From assembly GCF_021283545.2 (NCBI RefSeq), contig NZ_CP128540.1, positions 375,501-439,500 on the forward strand: DNA of 64,000 bases, read 5' to 3'. This document shows, piece by piece, positions 1 to 64,000 of this stretch. Both the position numbers and the translations under genes were made by a program. The first letter of the stretch is position 1, and every line of letters begins with the position of its first letter. Below the pieces are notes generated by a model, which had not been told where the DNA came from, made no database searches, and saw only the letters and a program-made list of their open reading frames with translations. Source of the stretch: Pseudomonas alloputida (GTDB taxonomy: Bacteria; Pseudomonadota; Gammaproteobacteria; Pseudomonadales; Pseudomonadaceae).

Positions 1-2603
1 GCAACCGCCAGCAGCTGCGCATTATCTGGCGCGACATTACCCGTCAGGCGGAACTTGGCGAAACCTGCCGTGACCTGTCGGACCTTGCCGATGCGGCCAT
101 CGACGAAGCCTACCAATGGCTGTACCCGCGTCATTGCCAGCAATTCGGCACGCCCATCGGCAACCGCAGCGGCCAGCCGCAGCACATGGTGGTGCTGGGC
201 ATGGGCAAGCTGGGAGCGGTAGAGCTTAACCTGTCGTCGGACATCGACCTGATCTTCGGCTTCCCCGAGGGCGGTGAAACCGAAGGGGTGAAGCGCTCGC
301 TGGACAACCAGGAGTTCTTCACGCGCCTGGGCCAAAGGCTGATCAAGGCACTGGACCCGGTTACCGTCGACGGCTTTGTGTTCCGCGTTGACATGCGCCT
401 GCGTCCCTATGGTTCGGCGGGTGCCCTGGTGCTCAGCTTCAATGCACTGGAGCAGTACTACCAGGACCAGGGCCGTGACTGGGAACGTTACGCGATGATC
501 AAGGCGCGGGTGGTGGCCGGCGACCAGGCGGCCGGCGCGCAGTTGCAGGAGATGCTGCGCCCGTTCGTGTACCGCCGCTACCTGGACTTTTCCGCAATCG
601 AAGCGCTGCGCACCATGAAGCAGCTGATCCAGCAGGAAGTGCGGCGCAAGGGCATGGCCGAGAACATCAAGCTGGGTGCCGGTGGTATTCGCGAAGTAGA
701 GTTCATCGCCCAAGCCTTCCAGCTGATCCACGGCGGGCGTGACCTCAGCCTGCAGCAGCGGCCGTTGCTCAAGGTGCTGGCCACCCTGGAAGGCCAAGGC
801 TACCTGCCGCCAGCAGTGGTGGCCGAGTTGCGCGAGGGTTATGAGTTCCTGCGGTACACCGAGCACGCGATCCAGGCCATTGCCGACCGCCAGACGCAAA
901 TGTTGCCGGAAGGTGAGACCGATCAGGCACGCGTGGCCTACGTGCTCGGTTTTGCCGACTGGCAGAGCTTCCACGACCAGTTGATGTACTGGCGTGGCCG
1001 TATCGACTGGCATTTCCGCCAGGTCATTGCCGACCCGGATGATGAAGACGGCGAAGGCGAACTGGTGGTGGGTGGCGAGTGGTCGCCGTTGTGGGAGCAG
1101 GCGCAGGATGAAGAAGCCGCTGGCCGGCAATTGCAAGAGGCTGGCTTCAAGCAACCCGCCGAAGCCTTGAGGCGCCTGGCCGGGCTGCGTTCCAGCCCGC
1201 AGTTGCGCTCGATGCAGCGCATCGGCCGTGAGCGACTTGACGCATTCATCCCACGGCTGCTGGCCCAGGCGGTGGAGCATGACAACCCCGACCTGGTGCT
1301 GGAGCGGGTGTTGCCATTGGTCGAGGCTGTGGCAAGGCGTTCTGCCTACCTGGTACTGCTGACCGAAAACCCCGGTGCCCTGCGCCGTTTGCTGACGCTG
1401 TGCGCCGCCAGCCCGTGGATTGCCGAGCAGATTGCCCTTTACCCGCTGCTGCTCGACGAACTGCTCAATGAGGGCCGCTTGTTCAGCCCGCCCTTGGCGC
1501 CAGAACTGGCCAGCGAGCTGCGCGAGCGCCTGACGCGCATCCCCGAGGACGACCTGGAGCAGCAGATGGAGGCGCTGCGCCATTTCAAGCTGGCCCACAG
1601 CCTGCGCGTGGCCGCCTCGGAAATCAGCGGCAACCTGCCGTTGATGAAAGTCAGCGACTACCTGACCTGGCTGGCTGAAGCCATCCTCGACCAGGTGCTG
1701 GCCCTGGCCTGGCGCCAGACCGTGGCCCGCCACGGCCAACCCAAGCGCAGCGACGGCAGCCTGTGCGACCCGGGTTTCATCATTATCGGTTACGGCAAGA
1801 TGGGCGGCCTGGAGCTCGGCCACGGTTCGGACCTGGACCTGGTCTTCATCCATGACGGCGATCCGCAGGCGGAAACCGACGGTGCGAAGCCTATCGACAG
1901 CGCGCAGTTCTTCACGCGTCTGGGGCAGCGCATCATCCACTTGCTGACCACCCAGACCAACTCGGGCCAACTGTACGACGTGGATATGCGCCTGCGCCCG
2001 TCCGGCGCCTCGGGCCTGCTGGTCAGCTCGCTGGGCGCCTTCGAACGCTACCAGCAGAACGAAGCCTGGACCTGGGAACACCAGGCGCTGGTACGGGCCC
2101 GTGTGCTGGTGGGTTGCAAGCAGGTGGGGGCGGCATTCGAAGGTGTGCGCGCCAAGGTACTGGGCCAGGCCCGCGACCTGGAAAAGCTGCGCGGCGAGGT
2201 GAGTGAAATGCGCGCCAAGATGCGTGACAACCTCGGTACCAAGGCGACGGCTGCCGGTACCGCGGCGAACGCCTTCGACGCCGGTGTACCCTTCGATATC
2301 AAGCAGGATGCCGGCGGTATCGTCGATATCGAATTTATGGTGCAATACGCCGCTTTGGCCTGGTCCCATGACCATCCGGCCATACTTCGATGGACCGATA
2401 ACATCCGCATTCTGGAAGAGCTGGAGCAGGCGAACCTGATGCCGGCCAGTGACGCGGTGCTGTTGCGTGAAGTGTACAAAGCGTTCCGCTCGGCCTCCCA
2501 CCGCCAGGCCCTGCAGAAGGAGGCCGGGGTGATCGATGCGGCACAGTTTGCCGATGAACGCCGTGAAGTGCGGCGGATCTGGGGTGAGTTGGGTTTAAGC
2601 TGA
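1..2603 (+). CDS. glnE: Glutamine synthetase adenylyltransferase/deadenylase GlnE, 5'-truncated
   Basis: Bifunctional enzyme that adenylylates and deadenylylates glutamine synthetase in response to PII, coupling GS activity to nitrogen status. The reading frame is open from the left edge (frame starting at base 3), so the N-terminus lies outside; about 866 residues are visible against roughly 980 for the family. Two nucleotidyltransferase signatures are present: MGKLGAVELNLSSDIDLIF near bases 200-256 (adenylyl-removing half) and GYGKMGGLELGHGSDLDLVF near 1790-1848 (adenylylating half). Each is followed by a second conserved block (DMRLRPYGSAG and DMRLRPSGASG). The stop is followed by a REP pair and then the LPS core operon. 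Confidence 0.97.
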   Translation, partial: NRQQLRIIWRDITRQAELGETCRDLSDLADAAIDEAYQWLYPRHCQQFGTPIGNRSGQPQHMVVLGMGKLGAVELNLSSDIDLIFGFPEGGETEGVKRSLDNQEFFTRLGQRLIKALDPVTVDGFVFRVDMRLRPYGSAGALVLSFNALEQYYQDQGRDWERYAMIKARVVAGDQAAGAQLQEMLRPFVYRRYLDFSAIEALRTMKQLIQQEVRRKGMAENIKLGAGGIREVEFIAQAFQLIHGGRDLSLQQRPLLKVLATLEGQGYLPPAVVAELREGYEFLRYTEHAIQAIADRQTQMLPEGETDQARVAYVLGFADWQSFHDQLMYWRGRIDWHFRQVIADPDDEDGEGELVVGGEWSPLWEQAQDEEAAGRQLQEAGFKQPAEALRRLAGLRSSPQLRSMQRIGRERLDAFIPRLLAQAVEHDNPDLVLERVLPLVEAVARRSAYLVLLTENPGALRRLLTLCAASPWIAEQIALYPLLLDELLNEGRLFSPPLAPELASELRERLTRIPEDDLEQQMEALRHFKLAHSLRVAASEISGNLPLMKVSDYLTWLAEAILDQVLALAWRQTVARHGQPKRSDGSLCDPGFIIIGYGKMGGLELGHGSDLDLVFIHDGDPQAETDGAKPIDSAQFFTRLGQRIIHLLTTQTNSGQLYDVDMRLRPSGASGLLVSSLGAFERYQQNEAWTWEHQALVRARVLVGCKQVGAAFEGVRAKVLGQARDLEKLRGEVSEMRAKMRDNLGTKATAAGTAANAFDAGVPFDIKQDAGGIVDIEFMVQYAALAWSHDHPAILRWTDNIRILEELEQANLMPASDAVLLREVYKAFRSASHRQALQKEAGVIDAAQFADERREVRRIWGELGLS

Positions 2604-2615
2604 TACCGTGTTGGC

Positions 2616-2703
2616 TTATTCGCGGGCAAGCCCGCTCCCACAGGTACTGCACAGGCCCTGAGCAGTGTGCAATCCCTGTGGGAGCGGGCTTGCCCGCGAA
2701 TAG
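2616..2703. repeat. REP inverted pair
   Basis: Two copies of the Pseudomonas REP core (TTCGCGGGCAAGCCCGCTCC and its complement) face each other across about 33 bases, at 2617-2642 and 2675-2703. Each copy is itself a hairpin. The pair fills the glnE-waaF gap and could act as a transcript-stabilising or terminating structure. Confidence 0.9.
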
Positions 2704-2805
2704 GCCATGTGAGTGGTACACTGTCCGCCACATAGCCTGAATATAAAGAGGGGAGGCCAGGCTGTACCGCAGCCTGTAGCCTCCCCGAGCGTTTCTGGAC
2801 TAAGC

Positions 2806-3855
2806 ATGAGAATACTGATCATTGGCCCCAGCTGGGTCGGCGACATGGTGATGGCGCAGACCCTGTTCCAGTGCCTGAAACAGCAGCACCCCGACTGCGT
2901 GATCGACGTGCTGGCCCCTGAATGGAGCCGGCCGATCCTCGAGCGCATGCCTGAAGTGCGCCAGGCCTTGAGCTTCCCGCTCGGCCACGGCGCGCTGGAG
3001 CTGGCCACGCGGCGGCGCATCGGCAAGTCCCTGGCCGGCCAGTACGACCAGGCCATCCTGCTGCCCAACTCGCTCAAGTCGGCGCTGGTGCCCTTTTTTG
3101 CCGGCATTCCCAAACGCACCGGCTGGCGCGGTGAAATGCGCTTCGGCCTGCTGAACGATGTGCGCAAGCTGGACAAGGCCCGCTACCCGCTGATGATCGA
3201 GCGCTTCATGGCCCTGGCTTACGCACCCGGCGCCGAGCTGCCGCAGCCATACCCGCGCCCCAACCTGCAGATCGAAGCGCAAAGCCGTGACGCCGCCCTG
3301 GCCAAGTTCGGCCTGGAACTGGACCGTCCGGTACTGGCGCTGTGCCCTGGCGCCGAGTTTGGCGAAGCCAAGCGCTGGCCGGCAGAGCACTATGCCGCTG
3401 TGGCCGATGCGATGATTCGCCAAGGCTGGCAAGTGTGGCTGTTTGGCTCGAAGAACGATCACCCGGTCGGTGAGCAGATCCGCGACCGGCTGATTCCGGG
3501 GCTCCGTGAAGAATCGTCCAACCTGGCCGGTGAGACCTCGCTGGCCGAGGCCATCGACCTGATGTCCTGCGCCCATGCCGTGGTGTCCAACGACTCCGGC
3601 CTGATGCACGTGGCCGCTGCGCTGAACCGTCCGTTGGTGGCGGTGTACGGCTCGACTTCACCCGGCTTCACCCCGCCGCTGGCCGAACAGGTGGAAGTGG
3701 TGCGCACCGGTATCGAGTGCAGCCCGTGCTTTGACCGCACCTGTCGCTTCGGCCATTACAATTGCCTGCGTCTGCTGGAACCGGGCAAAGTGATCGCCGC
3801 CCTGCACAGCCTCAGCGGGCCGGACCTGATCGATACCGTGGCCGAGGTCGACTAA
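2806..3855 (+). CDS. waaF: ADP-heptose:LPS heptosyltransferase II
   Basis: GT9-family glycosyltransferase that adds the second L-glycero-D-manno-heptose to the LPS inner core at the inner face of the inner membrane. The 349-residue product starts MRILIIGPSWVGDMVMAQ, the typical WaaF N-terminus, so I use ATG 2806 rather than an in-frame codon about 90 bases upstream. The central ALCPGAEFGEAKRWP and the C-terminal SNDSGLMHVAAAL and GSTSPGFTPP blocks are the ADP-heptose-binding signatures. It is the first gene of the LPS core operon, with waaC following directly after its stop codon. Confidence 0.95.
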   Translation: MRILIIGPSWVGDMVMAQTLFQCLKQQHPDCVIDVLAPEWSRPILERMPEVRQALSFPLGHGALELATRRRIGKSLAGQYDQAILLPNSLKSALVPFFAGIPKRTGWRGEMRFGLLNDVRKLDKARYPLMIERFMALAYAPGAELPQPYPRPNLQIEAQSRDAALAKFGLELDRPVLALCPGAEFGEAKRWPAEHYAAVADAMIRQGWQVWLFGSKNDHPVGEQIRDRLIPGLREESSNLAGETSLAEAIDLMSCAHAVVSNDSGLMHVAAALNRPLVAVYGSTSPGFTPPLAEQVEVVRTGIECSPCFDRTCRFGHYNCLRLLEPGKVIAALHSLSGPDLIDTVAEVD

Positions 3856-4914
3856 GTGCGGGTACTGATCATCAAGACCTCGTCGCTGGGGGATGTAATC
3901 CACACCCTGCCGGCGCTTACCGATGCCGCCCATGCCATTCCCGGCATCCGTTTCGATTGGGTGGTGGAAGAAGGCTTCGCCGAAATCCCCAGTTGGCACC
4001 CCGCGGTCGACCAGGTCATCCCGGTGGCGATCCGTCGCTGGCGCAAGAACCTCTGGCAAACCATCAAGAGTGGCGAGTGGAAGGCGTTCAAGCAGCGCGT
4101 GCGCGAGCGCAAGTACGACCTTGTGATCGACGCCCAGGGCCTGGTCAAGTCGGCCTGGTTGACCCGTTACGTGAAGGCACCCGTAGCCGGCCTGGACCGC
4201 TACTCGGCGCGCGAAGGCTGGGCCAGCCGCTTCTACGACCGACCTCTGTCGGTTGCCACCGGCCAGCACGCGGTGGAGCGGGTACGCCAACTGTTTGCCA
4301 TGGCCCTGGCCTATGACCTGCCAGAAGGCATCGGCAACTACGGCCTGGACCTCGACCGCCTGCAACTGCCGCCGGCTGCGCCCTATGTGGTGTTCCTGCA
4401 TGGCACCACCTGGGCGACCAAGCATTGGCCCGAAGCCTACTGGCGCGAACTGGCCGAGCGCATGGGCCGGCGCAAGCTGGAAGTGCGCCTGCCTTGGGGT
4501 AATCCGGCTGAGAAGGCGCGGGCCGAGCGAATTGCCCAAGGCTTGAACAACTGTCAGGTACTCCCCAAATTGAACCTTGCCGGCGTCGCTCGTGTTCTGG
4601 CGGCGGCAAAGGCCTGCGTGGCGGTCGATACCGGCCTTGGCCACCTGGCGGCGGCACTCGATGTGCCCACCCTTTCGCTGTTTGGCCCTACCAACCCGGG
4701 CCTGACTGGCGCCTACGGACGGACCCAGATTCACCAGGCCAGTGACTGGCCTTGCGCTCCCTGCCTGCAGAAGAAGTGCACCTACAAACCGAGCGCCGAT
4801 GACCTGGCCCGGTTCGATCTGAAACGCGAGTGGCCGCTGTGCTTCACTCGCCTGAATCCCGAGCATGTGGCGAGCCGCTTGAGCGCGTTGCTGCTGGCTG
4901 AGGATGTCCGTTGA
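3856..4914 (+). CDS. waaC: ADP-heptose:LPS heptosyltransferase I
   Basis: GT9 enzyme that transfers the first heptose onto Kdo2-lipid A. The product is 352 residues and begins MRVLIIKTSSLGDVIHTLPALTDA. The start is GTG at 3856, immediately after the waaF TAA, which indicates tight translational coupling. The donor-binding end of the fold is visible as VAVDTGLGHLAAALDVPTLSLFGPTNP. The stop overlaps the waaG start by one base. Order and spacing agree with the conserved Pseudomonas waaF-waaC-waaG-waaP block. Confidence 0.95.
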   Translation: MRVLIIKTSSLGDVIHTLPALTDAAHAIPGIRFDWVVEEGFAEIPSWHPAVDQVIPVAIRRWRKNLWQTIKSGEWKAFKQRVRERKYDLVIDAQGLVKSAWLTRYVKAPVAGLDRYSAREGWASRFYDRPLSVATGQHAVERVRQLFAMALAYDLPEGIGNYGLDLDRLQLPPAAPYVVFLHGTTWATKHWPEAYWRELAERMGRRKLEVRLPWGNPAEKARAERIAQGLNNCQVLPKLNLAGVARVLAAAKACVAVDTGLGHLAAALDVPTLSLFGPTNPGLTGAYGRTQIHQASDWPCAPCLQKKCTYKPSADDLARFDLKREWPLCFTRLNPEHVASRLSALLLAEDVR

Positions 4915-6038
4915 TGCAACTGGCTTTCGTGCTTTACAAATATTTCCCCTTCGGCGGGCTGCAGCGCGATTTCATGCGCATTGCCCTGGAATGCCAGAAG
5001 CGGGGCCACCAGATCCGTGTGTATACGCTGATCTGGGAGGGTGACATTCCGCCGGGCTTCGAAGTGCTGGTGGCGCCGGTGAAGGCGATTTTCAACCACC
5101 GCCGCAACGAGAAGCTCAGCGCCTGGATGGCCGCCGACCTGGCCAAGCGCCCGGTCGACCGCCTGATCGGCTTCAACAAGATGCCAGGGCTGGACGTGTA
5201 CTACGCCGCCGACGGCTGCTTCGAAGACAAGGCGCAGACCCTGCGCGGTGGGCTGTACCGCCGCTGGGGCCGCTACCGGCACTTTGCCGAGTACGAGCGT
5301 GCGGTGTTTGCCAAGGACGCCCATACCGAAGTGCTGATGATTTCCGAAGTGCAGCAGCCGCTGTTCATCAAGCATTACGGCACCCCGGTAGAACGTTTCC
5401 ACCTCCTGCCGCCAGGCATTTCCCAGGATCGCCGTGCGCCGGCCAATGCCGCCGAGATCCGCGCTGAGTTCCGCAAGGAATTCAACCTGGGGGATGACGA
5501 CCTGCTGCTGGTGCAGATTGGCTCAGGCTTCAAGACCAAAGGCGTGGACCGCAGCCTCAAGGCACTGGCTGCGCTGCCGTCAGCCCTGCGCAAACGCACC
5601 AGGCTGATGGTGATCGGCCAGGACGACCCCAAGGTATTCCAGCTGCAAAGCGCTACCCTGGGCTTGGGCGACCAGGTGCAGTTTCTCAAGGGCCGCAGCG
5701 ATATCCCGCGCTTCCTGCTGGGCGCCGACCTGCTGATTCACCCGGCGTACAACGAGAATACCGGTACGGTGCTGCTCGAAGCGTTGGTCGCCGGCTTGCC
5801 GGTGCTGGTGTCCAAGGTGTGCGGTTATGCCCACTACATTGCCGAGGCCGACAGCGGCCTGGTGCTGGACGAGCCGTTCGAACAAGAGCAGCTCAACGGC
5901 TATCTGCAGCGCATGCTCGAAGACCCGCAGGCGCGTGCCAGCTGGTCGCGCAATGGCCTGGCATTTGCTGATAGCGCCGATCTGTACAGCATGCCGCAGC
6001 ATGCTGCCGACGTGATCCTGGGGCAAAAAACCGCATGA
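4914..6038 (+). CDS. waaG: LPS core glycosyltransferase WaaG
   Basis: GT4-family (GT-B fold) transferase that adds the first outer-core hexose to heptose II. The 374-residue product starts MQLAFVLYKYFPFGGLQRD, with the glycine-rich acceptor loop FPFGGLQRD near the N-terminus. The donor-site block with conserved glutamates, HPAYNENTGTVLLEALVAGLPVL, sits at about residues 278-300. ATG 4914 overlaps the waaC TGA (TGATG); a TTG three bases upstream is an alternative. The 3' end overlaps waaP by four bases. Confidence 0.95.
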   Translation: MQLAFVLYKYFPFGGLQRDFMRIALECQKRGHQIRVYTLIWEGDIPPGFEVLVAPVKAIFNHRRNEKLSAWMAADLAKRPVDRLIGFNKMPGLDVYYAADGCFEDKAQTLRGGLYRRWGRYRHFAEYERAVFAKDAHTEVLMISEVQQPLFIKHYGTPVERFHLLPPGISQDRRAPANAAEIRAEFRKEFNLGDDDLLLVQIGSGFKTKGVDRSLKALAALPSALRKRTRLMVIGQDDPKVFQLQSATLGLGDQVQFLKGRSDIPRFLLGADLLIHPAYNENTGTVLLEALVAGLPVLVSKVCGYAHYIAEADSGLVLDEPFEQEQLNGYLQRMLEDPQARASWSRNGLAFADSADLYSMPQHAADVILGQKTA

Positions 6039-6841
6039 AGCTGATATTGGCCGAACCCTTCAAACGCCTGTGGGCCGGGCGTGATGCCTTCGACGCCGTG
6101 GAGGCGCTGCAAGGCGAGGTCTATCGCGAGCTGGAAGGGCGCCGCACGCTGCGCACCGAAGTGGCTGGCGAGGGCTTTTTCGTCAAGATCCACCGTGGCA
6201 TCGGCTGGGGCGAGATCTTCAAGAACCTGTTCACCGCCAAGTTGCCGGTGCTCGGGGCTGGCCAGGAATGGCGGGCGATCCAACGCCTGCATGAAGTGGG
6301 CGTGCCGACCATGACCGCAGTCGCCTACGGCGAGCGTGGCAGCAACCCGGCCGCGCAGCACTCGTTCATCATCACCGAAGAGCTGGCGCCGACCATCAGC
6401 CTGGAAGACTTCAGCATCGACTGGGTCAAACAGCCGCCCGAGCCGCGCCTGAAGCGTGCACTTATCGCCGAGGTGGCGAAGATGACCGGCGGCATGCACC
6501 GCGCCGGGGTCAACCACCGCGATTGCTACATCTGCCATTTCCTGTTGCACACCGACCGACCGGTGACGGCGGATGACTTCAAGCTGTCGGTGATCGACCT
6601 GCACCGCGCGCAAACCCGTGCCAGAATCAGCCGCCGCTGGCGCGACAAGGACCTGGCTGCGCTGTACTTTTCGGCCCTGGACATCGGCCTGACCCAACGC
6701 GACAAGCTGCGCTTCCTGCGTGGTTACTTCCAGCGTCCGCTGCGGCAGGTGCTGAAGGACGAAGCCGCGCTGCTCGCCTGGCTGGAGCGCAAGGCCCAGA
6801 AACTCTACGATCGCAAGCAACGCTATGGGGATGCACTCTGA
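6035..6841 (+). CDS. waaP: LPS core heptose(I) kinase WaaP
   Basis: Kinase-fold enzyme that phosphorylates heptose I of the inner core, a modification that is critical for outer-membrane integrity in pseudomonads. The 268-residue protein starts MKLILAEPFKRLWAGRDAFD. The N-lobe has a conserved lysine in FFVKIHRG, the catalytic loop is HRAGVNHRDCYICHFLL, and the metal-binding DLHRAQ motif follows. The start overlaps the end of waaG (ATGA), and the stop overlaps the next kinase gene. It is the second-lobe-complete member of a run of four kinase-like genes. Confidence 0.95.
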   Translation: MKLILAEPFKRLWAGRDAFDAVEALQGEVYRELEGRRTLRTEVAGEGFFVKIHRGIGWGEIFKNLFTAKLPVLGAGQEWRAIQRLHEVGVPTMTAVAYGERGSNPAAQHSFIITEELAPTISLEDFSIDWVKQPPEPRLKRALIAEVAKMTGGMHRAGVNHRDCYICHFLLHTDRPVTADDFKLSVIDLHRAQTRARISRRWRDKDLAALYFSALDIGLTQRDKLRFLRGYFQRPLRQVLKDEAALLAWLERKAQKLYDRKQRYGDAL

Positions 6842-7575
6842 TGGCGAGTTGGACACTGGCGCCGGGGTACGAACACCTGGCGGCGGACTTCGGCAGCCTC
6901 GACGCGGTGTTCGCCCTCCAGGGCGAACGGCTGACCCGCGACCCGCTCAGTGAAGTGGTACGCATCGAGCGTGACGGGATCAACTACTACGTCAAGCGCT
7001 ACACCGGGGCCGGCAAGCACATGCGCCGGTACCTGGGGCGGCCACGCATCAAGGCCGAATGGCAAAACCTCAAGCAGTTCGCCAAATGGGGTATCCCCAC
7101 TGCCGAAGTCGTGGCCTGGGGCCTGGAGCGCAACGGCCTGGCCTTTGGCCGTGGCGCGATGATCACCCGTGAACTGCCGCACACCGAAGACCTGTCGGCC
7201 CTGGCCGAACACAACGATGCGCGCTTGGCCGACCGCGCCTGGGTCGACCATGTCAGTCGTCAGCTGGCGCGCCATACCCGGGTCATGCACGAACACCGCT
7301 TTGCCCATAACGACCTGAAGTGGCGCAACCTGCTGGTCGATGACCAAGGCACGCTATTCTTCATTGACTGCCCCACCGGCGACTTCTGGCGCGGTTTCAT
7401 GTGGCGCCATCGGATGATCAAGGACCTGGCATGCCTGGACAAAGTGGCCAAATACCACCTGTCAGCTACCCAGCGCTTGCGCTTCTACCTGCAATACCGT
7501 GGCCGCGACCGGCTGAATGTGCGTGACAAGAAGCGCATTCATCGGGTACTGGGCTTTTTCGAGGGAAGGGAATGA
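6841..7575 (+). CDS. LPS kinase, WaaP/InaA family (second kinase of the core operon)
   Basis: A 244-residue protein of the lipopolysaccharide kinase (Kdo/WaaP) superfamily. It has an N-lobe lysine in INYYVKRYTGAGKHMRRYLG, a complete catalytic loop (FAHNDLKWRNLL, fitting HxDxxxxN) and a metal-binding Asp in FFIDCPTGD, so it looks catalytically competent. By position it corresponds to the wapP-type gene after waaP in P. aeruginosa, which phosphorylates core heptose; that assignment rests on context. Its ATG overlaps the waaP TGA and its end overlaps the next gene by four bases. Confidence 0.85.
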   Translation: MASWTLAPGYEHLAADFGSLDAVFALQGERLTRDPLSEVVRIERDGINYYVKRYTGAGKHMRRYLGRPRIKAEWQNLKQFAKWGIPTAEVVAWGLERNGLAFGRGAMITRELPHTEDLSALAEHNDARLADRAWVDHVSRQLARHTRVMHEHRFAHNDLKWRNLLVDDQGTLFFIDCPTGDFWRGFMWRHRMIKDLACLDKVAKYHLSATQRLRFYLQYRGRDRLNVRDKKRIHRVLGFFEGRE

Positions 7576-8324
7576 CCGATTACCTGGCCAGCGCGGACCT
7601 CGCGCTGCTCAAGCGCCATGGCCTGGACAACTTCGAGGCGCTGTGGGCGCTGCAACTTGATGCTGTGGACGAACCCAACACCGGCCGTGGTGGCTGGAGC
7701 AGCGTTTTCCGTCTGGAACTCGAAGGCAAGGGCTACTACCTCAAGCGCCAGAGCGACTACCTGACCCGTACCTTGCACCGGCCGTTCGGCGAGCCCACCT
7801 TCGCCCGCGAATTCCGCAACATCAGTCGCTACCAGAAGCTGCGCATTCCGGCATTGCAGGCGGTGTTCTACGGCGAGCGCAAGCAGGGCGGCAAGCACCG
7901 GGCCATCCTGATGACCCGCGCTCTGGACGAGTGGGCCGACCTCGACAGCCTGCTGGCGCAGTGGCCGCGGTTGGGTGAAGCCGAGCGCACTGGCATCCTG
8001 CAGGCCTGCGGTCAGCTGGCGCGTACCCTGCACAGCGCCGGCCAGGTGCATGGCTGCTTCTACCCCAAGCACATTTTCCTGCGTCAACGCCGCGAGGGTT
8101 GGGACGCGCAATTGATCGACCTGGAAAAGACCCGGCCGCTGCTGTTCGGCATGCGTGACCGCCTCAAGGACCTGGAACCGCTGCTGCGCCGCGCGCAGGC
8201 CTGGCGCGTGCAGGATGTACGTACTTTGCTGGCTACCTACCTGGGGCAGCCGGCTGACGGCGCGCTGGTCGACACCTGGCTGCAACGGCTGACGCAACGC
8301 CGTCGTGAAAAAGAGGCCCGCTGA
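7572..8324 (+). CDS. WaaP/InaA-family kinase-like protein lacking the HxD aspartate
   Basis: A 250-residue kinase-fold protein with the N-lobe lysine in YYLKRQSDYLTRT and the metal-binding motif LIDLEKTRP. Where the catalytic HxDxxxxN loop should be, it reads QVHGCFYPKHIFL: the Asp position is Cys, and His stands near the usual Asn. It may use a different catalytic geometry or act as a pseudokinase partner of its neighbours. It overlaps the genes on both sides by one to four bases, so it is translated as part of the operon. By position it corresponds to wapQ of P. aeruginosa. Confidence 0.85.
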   Translation: MTDYLASADLALLKRHGLDNFEALWALQLDAVDEPNTGRGGWSSVFRLELEGKGYYLKRQSDYLTRTLHRPFGEPTFAREFRNISRYQKLRIPALQAVFYGERKQGGKHRAILMTRALDEWADLDSLLAQWPRLGEAERTGILQACGQLARTLHSAGQVHGCFYPKHIFLRQRREGWDAQLIDLEKTRPLLFGMRDRLKDLEPLLRRAQAWRVQDVRTLLATYLGQPADGALVDTWLQRLTQRRREKEAR

Positions 8325-9766
8325 TGCGTTTGTCTGAACTGAAGGATGCCGGGCGCAGCCCGACGCTGCCCCTGAGTATCACGTTGGTTGATGCCGCCGG
8401 CAGTGCCGACTTGCAACTGCTCACCCTGCTGCGTGTGCTGCCGGGCCAGCGTTATGTGGGCGCTGGTGTCTGGCGTGGCACACCGGTGCTGGCGAAGCTG
8501 CTGGTCGGTGGTAACGCCGCGCGGCATTTCCAGCGCGAACTGCAGGGTGTGAAGTTGCTGGCCGAACAAGGCCTGACCACACCGACGCTACTGGCCGACG
8601 GCCTCAAGGAAGGCGAGGGCGGCTGGCTGCTGTTCGAGTTCCTTGACGGTGCCCAAAGCCTGGCCGATGCCTGGGCCGCAGTGGAAAACCTGCCAGTGCT
8701 GGCGGACGAGCAGCACCTGGTACTGGGCGAAGCGCTCACGGCTGTGGCGCACATGCACGCCCAAGGCCTTTGGCAGGAAGACCTGCACCTGGACAACCTG
8801 CTGCGCCATGCCGGCAAGCTGTACCTGATCGACGGTGCGGGCATCAGGGCGGAAACACCCGGTCAGCAGTTGTCGCGTCCACGCGTGCTGGAAAACCTCG
8901 GGGTGTTCTTCGCCCAATTGCCCAAGCGCCTGGAGCCGTTCATCGAAGAGCTGCTGGTGCATTACCTGCTGGCCAATGCCGAGCATGCCTTGCCGCTGGA
9001 AGCGCTGCAGAAACAGGTGGACAAGGTGCGCAACTGGCGCCAGAAGGACTATCTGGACAAGGCTGGCCGCGAGTGCAGCCTGTTCAGCGTCCAGCGCACC
9101 CTCTCGGGCTTGCAGGCGATCCGCCGCAGTGAGGTCGAGGCCATGCAGCCTGTACTGGAGCAGGCCGATGCGCTGATCGACAAGGGCCATTTGTACAAGA
9201 CCGGTGGCGCTGCCAGCGTGGCGCGCATCGAGGTCAATGGTCGCCAGTTGGTGATCAAGCGCTACAACATCAAGAACACCGCACATTGGTTCAAGCGCTT
9301 CTGGCGCCCGAGCCGGGCCTGGCATTCCTGGATTGAAGGCCACCGCCTGGAATTCCTCGACATCGCCACCCCACGCCCCCTCGCGGTGCTGGAACAGCGA
9401 GTGCTGGGCCTGCGCAGCCGTGCTTACCTGGTCACCGAGTATGTCGACGGCCCGGACCTGACGGCATGCTTCGCGCCCCACGTCGAAAGCGGCGATGCGC
9501 CCGAGGAGCAGGTGGATGCCTTGGTGCACGTGATGCAGCAGCTGATTCGCGAACGCATCAGCCACGGCGACTTCAAAGGCCATAACCTGTTCTGGCACAA
9601 CGGCCAGTGGTCGCTGATCGACCTCGATGCCATGTGCCAGCACGCCACCCAGCTCAGCTTCGCCCCGGCCTATGCCCGTGACCGGGCACGGCTGCTGCGC
9701 AACTGGCCCACTGGCAGTGCCTTGCATCAGCGGCTGGACCGGCTGTTGCCAAAACTGGTCGACTGA
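8324..9766 (+). CDS. Tandem-kinase LPS core protein (two InaA-type kinase folds)
   Basis: A 480-residue protein with two kinase-like domains in one chain. The first, about residues 1-225, has the catalytic-loop-like stretch WQEDLHLDNLLRHAGKLYLIDG. The second, about 280-480, has its own N-lobe lysine (QLVIKRYNIKN), catalytic loop ISHGDFKGHNLFW and metal-binding LIDLDAM. Several N-lobe elements of the first domain are weak. It closes the waa operon; its start overlaps the preceding stop. Role in core phosphorylation or assembly is inferred from family and position only. Confidence 0.85.
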   Translation: MRLSELKDAGRSPTLPLSITLVDAAGSADLQLLTLLRVLPGQRYVGAGVWRGTPVLAKLLVGGNAARHFQRELQGVKLLAEQGLTTPTLLADGLKEGEGGWLLFEFLDGAQSLADAWAAVENLPVLADEQHLVLGEALTAVAHMHAQGLWQEDLHLDNLLRHAGKLYLIDGAGIRAETPGQQLSRPRVLENLGVFFAQLPKRLEPFIEELLVHYLLANAEHALPLEALQKQVDKVRNWRQKDYLDKAGRECSLFSVQRTLSGLQAIRRSEVEAMQPVLEQADALIDKGHLYKTGGAASVARIEVNGRQLVIKRYNIKNTAHWFKRFWRPSRAWHSWIEGHRLEFLDIATPRPLAVLEQRVLGLRSRAYLVTEYVDGPDLTACFAPHVESGDAPEEQVDALVHVMQQLIRERISHGDFKGHNLFWHNGQWSLIDLDAMCQHATQLSFAPAYARDRARLLRNWPTGSALHQRLDRLLPKLVD

Positions 9767-9783
9767 GGCCGCCGGCTCCGCTG

Positions 9784-12570
9784 TCAGTGGGCCGGCGGTG
9801 GTTGATCTGGCAGTGTCAGCCAGTCACTGCTGCGCCCTGCCTGGCGAACGCGTATCAGCCACTGGCCGTTTTCGTGGCGCAGCACCGCCCACGGCACCAC
9901 CCCGGCGTTGCTGGCAACGGCAATCTCCAAGTGGTAATGATCCGGTAGAAGGTGGCGGCGCACAGGCAACTGCCCGTTCTCGAGTGCCAGGTACAGCTGA
10001 TCGTCAGCCTGAAAAAGCCCTTGTTCGATGTTTACCGGCAGGCCGGCCACAGGCGTTTGTAGATAGCAGTCCTGCAGTAATTGCTTCAGGTCGGGCAGCC
10101 CGTCGTACCAGAGCACCGGTGAGTCGATGACCCACTGCCCGTCGGCTTTGCGCTTGAGCGGTTGCTGCAGATAGGCATCTGGCTGGTCAGGGTCAATGGC
10201 TCGCCAGCGGTAGCCGTCGAAGCTGACCTGGTAGTAGCGGTTGTCGCTGTCCTTGACGAAATACAGCGACAGCCCACCAAACGCCGAGCTTTGCTCGTAT
10301 ACACCCTCACCGTAGATACCGTCTATGCGATACCGGAGGCTGCTGCTGTCCGGTTGCGCCTGGAAGCGTGCGGGCAGTGGCAGTGGCGGTTGTTTGGGTA
10401 TTCCGCGCAGGGACCGGCGTAGCAATCTGGAACCGAGAAAACTGGTACCTGCATCGTTGAGGTGGCTAAGCGCCTGATAGGAATGCCGCATCACCCCTTC
10501 GACATCCTCTTGGTTGAAGGCCTCGATGCCGTCCAGGATATCGATTGCCATGCGGCCAATCGACAGCACCAGCAACGCGCGGTTGGGCAGCAGCAGGCTG
10601 ATGAAATCCAGCAAACGCCAGCTCAGCGCCATGACCGACTCCGCATTCACTTCCCTGGTCGTCATGCTGTCGGCGTCGGCCTGGGCGATCAGCGCCCGGG
10701 CCTCGGCCATGTAGTAGTCGAAGAAAAGGTCGTCTTTGACCTCGGGCGTGGTCAAATGCGTGCTCAGGCGCCCCTTGTCCAGCAACCGCTGCACCGTGGC
10801 GACAGGCAGCAATGGCAGGCGCTGGGCTACGTACGCTCTCAACGTGGGCTGTTGGCGCAATGTGCGAAGCAGTTCGCGGGTTGTTCGAAAACGGCGCCAG
10901 GCCCTGCGGTCCGGGGCATCCGGGGTGTATAGCACGCATGCCGGAGACTTGTAGGGGAGGCTGTTGAGCAGAAGCACGCCCTGCAGGGTATGGCCCATGA
11001 TGTTCAACTGCCGAACAGTGACCGGGTAGCCTGCTACTGGCGCACGCAAGGCATTGTGTGGTTGGTCCAACACTGCGCGCACCCAGTTGTAGCCATGTTC
11101 GAAAGGGTCTTCGCCAAAGTGTCCGGCGTAGCGCGCCTTGACTGCTTCAGCGTGCATGCGTGCACGGTTGACCTTGCTGTGCGCAGTCAGGCGCCATTTG
11201 CCTGCTCTGGAACTGATGAGTTGGGTGTGCAGGTACTTTGCGTAGCTGTCACCCACGTTCAGTTCCCGGACCATGTGCTTGACATACTGCGGCGTGAGCC
11301 CGGCGGGCATGGCTTTGCCGTGGGCATGGATCACCCGGGCAGTCAGCCAGTAGTCGGTATCGAACCACGGCAAGTTCTTGAGGGCGATCTCTTCGAGGGT
11401 GTTGATTTCCTCGACCATCTCCACCATCTCGTGGCCCACGCGTCGCATGCCTGCATAGGTGACATAGGATGAGAGGGCGAAGGGATGCATGATGGCGCCC
11501 GTGCGGCGGGCGCGTACGACCACGATCTTGATCTCGCGAGGATCTGTTTCGTACCCCAGGTCATGGCTCAGGCGCTCGCGAAGGCGTGCGTTGGCCCAGG
11601 CCAGCAGGCTATTGCGTTGCTTGAAGTCGTCAAGGCTCAGCACTCCCGGGGCAGCAGCCTGCTCGGCGATTGCCACCAGCGTTTGCATGGCCTGCATCAT
11701 ATGGCTCAGGCCTTGCGCAGATGTATTGCGCAGCCAGTTGGGCAGGTGCTTCTCAAGCAATTGGGAGTAGCGTGTTTGCAGGATGGGTTTGGCGCCGACT
11801 TCGTGCCATAGCGCCAGGGCTTTATGTATTTGGATGTGCTGGTCGGGTGAGGCGTTGCTCCACAAGCCGGTGTCACTCAAGCGTTGGCGTTGGGCTTCTA
11901 TCGCACTGTCGATCTGGGCCTCCAGCAGGTTATCGGCGTACCAGTCATAGCGCAGACGCTTTGACCGGCGAGCGCGGTCCGCCTGCGTGTCAGTGTACAG
12001 ATGCAGCAGCGGTCTGCTCTGGAGTGGGTCTTCCAGGCGTTCGCAAAGCTCCTGGTGCAGTGCGCCCAGTGAGTCGAAAGCCTCGATGCCTTGTGACAGG
12101 CTGCACAGCAAGGCAGCGCCTGCGGCATCCTGAGGCGTGAGCATAGGGCCTTCGGCGGTACCGGCAACGATGATCAGTGTGCCTGGCAGGTAGCTTCGCC
12201 AGTTGGGCCGTAGGCCTTCCAGCAGAACGCGGTAGACCTGTGGCCTTTTGGCCAGGGGCATATGCCTGCGCTGGGAGGGTAGTGGCAGGTGCAGGCAGGC
12301 CCATAGTTGATCGGCTGAGCGGTAGCCCAAGGTCTCGTCGCCCAGGCGCAGTTCAACCTCGGCCAGCATCAGCGCCTTGCGCAGTGCCAGCAGCTTTTGT
12401 CTGGGGGTTTCACCATGCTCATCGGCCGTGGTCCAGAAGCTGGCCAGTTCACCGTGCAGCCAGGTGCGTGTGTCGGGGTTGATGGGTTGTTGAAGGTCGA
12501 GGGTCGGAAGGCCGTCGAGCAGGTCACCGATCTGTCGGTCGATCTGTTCCAGTTGTTCGAGGGGGCGCAT
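9784..12570 (-). CDS. Large DUF6543/dermonecrotic-toxin-N-domain-like protein
   Basis: A 928-residue protein convergent with the LPS operon. I recognise it as one of the large Pseudomonas proteins annotated with a 'dermonecrotic toxin' domain, on overall character: an N-terminal helical region, the MLTPQDAAGAALL block, a central ARMHAEAVKARYAGHFGEDPF region, and a C-terminal part rich in aromatic and Gly residues ending in a WY-type beta domain (YYQVSFDGYRWRAID). There is no signal peptide and no obvious catalytic toxin motif. No immunity-like gene or secretion partner adjoins it. Function is unknown; secreted effector or contact toxin is only a family-level guess. Confidence 0.7.
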   Translation of the reverse strand: MRPLEQLEQIDRQIGDLLDGLPTLDLQQPINPDTRTWLHGELASFWTTADEHGETPRQKLLALRKALMLAEVELRLGDETLGYRSADQLWACLHLPLPSQRRHMPLAKRPQVYRVLLEGLRPNWRSYLPGTLIIVAGTAEGPMLTPQDAAGAALLCSLSQGIEAFDSLGALHQELCERLEDPLQSRPLLHLYTDTQADRARRSKRLRYDWYADNLLEAQIDSAIEAQRQRLSDTGLWSNASPDQHIQIHKALALWHEVGAKPILQTRYSQLLEKHLPNWLRNTSAQGLSHMMQAMQTLVAIAEQAAAPGVLSLDDFKQRNSLLAWANARLRERLSHDLGYETDPREIKIVVVRARRTGAIMHPFALSSYVTYAGMRRVGHEMVEMVEEINTLEEIALKNLPWFDTDYWLTARVIHAHGKAMPAGLTPQYVKHMVRELNVGDSYAKYLHTQLISSRAGKWRLTAHSKVNRARMHAEAVKARYAGHFGEDPFEHGYNWVRAVLDQPHNALRAPVAGYPVTVRQLNIMGHTLQGVLLLNSLPYKSPACVLYTPDAPDRRAWRRFRTTRELLRTLRQQPTLRAYVAQRLPLLPVATVQRLLDKGRLSTHLTTPEVKDDLFFDYYMAEARALIAQADADSMTTREVNAESVMALSWRLLDFISLLLPNRALLVLSIGRMAIDILDGIEAFNQEDVEGVMRHSYQALSHLNDAGTSFLGSRLLRRSLRGIPKQPPLPLPARFQAQPDSSSLRYRIDGIYGEGVYEQSSAFGGLSLYFVKDSDNRYYQVSFDGYRWRAIDPDQPDAYLQQPLKRKADGQWVIDSPVLWYDGLPDLKQLLQDCYLQTPVAGLPVNIEQGLFQADDQLYLALENGQLPVRRHLLPDHYHLEIAVASNAGVVPWAVLRHENGQWLIRVRQAGRSSDWLTLPDQPPPAH

Positions 12571-12637
12571 TGGGCGGGTCCTTGGTTGAGGAAAACCCCA
12601 TGCTTGGCAATACCTGCGGTTGCGGGGTGGTAGCGGG

Positions 12638-12823
12638 CTAGCGCCCCCGACGCCAGAGCAGCCCGCGCAGGCTCAGCAGGGCCGGCAGGCCCAGGCCGGC
12701 CCAGGCCAGAACGTCCCAGCCACCGTCGCCGAGCAGCGCAGCGAACAGGCCCAGGAAGCCAAGCAGGGCAATCAACACTGGCCAGGCGAAGAGGCGCGCA
12801 GTGGGTTGCGACCTGTGGCTCAT
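12638..12823 (-). CDS. Small membrane protein of the iron-uptake cluster
   Basis: A 61-residue protein starting MSHRSQPTARLFAWPVLIAL, with two hydrophobic segments (about residues 11-31 and 35-53) ending in an arginine-rich tail, LRGLLWRRGR. I chose ATG 12823 because it overlaps the stop of the upstream PepSY gene (ATGA), which indicates translational coupling; an in-frame start 39 bases upstream would lie inside that gene. Similar tiny two-helix proteins commonly accompany PepSY-TM proteins in siderophore receptor clusters. The exact function is not known. Confidence 0.75.
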   Translation of the reverse strand: MSHRSQPTARLFAWPVLIALLGFLGLFAALLGDGGWDVLAWAGLGLPALLSLRGLLWRRGR

Positions 12824-13932
12824 GCGCGTGCCTCCCAGGGTTTGCGCTGTTTGCTCCACCACAGGTAGAGGCCGCTGCCGAGCACGATGATTGTCAGCAC
12901 GTCCAGTAACGCCCAGAGGATCTGCATCGGTCGCCCGCCGTAATCGCCGAAATGCAGTGGCTGCGACAGGCCCATGGCATCCATGTACCAGGGACGGTCG
13001 CCTACGGCAGTCACTTCAAGGGTGCGAGCATCGATCAGTACCGGCGTGAACAGGTGCGAACTCAGGTGTGTGGCACCGTTCATGAATACCGCATAGTGGT
13101 GCTCACTGGAGAAACGCGTGCCTGGAAACGCGATGAAGTCCGGGCGCATGCCCGGCGCGGCCTGTTCGGCAATGTCCAGCAGGCGAGTGGCTGGAGCGCG
13201 CTCGACGAGCGGCGGGGCGTCGCGGTAGGGGGCAACCATCGCAGCCAGGCTGTCGTTGCGCCAGGCCGCAATGACCAGGTCGGACAGGGCACTGATTACC
13301 CCGGTCACGCTCACCGTCAATGCCCAGGCCAGGGTGACCACGCCGATCAGGTTGTGCAGGTCGAGCCAGCGCAGGCGGCGGGATTTCTTGTGGCGTACGG
13401 TGCCGAATTCCAGGCGGCGCATGAACGGCGCATAGAGCACGGTGCCGGAGACAATCGCGACAATGAACAATACGCCCATGAAGGCCAGCAGCAGCTTGCC
13501 CGGCAGGCCTGCGAACATGTCCACATGCAGGCGCAGCATCACCATCATGAATCCACCATTGGCGGCCGGCATGGCCACCGCCTCGCCGGTGCGTGCATCG
13601 AGCATGAAGGTGTGCGACAGGTTGGGGTCGGTGCTGGCGGTGGCGGCGGTAATGGCGACCACGCCGTTGGGCTCGTCTTCATCGTAGCCGAAGTACTGCA
13701 TGACCTCGCCGGGGCGATGTTGTTCGGCCTTGAGCACCAGTTGCTGCAGGTCGAGGTGCGGGGTGCCTGCCGGCATTTCACGCAGTTCAGGGGCGTCGCC
13801 TAGCAGGTGTTCGAGTTCGTGGTGGAAGATAAGGGGCAGGCCGGTGACTGCCAGCAACAGCAGGAACAGGGTACAGACCAGGCTGCTCCAGGTGTGGATC
13901 AAGGACCAGCGGCGGATGGTGGGGCTCTTCAT
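12820..13932 (-). CDS. PepSY-associated TM protein (iron-regulated, PiuB-like)
   Basis: An inner-membrane protein of about 370 residues with the N-terminal helix IHTWSSLVCTLFLLLLAVTGLPLIF, typical of PepSY-TM proteins. It has further helices at about residues 140-165, 185-215 and near the C-terminus (ILWALLDVLTIIVLGSGLYLWW), and two periplasmic PepSY-type segments. Members sit beside TonB-dependent siderophore receptors and are thought to help reduce or release ferric siderophores. It lies directly downstream of the receptor on the same strand. ATG 13932 is used; a GTG immediately before it is equally possible. Confidence 0.85.
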   Translation of the reverse strand: MKSPTIRRWSLIHTWSSLVCTLFLLLLAVTGLPLIFHHELEHLLGDAPELREMPAGTPHLDLQQLVLKAEQHRPGEVMQYFGYDEDEPNGVVAITAATASTDPNLSHTFMLDARTGEAVAMPAANGGFMMVMLRLHVDMFAGLPGKLLLAFMGVLFIVAIVSGTVLYAPFMRRLEFGTVRHKKSRRLRWLDLHNLIGVVTLAWALTVSVTGVISALSDLVIAAWRNDSLAAMVAPYRDAPPLVERAPATRLLDIAEQAAPGMRPDFIAFPGTRFSSEHHYAVFMNGATHLSSHLFTPVLIDARTLEVTAVGDRPWYMDAMGLSQPLHFGDYGGRPMQILWALLDVLTIIVLGSGLYLWWSKQRKPWEARA

Positions 13933-13988
13933 CACGGTACCGATTGTTGTCGGTTGGAACCCGGGGCCGCAAGGCGGCCCCAGCTCAC

Positions 13989-16419
13989 TCAGAACTTGTA
14001 AGTGGCGCTGGCGACAACGCTGCGCTCATCGCCGTAGTAGCAGTAGTAGGAGTCACAAGTAGAGAGGTAATCCTTGTTCAGCAGGTTGGTGGCGGTGACC
14101 GCGACCGACGCGCCCTCCAGGCTGCCGTTCAGGCGACCCAGGTCGTAATGCACCGACCCATCGAAGACGGTGTAGGCCTTGGCCTTGCCCAGGTAGGTAT
14201 TGCCTTGGTCGCCGTAGGTATTGCCGGTATAACGCGCGCCCAGGCCGATGCCGAAGCCGTCGAGTACGCCCGAGTGCCAGGTGTAGTCGCCCCAGATGGA
14301 CGCTTGCTGGTTAGGCATCAGTTGCAGGCGGTTACCTTTGAAATCGCCGTCCTGCACCTCGGACTTGGCCAGGGTGTAGGCGGCAATCACCTTCAGGTTG
14401 TCGGTCACATCGGAAACCGCTTCCAGCTCTAGGCCGCGGACTTTCACTTCGCCGGTCTGGCTGGTGATGGTCACACCACCGACCGTGTTGGTGACCGAGA
14501 CGTTTTTCTGAGTCAGGTCGTACACGGCTGCCGACAACAGGGTGTTGGACCCCGGCGGCTGATACTTCACGCCCAGCTCCCACTGTTTGCCTTCGGTGGG
14601 CTTGAACGAGTCCGAGGCCGACACACTGGCATTGCTGGACGGCTGGAACGACTCGGCATAGGACAGGTACGGCACGAAGCCCGAGTCGAACACGTAGCTG
14701 ATGGCTGCGTTGCCGCTGAACTTCTTGTCCCGCTGGGTATTGGTGGCATCGCCCTGGTTGAAGAACTTGGTGCCGGTGTGCACCCAGTCTTCACGACCGC
14801 CCAGGGTCAGGCGCCAGTTACCAAGCGCCATCTGGTCCTGCACATACAGGCCGGTCTGACGGGTTTTCTGGTTGTAGTCGTAAAACGCGGTCGACCGATC
14901 AGGGCGAGTGATCGGCAGCCCGTAGACCGGGTTGTTGACGTTGCTGTCCGGCACGTTGAAGTCGAAGATCGACAGGTAGTTGGTGTTGATGCGCTGGTGG
15001 TCCAGGCCGATCAACAGCGTGTGGTCGATGTCCCCGGTAGCGAAGTCCGCCTGGAAGTTGTTGTCCACCGCGAACTGGCTGATGTCTTCATCGGTGTTGG
15101 TGGACATGCGGCTGACAGTGCCATCGTCCTGCACCGGCGGCGAGCTCTTGTTGTAGCTGCCAGGGGTGATGGTCTGGAACGACAGGTCCGACTTGGTGTA
15201 GCAGGTTCTGGCGGAACTGCCAGACGTCATTGATGCGGTGTTCGAAGGCGTAACCCAGCGCGTAGTAAGTGCGGTCGTAGAACTCGTAATCCGGGTCACC
15301 CAGGTTCTTGTGGTGCGAGATCTTGCCGAACGGCATGTCGATCTTGGTGCCCTGGATGGGCCGGAACTGGCTGGTGGCACCGGTATCGTCACGGGTGAAC
15401 TGGGTGAGGAAGGTCAGCGTCGTGTCTTCGTCAATGTTCCAGGTCAGGCTTGGGGCAATGTTGTAGCGCTTGTTGTCGATGTGGTCGATTTGGGTGCCAC
15501 TGTCACGAATAACGCCACTGACGCCATAGAGAAAGCGACCTTCATCGTCGATCTTGCCGGTGCTGGCGAAGTTGATCTGGCGATGGTTGTCGCTGCCGTA
15601 TTGAAGCTCGATTTCGTGAGCGCTTTCGGCTTGCGGACGGCGGCTGACCATGTCCAGCAGGCCGCCAGGTGGAGTCTGGCCGTAAATCGAAGAGGCCGGG
15701 CCGCGCAGCAGGGCGAGGCGGTCGAGGTTCCAGGTTTCGGCTTTCGGGTTGGCATACACGCCGCGGGGCAGGGGTAGGCCATCGAGGAACTGCGTTGGCT
15801 CGAAGCCGCGCACGCGCATCCAGTCATACCGCGTATCGCTGCCGAAGCTGGCAGAGACGATGCCCGGCATATAGCGCACTGCATCATCCAGGCTGTGTAC
15901 ACCGCGGTCTTTCATTTGCTCGCGGGTGGCGACAGAGACGGAGCGGGGGACTTCCACAAGTGCCGTGTCAGTCTTGGTGCCAGCAGCGGTGCGCTTGGCC
16001 ACGTAGCCTTCAACCGGGCCCCAGGCGCTTTCGCTGGCGCTGGTGGCATTCACGGTGGTTTCCGGCAAGGCCAGTGTGCCATCCGGCACGGCCACCAGGC
16101 TGTAGCTGCCCGCACTGCTCTGCTGCAACTGCAGGCCGGTACCGCTCAGGGCGGCTTGCAGGGCGCCCAGGCCGTCGTATTGGCCGCTGACCGGGGCCGA
16201 GGTGCGGCCGCTGACCAGTGCCGGGTCGATGGCCAAGGCAATGCCGGCCTGGCTGGCGATCTGGTTGAGGGTGGTGGCCAGTGGCGCGCTGGGCAGGTTG
16301 TAGGCGCGCGACGTGGATTGCTCGGCGGCGAACAAGGCAGGGCTGGTCAGCGGGGCAGCCAGGCCGATGGCCAGGGCCATCAGGCTGGGGCGCAGGATAT
16401 GATCAACGGCACGGGACAT
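13989..16419 (-). pseudogene. TonB-dependent siderophore receptor with signalling domain, frameshifted
   Basis: Outer-membrane ferric-siderophore receptor of about 808 residues if restored. In order, it has a signal peptide (ending near SPALFAAE), an STN/secretin signalling domain (YNLPSAPLATTLNQIASQAGIAL), a plug domain (VRGFEPTQFLDGLPLPRG) and a 22-strand barrel ending in SVVASATYKF. The frame breaks around 15197-15204: the first frame reads VWQFRQNLL, then continues as nonsense to a stop at 15088, while YTKSDLSFQTITPGSYNK continues in another frame. Loss of two bases (CG) from an expected CTGCGCTAC explains this. By position it matches what I recall as the ferrichrome-type receptor (FiuA-like, PP_0350) of KT2440. 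Real inactivation or a sequencing error cannot be told apart here. Confidence 0.85.
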
Positions 16420-16496
16420 GCGGCGGTTCCTCGACGGGTAAGTGCTTGCTGCTTCCTTGCCGAGCGAGATCTGAAAAGTGACAGGGTGAATCTGAA

Positions 16497-16515
16497 AAAT
16501 ATTGAGAATTATTTA
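16497..16515. promoter_or_regulatory. Candidate Fur box upstream of the receptor
   Basis: AAATATTGAGAATTATTTA resembles Pseudomonas Fur boxes (TGAGAATNATT core) and lies about 80 bases upstream of the receptor start on the minus strand. Iron repression of the receptor is the expected regulation. Confidence 0.5.
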
Positions 16516-16540
16516 ATGGGATTTTGCCAGCACCGGCCTC

Positions 16541-16618
16541 TTCGCGGGTGAACCCGCTCCTACGACGACCCCGATGTGTGTCCACCACCGTGGTAGGAGC
16601 GGGTTTACCCGCGAATAC
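16541..16618. repeat. REP inverted pair
   Basis: TTCGCGGGTGAACCCGCTCC at 16541-16560 and its inverted partner GAGCGGGTTTACCCGCGAA ending at 16618 flank a short spacer. They lie between the receptor's promoter region and fecR. Confidence 0.9.
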
Positions 16619-16670
16619 GGTGGCGGCGGCAACGCTGAACGACTGGTGGAGATTGGCCAGCAAGCCCGGC

Positions 16671-17627
16671 CTATTTGGAAGTGACGTTCACCCACCACTG
16701 CGTATGCCGCTCGATCTTGACCGGCAACGCCGGCACCAGTGAGGCCAGCGCCAGGTCGGTGTTGGTCAGCGGGAAGCTGCCGGTCACGCGCAGGTCGGCG
16801 ACCTTGGCATCCACCCCGAGGTAGCCGCTGCGGTACTGGCCCAATGTGGCGAGCAGGTCGCCCAAGCGTACGTTGTCGACCACCAGCATGCCGCGGGTCC
16901 AGGCATCGGCACCGGCAGGCACCGTGCCAACCTCGCCGAGGCCGTTGGCGTTCATCAACACCTGCTGGCCTTCGCGCAGCACCTGTTCGTCGCCGCTGTC
17001 ATGCGGCATGGCGGCGACCGAGGCTTGCAGCACTTCCAGGCGCGTACCGCCGGCTTCGCGGCGCACCAGGAAGCGCGTGCCCAGTGGCCGCAAGCGACCG
17101 TCTTCAGTGCGTACCAGCAGCGGGCGCGGGTCCTGGTGGCCGGTTTCGACCGAGATTTCGCCCTGGTGCAGCACGATCACCCGTTGCGCGCCGGCGTACT
17201 CGATGTCCACGGCGGTGTGGGTGTTCAGGCTCAGCAGTGTGCCGTCTTCTAGGCGCAAGGTGCGTAATTCACCCGTGGCGGTGCGCTGGTCGGCCAGCCA
17301 GTAGCTGGGTGCCAGCGACGGGGCGCCGACCCATGCCAGCAGCGCGCCGAGCAGAAACGTGCCGGCCAGCCCGCCGCCAACCTTGCCAATGCGTCGCCGC
17401 AGGCTGGCGCGCGATTGCAGCAGCGCCTGGCGTGCCGGGCCAGCTGCCGCGCTAACGCGTTGGTCCATGGCGCCGAGCTGGCGCCAGGCACGTGCGTGCT
17501 CTTCGCTGGCGGCATGCCAGCGCATGAATTCGTTGCGTTCATCAGGCGTGCCGCTGCTCTCGCCAAGGCTGAGTTTCCAGGCAATCGCGGCTTCCAGGAC
17601 CCGGGACGAAACCGGGAGGTTGCTCAC
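16671..17627 (-). CDS. FecR-type anti-sigma factor / signal transducer
   Basis: Inner-membrane regulator of cell-surface signalling: its periplasmic part senses the receptor's STN domain and its cytoplasmic N-terminus controls the ECF sigma factor. The 318-residue protein has the N-terminal DUF4880-like block (AAIAWKLSLGESSGTPDERNEFMRWH), one TM helix at about residues 85-105 (GGGLAGTFLLGALLAWVGAP), a FecR domain (RTLRLEDGTLLSLNTHTAVD, VLHQGEISVETG) and an STN-like C-terminus. I chose GTG 17627 because GTGA overlaps the stop of the sigma gene; the upstream in-frame ATG would lie inside that gene. Confidence 0.93.
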   Translation of the reverse strand: MSNLPVSSRVLEAAIAWKLSLGESSGTPDERNEFMRWHAASEEHARAWRQLGAMDQRVSAAAGPARQALLQSRASLRRRIGKVGGGLAGTFLLGALLAWVGAPSLAPSYWLADQRTATGELRTLRLEDGTLLSLNTHTAVDIEYAGAQRVIVLHQGEISVETGHQDPRPLLVRTEDGRLRPLGTRFLVRREAGGTRLEVLQASVAAMPHDSGDEQVLREGQQVLMNANGLGEVGTVPAGADAWTRGMLVVDNVRLGDLLATLGQYRSGYLGVDAKVADLRVTGSFPLTNTDLALASLVPALPVKIERHTQWWVNVTSK

Positions 17628-18142
17628 GTCGGCTCCCCGTACAAGGCCACGTAGCACTGGCGCATGCCTTGGGCGATGTACTGGCGCACCCGCGATACCG
17701 AAACGCCAAGGCGCTCGGCAATTTCGGCATGGCCCATGCCGTCCAGACGGCTGTGCAGAAACGCCGCGCGAGCCTTGCTCGACAGCTTGCCGAGCAGGCG
17801 GTCGATGGCTTTGAGGTCTTCAAGGATCAGGTGCTGCATTTCTGGCGAGGGCTGTTCGGCTTCAGGGATCAGTGCCAGCTCGGCCAGGTAGGCCTGTTCC
17901 AGCGCGGCGCGGCGGAAGTGGTCGAACATCAGCCCCTTGGCCACGGCGGCCAGAAACGCGCGGGGTTCGCGGGGGGTGTCCAGTTGCTCACGACCAAGCA
18001 GGCGCACGAAGGTGTCCTGGCTCAGGTCTTCAGCACGCTGGCGGCAGGCCATGCTGCGTTGCAGCCAGGCGAGCAGCCAGCCGCGGTGGTCGCGGTACAG
18101 CGCACCGACCAGATCGGCGTGTGGGCTTTGTGCAGAAGACAA
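17624..18142 (-). CDS. ECF sigma factor, FecI-like
   Basis: Iron-starvation sigma factor of 172 residues. The region 2 helix DLVGALYRDHRGWLLAWLQR, the AEDLSQDTFVRLL motif and the region 4 helix-turn-helix (GMGHAEIAERLGVSVSRVRQYIAQGMRQCY) are all present. It probably drives transcription of the downstream receptor once the anti-sigma protein receives the siderophore signal. It starts the sigma-FecR-receptor-PepSY gene set on the minus strand, and a candidate Fur box lies 30-50 bases upstream. By position it matches what I recall as FiuI of P. putida. Confidence 0.94.
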   Translation of the reverse strand: MSSAQSPHADLVGALYRDHRGWLLAWLQRSMACRQRAEDLSQDTFVRLLGREQLDTPREPRAFLAAVAKGLMFDHFRRAALEQAYLAELALIPEAEQPSPEMQHLILEDLKAIDRLLGKLSSKARAAFLHSRLDGMGHAEIAERLGVSVSRVRQYIAQGMRQCYVALYGEPT

Positions 18143-18173
18143 GCAGCGTCCCCCCGGAACGAATGCATTAACT

Positions 18174-18193
18174 AACGATAATTATTCGCGATT
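18174..18193. promoter_or_regulatory. Candidate Fur box upstream of the ECF sigma gene
   Basis: AACGATAATTATTCGCGATT shows a GATAAT half followed by further imperfect Fur hexamers. It sits directly upstream of the sigma-factor start on the minus strand, where Fur control is usual. Confidence 0.45.
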
Positions 18194-18289
18194 GTTGCAG
18201 AGGGGAGGGGGTGGGTGCAATGGACGCTTATCGGATCGCCATCATGGAAAAGGCTGAAGGGTATGCCTTGGAATTTTCAGTGCCTATCC

Positions 18290-19000
18290 CTACAAACCAT
18301 GACTCTGCATCTTGCGCCGTCGCCACCCGCGCAACCGTTGCTCCAGCTGCAGCGGGCTGTCCAGCTGCTGGCGCCGGGCCTGGCTGAACAGGATCAGCGC
18401 CAGTTCTGCGGTCACCTGGGCATCGGCACTGGCATGATGGCGTTCTTCAACCTGCAAGCCAAACCGCGCTACCCAGTCATCCAGCCCGGCCTCGCGCAGC
18501 ACGGTGTCGGGGTTGAGCATCGGCGCCAGCTCGGCGATATCGAGGAATGGCGACTGCAAGCGGTAACCCAGGCTCTCTTTCAGCGCACGCGCCAGCATGC
18601 GCTGGTCGAATGGCGCGTGAAACGCCAGCACCGGGCTGTTGCCAATGAAATCGAGCAAATCCAGCAGGGCCTCGGCCGGGTCGCAACCGGCAGCCAGGGC
18701 GCTGGGGCCCAAACCGTGGATCAGTACGCTGGCGTTGGTCTTCTGCAAAGGCCGGTGCAGTGTGCGTTCGAACTGCTGGGCAAAGTCGATGGCACCGTCT
18801 TCGATGGCCACCGCCCCGATCGACAGTACCTGATCACGGTTGGGGTTGAGCCCGCTGGTTTCCAGGTCCAGCACCACCCAGCGCTGCTCACGCAGGGTAC
18901 ATACCCCCAGCGGCACGGGCTTGGGCAACCGGGCCAGGCGCTGGCGTGTGGTGTGGTCCAGCTCGGGCGCGCTGGGGCGCAGCCAGGCGAACAGGCTCAT
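18290..19000 (-). CDS. 3'-5' exonuclease, DnaQ (DEDDh) family
   Basis: A 236-residue RNase T/DnaQ-superfamily exonuclease. Exo I is WVVLDLETSGLNP, Exo II is VLAFHAPFDQRML and Exo III is HHASADAQVTAEL, supplying the four acidic residues and the His of a DEDDh active site. A short N-terminal extension (MSLFAWLRPSAPELDHTTRQR) precedes the fold. It overlaps the upstream CBS/DUF294 gene by four bases, so the two are co-translated. This pairing recurs in pseudomonads, and the biological substrate is not established. Confidence 0.92.
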   Translation of the reverse strand: MSLFAWLRPSAPELDHTTRQRLARLPKPVPLGVCTLREQRWVVLDLETSGLNPNRDQVLSIGAVAIEDGAIDFAQQFERTLHRPLQKTNASVLIHGLGPSALAAGCDPAEALLDLLDFIGNSPVLAFHAPFDQRMLARALKESLGYRLQSPFLDIAELAPMLNPDTVLREAGLDDWVARFGLQVEERHHASADAQVTAELALILFSQARRQQLDSPLQLEQRLRGWRRRKMQSHGL

Positions 19001-20934
19001 AGCTGATACCGCAAGGCCAGGCTGCTTTGCAGGCGCTGGGCCTGGCGCAGGGACTCGCGCAGGATGCGCCGGTCCAGGTGGTTGAGGCTGTCCGGGTCGA
19101 GCCGGTTGGAGTAAGGCAGGTTGTCGCGTATCTGGCGCTGGTGCTGCTGCATGCGGGTTTGCTGGATGAAGTGGTAGGCCTCTTCATAGGCGGCGCCGTC
19201 CAACGGTTCGATCACGCCCTTGGCTACCAGTTGGCGCAGGCGCTCCAGGGTATTGCAGGCAGCTATGCCATTGGCCAGGGCCAGCAAACGGGCACCATCC
19301 ACGAAGGGCGTCAGGCCCTGGACCTTGAGGTCGAGGGTCGCCGCCTTGTCGTTGCCTTGGCGTGTCAGCACGAACTCGCGCAACCGGCCCACCGGCGGGC
19401 GTTGGCGCAGGGCGTTGTCAGCCATCATGCGCTGGAAGATGCGGTTGTCGGCTACCTGTGCCAGCAGGCCCTGGCGCAGCTGCTCGCAGCCTTGCTCGTC
19501 GCCCCACACCACACGCAGGTCGAAGTAGATGCTCGAGCCCAGCAGGTTCTCCGGGCTGGCTTCGCGGACAAACCCGGCAAAGCGCCGCGCCCACTCGCTG
19601 CGCGACAGGCACAGTTCGGGGTTGCCGGCCATGACGTTACCCATGCACAGGGTGAAACCGCACTGGGCCAGGCATTGGTTGATGTATTGCGCCAGCGGCA
19701 GCAGGCGAGCGCGGATGGCGTCGGCCTCGGCGCTGTCGACTGCTTCGAAGAGGATGCCGTTGTCCTGGTCGGTGTGCAGGGTCTGCTCACGTCGCCCTTC
19801 GCTGCCAAAGCACAGCCAGCTAAACGGCACGCCCGGGTCGCCACGTTCGGCCAGGGCCAGTTCGATGACCCGGCACACGGTATGGTCGTTGAGCAAGGTA
19901 ATGATCTGGGTGATCTGCGTCGACGATGCGCCATGGGCCAGCATGCGTTCTACAAGCTGGCTGATTTCGCCGCGCAGCGAAACCAGCGTATCCAGGCGTG
20001 GCGCATGGCGTATGGTGCGCGCCAGGTGAACCAGATCGACCCGTTGCAGGGAGAACAGGTCGCGCTCGGAAACCACGCCGCACAGGCGTCCGTTTTCCAC
20101 CAGGCAGACATGGGCAATATGCCGCTCGGTCATGGCCATGGCGGCATCGAAGGCGCTGGCCTGGGGTGGGAGGTAGAACGGTTTGGCGGTCATGTGCCGG
20201 TCGATGGCGGCGCCCAGGTCGGTATCTACTGTCGCCACCACCTGGCGCAGGTCGCGCAAGGTGAAGATACCGATGGGGTAGCGCTGCGGGTCGACCACCA
20301 CGATGCTGCCCACCTGTTGCTCGTGCATCAGCCGCACGGCTTCGCGCAGGGGCGTATGGGCGCTGCACACCACCGGGTGACGCATGGCCAGTTCACCCAG
20401 GGGGGTGTTCAGCGAGTACTGGGTGCCGAGGGTTTCCACAGCGCGCTGGCGTACTTGCTGATTGACCTGATCAAGCAGGCTGCTGACACCGCGCAGGGCA
20501 AAATCCCGAAACACATCAGACATCGAGAACACGCGGATGAATGCTGCCTTGTTCAGTTGCAGGCAGAAGGTGTCTTCCCCGGCCAGGTGCTCGGTGCGGG
20601 TTGCCCGCTCACCCAGCAGGGCTGCCAGCGGGAAGCACTCCCCGCTGGTGATCTCGAACGTGGTTTCGACACCCGGTTTGGCCAGGTGCTGGCGCTCGCC
20701 AACCACGCGTCCCTGCTTGACGATGTAGAAGTGCTCGACCGGCCCGTCGGCAGGTTTGACGATGCTTTCACCGCAGGCGTAGAAGCGCAGCTGGCACTGC
20801 TCGACCAAGAAGGCCAGGTGGCTGTGCTCCATCTGATTGAACGGCGGAAAGCGCTGCAGGAACTGCAATGTGCCCTGGATGTTTTGCAGTACCGCTGTCT
20901 TGCCCGCCTGGCTATAGGCGTCCTTTTTGCTCAT
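18997..20934 (-). CDS. cNMP-binding/CBS-pair/DUF294 putative nucleotidyltransferase
   Basis: A 645-residue multidomain signalling-type protein. It has an N-terminal cyclic-nucleotide-binding fold (about residues 25-140), two CBS repeats (about 170-285, with GSIVVVDPQRYPIGIFTLRDL and HVCLVENGRLCGVVSERDL), a DUF294 nucleotidyltransferase-like domain (about 340-480, with CFGSEGRREQTLHTDQDNGILF) and a DUF294_C helical tail. The GSxGRxEQ..TDQDN block matches GlnD-like nucleotidyltransferases, so a UMP- or AMP-transferase role is plausible but unproven. It overlaps the exonuclease gene. It is divergent from the response regulator, and the gap contains an A/T-only stretch near 20961. Confidence 0.9.
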   Translation of the reverse strand: MSKKDAYSQAGKTAVLQNIQGTLQFLQRFPPFNQMEHSHLAFLVEQCQLRFYACGESIVKPADGPVEHFYIVKQGRVVGERQHLAKPGVETTFEITSGECFPLAALLGERATRTEHLAGEDTFCLQLNKAAFIRVFSMSDVFRDFALRGVSSLLDQVNQQVRQRAVETLGTQYSLNTPLGELAMRHPVVCSAHTPLREAVRLMHEQQVGSIVVVDPQRYPIGIFTLRDLRQVVATVDTDLGAAIDRHMTAKPFYLPPQASAFDAAMAMTERHIAHVCLVENGRLCGVVSERDLFSLQRVDLVHLARTIRHAPRLDTLVSLRGEISQLVERMLAHGASSTQITQIITLLNDHTVCRVIELALAERGDPGVPFSWLCFGSEGRREQTLHTDQDNGILFEAVDSAEADAIRARLLPLAQYINQCLAQCGFTLCMGNVMAGNPELCLSRSEWARRFAGFVREASPENLLGSSIYFDLRVVWGDEQGCEQLRQGLLAQVADNRIFQRMMADNALRQRPPVGRLREFVLTRQGNDKAATLDLKVQGLTPFVDGARLLALANGIAACNTLERLRQLVAKGVIEPLDGAAYEEAYHFIQQTRMQQHQRQIRDNLPYSNRLDPDSLNHLDRRILRESLRQAQRLQSSLALRYQL

Positions 20935-21140
20935 GAAACTGACCGTATCGCTATGCCGAACTATATATATCTATATATAGGTACCGGCCATGTTGTTCTC
21001 TGCCTCCATGGTCGGCTTGCGGCGGGGTGGTGCCCATTGGACGTAAGTCTATGAGCGCCCTTGTCAAAGACCCGACGAAAGGCGAAACGGGTTACGCGAG
21101 TAATGCGGTCCTAATGCTGAAGCGGAATTTTTTTGACGAG

Positions 21141-21596
21141 ATGAGCATGCCTGAGCACACCGACATCCTGAGCGACGCCGAGCGCGAGGCCTTGGCCGTG
21201 ATAAACCAAAGTGCGCCTGTGGCAGCCAGACCGTTGGTGCTGGTGGTGGATGACAACGCGGTTAACCGGGAGGCGCTGATCCTGTACCTGAAAAGCCGGG
21301 GCATCGATGCGGTGGGGGCGGATGGGGCCGAGGAAGCCAGGTTGTACCTGCACTATCAGAAGCGTATCGGCTTGATGATTACCGATTTGCGCATGCAGCC
21401 TGAAAGTGGATTGGACTTGATCAGGACGATTCGTGCGTCGGAGCGGGCGGCGTTGTCGATCATTGTGGTGTCGGGCGACACCGATGTGGAAGAGGCAGTG
21501 GATGTGATGCACCTGGGGGTGGTGGACTTCCTGCTCAAGCCGGTGGATCTGGGCAAGCTGTTGGAGCTGGTGAACAAAGAACTGAAAATTGGATGA
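21141..21596 (+). CDS. Single-domain response regulator
   Basis: CheY-like receiver protein with a short N-terminal extension and no output domain. The acidic pocket is LVVDDNAVNREAL, the phospho-acceptor Asp is in MITDLRMQPESG, the switch Ser/Thr is in IIVVSGDT and the conserved Lys is in FLLKPVD. I place the start at ATG 21141 (ATGAGCATG, with GACGAG just upstream), giving 151 residues; ATG 21051 would add 30 residues with no recognisable domain. A strong hairpin terminator follows the stop. No cognate kinase is adjacent. Confidence 0.85.
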   Translation: MSMPEHTDILSDAEREALAVINQSAPVAARPLVLVVDDNAVNREALILYLKSRGIDAVGADGAEEARLYLHYQKRIGLMITDLRMQPESGLDLIRTIRASERAALSIIVVSGDTDVEEAVDVMHLGVVDFLLKPVDLGKLLELVNKELKIG

Positions 21597-21599
21597 TGC

Positions 21600-21630
21600 G
21601 CCAGGGGGACCGTAAAACGGTCCCCCTGGC
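21600..21630. terminator. Bidirectional hairpin terminator
   Basis: GCCAGGGGGACCGT and its perfect complement, separated by two to four bases, form a 14-bp GC-rich stem between the convergent response regulator and glcB genes. It lacks a long T tail, so efficiency is uncertain. Confidence 0.7.
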
Positions 21631-21642
21631 AGCAGATGCTGC

Positions 21643-23820
21643 TTACAACCCGTTACGCGCCTTGAACTCGCGGCGACGGCGGTGCAGTACCGGCTCGGTA
21701 TAACCGTTCGGTTGCTTGCCACCTTCCACTACCAGTTCCACAGCCGCCTGGAACGCCACGTTGTCGTCGAAGTTGGGCGCCATCGGGCGGTACAGGGGGT
21801 CGCCAGCGTTCTGCTGATCGACCACCACGGCCATGCGCTTGAGGCTTTCCAGCACCTGTTCCTGGCTGACCACGCCGTGGCGCAGCCAGTTGGCCAGCAG
21901 CTGGGCAGAAATGCGCAGGGTGGCACGGTCTTCCATCAGGCCGACGTTGTTGATGTCCGGCACCTTCGAGCAACCCACGCCCTGGTCGATCCAGCGCACC
22001 ACGTAGCCGAGAATGCCCTGGGCGTTGTTGTCCAGCTCGTTGCGGATCTCTTCGGCCGACCAGTTGGTGTCGGCAGCCAGCGGAATGGCCAGAATGTCAT
22101 CCACCGACGCCGGGGTACGTGAAGCCAGTTCACGCTGGCGCGCCTGTACGTCCACCTTGTGGTAGTGCAGGGCGTGCAGGGTGGCGGCAGTTGGCGACGG
22201 TACCCAGGCGGTGTTGGCACCGGCCAGTGGGTGGGCGATCTTCTGCTCGAGCATGGCGGCCATCAGGTCAGGCATGGCCCACATGCCTTTGCCGATCTGC
22301 GCACGGCCTTGCAGGCCGGTGGCCAGGCCAACGTCGACGTTGTTGTTTTCGTAGGCGCCGATCCACTTCTCGTTCTTCATGGCACCTTTGCGCACCACGG
22401 CGCCGGCTTCCATCGAGGTGTGGATTTCATCGCCAGTGCGGTCAAGGAAGCCGGTGTTGATGAACACCACGCGCTCGGCGGCTGCCTTGATGCAGGACTT
22501 GAGGTTGACCGTGGTACGGCGTTCCTCGTCCATGATGCCGACCTTGACGGTGTTGCGCGGCATGCCCAGCAGGTCTTCGACCTGGCTGAAGATCTCGGTG
22601 GCGAAGGCCACTTCCTCAGGGCCGTGCATCTTCGGCTTGACGATGTACACGCTGCCGCTGCGGGTATTCTTGCGGCTGGTGTTGCCGTTGAGGTTGTGCA
22701 GGGCGATCAGGTTGGTGAACAGCCCGTCCTGGATACCTTCGGGGATTTCGTTGCCTTGGGCATCGAGGATCGCCGGGTTGGTCATCAGGTGGCCAACGTT
22801 GCGCACGAACAGCAACGAACGACCGTGCAGGGTCACGCTGCCGCCGTTAGGCGCCGCGTACTCGCGGTCCGGGTTCATGGTGCGGGTGAAGGTTTTGCCA
22901 CCCTTGCTCACGCTTTCGGCCAGGTCGCCTTTCATCAAGCCCAGCCAGTTGCGGTAGACGATGACTTTGTCGTCAGCGTCTACGGCTGCAACCGAGTCTT
23001 CGCAGTCCATGATGGTGGTCAGTGCCGACTCCATCAGGATGTCTTTGACGCCAGCGGCGTCGGTGCTGCCGACGGGGGTGCTGGCATCGACCTGGATTTC
23101 GAAGTGCAGGCCGTTGTGCTTGAGCAGCACGGCAGTGGGCGCGGCGGCGTCGCCGTGGAAGCCGATCAGTTGCGCATCGTCGCGCAGGCCAGTGTTGCTG
23201 CCGCCTTTCAGGGCAACAACCAGCTTGCCGCCTTCGATGCGGTAGCCCGTGGAGTCAACGTGCGAGCCGGCGGCCAGTGGCGCGGCTTCGTCGAGGAAGG
23301 CACGGGCGAAGGCGATGACCTTGTCGCCGCGCACCTTGTTGTAACCCTGGCCTTTTTCGGCGCCGCCTTCATCGCTGATGGCATCGGTGCCGTACAGGGC
23401 GTCGTACAGCGAACCCCAACGGGCGTTGGCGGCGTTCAGGGCGAAGCGGGCGTTCATCACCGGCACGACCAGTTGTGGGCCGGCCATGTGGGCGATTTCT
23501 TCGTCCACGTTCTGGGTGGTGGCCTGGAAATCGTCGGCTTGTGGCAGCAGGTAGCCGATTTCCTGGAGGAATGCTTTGTAGGCTGCGGCGTCGTGGGCCT
23601 GGCCTTTGCGTGCCTGGTGCCAGGCGTCGATCTTGGCTTGCAGCTCGTCGCGCTTGGCGAGCAGGGCTTTGTTCTTTGGAGCGAGGTCATTGATGATCTT
23701 CTCTGCACCCGCCCAGAACTGCTCGGCGACGATGCCGGTCCCGGGGATGGCTTCGTTGTTCACGAAGTCGTACAGGACCTTGGCGACCTGAAGGCCACCG
23801 ACTTGAACGTATCCAGTCAT
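21643..23820 (-). CDS. glcB: Malate synthase G
   Basis: Condenses glyoxylate with acetyl-CoA to malate in the glyoxylate bypass. The product is about 725 residues, the expected length for isoform G, and starts [21 protein letters not shown] use ATG 23820 rather than a start four codons upstream. Key stretches include [54 protein letters not shown] and the catalytic-Asp region near the C-terminus ([22 protein letters not shown]). It is monocistronic and convergent with the response regulator; the long gap upstream holds dyads that may be operators. Confidence 0.96.
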
Positions 23821-24269
23821 TGCTTGCCTCACTCTGCTCAGCTATTTCGCTCTTCTGTATTAAGCCTGTAGCGCTTCTCTAAACACGGCACCAGTGCATG
23901 CCCCCGGGGTTGCTTGGGGGCGGCTGGGTGCGGCCTGCCAGACAGGCTGGCGGGCAGTGTGCGTATTTTCACAGGCGCCTTGGCAGACATCCAAACGACG
24001 TTTTGTAGTCCGCGCCACGGGATACTACATGAAGCAGTAGGCGGGGCAAAATCAGACTAAAAGCGCCGTTATGCGACCCGTTGGTCGCGTATGGTCACGC
24101 TGGGAGTAGGTATGTTCGCAAAAAACAGGTGGATTGTTCCAGATAAATCTTGAAACAGTACACGATTGGCTGTGCAGATTGCCCTGCGGCAGGTTGCCGC
24201 GCCTTGCCTATACTGACTCGATCCCCCGATTTTCTGCCGCCCGGCGCGGTCCGACACGAGGAAGGGCTT
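23821..24269. promoter_or_regulatory. glcB-gcvR divergent intergenic region with dyads
   Basis: About 450 bases with no convincing gene. Two dyads stand out: TGTAGT (24004-24009) with ACTACA (24024-24029), spaced 14 bases, and GCGACC (24073-24078) with GGTCGC (24083-24088). The first looks like a regulator operator and the second like a small hairpin. Assigning either to glcB or to the gcvR-like gene is guesswork. Confidence 0.35.
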
Positions 24270-24788
24270 GTGGATCATCTTGTACTGACTGTAATTGCCC
24301 CTGACAAGGCCGGCCAGGTCGAACGTATTGCCCAGTGCATCGCCGACCACAGTGGTAACTGGCTGGAAAGCCGCATGTCGCGTATGGCCGGGCAGTTTGC
24401 TGGCATTCTGCGGGTGGCGGTGCCGGCAGAGAATTACGCCGAGCTTGTGGCCTCGCTGCAGGGGCTGGCCAGGTATGACATTCGCGTGCTGATCGCCGAG
24501 AGCGGGATTGAGCCGTCGTGCACCTGGAAGCCAATTGCCATGGAGCTGGTGGGTAACGACCGGCCGGGGATCGTGCGGGACATTACCCGCTTGCTGGCTG
24601 AGCTGCAGGTAAACGTCGAGCGGTTTTCCACAGAAGTGCGGCCGGCGCCGATGAGCAGTGAGCCGTTGTTCCACGCCGACGCATTGCTGGCGTTGCCGTT
24701 GACCTTGCCGCTGGAAGAACTGCAGCAGCGGCTGGAGAGCCTGGCGGATGACTTGATGGTGGAGTTGAAGCTGCGGGCAGAGGATTGA
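24270..24788 (+). CDS. gcvR: GcvR-like ACT-domain regulator
   Basis: A 172-residue protein with two ACT domains, LVLTVIAPDKAGQVERIAQCIADHSGNW at about residues 4-75 and AMELVGNDRPGIVRDITRLLAELQVNVE at about 88-165. It resembles GcvR, which modulates the glycine-cleavage regulator GcvA. The GTG start at 24270 is chosen because the ACT domain begins there and GAGGAAGG lies five to eight bases upstream; an in-frame start 120 bases earlier encodes no recognisable sequence. The pairing partner in this genome cannot be seen. Confidence 0.85.
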   Translation: MDHLVLTVIAPDKAGQVERIAQCIADHSGNWLESRMSRMAGQFAGILRVAVPAENYAELVASLQGLARYDIRVLIAESGIEPSCTWKPIAMELVGNDRPGIVRDITRLLAELQVNVERFSTEVRPAPMSSEPLFHADALLALPLTLPLEELQQRLESLADDLMVELKLRAED

Positions 24789-24835
24789 TCAGCAAGCGGC
24801 CATCTGCGGTTATCCCGATATCACGGGGAAGGCCC

Positions 24836-24957
24836 TGTGGATAACCTGGGGGTGTACCTCTCCAGCCCAGGTATCACGTGCCTTGTACGGTTTTGCTCAA
24901 AAAATGCCCAATTATCAGCAGCTTGTGCACAAAGCGCGGGGACGAGGGTGTGGATAA
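24836..24957. promoter_or_regulatory. Two DnaA-box-like nonamers in the gcvR-rarD gap
   Basis: Two exact TGTGGATAA nonamers (complement TTATCCACA) lie at 24836-24844 and 24949-24957 in the same orientation, within a 230-bp non-coding gap. This is the consensus DnaA-binding sequence. Whether DnaA binds here, or what it would do, is not shown. Confidence 0.45.
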
Positions 24958-24970
24958 CCTATGGAGATGT

Positions 24971-25012
24971 CTCTGCAGGCCAGGCGCTACATGACCTGCA
25001 GAGTTTTGATCG
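24971..25012 (+). terminator. Rho-independent-like terminator after gcvR
   Basis: CTCTGCAGG (24971-24979) pairs perfectly with CCTGCAGAG (24995-25003), and the stem is followed on the plus strand by TTTTGATCGTTTT. Confidence 0.55.
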
Positions 25013-25020
25013 TTTTCTGA

Positions 25021-25908
25021 TCAGCTACGTTTGCGCAAGTTCAGCCATGCATCGACGCTGTAAATCGCCAAACCTGCCCAGATGAACATGAAGGCCGCCA
25101 GGGTGCTCGACGACAAATGCTCGTCGAACAGCACTACGGCCTGCAACAGCACCAAGGTCGGCGCCAGGTACTGCAGGAAGCCCAGCGTGGTGTACGGCAG
25201 GTGCCGTGCGGCGGCGTTGAAGCATACCAGCGGCACCAGCGTCACCGGCCCGGCCGCCATCAGCCACAGCGCCTCGCTGCTGGTATAGAACGCGCCCTGG
25301 GCACTCATCGCTGTCGGGTGCAGTAGCAGCCAGCCAAGGGCCAGCGGTACCAGCATCCAGGTTTCCACCACCAGGCCGGGCAGCGCAGCCACCGGCGCCT
25401 GCTTACGGATCAGCCCATAGAAGCCGAAGCTCAACGCCAGCACCAGTGATACCCACGGCAGGCTGCCCACTTGCCACACCTGCTGCGCCACACCCACGGC
25501 AGCCATGCCCACCGCCAGCCATTGCAGGCGGCGCAGGCGCTCACCAAGAATCAGCATGCCCAGCAGTACATTGATCAGCGGGTTGATGTAATAGCCCAGG
25601 CTGGCCTCGAGCATACGGCCGTTGTTCACCGACCACACGTAGGTCAGCCAGTTGCCGGCGATCAGTGCCCCGCTCAGTGCCAGGATGCCCAGCCGGCGCG
25701 GGTTGTTGCGCAGTTCACGCCACCAGCCGGGGTGTTTCCACACCAGTAGCAGCAGCGAGCCGAACAGTGCTGACCAGAGCACCCGGTGGACAATGATCTC
25801 CACCGCCGGGACGCTCTGGATTGCCTTGAAGTAGAGGGGGAAAAGGCCCCAGATGATGTAGGCGCTCAAGCCCAGTATGTACCCGCGACGCGGGTTTGCG
25901 GCGTGCAT
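25021..25908 (-). CDS. rarD: EamA-family transporter RarD
   Basis: A 295-residue inner-membrane protein of the drug/metabolite transporter superfamily. It has ten hydrophobic segments in two EamA repeats and starts MHAANPRRGYILGLSAYIIWGLFPLYFKA, the RarD-type N-terminus. The conserved NWLTYVWSVNNGRMLEASLGYYINPL stretch is present. RarD was named from a chloramphenicol-sensitivity phenotype; its physiological substrate is not known. It lies on the minus strand, with srkA upstream on the same strand. Confidence 0.92.
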   Translation of the reverse strand: MHAANPRRGYILGLSAYIIWGLFPLYFKAIQSVPAVEIIVHRVLWSALFGSLLLLVWKHPGWWRELRNNPRRLGILALSGALIAGNWLTYVWSVNNGRMLEASLGYYINPLINVLLGMLILGERLRRLQWLAVGMAAVGVAQQVWQVGSLPWVSLVLALSFGFYGLIRKQAPVAALPGLVVETWMLVPLALGWLLLHPTAMSAQGAFYTSSEALWLMAAGPVTLVPLVCFNAAARHLPYTTLGFLQYLAPTLVLLQAVVLFDEHLSSSTLAAFMFIWAGLAIYSVDAWLNLRKRS

Positions 25909-25972
25909 GCAGAATCCTTGCTTAGGTTGCTAAATAAAGCGACGCCTATTGTAGACAGAGGCGGGCGTGCTT

Positions 25973-26947
25973 CTAGAACAATTTCAGCGGAGCTTCATCC
26001 AGCGCAGCCATCTGTTCGCGCAAGGCGAGAATCTGGTCGCCCCAGTAGCGTGGCTGGCCGAACCAAGGGAAGCTGGGCGGGAACGCCGGGTCGTCCCAGC
26101 GCCTTGCCAGCCAGGCGCTATAGTGCAGCTGGCGCAGGGCGCGCAGGGGCTCGATCAGGGCCAGTTCGCGCGGGTCGAAGTCGTGGAACTCGTTGTAGCC
26201 GTCGATCAGCTCGGCCAGTTGCCCCAGGCGCTCCTCGCGGTTGCCGGCCAGCATCATCCACAGGTCTTGCACCGCTGGGCCCATGCGGCAATCGTCGAGG
26301 TCGACCACGTGGTACACCTCATCGCGGTGCATCAGGTTGCCGGGGTGCAGGTCGCCGTGCAGGCGGATGAGCTGGTGTGGTGTGCGAGCGTAGATGTCCT
26401 CCACCCGCTTGAGCAGATCGCGGGCCACGGACTCGAACGCCGGCAGCAGTTCATGTGGGACAAAATTACCCTCCAGCAAGGTGTTCAGCGAGGCGTGGCC
26501 AAAGTTGTCCACAGCCAGTGCCTCACGGTGCTTGAACGGCTTGCTGGCGCCCACGGCATGCAGGCGGCCAAGTAACTGGCCCAGCCGATACAACTGGTCG
26601 AGGTTGCCAGGTTCGGGGGCGTGGCCGCCGCGACGGGGGAACAGCGTGAAGCGGAAGCCCTTGTGTTCGAACAAGGTGCGGTCATCGTGCTGCATGGGCG
26701 CAACCACCGGGACTTCGCAGTCGGCGAGTTCGGCCGTGAAGGCGTGCTCTTCGAGGATGGCTGCATCGCTCCAGCGGCCTGGGCGGTAGAACTTGGCAAT
26801 CAACGGCTGCGCGTCTTCGATGCCCACCTGGTACACGCGGTTCTCGTAGCTGTTCAGCGCCAGCACCCGAGCGTCGCTGAGAAAGCCCAGGCTTTCCACT
26901 GCGTCCAGGACCAGGTCGGGGGTGAGGGTGTCGAAGGGGTGGGACAT
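25973..26947 (-). CDS. srkA: Stress response kinase A (YihE/RdoA family)
   Basis: A 324-residue APH-like Ser/Thr kinase that in E. coli counters envelope-stress-linked killing. Visible landmarks are the N-lobe motif NSYENRVYQVG, the lysine in LIAKFYRPGRW, the catalytic loop LHGDLHPGNLMH and the metal-binding VVDLDDCRMGP. The product starts MSHPFDTLTPDLVLDAVESLG at ATG 26947; an in-frame ATG 33 bases upstream adds nothing conserved. It is flanked by rarD downstream and the ModE-like gene upstream, with gaps long enough for its own promoter. Confidence 0.92.
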   Translation of the reverse strand: MSHPFDTLTPDLVLDAVESLGFLSDARVLALNSYENRVYQVGIEDAQPLIAKFYRPGRWSDAAILEEHAFTAELADCEVPVVAPMQHDDRTLFEHKGFRFTLFPRRGGHAPEPGNLDQLYRLGQLLGRLHAVGASKPFKHREALAVDNFGHASLNTLLEGNFVPHELLPAFESVARDLLKRVEDIYARTPHQLIRLHGDLHPGNLMHRDEVYHVVDLDDCRMGPAVQDLWMMLAGNREERLGQLAELIDGYNEFHDFDPRELALIEPLRALRQLHYSAWLARRWDDPAFPPSFPWFGQPRYWGDQILALREQMAALDEAPLKLF

Positions 26948-27045
26948 GGTGGCTCCGGAGGGTAAGCGGCGTGGGGCCATGGTAGCGCGTTATGCCTGTG
27001 CCGGCTTCACAGGCAGGCCCGCAATCCGCTCGCCGCGTGGCCAGG

Positions 27046-27810
27046 CTATGCCGGTATCCCGATCAGCACATAGGACGGATGGAACTGCACCCGCACCGAG
27101 CTGCCGACCGCCACCTGCTGCCCTGCCAACCACTGCGCCTCTGCAATGGCACACAACGTCTGGCCATTCCCCAGCGCCAGCCTGACCTCGCTGGGGCCGT
27201 CATCCTCGGCCAGCACTTCCTCCACCGTCGCGTTCAAACAGTTACTGCCCCTCTCGGCTTCTTCCTCTTGCGCCAGTAAACGCACCCACCCGGCCTTTAG
27301 CAGCGCCACCACCATCGTTCCCGGTGTCAGCTCCAGGCGCGCCGTGCTGTCGTGGGTGATCAGCGCATCGATCTCCAGCCCGCCACCCAATGCCAGGCTG
27401 ACGCGGTCATACCGGCCTTCAGGGCGCAGGCCGCTGACCTGGCCCTGCAACTGGTTGCGCGCACTGGTGCGCAGCATCAGGCGCCCGAGCAGGTCGAGGT
27501 CGCCGGATTCTTCGGCGGCGTCAAGGATTTGTGCCTGCAGGGCCTGCAGCCGTTGGTACAGGCGCAACACCCGCTCGCCTTCCGGCGACAAGTGCGCACC
27601 GCCACCGCCGCGGCCACCGGTGCTGCGCTTGACCAAGGGCTGGCTGGCCAGGTTGTTGAGCTCGTCGATGGCATCCCAGGCCGCCTTGTAGCTGATACCT
27701 GCGGCCTTGGCGGCGCGGGTGATCGAGCCTTGTTCGGCAATATGCTGCAGCAGCGCGATGCGCTGTGGGCGGCGGGCGATGTGCTGGGTGAGAACGGGGG
27801 GTAGGGACAT
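27046..27810 (-). CDS. modE: ModE-family molybdate-responsive regulator
   Basis: A 254-residue regulator with an N-terminal winged HTH of the ModE/LysR type (IAEQGSITRAAKAAGISYKAAWDAIDELNN, then LVKRSTGGRGGGGAHLSPEGERVL) and two C-terminal TOBE-like molybdate-binding repeats (about residues 120-185 and 190-254). ModE represses molybdate uptake when molybdate is plentiful. No modABC genes are adjacent, so targets must lie elsewhere. It is followed downstream by srkA and preceded by comF on the same strand. Confidence 0.88.
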   Translation of the reverse strand: MSLPPVLTQHIARRPQRIALLQHIAEQGSITRAAKAAGISYKAAWDAIDELNNLASQPLVKRSTGGRGGGGAHLSPEGERVLRLYQRLQALQAQILDAAEESGDLDLLGRLMLRTSARNQLQGQVSGLRPEGRYDRVSLALGGGLEIDALITHDSTARLELTPGTMVVALLKAGWVRLLAQEEEAERGSNCLNATVEEVLAEDDGPSEVRLALGNGQTLCAIAEAQWLAGQQVAVGSSVRVQFHPSYVLIGIPA

Positions 27811-27859
27811 GGGTATTCCGTATACAAAGGTGCTTTACAAATGGGCAGGTCGCGCCTGG

Positions 27860-28591
27860 TCATACATACCCCGGTTTGGGCGTACGTGCCAGGCAATACA
27901 CATCCACCCGCCGCGCACCTGCCTTGCGCAGTGCCTGGGCGATAGCCTGCGCAGTGGCACCGGTGGTCAACACATCATCGACGATGGCGACATGCTTGCC
28001 TTCCAGTTCGCCCTGTACCGCGAACGCCTGGCGCAAATTGCGCCGCCGTGCCTTGGCGCCCAGATGTTGCTGTGCCGGTGTCTCGCGGGTGCGGGCCAGC
28101 AAACGCTCGTTGCAGGTTACCCCGACGTGCGACGACAACCACCGCCCAAGCATCCCCGCCTGGTTGAACCCCCGCTCGCGCAGTCGACGCCTGGCCAGAG
28201 GCACAGGCAACAGCAGGTCAGGGCGAGGCAACCCTTCGGCATAGCGATACTGCAGCCCCTGCCCCAGCAGCTCAGCCATCAGGCGCCCCAAAGGCCATTG
28301 GCGATTGTGCTTGAAACGGCTGATCAACGTGTCCACCGGAAAGCCGAAATGCCACAGGGCAATGACCTGATCGAAGGCCGGCAAGCAGCGGCCACACGGG
28401 GCGCAGGTCAAGCCGGCCATGGGCAAGGGCAGGGCGCAATGTCGGCACTGATCACCCAGCCAGGGCAGCGCCTGTTCGCAGGTGATGCACAGCGGGTAAT
28501 GCTGCTCGGCAGGCTCATCGCATAACAAGCACATCTGATTAATAAGTGAGCACTTGTAAACCAGTCGCTTCCAGTGCAGTTGACAGTTCAT
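27860..28591 (-). CDS. comF: ComF family phosphoribosyltransferase-like protein
   Basis: A 243-residue protein with an N-terminal zinc-ribbon-like region (CLLC, CITC, CRHC, CAPC between residues about 21 and 68) and a C-terminal PRTase domain with the PRPP-binding loop VAIVDDVLTTGAT. ComF homologues support DNA uptake and transformation; the biochemical reaction is not well defined. I use ATG 28591, which has GGAAGG a few bases upstream on the minus strand; the open frame extends 39 codons further into the bioB leader without similarity. It is divergent from bioB. Confidence 0.9.
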   Translation of the reverse strand: MNCQLHWKRLVYKCSLINQMCLLCDEPAEQHYPLCITCEQALPWLGDQCRHCALPLPMAGLTCAPCGRCLPAFDQVIALWHFGFPVDTLISRFKHNRQWPLGRLMAELLGQGLQYRYAEGLPRPDLLLPVPLARRRLRERGFNQAGMLGRWLSSHVGVTCNERLLARTRETPAQQHLGAKARRRNLRQAFAVQGELEGKHVAIVDDVLTTGATAQAIAQALRKAGARRVDVYCLARTPKPGYV

Positions 28592-28680
28592 AGGCCTTCC
28601 ATGACTATGCGAGCTATCCGTGATGCGCTGGCGGGCTTTCCTGTCCCGGCGCCAGCTACAGCCTAAACAAGGAAACGCCG

Positions 28681-29739
28681 ATGAGCGCCAGCACAACTGC
28701 AACAACACGTCACGATTGGGCCCTGGCCGAGGTCAAGGCGCTGTTCCAGCAACCGTTCAATGACTTGCTGTTCCAGGCGCAGACCGTGCACCGCGCGCAT
28801 TTCGACCCCAACCGCGTGCAGGTTTCGACGTTGCTGTCGATCAAGACCGGCGCCTGCCCGGAAGATTGCAAATATTGTCCGCAGTCCGGTCACTACAACA
28901 CCGGCCTGGAGAAACAGAAGCTGATGGAAGTGCAGAAGGTGCTGGAAGAAGCTGCCCGCGCCAAAGCCATCGGTTCTACCCGTTTCTGCATGGGGGCGGC
29001 GTGGAAGCACCCGTCGGCCAAAGACATGCCCTACGTGCTGGAGATGGTCAAAGGCGTCAAGGCCATGGGCCTGGAAACCTGCATGACCCTCGGCAAACTC
29101 GACCAGGAGCAGACCAAGGCCCTGGCCCAGGCTGGTCTGGACTACTACAACCACAACCTCGACACCTCGCCGGAGTTCTACGGCAGCATCATCACCACGC
29201 GTACCTACAGCGAGCGCCTGCAGACCCTGGCCTACGTGCGCGACGCCGGGATGAAAATCTGCTCTGGTGGCATTCTGGGCATGGGTGAATCGCTGGATGA
29301 CCGCGCCGGCCTGCTGATCCAGCTGGCCAACCTGCCGGAACACCCGGAGTCGGTGCCGATCAACATGCTGGTCAAGGTGGCCGGCACGCCGCTGGCTGAG
29401 GAAGAGGACGTCGACCCGTTCGACTTTATCCGTATGCTGGCCGTGGCCCGGATCCTCATGCCCAAGTCTCACGTGCGCCTGTCCGCCGGCCGCGAGCAGA
29501 TGAACGAGCAGATGCAGGCCCTGGCCTTCATGGCGGGCGCCAACTCGATCTTCTACGGCGAAAAGCTGCTGACCACCGCCAACCCCCAGGCCGACAAGGA
29601 CATGCAGCTGTTCGCACGCCTGGGCATCAAGCCCGAAGCGCGTGAAGAGCACGCCGACGAAGTGCACCAGGCAGCCATCGAGCAAGCGCTGGTCGAGCAG
29701 CGCAGCAGCGAGATGTTCTACGACGCCGCGACAGCCTGA
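28681..29739 (+). CDS. bioB: Biotin synthase
   Basis: Radical-SAM enzyme that inserts sulfur into dethiobiotin, the last step of biotin synthesis. The 352-residue product carries the CxxxCxxC cluster motif in [17 protein letters not shown] (about residues 56-72) and the [2Fe-2S]-ligand regions MGAAWK and [18 protein letters not shown] sits just upstream of ATG 28681. It opens the bioBFHCD operon; bioF starts two bases after its stop. Confidence 0.97.
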
Positions 29740-29740
29740 C

Positions 29741-30913
29741 ATGGCTTTCGACCTGGCAGCGCGCCTGGCCGAACGGCGCGCCGCAGACCTGTATCGGCAG
29801 CGGCCATTGCTGGAAAGCCCGCAAGGGCCGGAAGTGGTGGTCGACGGCCAGCGGTTGCTGGCCTTCTGCAGCAATGACTACCTGGGCCTGGCCAACCACC
29901 CCGAGGTGATCGCCGCCTGGCAGGCCGGCGCCGAGCGCTGGGGTGTGGGGGGGGGGGCCTCGCACCTGGTAGTTGGCCACAGCACCCCGCACCATCAGGT
30001 TGAAGAGGCACTGGCTGAACTCACCGGCCGCCCGCGCGCCCTGTTGTTCTCCACCGGCTATATGGCCAATCTGGGCGCCATCACCGCGCTGGTGGGGCAG
30101 GGCGACACGGTATTGCAAGACCGCCTCAACCATGCCTCGTTGCTGGATGGCGGGTTGCTCAGTGGTGCCCGCTTCAACCGCTACCTGCACAACGACCCGG
30201 CCAGCCTGGCCAGCCGCCTGGACAAGGCGGTCGGCAATACCCTGGTGGTGACCGATGGCGTGTTCAGCATGGACGGTGACCTGGCCGACCTGCCGGCGCT
30301 GGCCAATGTCGCCCGTGCCCGCGGTGCCTGGCTGATGGTCGACGACGCCCATGGCCTGGGCACCCTGGGTGCCAAAGGCGGCGGCATCGTCGAGCACTTT
30401 GGCCTGGGCGTGGATGATGTACCCGTGCTGATCGGCACGCTGGGCAAGGCTTGCGGCACTGCGGGCGCCTTTGTTGCCGGCAGCGAGGCGCTGATCGAGG
30501 CGCTGGTACAGTTCGCCCGCCCCTATATCTACACCACCAGCCAGCCACCGGCGCTGGCCTGCGCCACACTCAAGAGCCTGGAGCTGTTGCGCCGCGAAAC
30601 CTGGCGTCGTGAGCACCTGGCAGCCTTGATTCGCCAGTTCCGAGAAGGCGCGCAGCAGTTGGGGCTGCAGTTGATGGACAGCCCGACGCCGATCCAGCCC
30701 ATCGTGATCGGTGACAGTGCGCAGGCGTTGCGCCTGTCACGCCTGCTGCGTGAGCGCGGCTTGCTGGTGACGGCCATCCGCCCACCCACCGTGCCGGCTG
30801 GCAGCGCACGCCTGCGGGTAACCCTGAGCGCCGCACACAGCGAGGCGCAGGTGCAGCTATTGTTGAATGCATTGGCCGAGTGTTATCCACAGTTGGAGAA
30901 CGCCGATGCGTAA
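29741..30913 (+). CDS. bioF: 8-amino-7-oxononanoate synthase
   Basis: PLP-dependent alpha-oxoamine synthase that joins pimeloyl-thioester and alanine. The 390-residue product starts [20 protein letters not shown] at ATG 29741, two bases after the bioB stop. It contains the substrate-binding stretch [16 protein letters not shown], the PLP-phosphate block [10 protein letters not shown] and the Schiff-base lysine in [11 protein letters not shown]. The codons for the GVGGGA turn contain an unbroken run of eleven G (29947-29957), a potential slippage site; the frame is intact here. The 3' end overlaps bioH. Confidence 0.97.
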
Positions 30914-31637
30914 TCGACTTGTTCTATTGCCCGGCTGGGGCTTGGGAACTGCTGCGCTGGAGCCGCTGGCCGCTAGCCTGCGTGCCCAGGACGCCCGCCT
31001 GCAGGTAGAGCTGATGCCCCTGCCAGAACTGGCCCACAGCGATGTGCAGGCCTGGATCGACCATCTGGACCGCAAGCTGCCCAACGATGTCTGGCTGGGT
31101 GGCTGGTCACTGGGTGGCATGTTGGCCAGCGCGCTGGCGCACAAGCGTGGCGACCACTGCTGCGGGCTGCTGACCTTGGCCAGCAACCCCAGCTTCCTGG
31201 CCCGGCCAGATTGGCCCCATGGCATGGCCGAAGACACCTTCGGCACCTTCCTCGACGGTTGCCGCAACCATACTCAGGTTACCCTCAAGCGCTTTCGTAC
31301 CTTGTGCAGCGACGGCGCACTGCAGCCGCGCACCCTGTTGCGCCAGCTGGGTGTCGGCGTGCCGGAAACCGACCCGTTGTACCTGGCCACTGGCCTTGAA
31401 GTGCTGGCTAAGCTGGACACCCGTGAGGCCTTGCAGGCCTATGATGGCCCGCAGCTGCACCTGTTCGCCGGCAGCGATGCACTAGTGCCAGCAGAGGCGG
31501 CAAAGGCGTTGAGCGAGCTGTTGCCCGATGTAGAAGTGGGCATGGTCGAAGACAGTTCCCACGCGTTCCTGCTGGAGTATCCGCAGGAGCTGGCGGCGGG
31601 CATCAAGAGTTTTCTGCATGAGAGTGGCGATGACTGA
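30906..31637 (+). CDS. bioH: Pimeloyl-[ACP] methyl ester carboxylesterase
   Basis: Alpha/beta hydrolase that removes the methyl group from pimeloyl-ACP methyl ester, ending the disguised fatty-acid phase of biotin synthesis. The product is 243 residues and starts [20 protein letters not shown]. The nucleophile serine is in GGWSLGGML, and the acid and His are in the C-terminal part ([20 protein letters not shown]). ATG 30906 overlaps the end of bioF by eight bases, and the stop overlaps bioC. Confidence 0.94.
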
Positions 31638-32448
31638 CCTTTCCCGTCCGACCCTGCCCGGCGCATTGCCCGACAAGCGCCAGGTGGCGGCCTCGTTCTC
31701 CCGCGCCGCGGCCAGTTACGACAGCGTGGCGGCCCTTCAGCGCGCTGTAGGCCTGAGCCTGCTGGAGCAGTTGCCGGCAGGCCTGCAGCCGTCACACTGG
31801 CTGGACCTGGGCAGCGGCACCGGCCATTTCAGCCGCATGCTGGCCGAGCGTTTCGCCCAGGCCGGCGGCGTGGCGGTGGATATTGCCGAGGGCATGTTGC
31901 TTCATGCGCGTCATGTCAAGGGTGGGGCGCAGTATCACGTGGTTGGCGACGCCGAGCGTTTGCCGCTGCGCGATGCCAGTGTCGACCTGGTGTTTTCCAG
32001 CCTGGCGGTGCAGTGGTGCGATCAGTTCGCCAGTGTGCTGGCCGAGGCGCAGCGGGTGCTGCGCCCAGGTGGAGTACTGGCCTTCAGCAGCCTGTGCGTG
32101 GGCACCCTCGACGAACTGCGCGCCAGCTGGCAGGCGGTGGATGGCCTGGTGCATGTAAACCGCTTCCGCCGTTTCGAAGACTATCAGCGCCTGTGCGCAG
32201 CCAGCGGTTTTGAGCAGCTTGAGCTGGAGCGGTGCCCGCATGTACTGCACTACCCGGATGTGCGCAGCCTGACCCACGAACTGAAGGCGTTGGGGGCGCA
32301 CAATCTGAACCCTGGGCGACCTTCCGGCCTCACTGGCCGGGCGCGAATGCAGGGCCTGTTGCAGGCCTATGAGGCATTTCGCCAACCCGCGGGGCTGCCA
32401 GCCACCTATCAAGTGGTCTATGGTGTGTTGCGCAAGCCACTGGCGTAA
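31630..32448 (+). CDS. bioC: Malonyl-[ACP] O-methyltransferase
   Basis: SAM-dependent methyltransferase that caps malonyl-ACP so that the fatty-acid machinery can build the pimeloyl chain. The 272-residue product has the SAM-binding motif [16 protein letters not shown], the acidic motif [11 protein letters not shown] and the post-motif [15 protein letters not shown] 31630 overlaps the bioH stop by eight bases; GTG 31624 or ATG 31618 in the same frame are alternatives. The C-terminal region ([18 protein letters not shown]) agrees with BioC proteins. Confidence 0.94.
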
Positions 32449-32458
32449 GGGGAGCACG

Positions 32459-33139
32459 ATGAGCCAGGCCTTTTTCATTGCGGGTACCGATACCGATGTC
32501 GGCAAGACCACCATCGCCGCTGGCCTGTTGCATGCGGCGCGTTTGCAGGGCATGAGCACGCTGGGTGCCAAGCCGGTTGCCTCGGGCTGCACCATGACGC
32601 CGAAAGGCCTGCGCAATAGCGATGCCCTGGCGCTGATCGACGAAAGCACGGTCAAGCTGCCTTATGAGCAGGTCAATCCGTTTGCCTTCGAGCCTGCTAT
32701 AGCCCCGCATGTGGCGGCGCGCGAGGCAGGGGTGACGCTGGCTGTGCCAGAACTGCTCGCGGCGATGCGCAATGTGCTGCAACAAAATGCCGACTTCACC
32801 TTGATAGAGGGGGCCGGTGGCTGGCGCGTACCGCTGTCGGGCCTGGAGAACCTGTCCGACCTTGCCGTTGCCCTGCGATTGCCGGTGATTCTGGTGGTAG
32901 GCGTGCGGTTGGGTTGCATCAGCCATGCCTTGCTCAGCGCCGAAGCGATCGAGCGTGATGGGCTGCAGTTGGCGGGTTGGGTAGCAAACATCATCGAGCC
33001 GCGCACCTCACGCCTGGAAGAGAACCTGGCCAGCCTTGCAGAGCGCCTGCCGGCGCCTTGCCTGGGGCGGGTTCCCAAGCTCAAGCAGGCCAGTGCCGAC
33101 ATGGTGGCTGAGCATCTGCAACTGGATCTGCTGGATTAG
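32459..33139 (+). CDS. bioD: Dethiobiotin synthetase
   Basis: ATP-dependent carboxylase that closes the ureido ring of 7,8-diaminopelargonate. The 226-residue product starts MSQAFFIAGTDTDVGKTTIAAG, with the P-loop GTDTDVGKT. KPVASGC and the acid-rich IEGAGGWRVPLS also match BioD. AAGGGGAG precedes ATG 32459. It ends the biotin operon, and a REP pair follows. No bioA gene is present in this window. Confidence 0.96.
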   Translation: MSQAFFIAGTDTDVGKTTIAAGLLHAARLQGMSTLGAKPVASGCTMTPKGLRNSDALALIDESTVKLPYEQVNPFAFEPAIAPHVAAREAGVTLAVPELLAAMRNVLQQNADFTLIEGAGGWRVPLSGLENLSDLAVALRLPVILVVGVRLGCISHALLSAEAIERDGLQLAGWVANIIEPRTSRLEENLASLAERLPAPCLGRVPKLKQASADMVAEHLQLDLLD

Positions 33140-33158
33140 TCTGTTGCAGGCCCGGCCT

Positions 33159-33226
33159 CTTCGCGGGTAAACCCGCTCCTACGAGGGAACGCATACCGTT
33201 GTGGGCGCGGGTTTACCCGCGAAGAA
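33159..33226. repeat. REP inverted pair
   Basis: TTCGCGGGTAAACCCGCTCC and the inverted GCGGGTTTACCCGCGAA copy flank about 25 bases after bioD. Confidence 0.9.
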
Positions 33227-33351
33227 GCCAGTGCAGGAATACCCAAGGCCTATCAACTGGCATTGAGCCATTAGGGATTTAAACGGGCCTTTTCGCCCCT
33301 AGCCTGTTTTAATTGGGGCTGTTCGTCATCCAGCGTCAATGGAGTCCTGAC

Positions 33352-33648
33352 ATGGAAATCACCGGTAGCTCCGCCTACTACGCGGGCCTGAGCGCAATCC
33401 AGACCGGCCAGAATCGCGTCGATCAGGCCGCCAGCCAGATCGCCAACACCACTGCCGAACGCACCGCCACTAGCCAGTCCAGCGATTTTCAGGCCGAACG
33501 CCTGCGCGCGGTCGACCGCAGCCAGCAGATGGACATGGCCACCAGTGTCGTGCAACAGGCGGTGGGCAAGACCGAAGTCGAGCTCGGCGCAAAGGTCGTC
33601 AAGGCATCCGACGAAATGCTTGGCCGGATCATCGACACCTACGCCTGA
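33352..33648 (+). CDS. Small conserved protein, flagellar-rod-like N-terminus
   Basis: A 98-residue protein beginning MEITGSSAYYAGLSAIQTGQ. The stretch AGLSAIQTGQNRVDQAASQIANTT recalls the N-terminal helix of flagellar rod and hook proteins (alternating hydrophobics, then the AS-IAN motif), but it is far shorter than those proteins and no flagellar genes are nearby. The rest is a predicted amphipathic helix rich in Gln, Ser and Thr. It has no signal peptide. ATG 33352 is chosen because the flagellar-like motif begins there. Function unknown. Confidence 0.75.
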   Translation: MEITGSSAYYAGLSAIQTGQNRVDQAASQIANTTAERTATSQSSDFQAERLRAVDRSQQMDMATSVVQQAVGKTEVELGAKVVKASDEMLGRIIDTYA

Positions 33649-33680
33649 ATACTTGCGTCATCCCCTATTTCAGCGCCTGC

Positions 33681-33771
33681 CTTGTAGGAGCGGGCTTGCC
33701 CGCGAATGCGTCCGATCAGACAACAATTTTGTCTGGTCGGGCCTCTTCGCGGGCAAGCCCGCTCCTACAAG
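33681..33771. repeat. REP inverted pair with inner hairpin
   Basis: GTAGGAGCGGGCTTGCCCGCGAA and its inverted copy surround an additional CAGACAA/TTGTCTG hairpin (about 33717-33737). Confidence 0.9.
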
Positions 33772-33935
33772 GGTTTGTGGCATGGCATGACTGATTTGCC
33801 ATTTTTCGTGGCGTAAATGGCACCATAGTCCATCCTTGACAGAAAGCTGAGCTAAACGTAAGTTTCAAACAACTGTTTGATCGGCTTCCGCCAAGCGCGG
33901 GTCACCCCACAGAACTCACCTAGAGGTTCATCGCA

Positions 33936-35741
33936 ATGCCTGACTACAAAGCCCCCTTGCGTGATATCCGCTTCGTTCGCGACGAGCTGCTTGGCTATGA
34001 GGCGCACTATCAGAGCCTGCCGGGCTGCCAGGACGCCACGCCCGACATGGTCGACGCGATCCTTGAAGAAGGCGCGAAGTTCTGTGAGCAGGTGTTGTCG
34101 CCGCTGAACCGCGTGGGTGACCAGGAAGGCTGCACCTGGAGCGAATCGGGGGTGAAAACCCCAACCGGCTTTAAAGAAGCCTACCAGCAGTTCGTCGAAG
34201 GCGGCTGGCCGAGCCTGGCACATGACGTCGAACATGGCGGCCAAGGCCTGCCAGAGTCGCTGGGCCTGGCCCTGAGCGAAATGGTCGGTGGCTCGAACTG
34301 GTCGTGGGGTATGTACCCAGGCCTGTCGCATGGCGCGATGAACACTATTTCTGCGCATGGCACTGCCGAGCAGCAGCACACCTACCTGACCAAGCTGGTG
34401 TCCGGCGAGTGGACCGGCACCATGTGCCTGACCGAACCGCACTGCGGCACCGACCTGGGCATGCTGCGCACCAAGGCCGAGCCACAGGCCGACGGCAGCT
34501 ACAAAGTGTCGGGCACCAAGATCTTCATTTCGGCCGGTGAGCACGACATGGCCGACAACATCGTCCATATCGTCCTGGCCCGCCTGCCGGACGCACCGGC
34601 CGGTACCAAGGGGATTTCGCTGTTCATCGTGCCGAAGTTCCTGCCCAACGCCGAGGGCGGCGTGGGCGAGCGCAACGGCGTGAGCTGCGGCTCGATCGAA
34701 CACAAGATGGGCATCCACGGTAACGCTACCTGCGTCATGAACTTCGATGCTGCCACCGGCTACCTGATCGGCCCAGCCAACAAAGGCCTGAACTGCATGT
34801 TCACCTTCATGAACACTGCTCGTCTGGGGACCGCGCTGCAAGGCCTGGCCCACGCCGAGGTGGCGTTCCAGGGTGGCCTGAAGTACGCCCGTGAGCGCCT
34901 GCAGATGCGTTCCCTGACCGGCCCGAAAGCACCGGACAAGGCCGCTGACCCGATCATCGTCCACCCGGACGTGCGTCGCATGCTGCTGACCATGAAGGCC
35001 TTCGCCGAAGGCAACCGCGCGATGGTTTACTTCACCGCCAAGCAGGTGGACATCGTCAAGTACAGCCAGGACGAAGAAGAGCGCAAGAAGGCTGACGCCC
35101 TGCTGGCGTTCCTGACCCCGATCGCCAAGGCATTCATGACCGAAGTCGGTTTCGAAGCCGCCAACCACGGCGTACAGATCTACGGCGGCCATGGCTTCAT
35201 CGCCGAATGGGGCATGGAGCAGAACGTGCGCGACAGCCGTATCTCCATGCTGTACGAAGGCACTACCGGTATTCAGGCCCTCGACCTGCTCGGTCGCAAA
35301 GTGCTGATGACTCAGGGCGAAGCACTGAAGGGCTTCACCAAGATCGTGCACAAGTTCTGCCAGGCGCAGGAAGGTAACGAAGCGGTCAAGGAGTTCGTTG
35401 AACCGCTGGCGGCCATCAACAAGGAGTGGGGCGAGCTGACCATGAAAGTGGGCATGGCTGCCATGAAGGACCGTGAAGAAGTGGGTGCGGCTTCGGTCGA
35501 TTACCTGATGTACTCCGGCTATGCCTGCCTGGCCTACTTCTGGGCCGACATCGCCCGCCTGGCCGCCGAGAAACTGGCAGCCGGCACCAGCGAGGAGGCG
35601 TTCTACACCGCCAAGCTGCAGACTGCGCGCTTCTACTTCCAGCGCATCCTGCCACGTACCCGTACCCATGTGGCGACCATGCTGTCGGGCGCCAACAACC
35701 TGATGGCGATGGACGAAGAGCACTTCGGCCTGTCGTACTGA
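33936..35741 (+). CDS. Acyl-CoA dehydrogenase (long C-terminal-domain type)
   Basis: FAD-dependent acyl-CoA dehydrogenase of 601 residues for beta-oxidation. It carries the AcADH signature [20 protein letters not shown], the FAD/substrate motif [10 protein letters not shown] and the C-terminal block [38 protein letters not shown]. It starts [18 protein letters not shown] and shares this opening with the gene at 37451, a clear paralogue. By position it is what I recall as PP_0368 of KT2440, reported to act on phenylacyl-CoAs; that substrate assignment is from memory. A terminator and REP pair follow. Confidence 0.94.
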
Positions 35742-35758
35742 TACTGGCGCTGTACCCA

Positions 35759-35794
35759 AAACCCGCCTGCCCTGACCGGGAGGCGGGTTTTTTA
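35759..35794 (+). terminator. Rho-independent terminator
   Basis: AACCCGCCT pairs with AGGCGGGTT across a short loop, followed by TTTT. It ends the acyl-CoA dehydrogenase transcript. Confidence 0.85.
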
Positions 35795-35818
35795 CGTCTT
35801 CAGGTTCAGCGTGGTCCC

Positions 35819-35928
35819 TCGTAGGAGCGGGTTTACCCGCGAAGAGGCCGGCCCTGCTGGCCAATCTCCATCAGCCGTTCACCGTTGCCAGCGCTACCGT
35901 ATTCGCGGGTAAACCCGCTCCTACAAGG
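35819..35928. repeat. REP inverted pair
   Basis: Two inverted copies, GTAGGAGCGGGTTTACCCGC and GCGGGTAAACCCGCTCCTAC, are separated by about 65 bases. Confidence 0.9.
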
Positions 35929-36042
35929 CTCGCGTGGCGGCCGGAAGTTCGTTCATCCAACCGCAAATTCAACTGTTCCAGTGCACTGCCGATGAAGTGA
36001 GGGCACAATGCCATTATTGATCTGCCGGGTTGGAGATTACCC

Positions 36043-37326
36043 TTGTTTCGTCTTAACGCTGTTCGCGCAAGCCACTTCCTGCCGTCGCTGTTCTTGTTGC
36101 TGGCAGGGCTCGCCGCAGCCTATGTGAGAGACCTCAGCGTCTTTTTCACATCGCTGTTCAATGTCCTGCCTACCTTGGTTCTGCTGCTGGGTGGCGCCTA
36201 CTGCGCGGTATACCGCCGTCAGCGTGAGCTGTTCCTGATGCTGACGGTGTACATCGCCTACTTTCTGCTCGATACCCAGACCGACTTCTACCGTGACCAT
36301 GGCCGCGTGCGTGAGGACGCCGCGGTGATCTTCCACCTTGTCTGCCTGTTGCTGCCGGCGCTGTTCGGGCTGTATGGCGCCTGGCAGGAGCGTACGCACC
36401 TGCTGCAGGACCTGGTCGCCCGCGGTGCGGTGCTGTTTGCCGTGGGCAGTGTGGCGGTGGCCCTCCAGCAAAGCTACCCCGAGGCGTTGCTGACCTGGTT
36501 GGCGGAGATCCGCTGGCCGGCTTTGCATGGCCACTGGATGAGCCTGATCCAGATGGTCTACCCGCTGTTCCTGGGTGTGTTCATTCTGCTGGTGGTGCAG
36601 TACCTGCGTGCACCCCGGCCGCTGCACGCCGCGCAGTTGATCGGCCTGCTGGGCATTTTCTGGATGCTGCCGCAGACCTTCATCCTGCCGTTTACCTTGA
36701 ACATCATGTGCAGCCAGGTGATGTTGATGATCGCCGCAGCAGTGGCGCACGAGGCTTATCAGATGGCCTTCCGTGACGAGCTGACTGGCCTGCCGGGGCG
36801 CCGTGCGCTGAACGAGCGCATGCAGCGCCTGGGGCGTAACTATGTGATCGCCATGACCGATGTCGACCACTTCAAGAAATTCAATGACACCCACGGCCAC
36901 GATGTCGGTGACCAGGTGCTGCGGTTGGTCGCCAGCCGCTTGTCCAAGGTCACCGGCGGTGGCCGTGCCTACCGTTATGGCGGGGAGGAGTTCGCCCTGG
37001 TGTTCGCCGGCAAGACCGCCGCGGAATGCGTGCCGCATGTGGAAGCCGTGCGTGAAGTGATCGCCAATTACGTGATGCACCTGCGCGATCAGCACAACCG
37101 CCCGCAGGACGATACCGCCGGGCGCCAGCGCCGGGCTGGCAGCGCCGGCGGCACGGTCTCGGTCACCATCAGTATCGGCGTGGCCGAGCGCCAGGCCGAT
37201 CATCGCAACCCCGAGGCGGTGCTGAAATCCGCCGACCAGGCGCTTTACAGTGCCAAAGGCGCGGGGCGCAATTGTGTCATGGTGCATGGGCGACAATCAC
37301 CGCGTGGGGCAGTGCGTACGGCGTGA
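36043..37326 (+). CDS. Membrane diguanylate cyclase (GGDEF)
   Basis: A 427-residue protein with about seven N-terminal TM helices (residues about 10-230) and a C-terminal GGDEF domain. The active-site loop is YRYGGEEFALVF, and the substrate contacts DVDHFKKFNDTHGHDVGDQVL are present, so it should synthesise c-di-GMP. The position for an RxxD inhibitory site, five residues before the loop, reads TGGG, so product inhibition through that site is not expected. The start is TTG 36043 with GGAG eight bases upstream. It sits between two paralogous acyl-CoA dehydrogenase genes. Confidence 0.9.
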   Translation: MFRLNAVRASHFLPSLFLLLAGLAAAYVRDLSVFFTSLFNVLPTLVLLLGGAYCAVYRRQRELFLMLTVYIAYFLLDTQTDFYRDHGRVREDAAVIFHLVCLLLPALFGLYGAWQERTHLLQDLVARGAVLFAVGSVAVALQQSYPEALLTWLAEIRWPALHGHWMSLIQMVYPLFLGVFILLVVQYLRAPRPLHAAQLIGLLGIFWMLPQTFILPFTLNIMCSQVMLMIAAAVAHEAYQMAFRDELTGLPGRRALNERMQRLGRNYVIAMTDVDHFKKFNDTHGHDVGDQVLRLVASRLSKVTGGGRAYRYGGEEFALVFAGKTAAECVPHVEAVREVIANYVMHLRDQHNRPQDDTAGRQRRAGSAGGTVSVTISIGVAERQADHRNPEAVLKSADQALYSAKGAGRNCVMVHGRQSPRGAVRTA

Positions 37327-37450
37327 CCGAATTAGACTATGCAGTCGATTGATGACCCTATGTCTCGCAAAAGTTGTTCGGTTACACTGCCAGTAACCCC
37401 AGTGTCGCGGTTCCCCGAGACCGCCCCGACCCGACTAGCGAGAGGTTGTC

Positions 37451-39229
37451 ATGGCTGACTATAAAGCGCCGCTGCGCGACATGCGCTTCGTACTGAATGA
37501 AGTCTTCAACGTGGCCGAGCAGTGGACGCAGTTGCCCGGGCTGGCCGAGGTTGTCGATGCCGACACGGCCATGGCCGTGCTGGAAGAAGCCGGCAAGGTC
37601 ACCGCCAGGACCATTGCGCCGCTCAGCCGCGCCGCCGACGAAGAGGGCTGCCACTGGGACAACGGCGCGGTGCGGACCCCAGCCGGTTTCATTGAAGCCT
37701 ACAACACCTACGCCGAAGGCGGCTGGGTGGGCGTGGGCGGCGACCCGCTGTTCGGCGGTATGGGTATGCCCAAGGCCATCTCGGCCCAGGTCGAGGAAAT
37801 GGTCAACGCGTCCAGCCTGGCCTTCGGCCTGTACCCGATGCTGACGGCCGGCGCCTGCCTGTCGATCAACGCCCACGCCAGCGAGGCCTTGAAGGAAAAA
37901 TACCTTCCGAACATGTATGCCGGCGTTTGGGCCGGCTCCATGTGCCTGACCGAGCCGCATGCCGGCACCGACCTGGGCATCATCCGCACCAAGGCCGAGC
38001 CCCAGGCTGATGGCAGCTACAAGGTCAGCGGTACCAAGATTTTCATCACGGGTGGCGAACACGACCTGACCGAGAACATCATCCATCTGGTGCTGGCCAA
38101 GTTGCCGGATGCACCGGCGGGGCCGAAAGGGATTTCGCTGTTCCTGGTGCCGAAGTTCCTGGTCAATGAAGACGGCAGCCTCGGTGCGCGGAACCCGGCC
38201 ACTTGCGGCTCGATCGAGCACAAAATGGGCATCCAGGCTTCGGCTACCTGTGTGATGAACTTCGACGAGGCTGTCGGCTACATCGTCGGTGAGCCGAACA
38301 AAGGCTTGGCGGCCATGTTCACCATGATGAACTACGAGCGCCTGGGCGTCGGCATTCAAGGCCTGGCGTCGGCCGAGCGCTCCTATCAGAACGCCGTGGA
38401 GTACGCCCGCGATCGCCTGCAAAGCCGTGCCCCGGCCGGCCCACAAGCCAAGGACAAGGCTGCCGACCCGATCATCGTCCACCCGGACGTGCGTCGCATG
38501 CTGTTGACCATGAAGGCGCTGATCGAAGGTGGCCGCGCATTCTCCACTTATGTGGCCATGCAACTGGACAGTGCCAAGTACAGCGAAGACGCCAGCGTGC
38601 GCAAACGCAGCGAAGAGCTGGTGGCACTGCTGACGCCGGTGGCCAAGGCCTTCCTCACCGACCTGGGCCTGGAGTGCGCAGTGCATGGCCAGCAGGTATT
38701 CGGCGGGCATGGTTACATTCGTGAGTGGGGGCAGGAGCAGTTGGTGCGCGATGTGCGCATTACCCAGATCTACGAAGGTACCAATGGCATCCAGGCCCTC
38801 GACCTGATGGGGCGTAAAGTGGTGGCCAGCGGCGGGGCATACTACAAGCTGTTCTCTGACGAGATTCGCCAGTTCATTACCGGTGCAGGCAGCGAACTGG
38901 ACGAATTCGCCAAGCCACTGGGCGCTTCGCTCGATCAGCTCGACGGTTTGACCGAGTGGGTATTGCAGCAGGCCAAGGGCAACCCGAATGAAATTGGCGC
39001 GGCTTCGGTCGAGTACCTGCATGCCTTTGGCTATGTTGCCTATGGCTACATGTGGGCACTGATGGCGCGGGCGGCGCTGGCGGGCGAGGGGGATGCGCCG
39101 TTCTATTCGGGCAAGCTGGGTACGGCGCGGTTCTACTTTGCGCGGTTGCTGCCACGGGTGGATTCGCTGGTGGCTTCGGTGAAGGCGGGGAGTGAGTCGC
39201 TTTACCTGCTGGATGCCGAGCAGTTCTGA
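37451..39229 (+). CDS. Acyl-CoA dehydrogenase, paralogue of the 33936 gene
   Basis: FAD-dependent acyl-CoA dehydrogenase of 592 residues. It has CLTEPHAGTDLGIIRTKAEP, KIFITGGEHD and QVFGGHGYIREWGQEQLVRDVRITQIYEGTNGIQALDL, the same block order as the paralogue upstream; the openings [13 protein letters not shown] and [13 protein letters not shown] are almost identical. A duplication followed by divergence of substrate range is likely. It stops about 120 bases before the GacA box of rsmY. Confidence 0.94.
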   Translation: MADYKAPLRDMRFVLNEVFNVAEQWTQLPGLAEVVDADTAMAVLEEAGKVTARTIAPLSRAADEEGCHWDNGAVRTPAGFIEAYNTYAEGGWVGVGGDPLFGGMGMPKAISAQVEEMVNASSLAFGLYPMLTAGACLSINAHASEALKEKYLPNMYAGVWAGSMCLTEPHAGTDLGIIRTKAEPQADGSYKVSGTKIFITGGEHDLTENIIHLVLAKLPDAPAGPKGISLFLVPKFLVNEDGSLGARNPATCGSIEHKMGIQASATCVMNFDEAVGYIVGEPNKGLAAMFTMMNYERLGVGIQGLASAERSYQNAVEYARDRLQSRAPAGPQAKDKAADPIIVHPDVRRMLLTMKALIEGGRAFSTYVAMQLDSAKYSEDASVRKRSEELVALLTPVAKAFLTDLGLECAVHGQQVFGGHGYIREWGQEQLVRDVRITQIYEGTNGIQALDLMGRKVVASGGAYYKLFSDEIRQFITGAGSELDEFAKPLGASLDQLDGLTEWVLQQAKGNPNEIGAASVEYLHAFGYVAYGYMWALMARAALAGEGDAPFYSGKLGTARFYFARLLPRVDSLVASVKAGSESLYLLDAEQF

Positions 39230-39349
39230 TCGATTTTTGGGGCTGCTGCGCAGCCCAATCGCGACGCAAGGCCGCTCCCACAGGTATCGCCTAAGTTTGG
39301 ATAGGTGGAAGCGGCCTCAGCCATCGCATATCTGTGAATGAATCTCCTG

Positions 39350-39367
39350 TGTAAGCTTTTTCCTACA
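39350..39367 (+). promoter_or_regulatory. GacA upstream activating box of rsmY
   Basis: TGTAAG-CTTTTT-CCTACA matches the Gac/Rsm consensus TGTAAG-N6-CTTACA with one mismatch. It lies about 65 bases before the inferred RsmY start, the usual spacing for direct activation by phosphorylated GacA. Confidence 0.85.
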
Positions 39368-39423
39368 CGACGTGGTGACTTTTCACCACTGTTCTAAGAT
39401 TGGATCCACTGTTAATCTTTACC

Positions 39424-39557
39424 ACATGGACGTTGCGCAGGAAGCGCAAAGGACAGATCAAGGACGACGACGAAGGACCACCTGCCAGGATGGCGGGGCG
39501 ATACGGATGTCACAGGGAAACAGTCTGGAAAACCCCGCTTCGGCGGGGTTTTCTTTG
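39424..39557 (+). ncRNA. rsmY: RsmY small regulatory RNA
   Basis: Untranslated RNA that sequesters RsmA/CsrA-family translational repressors. The 5' hairpin ATGGACGTTGCGCAGGAAGCGC matches known RsmY sequences. Many GGA motifs follow (AAGGACAG, AAGGACG, AAGGACC, CAGGATGG, ACGGATG, CAGGGA). It ends in the terminator stem GAAAACCCCGC-TTCG-GCGGGGTTTTC (39528-39553) with a TTT tail. The 5' end is inferred from a TTAATC-like -10 at about 39412 and from the GacA box; it could be off by several bases. Confidence 0.9.
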
Positions 39558-39569
39558 CGTGCGTGTTTT

Positions 39570-40493
39570 TCAGGCCAGCACATCCAGCGGTGATGCTCCC
39601 ATCAGGCGAGCGTCCGTCTCTTCCTCCAGCAACGTGCGCAGCAGCTCCACAGAGGCCTGCTGGCGCTGGGCATCGCGAAATACCAGGCCGACCTTCAACG
39701 GCACGCGCGGCTCGCTCAACGGCTTCCACAGCAGCCCCTGATCATCTTCGGCGGCCTCCTTGGCGCGCCCCGGCAGAATGGTCGCCAGCGCTGTGTGCGC
39801 GAGGCTATCGAGAATCCCTGCCATATTGTTCATCTCTGCCTGCACCTGCGGCCGTCGGCCCTGACTGGCCAGTTGCGCCTGCCAGATCTGACGGATCTGG
39901 AACTCCTCGCCCAGCATCAGCATGGGCAACTCGGCGGCCTGACGGATGGACACCTTCTTGAAGTCCTTCAGCGGGTGGGTATCGGGTATGACCAGTTGCA
40001 GCTCATCTTCGTACAACAGCAGGCCATGCAGCCCTGGCTGGCGCGGCGGCAAATAGCTGATGCCGATGTCCAGGTTGCCGTTGAGCAGGCGCCGTTCGAT
40101 CTCCAACCCCGACAACTCGTAAATCTGCACGACCAGGTGAGGTTGAGCCTTGCGCAGCCGTTCAAGCAGCTGCGGGATCAGGCTTGGCCGCACGGTCTGC
40201 AATACACCGATAGCCAAGGTGCGCAGCGACTGGCCCTTGAAGTTGCGCATGGCCTCGTGGGCCCGCTGCAGGCCGTCGAGCAACGGCAGGGCATGGTTGT
40301 ACAAGGTGTGGGCAGCCAGGGTCGGCAGCAAGCGTTTGTTGCTGCGCTCGAACAGGCTCAGGTCGAGGCTGTGCTCCAATTGGCGAATCTGCTGGGAAAG
40401 CGCCGGCTGTGACAGCGACAGGCGTTCGGCGGCACGGCCTACGTGGCCTTCTTCGTACACCGCGACGAAATAACGCAGTTGGCGGAAATCCAT
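39570..40493 (-). CDS. LysR-family transcriptional regulator
   Basis: A 307-residue LysR regulator that starts MDFRQLRYFVAVYEEGHVGRAAERL. It has the winged HTH (LSLSQPALSQQIRQLEHSLDLSLFERSNKRLLPT) and a C-terminal periplasmic-binding-type effector domain (about residues 90-300). It is divergent from the aminotransferase gene at 40704 across about 210 bases, which makes that gene the likely target. ATG 40493 is chosen as the conserved LysR N-terminus; three extra codons upstream are open. Confidence 0.92.
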   Translation of the reverse strand: MDFRQLRYFVAVYEEGHVGRAAERLSLSQPALSQQIRQLEHSLDLSLFERSNKRLLPTLAAHTLYNHALPLLDGLQRAHEAMRNFKGQSLRTLAIGVLQTVRPSLIPQLLERLRKAQPHLVVQIYELSGLEIERRLLNGNLDIGISYLPPRQPGLHGLLLYEDELQLVIPDTHPLKDFKKVSIRQAAELPMLMLGEEFQIRQIWQAQLASQGRRPQVQAEMNNMAGILDSLAHTALATILPGRAKEAAEDDQGLLWKPLSEPRVPLKVGLVFRDAQRQQASVELLRTLLEEETDARLMGASPLDVLA

Positions 40494-40703
40494 AAGCAAC
40501 ACTTATCGAAAATGCTGGAAAAACGAAATGGTCGAAAACCCTGCTGAAGCCTAGTCTATCGCCGTATTCCAAAGGGTTACAGCGATGATTCGGTCGATTG
40601 TTACCCCGGATGAAAAACACTTTTGATAGGCAAGGCAAAATATCGAGTGCAGGCACCAAGACCGCACCGTGGCTGCCCTTTACCGTGATTGGTTGGAGCC
40701 CTG

Positions 40704-41984
40704 ATGAACCTGTTCAACCTGCGCCGCTCGGCTCCTGCCGCCGCCGCCGAGCCCAAGCGTGCGCCGGTGATCGTGCCGCACGCGTCTGAGCAGTCGCCTG
40801 AGCGCCTGATGCCCGGCACCGAACGTGCAGCGCAGGTATTCGTGCGTGGCCAGGGCTCGTGGTTGTGGGACAACGAAGGGCATGCCTACCTGGACTTCAC
40901 TCAGGGCGGTGCGGTCAACAGCTTGGGCCACAGCCCCAGCGTGCTGGTCAAAGCGTTGGGCAACCAGGCTCAGGCGTTGATCAACCCGGGCTCGGGCTTC
41001 CACAACCGTGGCTTGCTGGGGCTGGTCAACCGGCTGTGTCAGAGTACCGGCAGTGACCAGGCCTACCTGCTTAACAGCGGTGCCGAGGCCTGTGAAGGGG
41101 CGATCAAGCTGGCGCGTAAGTGGGGCCAACTGCACCGCAACGGCGCCTATCACATCATTACTGCCAGCCAAGCCTGCCATGGCCGTAGCCTCGGCGCGCT
41201 GTCCGCGTCCGACCCGTTGCCGTGCAATCGCTGCGAACCTGGTCTGCCGGGTTTCAGCAAGGTGCCGTTCAATGACCTCGCGGCGCTGCACGCCGAGGTG
41301 GATTCACGCACCGTGGCAATCATGCTCGAGCCGATACAGGGTGAGGCGGGCGTTATTCCCGCTACTCAGGAATACCTCAAGGGCGTGGAAACGCTCTGCC
41401 GCGAACTGGGCATCCTGCTGATCCTTGATGAGGTGCAGACCGGTATTGGTCGCTGTGGTGCGCTGCTGGCCGAGGAGCTCTATGGCGTGCGTGCCGACAT
41501 CATCACCTTGGGCAAGGGCCTGGGGGGCGGCGTGCCGCTGGCCGCCTTGTTGGCGAGGGGCAAGGCATGCTGCGCCGAGCCTGGTGAGCTGGAAGGCAGC
41601 CATCACGGCAACGCGCTGATGTGCGCCGCCGGCCTGGCGGTGCTGGACAGCGTGCTGGAACCTGGCTTTCTGGCCCAGGTCCAGGACAACGGTCGTCACC
41701 TGCGTGAAGGCCTGAGCCGCCTGACCGGGCGCTATGGTCAGGGTGAAGTGCGCGGTCACGGGCTGCTATGGGCCCTGCAACTGAAAGAAAACCTCGCCCG
41801 CGAACTGGTGGCCGCGGCCCTGCACGAAGGCCTGCTGCTCAACGCGCCGCAAGTGGATGTAGTGCGCTTTTCACCGGCGCTGACTGTGAGCAAAGGCAAC
41901 ATCGACGAAATGCTGCTGCGCCTGGCGCGCGCTTTCGCCCGCCTGCATGCCCAGCAGCAGGCCCGTCGCGAAATGCCGGCGTAG
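40704..41984 (+). CDS. Class III PLP aminotransferase, acetylornithine-aminotransferase-like
   Basis: A 426-residue fold-type I aminotransferase. The omega-amino or acetylornithine class is shown by YLLNSGAEACEGAIKLAR, the PLP-binding LILDEVQTGIGR, the Schiff-base lysine in ITLGKGLGGGVPL and EPIQGEAGVIPA. An unusual N-terminal extension (LRRSAPAAAAEPKRAPVIVP) precedes the fold, and CNRCEPG is not typical of ArgD. Substrate is open: acetylornithine, succinylornithine or another omega-amine. TTGGAG precedes ATG 40704. A strong terminator follows. Confidence 0.88.
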   Translation: MNLFNLRRSAPAAAAEPKRAPVIVPHASEQSPERLMPGTERAAQVFVRGQGSWLWDNEGHAYLDFTQGGAVNSLGHSPSVLVKALGNQAQALINPGSGFHNRGLLGLVNRLCQSTGSDQAYLLNSGAEACEGAIKLARKWGQLHRNGAYHIITASQACHGRSLGALSASDPLPCNRCEPGLPGFSKVPFNDLAALHAEVDSRTVAIMLEPIQGEAGVIPATQEYLKGVETLCRELGILLILDEVQTGIGRCGALLAEELYGVRADIITLGKGLGGGVPLAALLARGKACCAEPGELEGSHHGNALMCAAGLAVLDSVLEPGFLAQVQDNGRHLREGLSRLTGRYGQGEVRGHGLLWALQLKENLARELVAAALHEGLLLNAPQVDVVRFSPALTVSKGNIDEMLLRLARAFARLHAQQQARREMPA

Positions 41985-42030
41985 CGGCCTGGCAAAGAAT
42001 TCAACGAACCGTCTGGCGTTCCTGCGCATC

Positions 42031-42070
42031 GCCCCTGGCCTGTTTCATTCGGCCCGGGGCGTTTTTTTTT
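42031..42070 (+). terminator. Rho-independent terminator
   Basis: GCCCCTGGCC pairs (with small mismatches) with GGCCCGGGGC across a short loop, followed by nine T. It ends the aminotransferase transcript. Confidence 0.9.
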
Positions 42071-42131
42071 GCCTGTGGAACCTCTACGGCTGGGAGCTAG
42101 TCTTTGATGTAACCCTTCAGGAGAGACTCGC

Positions 42132-42290
42132 ATGGACTTTATTCGCATCATCATCGCCATTCTTCTGCCACCGCTGGGCGTGTTTCTGCAGGTGGGGTTT
42201 GGCGGGGCGTTCTGGCTTAATATCCTGCTGACCCTGCTGGGGTACATTCCGGGGATCGTGCATGCGGTGTATATCATCGCCAAGCGGTGA
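42132..42290 (+). CDS. YqaE/Pmp3-family membrane peptide
   Basis: A 52-residue, very hydrophobic protein that starts MDFIRIIIAILLPPLGVFLQ and ends YIIAKR, with two TM helices around the conserved PPLGVFLQVGFG and LLTLLGYIPGIVHA blocks of the Pmp3/YqaE family. These stress-associated peptides affect membrane potential in yeast and plants; the bacterial role is poorly defined. CAGGAGAG lies about eight bases before ATG 42132. Confidence 0.88.
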   Translation: MDFIRIIIAILLPPLGVFLQVGFGGAFWLNILLTLLGYIPGIVHAVYIIAKR

Positions 42291-42354
42291 GGTGCCGGGG
42301 GGGGAAGACATCCCAGTCTCCCACCCCCGCAACAGCCCTCAGTTTCGAAGCTCG

Positions 42355-43281
42355 CTATGCAATGCGTTTTACCATGAGTTTGTCGACGTAGTGTTTCAGC
42401 GCGTTCAGTGGGAACCCGGTATTGTAAACGCCCCATTTCAAGTAATGCCGGGCAGGGGAGAACGTCTGGCATACGAGGGTAAAAGGATCCCTTTCATCGG
42501 GTTCCCTAGGCTTTCCTTCCCGGTCGGCTGTGAATTTCTGGGGGGCATTATCCAGAAAGAGTTGAACAGTACCGATATCTTGGTCACTGGAGAGCAGAAC
42601 CCGAATCCGGATGTCGTACCACTTGTCCGCTTCAATTCGCGTCCACCAGACCACCTTGTGTTTTTCACCATCGAGCCGGGTGTTGTAGTGCGTCATTTCA
42701 AACCGGCCGGCCTGCACCTTCATGAAGAAAGGGTAGACATTGCTGCCCTCGGACTTCCACTGAAAGATCACATAGTCGCCATACGGGTCGTTGTCGACTT
42801 CAGGGAATTTGCTGCTCCAGCAAAAGTCGTAAATCTGGTTTTCCTTCCAGCCTTCATAGACTTCGTAGGGTGCCACATTAACTTTGATGGAGTTTGACTC
42901 GCACCGGTAATTACTCGTGTGCGCAGGCTTATCAAACAACCAGACTTTGCCTCGTTCCGTATCTCGCACCACCTTGAGGCTCGCCCCCGTTTCCGGCCCG
43001 CCTGTTTCTACCATTCTGAAGAGCTCATGGGTGGCTTTCTGTTCATCTTCCTGGTTGCGGTCGAGGGGTGTGGTTGACCCGACCCACATCAGAAAGTTTT
43101 CAGGGGCATTGGGTGGGCAGCTCTCCTCGTCATCATCTGGCAGGTTTTTCCCAAGGATTGCACTCTGAGTTTTATCCGGCGATAACCATTGAAGTAATAG
43201 CGCCCATACCCGCATGACGAAATGCGTATGGCCATTTTGTCGATCTTTGATTGGTGCTCCGTGCGCGTCTTTTTTCATCAT
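42355..43281 (-). CDS. Polysaccharide-lyase-like (heparin lyase I family) protein
   Basis: A 308-residue protein with a predicted jelly-roll fold. Family-typical stretches are EGWKENQIYDFCWSSKFPEV, GDYVIFQWKSEGSNVYP, KWYDIRIRVLLSSDQDIG and a C-terminal HYLKWGVYNTGFPLN. I recognise it as the PF14099-type polysaccharide lyase group, but the substrate cannot be read from sequence. There is no clear Sec signal peptide; the N-terminus is charged (MMKKDAHGAPIKDRQNG), which is odd for an extracellular lyase. Base composition is more AT-rich than its neighbours, consistent with acquisition. It is not in an operon. Confidence 0.7.
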   Translation of the reverse strand: MMKKDAHGAPIKDRQNGHTHFVMRVWALLLQWLSPDKTQSAILGKNLPDDDEESCPPNAPENFLMWVGSTTPLDRNQEDEQKATHELFRMVETGGPETGASLKVVRDTERGKVWLFDKPAHTSNYRCESNSIKVNVAPYEVYEGWKENQIYDFCWSSKFPEVDNDPYGDYVIFQWKSEGSNVYPFFMKVQAGRFEMTHYNTRLDGEKHKVVWWTRIEADKWYDIRIRVLLSSDQDIGTVQLFLDNAPQKFTADREGKPREPDERDPFTLVCQTFSPARHYLKWGVYNTGFPLNALKHYVDKLMVKRIA

Positions 43282-43436
43282 GGCGGCCCATTGTCAATTT
43301 ACAATAGCCGCCGCCCTGATAGCGCATCCATACAGGTTCAAGGGCGGCGCGAATACCGCGACGTTAGGGCCAGAACCAAGACACGTCTACTGACAGAATT
43401 GCCAGGTAATTGTGGTTTTCCGAATGCAAAGCACAC

Positions 43437-45275
43437 TTAGTTTTTATTGTGTTGATGGTTGATCACGTTGCAAAAGAACAGCCACTCCTGTTCCAGCGCA
43501 TGCGCCAGGTTATTTGCCTGTCGGAAACCGTGCCGTTCGAGAGCATAGAAATGCGCCTCTGCTTGAACACCCTTGGCCTTGAGCGCTGCGAGCATTTTTC
43601 GGGTCTGCTCCGGTACCACTACAGCATCCAGTTCACCCTGGAAAAAAATCACTGGCGCCCTGATGCTATCTGCATGCAGAAGAGGGGTGCGCTGGCGATA
43701 GCGTTCAGCGTCGCGCTGCGGGTCGCCGATCAGCCAGTCCAGGTAATCCCCTTCGAACTTGTGCGTGGCACGGCCCAGGGCTATCGGGTCGCTGACCCCG
43801 TACAGGCTGGCGCCGGCGCGGAACACGTCATGGAACGCCAAGGCGCACAAGGTGGTGTAGCCACCGGCGCTACCACCGCGGATAAACGCCTTGTGCTTGT
43901 CGACCAGGCCTTGAGCAGCCAGGTATTCGACCGCCGCGCAGGCATCGGCCACGTCACTTTCGCCCCAGCGCAGGTGCAGTGCCTGGCGGTATTCCCGACC
44001 ATAGCCGGTGCTGCCCCGGTAGTTGAGGTCGGCCACGGCAAAGCCACGCTGGGTCCAGTACTGGATGCGCGGGTCGAGCACGGGATAGCAGGCTGAGGTT
44101 GGCCCGCCGTGGATGAACACCACCAGCGGTGCGGCGCCTTGCGGCTGCGCTGGCGGGTAGAAGAAACCATGGGCCTGCTCGCCGCCACTGCCGTAGTGGA
44201 TCGGCTGCGGTAGGCTGATTTGCCCTGCTGGCAGTATTTCGGCACCACCGGCCAGTACGCGTACTTCATGGTTGCCGCGGTCAATGGCAATGACTGCCGG
44301 TGGGCTGATGGGCGACGCGGCAATGGCATACAGGTGTTCGCTGTCCATGGCCAGGCTGCGAAAGCGTGTGTAGGCACTGGCGAAACGCTCCATACGGCCA
44401 TCTTCACCACGCAGCCCCAATTGCCCGAAGCCGTCTTTGAACCAGCTGGCCAGGTAGCTTTGCGGGCCAAGTGCCAACCAGGTACAGGTGCCCAATTGCC
44501 AAGGCGCAGCAGCATGGTCCGCCGGTGCAGCAGGCAACGGCTGCCATTGGCCATCGACCTCACCCCAGGGTTGCCAGAAGCCATTGCGGTCGGAAAGGCA
44601 GTAGAGCCGACCTTCGGCATCGAAGCGTGGCTGTTGCAGCGATTCTTCGGCGGCGGCTACACATTGCGCCGGTCCCCAGTGGCCGCTGGCATCGCGCACG
44701 CGGCACACCAACCGGGTGACGGTCCAGGGCTGCGCCGGGCGGTCCCATTCGATCCACGCCAGGCGCTGGCCATCGGCACTGACGGTAGGCGAGGCGTAGA
44801 AGTCCGCGCCCTCGGCGAGCACCTCGCGGCGGCTGTCACCCAAAGCGACCAGGCGGTGCTCTACCTGTTCGGCATGGCGCTCTTCGACGGCCAGCACTTG
44901 GCCGTCGTGCCACTGCACATCGCCATAGCGGCAGCTGGCATCCTGGGTCAGTGCACGTGGTAACAGATTGTCCAGCGGCTGGGTGTAGACCTGTTGGTCC
45001 TTTTCGTTGACGAACACCAGCCCGTCGCCACCCAGGCAAAAGCTGCCACCGCCGTACTCATAGACCCGGCTGCGTACGCTGAAGCCATCCGGGGTCAGGC
45101 AGCGGGCCTGGTAGTGCAGCCAGTGCCAGATACGGCACGCTCCATCGGCCGGGCGGAATTCGTTCCAGAACAGCCCGTCGGCACTGACCTTGAGTTCGGC
45201 GAAGTCGGTGCCGGCGGCAACCGCCTGGGCCGCGCTGAATTCAGCCGCGGGCGATGACACGGGAGTTTCGATCAT
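43437..45275 (-). CDS. S9-family prolyl oligopeptidase-like hydrolase
   Basis: A 612-residue serine peptidase with a beta-propeller-like N-terminal part (about residues 20-350) and an alpha/beta hydrolase C-terminus. The nucleophile is in [17 protein letters not shown] (GxSxG), the acidic residue is in [14 protein letters not shown] and the His is in [13 protein letters not shown]. The start overlaps the last 35 bases of pqqE, so it is co-expressed with the PQQ genes. Cleaving a PQQ-precursor peptide or taking part in its turnover is plausible, but not demonstrated by sequence. Confidence 0.9.
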
Positions 45276-46401
45276 TGCGGAAGGTCATCTGTTCGATCGC
45301 GAGCTGGGCGGTTTCAGCCTCCTCGCGGGCCTTGAGGATGATGCCGTGGTCGGTCGACTTGGCGCACACCGGGTCGGCGTTGCTGGCATCACCGGTCAGC
45401 ATGAAGGCCTGGCAGCGACAGCCGCCGAAGTCCTTTTCTTTCTCGTCGCAGGAGCGGCACGGTTCGCGCATCCACTCATAGCCACGGAAGCGGTTGAAAC
45501 CGAACGATTCATACCAGATATGGTGCAAGTCGTGGTCGCGTACATTCGGAAACTGCACCGGCAGCTGGCGGGCGCCGTGGCAGGGCAATGCGGTACCGTC
45601 CGGGGTGATGGTGAGGAACAGGTTGCCCCAGCCGTTCATGCAGGCCTTGGGACGCTCTTCGTAGTAGTCAGGGGTAACGAAAATCAGCTTGCACGGGTTG
45701 CCCTCGGCCTTGAGCTTGTCCCGGTATTCGTTGGTGATACGTTCGGCCCGCTCGAGCTGCGCGCGGGTTGGCAGCAGCCCTAGGCGGTTGAGGTGCGCCC
45801 AGCCATAGAACTGGCACGTGGCGAGCTCGACAAAGTCGGCCTCCAGGGCAATGCACAGCTCGATGATGCGGTCGATCTTGTCGATGTTGTGCCGATGGGT
45901 GACGAAGTTGAGCACCATCGGGTAGCCATGGGCTTTCACCGCGCGGGCCATTTCCAGCTTCTGTGCAAAAGCCTTTTTCGAGCCGGCCAGCAGGTTGTTC
46001 ACCTGCTCGTCGCTGGCCTGGAAGCTGATCTGGATATGGTCCAGGCCGGCCTTCTTGAAGTCGGCGATGCGCGCCTCGGTCAGGCCAATGCCCGAGGTGA
46101 TCAGGTTGGTGTAGTAACCCAGGCGACGGGCCTCTGCGATCAGCTGGGCAAGGTCCTGACGTACCAGCGGTTCACCGCCGGAAAAGCCGATTTGTGCGGC
46201 ACCCATTTCCCGCGCTTCAGCCATGACCTTGAACCACTGTTCGGTGCTCAGCTCCTGGCCCTGGGCGGCAAAGTCCAGTGGGTTGGAGCAGTAAGGGCAC
46301 TGCAGCGGGCAGCGGTAGGTCAGCTCGGCCAGCAGCCACAGCGGCAGGCCGACCTCGGGCGTAGGTGGCAACTCAGGCGAGGACGATCCAGTGTTCGGCA
46401 C
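45241..46401 (-). CDS. pqqE: PqqA peptide cyclase
   Basis: Radical-SAM enzyme that links the Glu and Tyr side chains of PqqA with PqqD as peptide chaperone. The cluster motif CPLQCPYC (CxxxCxxC) is in the N-terminal part, and the Cys-rich SPASM-like region, including [20 protein letters not shown], is near the C-terminus. I choose GTG 46401, giving 386 residues; it overlaps the end of pqqD by 29 bases. The longer open frame upstream lies within pqqD. Confidence 0.95.
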
Positions 46402-46648
46402 GGGCCACCTCCATGAACTGCTCGATGTCGTCCGCCACTTCCGGGACACCGGGGAATTGCTGTTCGAGTTCGCTGATGATCGCTGCCACGTCACGCTGGC
46501 CGTCGATCAGGCCACCGATCAGGCTCGCGCTGTCGTTGAGCTTGATCATGCCTTCGGGGTACAGCAACACATGGCCCTTTTGCGCCGGCTCGTACTGGAA
46601 GCGGTAGCCGGGGCGCCAGTTGGGTACCTGGTTACGGTCGAAACTCAT
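46373..46648 (-). CDS. pqqD: PqqD peptide chaperone
   Basis: Small winged-helix protein (RiPP recognition element) that binds PqqA and presents it to PqqE. The 91-residue product starts [20 protein letters not shown], followed by [23 protein letters not shown], the conserved PqqD core. ATG 46648 overlaps the pqqC stop (ATGA). It overlaps pqqE at its 3' end. Confidence 0.95.
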
Positions 46649-47400
46649 AGGGTGATTCCCTTGTGCCACACCCGTTCCTGGGTGACGGAGTGATAGGGCG
46701 GGCGGTTCAGTTCGTAGGCCATGCTCATGGCATCGAGCATACTCCAGAGGATATCCAGCTTGAACTGCAGTATCTCCAGCATACGCTCCTGGCCCGCACG
46801 GGTGGTGTAGTGCTGCAGGGTAATCGCCAGGCCGTGTTCCACATCGCGTCGCGCCTGGCCCAGGCGGGTACGGAAATACTCATAGCCGGCGGGGTCGATC
46901 CACGGGTAGTGCTGCGGCCAGCTGTCCAGGCGTGACTGGTGGATTTGCGGGGCGAACAGCTCGGTCAGCGAACTGCTGGCGGCTTCCTGCCAGCTGGCGC
47001 GGCGGGCAAAGTTGACGTAGGCGTCCACGGCAAAGCGCACGCCAGGCAATACCAGTTCTTGCGAGCGCAATTGGTCCGGGTCCAGCCCGACAGCCTGGCC
47101 CAGGCGCAGCCAGGCTTCGATGCCGCCATCCTCGCCGGGCGCACCGTCGTGGTCGAGCAGGCGCTGGATCCACTCGCGGCGCACTTCGCGGTCCGGGCAG
47201 TTGGCCAGGATCGCGGCATCCTTCATCGGGATGTTGACCTGGTAGTAGAAGCGGTTGGCCACCCAGCCCTGGATCTGCTCGCGGGTGGCGCGCCCCTGGT
47301 ACATCGCCACGTGGTACGGGTGATGGATGTGGTAATAGGCGCCCTTGGCGCGCAGGGCCTGCTCGAACTCGGCAGGGGACATTGGCAGTGCGTCGCTCAT
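46645..47400 (-). CDS. pqqC: Pyrroloquinoline-quinone synthase
   Basis: Cofactor-free oxidase that carries out the last ring-closing, eight-electron oxidation to PQQ. The 251-residue product starts [20 protein letters not shown]. The conserved [12 protein letters not shown], the [17 protein letters not shown] block and [20 protein letters not shown] match PqqC. A REP pair separates it from pqqB; it overlaps pqqD. Confidence 0.96.
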
Positions 47401-47449
47401 TCGGCTGGCTCCTGTAGAACGATTATCTGGCCTGGCACATCTCTCTCCC

Positions 47450-47537
47450 TTGTGGGAGCGGACGTGCCCGCGAACACCGGCGAAGCCGGTGCCATAGACC
47501 GTGTTGGCTTTTTCGCGGGCATGCCCGCTCCCACAGG
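47450..47537. repeat. REP inverted pair between pqqB and pqqC
   Basis: TGTGGGAGCGGACGTGCCCGCGAA and an inverted GCGGGCATGCCCGCTCCCACA copy lie inside the pqq operon, where they may affect the relative stability of the flanking messages. Confidence 0.9.
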
Positions 47538-47563
47538 GTCTGGTGTCGCCTCACAGACTGTAT

Positions 47564-48475
47564 TTACAACTCGATGCTCATGCCATCGAAGGCAACTTCG
47601 ACGCCCCGGCGCAGGACTTCGGCGCGCTCGGGGGAGTTTTCATCGAGAATCGGGTTGGTGTTGTTGATGTGGATAAGTACCTTGCGCTGGCGCGGGAAGC
47701 CGTCGAGCACTTCCAGCATGCCGCCAGGGCCGTTCTGGGCCAGGTGACCCATCTCGCGGCCGGTGCGGGTGCCCACGCCACGGCGCTGCATTTCGTCGTC
47801 TTCCCACAGGGTGCCGTCGACCAGCAGGCAGTCGGCACCGTGCATCATCGCCAGCAGCTTTTCGTCTACCTGGCCCAGGCCCGGGGCGTAGAACAGCTTG
47901 CCGCCGGTGCGGGTGTCTTCGACCATCAAACCAAGGTTATCGCCCGGGTGCGGGTCGAAGCGGTGTGGCGAATAAGGCGGCGCGGCGCTGCGCAGGGGGA
48001 AGGGAGTGAACTTGAGGTTGGGGCAGGCGTCGATCACGAAGCTGCCTTCCAGCTCGATACGGTTCCACTGCAGGCCACCGTTCCAGTGGCTGAGCATGTT
48101 GAACAGCGGGAAACCGGTGGTCAGGTCCTGGTGGACCATGTCCGTGCACCACACCTGATGCGGGCAGCCTTCGCGCAGGCTGAGCAGGCCGGTGGTGTGG
48201 TCGATCTGGCTGTCCAGCAGGACGATGGCGTTGATACCGGTGTCGCGCAGTGCCCGGGCCGGCTGCATCGGCGCAAAGGCCTGCAGTTGGGCGCGGATGT
48301 CGGGCGAGGCATTGCACAATATCCAGTGCACACCGTCGTCGGACAGGGCGATGGATGACTGGGTGCGCGCCGTGGCTTTCAGGGTGCCATCACGGTAGCC
48401 CTTGCAGTTGACGCAGTTGCAGTTCCACTGCGGGAACCCGCCACCGGCGGCGGAGCCGAGAACCTGGATGTACAT
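47564..48475 (-). CDS. pqqB: PqqB, metallo-beta-lactamase-fold PQQ biosynthesis protein
   Basis: A 303-residue protein of the metallo-beta-lactamase superfamily that starts [20 protein letters not shown]. The metal-site region is atypical of true hydrolases: [18 protein letters not shown] contains a His, and [14 protein letters not shown] follows. A hydroxylation role early in PQQ maturation is proposed for the family. ATG 48475 is used; a GTG two codons earlier is an alternative. A stem-loop separates it from pqqA. Confidence 0.95.
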
Positions 48476-48500
48476 GGCCACTCTCTATGCAGAAACCGGA

Positions 48501-48536
48501 TCGAAAAAACGAAAACGCCCCGGCAGGCCGAGGCGT
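48501..48536 (-). terminator. Stem-loop attenuator between pqqA and pqqB
   Basis: On the minus strand ACGCCTCGG pairs with CCGGGGCGT (one mismatch), followed by TTTTCGTTTTTT. A leaky terminator here would give pqqA more transcript than the enzymes, as expected for a peptide substrate. Confidence 0.75.
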
Positions 48537-48553
48537 GAAACCCTAAGCCTGGC

Positions 48554-48625
48554 TTAGCGGTTAGCGAAGTACATGGTGACTTCGAAGCCGATACGCAGGT
48601 CAGTGTATGCAGGTTTGGTCCACAT
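48554..48625 (-). CDS. pqqA: PqqA, PQQ precursor peptide
   Basis: A 23-residue peptide, [20 protein letters not shown] followed by ANR. Its Glu and Tyr in the E-x3-Y pattern (FEVTMYF) become the PQQ skeleton. GGAAGGAG lies about ten bases upstream of the ATG at 48625. It is too short for ordinary gene callers. It lies between pqqF and pqqB on the same strand. Confidence 0.97.
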
Positions 48626-48784
48626 GGAATTACTCCTTCCGAATGAGGGTTGGGTTGTTCAGCTACTACTTGGGTACCGCCATGCGTTGGCAGTTCCGTG
48701 AAAACGGGATTGCGCTATCTTACAAGAAAAATTTGAACCGGAAGGTTAATTATTCGAGAAGCGCCGTTGCAGTTCGCGTAATAA

Positions 48785-51085
48785 TCATCGATTTTCGCCC
48801 TGCCAGGAAGTGTCTGGCGCGGCAGCGTTGGCCAAACATAGCCAAGCGGAACCTGGGTCGAGCAGGGCGCTCAGCAGGTGGTCCAGATCCGTCTGCCGCG
48901 TAGTCAGGATAGACCTGCGCAGCACATCCAGCCGATCGGCTTGTGTGGCCAAGTGTGTCTGCCACGCCCATTCGGCGACATCGGCATTGGCCATGGCGGG
49001 CTCGTCGAATTGCCCAGCCAATGCCTGGCGAGCGGCCGGGTCAAGGGTGACGCCATGGCGCAGCAGGTTGAGCAGGTGGTCGAGCACCTGTGCCTGATCG
49101 GTGTGGGGGGATTGCACGCCGAACAGCAGCCCACCGACCCCCTCGACCTGACGAAAGGCGCTGAACACCGCGTAGCCGAGTTGCAAGTCTACCCGCAGGC
49201 GCTGGTAAACCGGCCCTTGCAGCAATTGGGCTAACAGGCGGCCCGCGGCCTCTTTTGCCGCCGGCAACGGGCAGAACAGCAGCAGGGCATGTTCGCTGCC
49301 TGGCACTTGGGCATGCTGCCAGCGGTGGTTTGCCCAGGTTGGCAGGGGGCTAGGTCGCGAGCCTTGCCCAGGGCACTGTTCCAGCGCAGCGCCCAAGGCC
49401 TTTAGCGCGGTATCCTCGAAGCCTGCGGCCATGCCATGCCACTCGGTGTGCAGCCACAGGCTGTCGAGTTGCTGCTGGGTCAGCGTGCAGGCAGGCACCG
49501 CTGGGGGCAGGCTACCCCGTACCGCGTCTGGCAGTTGCTTGAGCAGGGCCCTGATGGGGATCAGGGCCGGGGGCAGCGCCGTGCAGGGCAGCCAGCAACT
49601 GGCAGGTGGCTTGAGCATCAAGGCCAAGGCTTGTTCCACTGCCCGCAGCACTGCTGCTGGCAGGCCGGCGCAGTGCAACTGCCAGTATTCCCCGGCACTG
49701 CTGTACTGCAGTTGCACGGAGGCGCGGTCACAACGTTCCTGCAGTGGCGCCAGGGCCTGTTCCAGCACACGCTGTAACGGCTGGCGCATAGGTGAAGGTA
49801 CATGCCAGCGCAGGTACAGCGCTGCGAATTGGCGCGCGGGCGGAAGCTGGTCACTGATCTTCAGCGCTGCCGGCAGCGGTTGCGCCTTGGCATGGGGCAG
49901 GTCAGCCTTCAGCAATGGGTCGACTGGCAGCAGCTGCCAATCGCCATGGTCGGCACCTGGCAGGCTTTCCAGCAGGGCGCCAAGCGCCTGCAACCCTTGG
50001 GTATCCAGCTTGGCGAACGGCTGGCCAGTGCTGTCCCGGCGGGCCAACTCGAGCGCGCTGGCACTGTGCGCTCGGCTGTGCTGCAGTAAGCCGAATTGAT
50101 GGTTCAACTGTTCGCGGTCGGCCTGACGGATGAACCTGAACCAACCTTGCAGCAGGGCGCTGGCTTCGTCCGGGCAAGCGTCGGCACTGAGCTTCAGGTC
50201 AAGGTGCCACAGCAGCTGACCGGCGAACGCATACAGCCTTTCGGCTGTGAAACGTCGTAGCCAGCCACGCTCGCGAAGCGCGCCCAGCCAGGTACCTGGG
50301 CGGCTGTCCTCCAGGTAAGCGATCAGCAGTTCCAGGGCGTGCTCGGCACCGCTGGGGAGGCTTTGGTGCGTGAAGGTCAAAGCGCTAGCCATTGCTGGCA
50401 GTGGCGGCGGCAGTATTTGCGGCACGCGCTCACCTGCAGCGAACAGTTCGGCCTGCTGCCGGGCAAGGCGTTCAAGTTCATCCAGCGGCTGCGGACCGCA
50501 AAGGCTCAGGCAGATCTGGCCGCCTTGGTAGAAGCGTTGATGAAAGCCCGCAAGCGCTTGCTGGAAGGCCGCATCGTGCAAGGCCAGGGTGTATCGATTG
50601 CCAGCATGAAAAGCGCCCAGTGGATGCCTGGCTGACACTGACTGCAGCAAGGCGAACTGCTGTTGGGCCGTTGGATTGCGCGACCAGGCGATGAATTCGG
50701 CATGGATCACTTCGCGTTCACGGCGTTGGCGTTCGATGCCCAGATCCGGTTCTGCCAGCATTTGGCACAGGCGCTCGAGACCGCCACCGAGCGCGTTGGG
50801 TGGCACCTCGAAGAAAAAGTCGGTGGCGCGTTCGCGGGTGCTGGCGTTGACCTGGCCGCCCAGGGCTTGCACGTAGCGCATCAGGCCGTCTTCCAGCGGG
50901 AAGCGCGGGGTACCGAGGAAGAACAGGTGTTCGAGGAAGTGCGCCAGACCGGGCCATTTGGCAGGTGCGTCGTGGCTGCCCGCGTGCACCCGCAGTGCGG
51001 CGGCCGAGCGCTTGAGGCGCGGGGCGTGGCGCAGGGTCAGTTGCAAGCCGTTGGCGAGGGTGAGTTGGCGGATGGCGTCAGGCAT
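48785..51085 (-). CDS. pqqF: PqqF, M16 zinc peptidase
   Basis: A 766-residue M16-family (insulinase-like) metallopeptidase that trims PqqA. The inverted zinc motif is in PGLAHFLEHLFFLG (HxxEH, about residues 49-53), with the distal Glu further downstream. The product starts MPDAIRQLTLANGLQLTLRH at ATG 51085. It precedes pqqA by about 160 bases, giving the Pseudomonas order pqqF-A-B-C-D-E. An open frame 44 codons longer upstream crosses REP sequence and is not used. Confidence 0.93.
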   Translation of the reverse strand: MPDAIRQLTLANGLQLTLRHAPRLKRSAAALRVHAGSHDAPAKWPGLAHFLEHLFFLGTPRFPLEDGLMRYVQALGGQVNASTRERATDFFFEVPPNALGGGLERLCQMLAEPDLGIERQRREREVIHAEFIAWSRNPTAQQQFALLQSVSARHPLGAFHAGNRYTLALHDAAFQQALAGFHQRFYQGGQICLSLCGPQPLDELERLARQQAELFAAGERVPQILPPPLPAMASALTFTHQSLPSGAEHALELLIAYLEDSRPGTWLGALRERGWLRRFTAERLYAFAGQLLWHLDLKLSADACPDEASALLQGWFRFIRQADREQLNHQFGLLQHSRAHSASALELARRDSTGQPFAKLDTQGLQALGALLESLPGADHGDWQLLPVDPLLKADLPHAKAQPLPAALKISDQLPPARQFAALYLRWHVPSPMRQPLQRVLEQALAPLQERCDRASVQLQYSSAGEYWQLHCAGLPAAVLRAVEQALALMLKPPASCWLPCTALPPALIPIRALLKQLPDAVRGSLPPAVPACTLTQQQLDSLWLHTEWHGMAAGFEDTALKALGAALEQCPGQGSRPSPLPTWANHRWQHAQVPGSEHALLLFCPLPAAKEAAGRLLAQLLQGPVYQRLRVDLQLGYAVFSAFRQVEGVGGLLFGVQSPHTDQAQVLDHLLNLLRHGVTLDPAARQALAGQFDEPAMANADVAEWAWQTHLATQADRLDVLRRSILTTRQTDLDHLLSALLDPGSAWLCLANAAAPDTSWQGENR

Positions 51086-51138
51086 GGGGGCTCCGGTGGC
51101 TGCTCTCCATGCTAACCGATTTGTTTGCAGGCCCGGCC

Positions 51139-51206
51139 TTTTCGCGGGTATGGCGCCGGTATGAAAGGCAGCGCAAATCCCGTGGGAGCGGGCGTGCCCG
51201 CGAATG
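51139..51206. repeat. REP elements upstream of pqqF, one degenerate
   Basis: A degenerate left copy (TTCGCGGGTATGGC) and a good right copy, GTGGGAGCGGGCGTGCCCGC, are followed by a GGGCCGC-ATA-GCGGCCC hairpin (51207-51223) that can end davA transcripts on the minus strand. Confidence 0.8.
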
Positions 51207-51225
51207 GGCCGCATAGCGGCCCCTG

Positions 51226-52020
51226 TCAGCCTTTACGCAGGTGCAGCTCCTGGCGCAAATCGGTCAGGTAGGGAAACGTTCTGCGCCCCTGCACCACCCG
51301 CTCATGCTCGAGCTCTGCCAACAACTGGCACTCATCCCGCCCGGCCATGGCCAGCAAGCTGCCATCCGGGCCGATGATGCTGCTCTGCCCGCAATACTCG
51401 ATCTCGTCTTCCGCGCCGCAGTAGTTGGCATATACCAGGTAGCACTGGTTTTCCTGCGCCCGTGCCCTCACGGTCACCTGGCAGGTAAAGTCGTACGGCG
51501 TCATGTTCGCCGTCGGCACCAGGATCAGCTCGGCGCCGTCCAGCGCCAGGCGTCGGGCGTTCTCCGGGAACTCGATGTCGTAGCAGATCAGCAGGCCAAC
51601 CTTCCAGCCTTCCAGTTCCACCACCGGGAAGTGGTCCGCACCAGGGCTGAACATCGAGCGGTCCAGTTCACCGAACAGGTGGGTCTTGCGGTAATTGCTC
51701 AGGCTGCGGCCATGCGCATCGATCAGCTGCACGCTGTTGTAGATCGCCCCGTCATCGCCGCGCTCCGGGTAGCCATAGACAATGGCGATACGGTGCGCCT
51801 GGGCAATCTCCACCACCGTCATGGCTGCCGGGCCATCGGCGGCCTCGGCCAGGCGCTCGACCTGGGCCAGGCCGATGTTGTAGCCGGACAGGAACATCTC
51901 CGGGCACACCAGCAACTGTGCGCCGCGGTCGGCTGCCAACTGCGCCTGGTGGCGCAGCCGTTGCAGGTTGCCGGGCACATCCAGTGGCTTGGGTGCGCCC
52001 TGGTACAGAGCGATGCGCAT
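51226..52020 (-). CDS. davA: 5-aminovaleramidase / carbon-nitrogen hydrolase
   Basis: Nitrilase-superfamily amidase of 264 residues that hydrolyses 5-aminovaleramide to 5-aminovalerate in lysine catabolism. The catalytic triad is visible: Glu in VCPEMFLSGYN, Lys in NYRKTHLFGELD and Cys in LLICYDIEFPENARR. The protein starts MRIALYQGAPKPLDVPGNLQ at ATG 52020. It follows davB by 14 bases on the same strand. Assignment as DavA rests on that partner; the fold alone would fit other amidases. Confidence 0.9.
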   Translation of the reverse strand: MRIALYQGAPKPLDVPGNLQRLRHQAQLAADRGAQLLVCPEMFLSGYNIGLAQVERLAEAADGPAAMTVVEIAQAHRIAIVYGYPERGDDGAIYNSVQLIDAHGRSLSNYRKTHLFGELDRSMFSPGADHFPVVELEGWKVGLLICYDIEFPENARRLALDGAELILVPTANMTPYDFTCQVTVRARAQENQCYLVYANYCGAEDEIEYCGQSSIIGPDGSLLAMAGRDECQLLAELEHERVVQGRRTFPYLTDLRQELHLRKG

Positions 52021-52034
52021 GGTGCCTCCTTGTC

Positions 52035-53717
52035 TCAATCCGCCAGGGCGATCGGGCCGATTTCGTTGAACACATCGCCCGGGCCGGGGTTGTCGGGGTG
52101 GGTGTGGCCACCAAAGTGGTTCATGATACCCCACACCGCATTCAGCGACGTCTGCACCGCGCCTTCAACCCAGGCGGGGGTCCATGACACGTCGTCACCG
52201 GCAATGAAGATACCGCGCTGCTCCGCCGGCATGTCCTGCTGCATGAAGTGCGCGTACATGCGCTGGTTGTAGCGGTAATGGCCCGGAAGCGCGCCTTTGA
52301 AGGCGCCGAGGAAGTACGGGTCGGCCTCCCAGGAAACCGTGATCGGGTCGCCGATGATGTGCCCGGCGATATCGGTCTTCGGGTAGATCTTCTTCAGCGC
52401 ATCCAGGGCCAGTTGTACGCGCTTTTCCACCGGGTGCGGCAGCATCTTCAGCGCGTCGCTCATCCACGAGTACGACAGGCAGATCACCCCGGGCTTGTCG
52501 TTGCCGTTGTCGAACAGGTAAGTGCCGCGGGTGAGGCGGTCGGTGAGGGTCATGCTCAGCAGGTCACGGCCGGTTTCCGGGTCCTTGTCCTTCCAGAACG
52601 GGCGGTCGACCATGACGAAGGTTTTCGACGACTGCATGTAGCGGGTACGGTCCAGGGCCATCCACATCTTTTGCGAGAACAGCGATTCCTCGCAGTCGAT
52701 CTGGGTGGTCAGCAACCAGGTCTGGCAGGTGGCGAGTACTGCGCTGTAGTGGCGGGTATCGCCCCAGTTGTCGGTGACCGCCAGGCGGCCATCGGCGGCG
52801 CGGGCAATGCGCTTGACCCCGGTACGCGGTGCGCCGCCATGCAGCGTGCTCAGGCTGGTGCCCTCTGGCCAATGCACGCAGCGTTCCGTTACGTCGCGCC
52901 AGATGCCTTGTGGCACTTGTTCCACGCCCCCGACCACCAGGTGCTGGTGGTCGTCGCAGTTGGTCATCACCACGCGGAAGATTTCCAGCATCGAGTTGGG
53001 GAAGTCCGAGTCCCAACCGCCGGTGCCGAAACCGACCTGGCCGAACACTTCGCGGTGCTGGAAGCTCAGCTTGGCAAAAGAGCGCGAGGTGGCGACGAAG
53101 TCGTAGAAGGTGCGGTCGTCCCACAGTGGCACCAGCTTGTTCCAGAGTTCCTTCAGGCGCGGTACATCACGGTCGCGGATGGCCTGCTGGATATCGGCGA
53201 ACTGCGCACCGCTCTCCAGAGCATCGGCCCAAGCGTCGGCTACCTCATGAAACAGTTGCGGCAGGTCGGTGGGCTTCTCGGCGTAGTAGGTCTGGCCTTC
53301 CAGGTCGATCACCGTGCTGCCCGAAGCCGGGGTCAGCGGGTTGGGGAAGGGCTTGGTCTCCAGGCCCAGCTTGTCGACGTAGTGGTAGAAGGCGGTGGAC
53401 GACACCGGGAAGCGCATGCCACCCAGCTCGGCAACGATCCCGTCAGTGCCATTGAAGGCTTGCGAGCGCAGCCGGCCGCCCAGCTTGGAAGCCTCGTACA
53501 CCACCGGCTTGAGGCCCAGCTTCATCAGCTCGTAGGCCGCTACCAGGCCGGCGATACCGGCACCGACAATGGCCACCTCTTCCCCATGGCGCTCAGCCGG
53601 AATGCTGCCCAGGCCTGCCGGGTGTTCCAGCCAGTCGTCGAAAGCAAAAGGGAAGTCCGGGCCGAAAATGGTGATCGGCTTCTTGCCGTCGGCGGGGTGG
53701 CGGTTCTTCTTGTTCAT
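52035..53717 (-). CDS. davB: L-lysine 2-monooxygenase
   Basis: Flavin-dependent amino-acid monooxygenase of 560 residues that converts lysine to 5-aminovaleramide. The FAD-binding dinucleotide motif is EEVAIVGAGIAGLVAAYEL (about residues 45-63), then VVYEASKLGGRLRSQ and the C-terminal FAD block GIFIAGDDVSWTPAWVEGAVQ. The family also includes tryptophan 2-monooxygenases; coupling to davA and genus knowledge favour lysine. An Lrp-type regulator gene lies upstream in the same orientation. Confidence 0.92.
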   Translation of the reverse strand: MNKKNRHPADGKKPITIFGPDFPFAFDDWLEHPAGLGSIPAERHGEEVAIVGAGIAGLVAAYELMKLGLKPVVYEASKLGGRLRSQAFNGTDGIVAELGGMRFPVSSTAFYHYVDKLGLETKPFPNPLTPASGSTVIDLEGQTYYAEKPTDLPQLFHEVADAWADALESGAQFADIQQAIRDRDVPRLKELWNKLVPLWDDRTFYDFVATSRSFAKLSFQHREVFGQVGFGTGGWDSDFPNSMLEIFRVVMTNCDDHQHLVVGGVEQVPQGIWRDVTERCVHWPEGTSLSTLHGGAPRTGVKRIARAADGRLAVTDNWGDTRHYSAVLATCQTWLLTTQIDCEESLFSQKMWMALDRTRYMQSSKTFVMVDRPFWKDKDPETGRDLLSMTLTDRLTRGTYLFDNGNDKPGVICLSYSWMSDALKMLPHPVEKRVQLALDALKKIYPKTDIAGHIIGDPITVSWEADPYFLGAFKGALPGHYRYNQRMYAHFMQQDMPAEQRGIFIAGDDVSWTPAWVEGAVQTSLNAVWGIMNHFGGHTHPDNPGPGDVFNEIGPIALAD

Positions 53718-53906
53718 GAAATGACCTTGCCAGAGAGGCTGCGCGAGGAGCGGAGCCTGAGTATAGGAGATGCCTGGCTGTCATTTTAGGGAGTGGGGTG
53801 TTCGTAATTAAGGTGCAGAGTGTTGTCTGAATGTAGTTAGTTTCGTCGTAATGATTAAGCTTATGTTCATTAAGACGAGGCAGGCGGTCGGTAGATTCTC
53901 TGCCCC

Positions 53907-53932
53907 ATTCGCGGGTAAACCCGCTCCTACAA
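53907..53932. repeat. Single REP element
   Basis: One copy, ATTCGCGGGTAAACCCGCTC, followed by CTACAA, lies between the Lrp-type gene and davB without an inverted partner. Confidence 0.85.
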
Positions 53933-53970
53933 CCGGCCTCATCGATAACCCCACCCGAGCGCCAGCCCGT

Positions 53971-54432
53971 TCAAAGCGGCTGTCCACGGTCCACCTTGCT
54001 GCTGAGAATGATCGACGTGGTGGTTTTCTCCACCCCGTCGACACTGCCAATCTGGTCGAGCAACTGATCCAGCTGCTCGGGCGAGTCCGTACGCAGCCAG
54101 GCGACATAGTCGAATTCGCCGCTTACCGCACACAGCTGCTGCACCTGGCCCATGGCACTCAGGCGCCGCACCACGTCCTTGCCGGAGCGTGGCTGCACCT
54201 TGATCCCGACATACGCTTGCAACCCGCCGCCTATCACACTCTGGCCCAGGCGTACGCCATAGCCAGAGATAACCTTGTTTTTCTCCAGCCGCTCCAGGCG
54301 CGAATTGACGGTGGTGCGGGCGATGCCCAAATGGCGGGCGAGGGTGGCGACGCTTTCGCGGGCGTTGATCTGCAGCAGGGCGATCAGCTGGCGATCGATT
54401 TCATCCAGCGTGATGGAGCGGGAATCCGACAT
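53971..54432 (-). CDS. Lrp/AsnC-family regulator
   Basis: A 153-residue regulator with an N-terminal HTH (LDEIDRQLIALLQINARESVATLARHLGIARTTVNSRLERLEK) and a C-terminal RAM ligand-binding domain (GGGLQAYVGIKVQPRSGKDVVRRL, SGEFDYVAWLRTDSPEQLDQLL). It precedes davBA on the same strand by about 250 bases, so it is a good candidate for a lysine-responsive regulator of that pathway. The position is the only support for the target. Confidence 0.92.
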   Translation of the reverse strand: MSDSRSITLDEIDRQLIALLQINARESVATLARHLGIARTTVNSRLERLEKNKVISGYGVRLGQSVIGGGLQAYVGIKVQPRSGKDVVRRLSAMGQVQQLCAVSGEFDYVAWLRTDSPEQLDQLLDQIGSVDGVEKTTTSIILSSKVDRGQPL

Positions 54433-54619
54433 GGCGAGTCTCTACGGTTGGCCCGCTAGCCTAGCCAGCCTGTGCCAATCAGGGCAAGGCCAGGTACAGT
54501 CGATCACCGTTGACGGCGTCGGCTTGGCACTTTGGGTTAGAACGGCCGTGCATGTCCGAAGGCTGCGTCTTCGGCACTAATTCGGCATGATGAAGCGCTA
54601 GTCCAACGGGAACCTCAGC

Positions 54620-55174
54620 GTGAACCTTGACCACCTGCTCGAATGCTGGCGACTGGAAGTCTCCAACAAGAAAAGGCCCGGACGCCCTATCAGCCTGCTG
54701 TTCAACGTGCTGCGCCGCGCACGCAAGGACAACAAACTGCGTTTCCTCTTCGCCTATCGCCTGGCCCAGTACCTCGACGCCCGCGGCGGCCTTGCCCGGC
54801 GTCACGCCCGGCGCATGCAACAGCGGCTCAACCTCAAGTATGGGGTGGACATCGACATCGGCGCCCAGATTGCCCCTGGCCTGCGCATCGCGCACCTGCC
54901 GGGGGTGGTGATTACCCGGTACGTCAGCATCGGGCGCAACTTCTTCATCCGGCAGAACTGCTCGATCGGCATCAAGACCCTGGGGTTGCAGGAGTACGCA
55001 CTGCGCATTGGTGACAACGTGAGCATGGGCGCCAACAGTTGCATCGTTGCTGATCGCATCGACATTGGCGATGACGTAGTGATCGGCGCGATGTCGTTGG
55101 TTACGCGGGATATTCCGCCTGGCATGACCTTCTACAACCCACGGCAGGTCGAGATGCGTCCGGGAGGGGATTAA
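54620..55174 (+). CDS. CysE-like hexapeptide-repeat acyltransferase
   Basis: A 184-residue trimeric LbH-type acyltransferase resembling serine O-acetyltransferase. It has a short helical N-terminus (FAYRLAQYLDARGGLARRHARRM) and hexapeptide repeats through IDIGAQIAPGLRIAHLPGVVITRYVSIG and DNVSMGANSCIVADRIDIGDDVVIGAMSLV. It is shorter at the N-terminus than classical CysE (about 270). The start is GTG 54620. Alternatives are maltose/galactoside-type or colanic-acid-type acetyltransferases; no sulfur genes are nearby. Confidence 0.85.
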   Translation: MNLDHLLECWRLEVSNKKRPGRPISLLFNVLRRARKDNKLRFLFAYRLAQYLDARGGLARRHARRMQQRLNLKYGVDIDIGAQIAPGLRIAHLPGVVITRYVSIGRNFFIRQNCSIGIKTLGLQEYALRIGDNVSMGANSCIVADRIDIGDDVVIGAMSLVTRDIPPGMTFYNPRQVEMRPGGD

Positions 55175-55443
55175 CCAACAGCGGTACATTTGCGGACGTT
55201 GGCAGAGGGGATGGTGGAGCAGGCTGGGAGGGTTCTTATGGGTTTGCCCATGGTTGATGGCCATCGCCCGATGGACTGGAACGTGCAGTGGTGCGGCCTC
55301 CTTCGTTTAGCCCAGGCGCCGCGTTAGTGATGAGCGCACCGAACGAATACGCAAAGGCTTGAGGCAGTTGGCTCTGTAGCCAGCTTCCTGGCGTCCGTTG
55401 TCACGGGGCAGGCCCAGGTTCATTCATGGGGCTTGCTCATCTG

Positions 55444-55508
55444 TGAGCCGATTAGCGAGCATATTCGGCTCATTTTGTGAGCTGATAAGGGCGGCTATTC
55501 GGCTCATT
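55444..55508. repeat. GAGCCGA repeat cluster
   Basis: GAGCCGA at 55445-55451 and its complement TCGGCTC at 55465-55471 and 55499-55505 lie within 65 bases. The last two are part of 13-bp direct repeats TATTCGGCTCATT (55462-55474 and 55496-55508). This looks like an operator cluster left beside an integrase remnant. Confidence 0.6.
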
Positions 55509-55517
55509 GTCCGATCC

Positions 55518-55688
55518 TCAAGCTAGGGTGTTTGGCTTGAAGTATCGATAGGGCACCTTTCCGCGATTATCGGCGCGCTGGGTGACCGGCTTCTTGGTGG
55601 GGCTGATTTCGCTGAGATACCGTTTTAGCGCTACTTCCAAGGTCATGCGCTCGGCGCCGCTGCGCTGGATGTACGCGCCCCTGACCAT
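55518..55688 (-). pseudogene. Truncated phage-integrase N-terminus
   Basis: A 56-residue open frame on the minus strand starts MVRGAYIQRSGAERMTLEVA and continues LKRYLSEISPTKKPVTQRAD. The pattern LEVALKRYLSEISPTKKP is typical of the SAM-like N-terminal domain of tyrosine integrases; no catalytic domain follows. It lies just outside the tRNA-derived att site of the large element, so it is probably what remains of an earlier integration. The whole 55175-55740 stretch otherwise holds only the repeats listed here and the tRNA terminator. Confidence 0.6.
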
Positions 55689-55706
55689 TTATTTCTTGCG
55701 GGCATG

Positions 55707-55730
55707 AAAAAGCCGCGCAATCGCGCGGCT
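55707..55730 (-). terminator. Orphan tRNA terminator
   Basis: AGCCGCGC-AATC-GCGCGGCT is a perfect 8-bp stem; on the minus strand it is followed by TTTT, as expected for a terminator after the tRNA 3' end at 55741. The displaced half-tRNA now has no promoter on this side. Confidence 0.85.
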
Positions 55731-55740
55731 TTGTCGTATC

Positions 55741-55785
55741 TGGTGGGCCCACACGGACTCGAACCGTGGACCAAAGGATTATGAG
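55741..55785 (-). repeat. Attachment site: 3' half of tRNA-Ile2(CAT)
   Basis: On the minus strand these 45 bases read from the anticodon loop (CTCATAA, anticodon CAT) through TTTGGTC, the T arm CACGG-TTCGAGT-CCGTG, the acceptor TGGGCCC and ACCA. The 5' half is absent and the sequence departs at 55786. This is the displaced copy left when an element integrates into a tRNA 3' end; the intact gene should lie at the element's other end, beyond the window. The initiator-type alternative is unlikely given the loop and arm sequence. Confidence 0.85.
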
Positions 55786-55937
55786 CGAGCTAAGGTGGGG
55801 TTTCTATGTGTCGCTTACCGTTCCTGCTAATCCATAAAATCCAGTAAAAACAGCTAGTTTTCACGTTCCTTTGTTTTCCGGTGTTTCAGTCAGTACCCTA
55901 GTTTTTCGTCCGAAACGGGGAAGGAACGGGGAAGGCA

Positions 55938-57359
55938 ATGGCAAAACGTGCAAGGTTGACCGACCTGGAAGCTCATGCGGTCAAGACCAGGAAGTCGGAG
56001 CCAGTCGGTTCGCGAGGCAAAGGAACGTTGCTCCTGGAGCGCAAGGCATCCGGTGCCATTAACGCCTACTACCGGGAGAGAACGCCTACCAGCGATCAGC
56101 GTCTGCCGCTTGGCACGCTAGCCCGCAAGCCCCGACCAGGAACAGGCGAGCGAACATTAGATGAGCTGAGGTCTGATGCTATGCGCCTGGCTGGCGAGGT
56201 AGGGGCCGCAGGCGGGATTGGGAAGTACCTGGAGCAGTTGGCAGAGCACAGCGCGGCGATGGAGGTGGAAAGGCTTCGGCTACAGCGCCAGGCAGAGGCT
56301 TTGGCGCGGCGCGGCACCTTTGGTGAGCTGCTGGATAGCTACGTGAGCAAAATGGTGGCAGAGGGCAGGGTAAGCGCCAAGGAAATCGACAACATGTTTC
56401 GGCTGCATGTGAAAGACTACCATCCGGGACTGGTAGACCGTGCGGCTGCCGACATTGAGCCAGAGGACATACAGCTCATCCTGGCAGGTGTGTTGGGTCG
56501 TAAACCCAAGGGGCGGGGGATCGGCCATAGGGCTGCAGGGACATCGGCCAACGGCATGCGCACGACGTGCGACAAGCTCCGCCGCTACCTGCAAGCCGCC
56601 TTCAGCCATGCTGCAAAAGCCCACCTTGCTCCTGAGCGGATAGCCAATGAGGGCAAGGTATTTTCGATCCGCTCCAACCCAGTGAGGGATATTCCTGTCA
56701 CTCAAGGAACTGGGGCCGGTGACACCGAGTCGCTCACACCTGATGAGTTGGGAGCCCTTCTGAGGCACCTCGACACACTGCCCGTCAGGCACGCGGCGAT
56801 TGCCAAGGCAGCCATTTACCTGGGTGGTCAACGCCTCACCCAGCTATGCACTGTGCCTTGGGAGGCCGTCACAGACGACACGCTGTGCCTTATGGACGGG
56901 AAAGGGCGCAAGATGCAAGCGTGGGAGCATTTGCTACCGATCACCGAGCGAATCGGCCAGATCCTCGAGCCGCTGCTAGATGACCGCATTGGCCCTGGGC
57001 CTTTCTCGCTGACGCTCGGGAAGTCTGCTAATCCAAATACTGTCTCGGCCATGTTTATCGATGCAGGTCGATCACTTTCGGCAGCCGGTAAGTCCCGTGC
57101 GTTCACCTGGAAGAATGTCCGCGTGACGGCTGAATCACTCCTGGCACACCTGGGCGTCGGCGCTGAGGTGCGGGCTTGGCTGCTATCACATGGCCGCAGT
57201 GGAGTGCAGGCAAAGCACTACGACCGTTATAGCTACCTGCCTGAGAAGCGCGCGGCTCTGGAGCAGTGGGGTAGGTACTTAGATAGCCTGGTCAACGGCG
57301 ATTCACCTGCCAATGTGGTGTTGTTAACCCGCCGCTCAAAAAAATCCGACGAACGGTAA
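55938..57359 (+). CDS. Tyrosine-family site-specific integrase
   Basis: A 473-residue integrase next to the tRNA att site, with a divergent N-terminus (MAKRARLTDLEAHAVKTRKS), a SAM-like core-binding region (about 125-245) and a C-terminal catalytic domain. Catalytic candidates are Arg in AIYLGGQRLTQL, Lys in DGKGRKM, the Trp-for-His variant FTWKNVRVTAES carrying the second Arg, His in WLLSHGRSGVQ, and Tyr in KHYDRYSYLP. GGGGAAGG, twice repeated, precedes ATG 55938. The non-coding stretch after it (57360-57840) holds a palindrome and a hairpin. Confidence 0.92.
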   Translation: MAKRARLTDLEAHAVKTRKSEPVGSRGKGTLLLERKASGAINAYYRERTPTSDQRLPLGTLARKPRPGTGERTLDELRSDAMRLAGEVGAAGGIGKYLEQLAEHSAAMEVERLRLQRQAEALARRGTFGELLDSYVSKMVAEGRVSAKEIDNMFRLHVKDYHPGLVDRAAADIEPEDIQLILAGVLGRKPKGRGIGHRAAGTSANGMRTTCDKLRRYLQAAFSHAAKAHLAPERIANEGKVFSIRSNPVRDIPVTQGTGAGDTESLTPDELGALLRHLDTLPVRHAAIAKAAIYLGGQRLTQLCTVPWEAVTDDTLCLMDGKGRKMQAWEHLLPITERIGQILEPLLDDRIGPGPFSLTLGKSANPNTVSAMFIDAGRSLSAAGKSRAFTWKNVRVTAESLLAHLGVGAEVRAWLLSHGRSGVQAKHYDRYSYLPEKRAALEQWGRYLDSLVNGDSPANVVLLTRRSKKSDER

Positions 57360-57375
57360 GTTCGTCTCGATTGAT

Positions 57376-57396
57376 GGATATGTGGCCCACATATCC
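57376..57396. promoter_or_regulatory. 21-bp palindrome just after the integrase stop
   Basis: GGATATGTGG and CCACATATCC flank a single central C, a perfect dyad too tight for a stable hairpin loop. A further CATATCC follows within ten bases. It may be an operator or a recombination directionality-factor site. Confidence 0.5.
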
Positions 57397-57613
57397 GTGC
57401 ATATCCCCCAGAGCGATAACCAGAAAGCTAAAACCCTTCTAAATCAGCTGCTTGACCGGCTTCTCTCCGCTCTCTGCGCATTGTTTTAAGTGAGAAACCG
57501 TAGATACCATTCGATCACTGGATGACCTCCACGAACAGCTCTGAAACACCCGAATTAGACGGTGCTGACCGGAATGACTTCGTGGATTTGTGTGTACTGC
57601 AGGCAAAAAGAAA

Positions 57614-57636
57614 CCCCGGTATTTGCCGTACCGGGG
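57614..57636 (-). terminator. Hairpin terminator facing the integrase
   Basis: CCCCGGTA and TACCGGGG form an 8-bp stem with a seven-base loop; on the minus strand TTTCTTTTT follows. It would stop leftward transcripts before they run into int. No convincing gene was found in the 57360-57840 gap around it. Confidence 0.65.
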
Positions 57637-57840
57637 CTTATCAGATGAAGGCGATATCAGCGCCCTCCTGCGTACATGGAAAAACCAGTACACGTTCCGA
57701 GAGGTGAAGCGGTTGCAGAGATTTCGACTTGGGTCGTAAGCCCAGCCGGAACTGTATTGCGAGTGGGGGGGCCATGCAACATCTGCCTTCCACCCGTGCT
57801 CCACCGTCTCGGTTTTTCATAGCGCTTAGAGAAATCGACG

Positions 57841-58056
57841 ATGACGCCCGCCATTGACAATGCACCTGTTCCGAACGTTCCGCGTGCTGGTATCCGTGCC
57901 ACCACCGAGCAGCTATGCACTCTTTACCAGATAAGCCGCACCACCTTCTGGCGCTGGACGAAAGCCGACAACTTCCCCGTACCTATCCGTGCTGGTCGCG
58001 TCCTGCGCTGGGATGCAGACGCCGTAGACGCCTTCCTCACAAACAGGAAGGGTTGA
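57841..58056 (+). CDS. AlpA-family regulator / excisionase-like protein
   Basis: A 71-residue protein with a MerR-like winged helix: EQLCTLYQISRTTFWRWTKADNFPVPIRAGRVLRWDADAVDAFL. This is the AlpA/Xis pattern, with the conserved arginine- and tryptophan-rich wing, which typically activates integrase or excision and controls early genes in P4-like elements. ATG 57841; it ends just upstream of the structured leader. Confidence 0.88.
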   Translation: MTPAIDNAPVPNVPRAGIRATTEQLCTLYQISRTTFWRWTKADNFPVPIRAGRVLRWDADAVDAFLTNRKG

Positions 58057-58145
58057 GCCATGCCGATTCGCACAGCGACCCCACCGAGGGTTGCAAAGTT
58101 ACGCGTGCGCCGCTATCGTTCGTTCGTCGCTGCCAATTCAGCGAC

Positions 58146-58212
58146 CGGGTTTGGCGACCCGATTACTGTTAGGCGCACAGGCGCCCCCATCACGATTGCA
58201 GGCGCTTTTTTT
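58146..58212 (+). promoter_or_regulatory. Leader with alternative hairpins and T7 tract
   Basis: CGGGT/ACCCG (58146-58150 with 58157-58161) is one hairpin. GGCGC (58172-58176) can pair with GCGCC (58181-58185), and the same GCGCC can instead pair with GGCGC (58201-58205), followed by seven T (58206-58212). The two last stems exclude each other, the layout of an attenuator: one fold is a terminator, the other blocks it. Confidence 0.5.
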
Positions 58213-58233
58213 GTGCCCGTACATCTTGTTTAT

Positions 58234-58311
58234 GGTGGCTGTGCGCGGGAGACCCTCGGGTCTGCCGGGTGCCTAACGTCCCGGTTCGCCAACCTGCGCA
58301 CAGCTGCCACC
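58234..58311 (+). ncRNA. Candidate C4-type antisense RNA
   Basis: A closing stem joins GGTGGCTGTGCGC (58234-58246) to GCGCACA-GCT-GCCACC (58296-58311, 3-nt bulge). Inside it are AGACC/GGTCT (58250-58254 with 58259-58263) and CCGGG/CCCGG (58265-58269 with 58280-58284). The 10-nt loop of the last stem contains CCTAACGT (58272-58279), an exact complement of ACGTTAGG (58351-58358), which overlaps the Shine-Dalgarno of the next gene. AGCTGCCAC (58302-58310) is an exact complement of GTGGCAGCT (58334-58342). Structure plus two complementary target boxes upstream of a start codon is the scheme of phage P1/P7 C4 RNA. Confidence 0.7.
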
Positions 58312-58368
58312 CTAAATCGTTTGGCGACGATCAGTGGCAGCTCCAACGCTACGTTAGGAGTACCACCA

Positions 58369-58683
58369 ATGAAAGCCCTCATTCCGCCTGCAATCCGCGC
58401 ACTCGCTCACCGTCGCATGGCTTTGAGCGCCCTCCGCGCAAATTCATCTCTTTCTGTACGTCTCAAGCGCTACAACGCCCACATGAACATTGTTCGAACC
58501 CTGGAAAGCCAAGGGTGCGCAATGAGCAAGCACCAAATCAACAACCCTGATGCCTTCGCCCCTACGGGGCTCAGCTCGCTACGCTCGACTCTTTACCAGC
58601 GTGGGCTGCTCGCCCACACCCCGGCAGGGCAGTGCCCTGCACCCATGGGCTGCAAATCGCTGCGGCTAAATCCGGCCGATTGA
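58369..58683 (+). CDS. Small protein under the C4-like RNA (Icd-like position)
   Basis: A 104-residue protein with AGGAG (58356-58360) eight bases before ATG 58369. It starts MKALIPPAIRALAHRRMALS, is rich in Arg and Ala in its N-terminal half, and has no domain I can name. In P1-type elements the gene at this position, directly repressed by the antisense RNA, is the cell-division inhibitor icd; that is the basis of the label. The frame is open upstream to 58060 through the RNA structure; I do not believe that part is translated. Codon choice supports coding from 58369. Confidence 0.6.
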   Translation: MKALIPPAIRALAHRRMALSALRANSSLSVRLKRYNAHMNIVRTLESQGCAMSKHQINNPDAFAPTGLSSLRSTLYQRGLLAHTPAGQCPAPMGCKSLRLNPAD

Positions 58684-58783
58684 TCACCTGGGGCACTGGT
58701 TGCCATTGATTTGAGCTGTTGCGAAGAGGGTTATAGGCGTATCAGACCTGTGATCTTCCTCCCCTCATTACGGGACGACTGAG

Positions 58784-59398
58784 ATGAACATTTTCCAAGA
58801 GCGCACTGATGCGCTGAAGGGTTCGGCTTGCCTGGAAAAAGCCTTTGATGTGCTGCACCTGGACGCGCACAGCGCTCAAGTTGGGTATGTGAAGCCCGTT
58901 CGGACATATCGCTTGGTCGGTGACCAAGATAGCGTCCAGGCAGGCGACTACGGAACAGCAATTGGCGGAGACAGTGGCACTGCCATGACCGGCGAAAGCG
59001 GAACGGCAGTGGTAGGAGACAGGGGCTCAGCGCTGGCAGGAATGTTCGGGACAGCAAGTGCTGGGGAGTGGGGGCGTGCCACAGTTGGTGACGGTGGTGT
59101 GGCTTCTGTTCTTACTTGCGGTATCGCCATTGCTGGTCATTGTGGGGTAGCAAATGCCGGTGATTACGGTACTGCTTCTACCGGTGACAAGGGGACAGCC
59201 AGCGCAGGAATCGGGGGAGCGGTCTGTGCCGGCGAGCAGGGGGAAATTCGGCTCAAGTATTGGGACGGTCGGGCACAGCGCTATCGCACCGCTGTTGGTT
59301 ACATAGGTGAGAAAGGTTTGTTGGCCGGAGTTTTGTACAAGCTGGGCAAAAACCGTCGCTTCATCGCTGTGGGCGCTTGCCAGGGGGACGTTCAATGA
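58784..59398 (+). CDS. Octad-repeat beta-solenoid-like protein
   Basis: A 204-residue protein with about a dozen repeats of eight residues, roughly (A/G)G(D/E)xGTAx, from residue about 53 to 152. Examples are AGDYGTAI, GGDSGTAM, TGESGTAV, AGEWGRAT and TGDKGTAS. The C-terminal EIRLKYWDGRAQRYRTAVGYIGEKG resembles the tail of a family of phage-encoded repeat proteins. A right-handed solenoid is likely. Each repeat is 24 bases, so length variation by recombination is possible. It is co-directional with the replication genes; the next start overlaps its stop by four bases. Function unknown. Confidence 0.75.
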   Translation: MNIFQERTDALKGSACLEKAFDVLHLDAHSAQVGYVKPVRTYRLVGDQDSVQAGDYGTAIGGDSGTAMTGESGTAVVGDRGSALAGMFGTASAGEWGRATVGDGGVASVLTCGIAIAGHCGVANAGDYGTASTGDKGTASAGIGGAVCAGEQGEIRLKYWDGRAQRYRTAVGYIGEKGLLAGVLYKLGKNRRFIAVGACQGDVQ

Positions 59399-59637
59399 AA
59401 ATTGGCGTTAAAACCAACCCTCTTACGATCGAGCAGCTATCACAGCTCTCAGGGCAGTCCACCGCTTCGATTCGTCGTGAGATCAAGAATGGGGTCTACC
59501 GCACCATTCCAAATCCTGACGGCACAAAAGGCGTGTTCATCGACATGGAAGATTTGGCGCAGCAAGCAACGCAGCAAGCCGAAGAAGCTCTACGCCAAGC
59601 CCGAGGGACAAGCCTTCTCCGAAAGGAGCAGAAATGA
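59395..59637 (+). CDS. Small HTH DNA-binding protein
   Basis: An 80-residue protein starting MKIGVKTNPLTIEQLSQLSGQ. The segment TIEQLSQLSGQSTASIRREIKNGVYRTIPNPDG looks like a MerR/excisionase-type helix-turn-helix with a basic wing, followed by a glutamine- and alanine-rich helix. ATG 59395 overlaps the preceding stop, and its stop overlaps the primase start (ATGATGA). It may control replication or excision; it lacks a diagnostic family motif. Confidence 0.7.
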   Translation: MKIGVKTNPLTIEQLSQLSGQSTASIRREIKNGVYRTIPNPDGTKGVFIDMEDLAQQATQQAEEALRQARGTSLLRKEQK

Positions 59638-60650
59638 TGAGCCACTTGCGACCTGTTGAATTGATCCGTCATGCAGCAGCTGGAGCCCTGAGTGCGGCTG
59701 ATGTGCTTTTGGCCGAGTGGCTTCCTGAAGGCAAACGTAAAGGCCGCGAATGGGTGGCGGCGAACATCGCTCGCGGGGATCGGCAAGCCGGTTCCTTCGG
59801 TGTATCGCTCGACACAGGCCGGTGGAATGATTTCGCTGACAGCGGTGCCCATGGCGGCGACCTAGTGTCGCTGCTGGCCTATCTGCGTGGATGCGGTCAA
59901 CTGGATGCGGCCAAGGAAGTGGACGAGCGCCTGGGCCTGGGCCTCTCCAAGCTTACGGTTACGGATGCTCAGCAGCTACAGGAACGCCAACAAGTGTCCG
60001 AGCGCGAGCGTGCCTCTTGGCGCCTGCGTGAACAACAGCTCCAGGAGGAAAAGCAGCTCCAGGCTGCCCGTGAAGCCGCGCAGCTCTGGAAAGTAGCGAA
60101 GGCCGCTGATCCACTGCACACCTACCTGTTGGCCAAGGGGGTGAAACCGCACCTGGTGCGCCAGTTGGGGCAAGGGCGGTTGGTGGTGCCGCTCTGTGAT
60201 AACGGGCGCTTGGTGAACCTGCAGATCATCACGCCGGATGGCAGCAAACGCTTTCTGATGGGGGGGCGTGTCCAAGGTTGCTATTCGCCACTGGGCAAAC
60301 TCTCCGAGGGATGCCGCCTGTATGTGTGTGAGGGTTGGGCAACGGGCGCCACGCTGCACCAAACCACCGGGTGTCCGGTGGTCTGTGCGATGAATGCCGG
60401 AAACCTTAAGGCTGTAGCCATGGCCATGCGTGAGCGCTATGGCGCCACGCTTGACCTAGTTATTGCCGGTGACGATGACCGCAGCACGGCTAGTAATCCG
60501 GGAAAGCGTGCTGCCAACCAAGCCGCTCGTGCTGCCGATGCTCGTGTGGTTTTCCCTGAGTGGCCCTCTGACGCCCCCTCCGCCCTATCCGATTTCAACG
60601 ACCTGCACCTCTGGCTTGCGGGTCAATCCAACAAGAGCTGCAAGCCATGA
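59634..60650 (+). CDS. Toprim-domain DNA primase (P4-alpha-like primase half)
   Basis: A 338-residue protein with an N-terminal primase-type region (RWNDFADSGAHGGDLVSLLAYL), a coiled-coil-prone stretch at residues about 115-150, and a Toprim domain. The catalytic Glu is in LYVCEGWATGATLHQTTG and the DxD is in LDLVIAGDDDRST. It should synthesise primers for element replication. In P4 the primase and helicase are one chain; here they are split between this gene and the next, which overlaps by four bases. Confidence 0.9.
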   Translation: MMSHLRPVELIRHAAAGALSAADVLLAEWLPEGKRKGREWVAANIARGDRQAGSFGVSLDTGRWNDFADSGAHGGDLVSLLAYLRGCGQLDAAKEVDERLGLGLSKLTVTDAQQLQERQQVSERERASWRLREQQLQEEKQLQAAREAAQLWKVAKAADPLHTYLLAKGVKPHLVRQLGQGRLVVPLCDNGRLVNLQIITPDGSKRFLMGGRVQGCYSPLGKLSEGCRLYVCEGWATGATLHQTTGCPVVCAMNAGNLKAVAMAMRERYGATLDLVIAGDDDRSTASNPGKRAANQAARAADARVVFPEWPSDAPSALSDFNDLHLWLAGQSNKSCKP

Positions 60651-62419
60651 GCACACATGAAAAGCCCCCGACCTTGTGCCTGGTGGGCGAGCCACAAGCA
60701 CCTGCATTCGAAAAGCTGGAGCGGCCCCGCTACGCCGTTTACGAGAACCCTTGCACCGTGGAGGGCAAGCTCTACAAGGCCGGCACCTGGTATCACGGAT
60801 TGAAGCAAAGCGGGCCTGATGAGAAGGCCATTCCGGTTGATCACTGGATCTGTGCCCCCCTGAATGTGGAAGCTGAAACGATTAATTCAGAGGACGGCAC
60901 CATAGGCCGCTTGCTGTCGTTCACTCACCGGGGACGGCGCATCGAATGGGTCATGCCTATGGAGGCACTGGGTGGGAAGGGTGATGAGGTATTGAAGGTG
61001 CTGCTGAGTCGCGGCCTGGTCATCGAGCACCACCAGCGCCGCCAGATCGTGCCCTACTTGGCCAGCCACCAGTCACCTGAGTTGGTGATCGCTACCACCA
61101 GCAAGCCGGGCTGGCATGAGTCGGGAGCGTTTGTACTGCCGTCTCGCGTCATTGGCGGGGACAACGTGCGTTTCCAAGACTCTGGCAGGGCGGCCAACAT
61201 TTTCACCAGCAAGGGCACCGTCGACGGCTGGCAGACCGAAATTGCCGCCCGGTGTGTGGGCAACCCCGTGTTGATCCTGTCAGTTTGCTGTGCCCTGGCG
61301 GGCCCTTTGCTCGCCAAGGTGGGGGTGAATGGCGGCGGCGTGCACCTGGTGGGTGATTCGTCGAGTGGTAAATCCCTTGCCCAGCTCCTCGCAGCGTCCG
61401 TGTGGGGCAATCCTGGGGCGTTCGCCGCGTCCTGGGACGTATCGAAGGGCGGTATCGAGATCGAGGCCGCATCTCGTAATGACACCATCCTGATCCTGGA
61501 CGAAATCAAGCGGGCTGACCCAAAGCGGGTTCAGGAAATGGCGTATGCCATCGCCAACGGTATGGGTAAGGGCACCATGACCAGGGAGCGGGAGGGCCGT
61601 GCCAAGTTGACCTGGCGTGTCCTGGCGCTATCCAGCGGGGAGCGTTCACTGTCAGACCACGCCGCCATTGGTGGCAGCAACGCCCACGCCGGTGCCGAGC
61701 TGCGCATGGTGGATGTCAATGCTGGCACCCGCACACACCGCGCCTTCGACGACGTACACGGGCTGACCGGGCAAGAATTCCACCGGGTTGTGAGTGATGC
61801 CGTCACCCAGCATTACGGCCACGTAGGCCCAGCGTTCGTGGAGTCGCTGATTCAGCATCCGGAAGATCTGCACAGCGCATTCCGGCAGGTACGGGAAGCC
61901 TTTGCCACCGAGAGTTCACAGGCAGGCCGGGTAGCGGATCGCTTCGCAATCATGGCGCTGGCTGGTGAATCGGCTATTCGTCGCAAACTGCTGAAATGGC
62001 CGAAAGGGACTGCCATCAAGGGCTGCCAAACGCTGTTCAACGAATGGCTGCAAACGATGGGTGACGGTAGTGCAGAAGATCGTCAAATACTTAGTGGTAT
62101 CAGCGAATTTATCGCCCTACACAGTGATAGTCGTTTTTCAGACATTTACGCCGAACATGCCAATGTAACTGTTCGTGAACGTGCTGGTTATTACCAGGTT
62201 GATTCCGATAAGCGTCTTTATTTGTTTAACCCACCTGGTCTTAAAGAGGCAGCATCTGGATTTAGCCAGGCTCGAATAGTACGCGCCTTGATCGGCGTGG
62301 ACGCCCTGGTGCAAATGGATAGTGAAGACAATCGGTGGACGAAAAAGCGACGCACGCCAGGTGGCGGGAATTCCCGTTTTTACGTGATTGACCCCGATAG
62401 GCTAGAGAAAGAGGGGTAA
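60647..62419 (+). CDS. DUF927-domain ATPase (helicase-like)
   Basis: A 590-residue P-loop protein with the Walker A motif HLVGDSSSGKSLAQ at about residues 232-245, Walker B in DTILILDEIKRADPKR and an arginine-finger candidate region (MTREREGRAKLTWRVLALSSGERSLSD). DUF927 proteins follow Toprim primases in many mobile elements and act as replicative helicases. It ends shortly before a cluster of repeated GGGAAC sites, the candidate origin it would open. The last part of the gene is more AT-rich than the rest. Confidence 0.9.
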   Translation: MSTHEKPPTLCLVGEPQAPAFEKLERPRYAVYENPCTVEGKLYKAGTWYHGLKQSGPDEKAIPVDHWICAPLNVEAETINSEDGTIGRLLSFTHRGRRIEWVMPMEALGGKGDEVLKVLLSRGLVIEHHQRRQIVPYLASHQSPELVIATTSKPGWHESGAFVLPSRVIGGDNVRFQDSGRAANIFTSKGTVDGWQTEIAARCVGNPVLILSVCCALAGPLLAKVGVNGGGVHLVGDSSSGKSLAQLLAASVWGNPGAFAASWDVSKGGIEIEAASRNDTILILDEIKRADPKRVQEMAYAIANGMGKGTMTREREGRAKLTWRVLALSSGERSLSDHAAIGGSNAHAGAELRMVDVNAGTRTHRAFDDVHGLTGQEFHRVVSDAVTQHYGHVGPAFVESLIQHPEDLHSAFRQVREAFATESSQAGRVADRFAIMALAGESAIRRKLLKWPKGTAIKGCQTLFNEWLQTMGDGSAEDRQILSGISEFIALHSDSRFSDIYAEHANVTVRERAGYYQVDSDKRLYLFNPPGLKEAASGFSQARIVRALIGVDALVQMDSEDNRWTKKRRTPGGGNSRFYVIDPDRLEKEG

Positions 62420-62467
62420 GCCGGCCGCGCTCCCCCATAAGTCACGAGCGCAGTGCTGTTTTTGATC

Positions 62468-62673
62468 GGGAACACCGGGAACACCGGGAACGGCCAGAAA
62501 ATACGGGGCTTCTGGCGTTCCCATTTAAAACACAAGAGTGGGAACATGGGAACACAACTCTGTTTAATAGGGTACGTCCCACCCATTTTGTTCCCGGTCA
62601 AAAAATTGCGGGAACAGAAAAATGCTCTGGAGGCCGCATTCTAGAAGGGTTTTCCCGAAAATCCCGCGTTCCC
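62468..62673. repeat. GGGAAC iteron cluster, candidate replication origin
   Basis: Nine exact GGGAAC hexamers lie in 206 bases: plus strand at 62468, 62477, 62486 (9-base period, GGGAACACC), 62540, 62548 and 62610; minus strand (GTTCCC) at 62517, 62590 and 62668. A poly-T/A stretch follows. Proximity to the primase and helicase genes argues for an origin of the P4 iteron type. No convincing protein gene is seen between 62420 and 62849. Confidence 0.6.
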
Positions 62674-62849
62674 CCGTTTTTTTGAAATCAGACGCGGTAA
62701 ATAGTGGGTGTCGGTGGTTTTTGTTGACATATACCTGAAGCTTTGATCTAGGCGAGTGTTTTGCACGCCAGGTGGTGGGGTTGAGGCAAGCCGCCGACCG
62801 TGACCCCCGACCCCCTTGGCGAGCCGCTTTGAGCCGTTGCCGTCTGGCA

Positions 62850-63062
62850 TTAAATGATGTCTGCCCCATACTTATCATCGCTGTCCGGTTTGATACCTCC
62901 CGCCTGATTGACTAGATCGATAGTTGTCCAGGGGCCCGAGCGACCACGGAATATCCTTACCCCTTGATCTATTAAGCACCGCTCAACATCGGAGCGCCGT
63001 TGATAACCTGTAACCTGCTGAAGGTCCTGGAACGTCAGCACACCAGGTACGGCCCTAGTCAT
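62850..63062 (-). CDS. DUF4224-like small regulator
   Basis: A 70-residue protein that reads MTRAVPGVLTFQDLQQVTGY and then QRRSDVERCLIDQGVRIFRG. The pattern resembles DUF4224 (an LTxxDLxxxTG start, a central basic-hydrophobic turn and a Gly-rich end). These small phage proteins are probably DNA-binding. It overlaps the stop of the Ogr/Delta gene by four bases on the minus strand, so the two form a leftward operon. Confidence 0.65.
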   Translation of the reverse strand: MTRAVPGVLTFQDLQQVTGYQRRSDVERCLIDQGVRIFRGRSGPWTTIDLVNQAGGIKPDSDDKYGADII

Positions 63063-63316
63063 GTCAATAAGTCCAGCTGCTGGAGTATCTGTGTTTGCTG
63101 TTCCTCAGTGAGTTGCAAAATTCGATCAATTATTGTGTTTCCTACTGCCTTTGAATTTGCAGGCTTTAGAGTATGAGAGAAGCTGAACTCTGAAACAAAG
63201 CTGTGCCCGCAGTGCGGCTCAAGACACATGCAATAGAGTTTCGCATAGGTTGGTGACTCTTCTTCCACTCTAGAAATACGTGCTTTTTTTCCACAAGATC
63301 CACAATAAACCCGCAT
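63059..63316 (-). CDS. Ogr/Delta-type zinc-finger transcriptional activator
   Basis: An 85-residue protein with an N-terminal zinc finger, CGSCGKKARISRVEE...YAKLYCMCLEPHCGHSF (Cys-x2-Cys and Cys-x4-Cys), matching P2 Ogr and P4 Delta, which activate late promoters at TGT-N12-ACA sites via RNA polymerase alpha. Such a site lies 35 bases from its own start, in front of the gpO-like gene. The C-terminal part (ILQLTEEQQTQILQQLDLLT) is a helical tail. ATG 63316. Confidence 0.85.
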   Translation of the reverse strand: MRVYCGSCGKKARISRVEEESPTYAKLYCMCLEPHCGHSFVSEFSFSHTLKPANSKAVGNTIIDRILQLTEEQQTQILQQLDLLT

Positions 63317-63350
63317 TCGTTAAGCCTCAAAAGGACGGATAGTTGTCTGG

Positions 63351-63368
63351 TGTATGTTAATATTAACA
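63351..63368 (+). promoter_or_regulatory. TGT-N12-ACA Ogr/Delta-type activator site
   Basis: TGT at 63351-63353 and ACA at 63366-63368 are separated by 12 bases, within a nearly perfect dyad (TGTTAATATTAACA, 63355-63368). In P2 late promoters this element is centred at -55, which would place a start near 63415, about 30 bases before the gpO-like ATG. Confidence 0.65.
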
Positions 63369-63444
63369 TGCTGGTGCGACATGCTGCGCATGTTTCCAGT
63401 GATTGCACTTTTAGACTAACTACCTTCGCTAAGTGAGGCTCCTA

Positions 63445-64000
63445 ATGCCCCGGTCACTTGTTACTTCCTGGAAGCGTGTCGCCACGAGCGGGCCGACTGC
63501 TGACGGGCGAGAAATCAAAGCGCAGGACTTACGTGACTGTGCCGAAACCTATTCGCCATCTAAATATACCGCGGTTATCTGGAACGATAGCCAGCGCGAC
63601 ATCGGCGCGCACGGTACGGTTTATTCTGTGCGCCTGATTGATAATGATCCCGAGCTTGCCAAGGGCCAAGTAGCGTTAGAAGTGCAGATGAAGCCAAACG
63701 CACGCTTGCTCCAGTTGAATCGCCACGGGGACAAGTTATTTTCTAGCGTCGAGATAACGCCAAACTTTGCTGGGTCTGGACGGGCTTATATGACAGGCCT
63801 TTCTGTGACTGATGAGCCCACCAGTCTCGGTACCCAAGAACTCTTTTTCTCCAGAAAAGCCAATACCGCCACCTATCGCACGAAAGCTATGCCGATGCGT
63901 CCTGCACCCATGAGCAAGGTGCTGGCCGCAAGCCTGAAGCGCGTTACGCGGGAGTTGAGCGCTCAAGTGTGCGCTTTGAGATCTCGCGGCAAGTACAAGG
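63445..64000 (+). CDS. P2 gpO-type capsid scaffold/protease, 3'-truncated by window
   Basis: 185 residues are visible. The blocks TADGREIKAQDLRDCAETY, NPNARL-type central strand KPNARLLQLNRHGDKLFSSVEITPNF and GLSVTDEPTSLGTQELFF align with P2 gpO, which scaffolds the capsid and cuts itself. By eye, Asp (in ADGRE) and Ser (in LFSSVE) of the P2 triad are kept, but the position of His48 falls on Ser in WNDSQRD, and the region is several residues shorter; the nearest His is in GAHG. ATG 63445 has GAGG about seven bases upstream. Frame is open to the window edge. Confidence 0.75.
   Translation, partial: MPRSLVTSWKRVATSGPTADGREIKAQDLRDCAETYSPSKYTAVIWNDSQRDIGAHGTVYSVRLIDNDPELAKGQVALEVQMKPNARLLQLNRHGDKLFSSVEITPNFAGSGRAYMTGLSVTDEPTSLGTQELFFSRKANTATYRTKAMPMRPAPMSKVLAASLKRVTRELSAQVCALRSRGKYK

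Follow-up and report, generated by a model that had tools for sequence, protein, structure and literature searches.

By its sequence, the stretch 58228–58314 on the forward strand of the window is a genuine, canonical phage immunity RNA of the C4 family. The window is the whole analysed stretch of 64,000 nucleotides from Pseudomonas alloputida. The covariance-model match that the first-pass annotation had sought was found there, with 82.0 bits against a cut-off of 45 (Rfam C4 antisense RNA, RF01695; E 1.5e-14). Probably, this RNA is cut from an early-operon leader and represses that same operon by antisense pairing, with possible attenuation. It is a known kind of RNA in a new host element and extends C4 to a satellite-like Pseudomonas element.

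Fold and pairing boxes of the leader RNA

The closing stem with two inner hairpins, described in the first-pass annotation, is borne out by the Rfam match and by folding. The fold consists of a 17-bp closing stem and two hairpins, and 58225–58320 has a minimum free energy (MFE) of -51 kcal/mol with z = -5.08, equalled by 0 of 200 shuffles. Among 99 unique C4s, 96.3% of the stem cells are paired, whereas 1000 shuffles reach 88.3% at most, and covariation supports the fold. Comparison with P1 makes 58234–58311 the likely mature form; GGT starts at 58234, the same position as in P1 C4.

Two further Rfam families match upstream on the same strand. One is the c4-a1b1 motif (RF03163) at 58113–58165 with 64.5 bits over a cut-off of 46.7. 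The other is an isrK-like leader RNA (RF01394) at 58126–58212, marginal with 53.6 bits over a cut-off of 50, where Rfam and the fold together place two hairpins, b1 and a terminator. A possible sigma-70 promoter, TTGCAA-N17-TATCGT at 58091–58119 (+), agrees with 8 of 12 consensus bases, and its hexamers are identical in the sister element L146. A promoter scan gave none above threshold, this candidate falling below it. Elsewhere in the window, the RsmY regulatory RNA lies at 39426–39552 (120.6 bits, Rfam).

We named the boxes by the annotated P1 record AF234172, where the order is a1, b1, C4, a2, b2 and icd. All boxes here are on the forward strand. Upstream of C4 are a1 (TTGGCGA, 58151–58157), inside a predicted hairpin and pairing with a', and b1 (TGTTAGGC, 58167–58174), which overlaps the putative antiterminator arm GGCGC at 58172–58176. 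Within C4, the hairpin loop b' (CCTAACGT, 58272–58279) is complementary to b1 and b2, the linker a' (TCGCCAA, 58286–58292) to a1 and a2, and c' (AGCTGCCAC, 58302–58310), the 3′ strand of the closing stem, to the c box. Downstream are a2 (TTGGCGA, 58321–58327), located with the P1 a2 as template, the c box (GTGGCAGCT, 58334–58342) and b2 (ACGTTAGG, 58351–58358), which overlaps the Shine–Dalgarno AGGAG at 58356–58360. The b'/b2 pairing is exact over 8 bp and the a'/a2 pairing over 7 bp. The distance from the b2 end to the start codon is 10 nt both here and in P1.

All coordinates and complementarities of the first-pass annotation read in the sequence as it gave them, and its assignments needed revision in part. 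Its full complementarity of the loop CCTAACGT to ACGTTAGG on the ribosome-binding site holds, and corresponds to b'/b2 at the place where P1 has b2. It put two boxes over the ribosome-binding site; ACGTTAGG does overlap it but GTGGCAGCT lies outside. Its second pair, AGCTGCCAC/GTGGCAGCT, is real and conserved but makes a third element, c'/c, the canonical second pair being 58286–58292/58321–58327. Its target set thus contained the downstream b2 but misassigned the canonical a2 and missed the upstream a1/b1 copy.

The annotated P1 sites and the box order exclude AGCTGCCAC/GTGGCAGCT as the canonical a'/a2. The targets come in the order a2-c-b2 and their partners within C4 in the order b'-a'-c', so that a single C4 molecule could hold a and c at the same time only by forming a pseudoknot.

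The host element and the systems it resembles

The element occupies 12.24 kb between two att copies at tRNA-Met. The copies are 100% identical 45-nt direct repeats of the tRNA-Met 3′ end, attL at 55741–55785 and attR at 67938–67982, the latter in window coordinates but beyond the window. The tRNA-Met is at 13739–13815 of L011, whose coordinates become window coordinates by adding 54199. Beyond the window, ORFs of at least 80 aa were listed.

On the forward strand are a tyrosine-type integrase (55938–57359; phrog_1, E 6.6e-23, no Pfam match) and an AlpA-like HTH_17 regulator/excisionase (57841–58056; profile matches). The putative C4-controlled leader ORF of 104 aa (58369–58683), whose first ~52 aa resemble the conserved leader peptide of relatives, is followed by a repeat-rich protein with short GD-x-GTA-like repeats (58784–59398; phrog_18079) and a Cox-like excisionase/repressor (59395–59637; phrog_575). 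Next come a Toprim_3 primase (59634–60650) and a DUF927 primase/helicase (60647–62419), both by profile matches. The replication genes are downstream of b2 and the first ORF on the same strand. The reverse strand carries an excisionase-like gene (62850–63062; phrog_1266, DUF4224) and an Ogr/Delta-like late transcription activator (63059–63316; profile matches). An HTH protein has a weak side match to phrog_57 (E 0.006).

A fragment resembling the gpO capsid scaffold/protease (L011 9234–9827, about 63433–64026 in the window) matches Pfam model positions 3–144 of 268 with 133.8 bits, and a possible capsid-hijacking function in a satellite can be noted for it. The element also encodes two unassigned proteins, one of 241 aa whose TMP_3 match is far below the cut-off (E 0.059) and one of 521 aa (L011 11822–13387), possible cargo, which weakly matches PDC-M02A, a candidate defence family (E 0.0069). 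No clear member of a major capsid, terminase, portal or tail family is among the 12 proteins of the element that were scanned, and the families they match include no sid or psu relatives. The gpO-like fragment and the 241-aa protein are candidates for a sid/psu-type role.

A nucleotide search with window positions 57000–60600 over 19 genomes, its own included, matched 12. The matches in other genomes cover the RNA cassette and the leader start (about 58106–58535), except two short ones in G012. Because they are mostly confined to this part, the cassette sits in different contexts. Phage phiAH14b of Pseudomonas (KU708005, 16.8 kb) is 78.5% identical at 3876–4253 to part of the window cassette; its record carries an integrase, AlpA and a primase/helicase pair, and the deposited annotation at 3876–4253 reads hypothetical proteins.

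Among ten loci with a related helicase, 7 have a C4 over the cut-off and none is in L144 and L145 (83% identical) or the cut-short L152. Hence C4 is not obligatory for this element type. L144 retains the leader peptide at about 3050–3480, and gives no C4 within 1–6000 even at E 0.01; its immunity module is either lost or of another kind. Among 15 relatives with a leader of 52–57 aa, 13 have the leader stop overlapping the start codon (ATGA) of the small gene behind it, which is variable. The window and L146 have a single 104-aa frame running through instead of the ATGA overlap.

P1 C4 (AF234172, 48343–48419) belongs to the same family with 68.8 bits. P1 shares with the window the a1/b1 boxes upstream of C4, the a2/b2 boxes downstream and an ORF behind b2. 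Common to both as well are a c box, the P1 one being weaker (score 16.5), and the antiterminator/terminator that follows b1 and precedes C4. The box sequences differ. P1 controls icd-ant (antirepressor), whereas the window has the leader ORF with primase/helicase downstream, and a2 begins 9 nt past the inferred C4 end in the window but 3 nt in P1.

P4 has an integrase, and AlpA shows kinship with P4. Like the window element, P4 is of satellite size and has a putative DNA-binding protein, the alpha replication gene and delta. Its CI RNA region (X51522) matches the C4 model with 74.9 bits and the isrK model with 60.8, while the c4-a1b1 match of 44.1 is below the cut-off of 46.7. P4 has a single alpha protein but the window element has separate Toprim and DUF927 proteins, and, with no sid or psu relative among the families matched, it carries the truncated gpO-like protein instead. 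By its att copies and gene set, the host element is P4-satellite-like.

The Gifsy-1 isrK-orf45-anrP region, so far as its accessible description goes, resembles the window in the isrK-like leader and the read-through message. Its short ORF shares ATGA with the gene behind it, a trait also of the 13 of 15 relatives but not of the window leader ORF, which continues in frame into the sequence after it. The action reported there for the short RNA, next to antQ, is activation. The accessible part of the report on A. baumannii AB5075 Group 1 C4-like sRNAs (PMC5320573) describes many C4-type RNAs in one chromosome, as in Pseudomonas, and processing at a GGW site, which compares with the GGT beginning at 58234 in the window. 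That part gives no per-copy cis targets, whereas the Pseudomonas copies mostly match adjacent targets.

Cognate pairing, putative attenuator and c box

The complementarity between the C4 loop and the ribosome-binding site is not chance, judging from a sample of 106 C4 records, 99 with a unique C4 sequence. The records came from the own genome (14 of 14, the weak L017b included), G005 (33 of 42), G097 (20 of 35), G088 (6 of 10), G003 (2 of 10) and P1, and the genus search supplied its 30 highest-scoring loci. We compared mean complementarity scores of cognate and non-cognate combinations using unique loops or linkers only, with 5000 permutations each. The records are related by descent, so these tests are non-independent trials.

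The cognate and non-cognate means were 20.73 and 13.07 for b2 (n = 90, permutation maximum 14.28), 18.48 and 13.88 for b1 (n = 90, maximum 14.82), 17.62 and 11.60 for a2 (n = 34, maximum 13.65) and 16.90 and 12.59 for a1 (n = 34, maximum 14.19). The cognate target was best or tied-best in 48/90 for b2, 19/90 for b1, 22/34 for a2 and 13/34 for a1, where the search windows bypassed the true site at some loci.

The class sample took 20 loci (L054–L073) of the 28 from the class search. There, the cognate and non-cognate means were 21.82 and 15.03 for b2, 19.40 and 16.66 for b1, 17.18 and 13.13 for a2 and 21.35 and 15.00 for a1. All permutation maxima were exceeded (18.35, 18.90, 15.43 and 17.90, respectively). 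The cognate target was the best of 20 at 12, 5, 6 and 9 loci in the same order.

Taken jointly, a2 and b2 pairing ranks the own target first in 10 of 14 modules of the own genome, 28 of 33 of G005 and 17 of 20 of G097. The own-genome exceptions, where the cognate target is not the best, are L010, L018, L021 and L017b. Related chromosomes hold many such modules, most with a code largely their own. The module L044 of G007, a genome outside the five compared below, scores 36.0 on the window target, where the cognate C4 reaches 38.0; the window b2, though not a2, is matched by L040 and L043. These results argue against full privacy of the pairing code. In 1750 pairs of chromosomal C4s from five genomes with satellite-type targets, just 10 passed a strict threshold, several outside a2/b2, and 12 of 580 non-cognate satellite pairs passed it. 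A general trans-defence role of the chromosomal C4s finds no support in this five-genome sample.

A natural swap is found in L146 of Pseudomonas guariconensis S4446-10. This element is 93.9% identical to that of the window over 7744 bases and has the same 45-base att repeat. Within 58126–58372, the three boxes b1, b' and b2 account for 15 differences in 24 bases and the remaining sequence for 17 in 223 (Fisher p 1.0e-9). The L146 loop pairs with GCAAACGG, a sequence found in the b1 of L146 as well as in its b2. The compensatory loop and target changes for which the first-pass annotation proposed to look are seen in the cognate tests of the C4 collection and of the class loci and in this swap. 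No other single result speaks so strongly for both b pairs mattering and for a difference in specificity between close relatives.

A putative attenuator lies between b1 and C4 at 58172–58212 (+), with GGCGC at 58172–58176, GCGCC at 58181–58185, GGCGC at 58201–58205 and U7 at 58206–58212, its first arm overlapping b1. A terminator scan lists the a1 hairpin and not the 58201–58212 site, the loop of which is longer than the scan allows. We surveyed 38 loci: 20 class loci, 7 helicase-related ones, P4 and 10 records picked for terminators or distinct letters. A terminator follows b1 in 37/38, an antiterminator arm (score at least 9) is present in 36/38 and the arm touches b1 in 35/38. Among the class loci, 18 of 20 have a b1-overlapping antiterminator before the terminator; L061 is at the threshold, and L057 and L067 fail.

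The arms vary as GGCGC, TGCGG (P1), GGCG (P4 and L070), GAGGC (L068) and others, most sharing GGCGC by descent. The single-locus shuffle p is modest, with a median of 0.040 and 0.645 at L061. For six chosen leaders, the computed probability of the nascent antiterminator with b1 free and blocked is 0.99 and 0.02 in the window, 0.99 and 0.26 in L146, 0.90 and 0.10 in P1, 0.51 and 0.00 in P4, 1.00 and 0.59 in L068 and 0.58 and 0.01 in L070. In the six full leaders, it is at most 0.29 even with b1 free and 0.07 at equilibrium in the window. Hence, with the full leader favouring the terminator at equilibrium, attenuation would require kinetic folding. A C4-triggered attenuator is plausible from these computations but unproven. 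By script, a terminator-like site precedes C4 in 2/14 cases in the own genome, 7/32 in G005 and 3/20 in G097, and most chromosomal C4 modules of these three genomes seem to have no attenuator.

The complement of the closing-stem 3′ strand occurs downstream in 78 of the 99 unique loci (score at least 15). The c-box mean over these 99 is 18.53 against 12.36 when shuffled, while the non-cognate mean is 17.42 and the permutation maximum 18.19 in 5000. In a varied set of 25 loci, P1 and P4 among them, the mean reaches 20.28 while 10000 permutations stay at or below 18.70, the cognate c box being the best of 25 for just 2 of them. By itself, 58296–58380 folds into a c'/c hairpin enclosing the a2 hairpin (z -1.91, 7 of 200 shuffles as good), but the whole-leader MFE structure retains the C4 closing stem instead. 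The annotated features of the fetched P1 record stretch include no c box. The reading favoured by these predictions, though not shown, is a cis hairpin competing with C4 folding.

Proposed mode of action and the C4 family across Pseudomonas

The proposed mechanism runs as follows. Transcription would start near 58126, and an RNase P cut at about 58234 would release a C4 RNA of roughly 78 nt from the early-operon leader. This RNA would pair in trans with a2/b2 to block translation of the leader ORF, and the primase/helicase operon would then be silenced by polarity, as the genes behind the target are by C4 in P1. C4 may also pair with the nascent a1/b1, blocking the GGCGC antiterminator and so ending transcription at 58212, ahead of another round of C4 synthesis. 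This would confer immunity and maintain a P4-type satellite element in the lysogenic state in a self-limiting way, with the loop and target sequences setting the immunity type.

The first-pass annotation had proposed an RNA-based immunity switch for the element. This is supported as an inference by P4, where the C4-family match (74.9 bits) lies inside the annotated cI. According to the accessible part of the IsrK paper, CI RNA keeps the P4 replication genes off in the lysogen. Together, the match in cI and this silencing fit the proposed switch.

The leader could instead act as in Gifsy-1 IsrK, the leader RNA 58126–58212 titrating C4 or opening the message so that the cassette is mainly an induction switch. 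The isrK model match (53.6 bits over 50), a1/b1 being the partners of a'/b', and the activation of read-through message translation by the short IsrK, reported in the available text of the IsrK paper, are consistent with it. However, that match is marginal and the C4 match far stronger, and such an activator is rather unlikely; nor is it exclusive, as C4 binding and a1/b1 titration can coexist. Improbable to a greater degree is that C4 only provokes termination, as P4 CI RNA does, with the overlap of b2 and the ribosome-binding site contributing little. The layout of antiterminator and terminator is common to P4, P1 and the window, and the IsrK paper, in its accessible part, has P4 CI RNA causing termination via pairing with seqA and seqC. 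The same part tells that a C4-like RNA was proposed to act at the isrK terminator but a co-expression test by its authors did not confirm this.

Against termination as the sole action, b2 is on the Shine–Dalgarno at the P1 spacing and the loop scores higher with b2 than with b1 (cognate means of 20.73 and 18.48). Moreover, most chromosomal modules in the three genomes scanned by script are without a terminator-like site, yet the b2 pairing holds there. A decayed, non-functional relic of a former phage is the least probable of all and very hard to credit. The own-genome copy L017b is indeed degenerate (35.3 bits) and fails to recognise its own downstream region, but the window copy retains all four boxes, its element retains both att copies and an open operon, and the sister element L146 differs at the loop, b1 and b2 together, which needs selection. 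Repression of the operon by antisense pairing, with possible attenuation, remains the preferred reading.

Across the genus, 231 of 249 genomes have an RF01695 match, 230 of them over the cut-off, when 16 candidates are scored in each. Scoring 150 candidates gives 42, 35, 29, 24, 20, 15, 10 and 10 C4s in eight genomes that we selected from those having at least 10. The own genome has 14, 13 of them over the cut-off. Across the class, with 11 candidates scored per genome, 29 of 377 genomes have a C4, the own one included. Weinberg 2010 predicted C4 in Pseudomonadales and other orders, the names of the orders being those given by Weiss 2016, and the accessible text of Weiss 2016 describes a large C4-like family in A. 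baumannii.

The 13 further C4 matches of the own genome (L009, L010 and L012–L021; 12 over the cut-off) include 11 directly upstream of small genes of xxVPDPP/xxAPDPP type or DUF3077 genes. We scanned 64 downstream proteins from 67 records of three genomes, 3 having been dropped for an ORF under 40 aa, and found DUF6124 in 33, DUF3077 in 11 (both possible for one protein) and Bro-N in 3. At L082, L122, L113 and similar loci, C4 precedes a Bro-N-like (antirepressor-like) gene, echoing the P1 C4-ant. Neighbouring C4 pairs occur 3.3 kb apart at L017, one being degenerate (35.3 bits), and 0.85 kb apart at L105. As to the synteny of one orphan module, just pieces of the query match in relatives.

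In the literature searched, with most subscription journals and the primary P1/P4 papers outside it, neither the multiplication of C4 in Pseudomonas nor a c box or b1 antiterminator is described; no paper came up for DUF6124, and one for DUF3077. A wider reading, which we offer tentatively and at somewhat below an even chance, has C4s as dual-action attenuators, the c box as a cis choice between repressor and message, and up to about 40 near-orthogonal modules per chromosome with largely private pairing, most guarding DUF6124/DUF3077 genes.

The extra elements and the genus-wide C4 family are what a specialist would follow. Two questions become testable: how the C4/CI RNA causes termination besides translational repression, and what the genus-wide C4 modules with DUF6124/DUF3077 proteins do. 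The near-identical elements of the window and L146, with RNA cassettes differing chiefly in the pairing code, offer a ready-made test of immunity specificity. Should the wider reading hold, the modules of Pseudomonas would amount to an extensive repertoire of natural antisense switches, each nearly orthogonal to the others.
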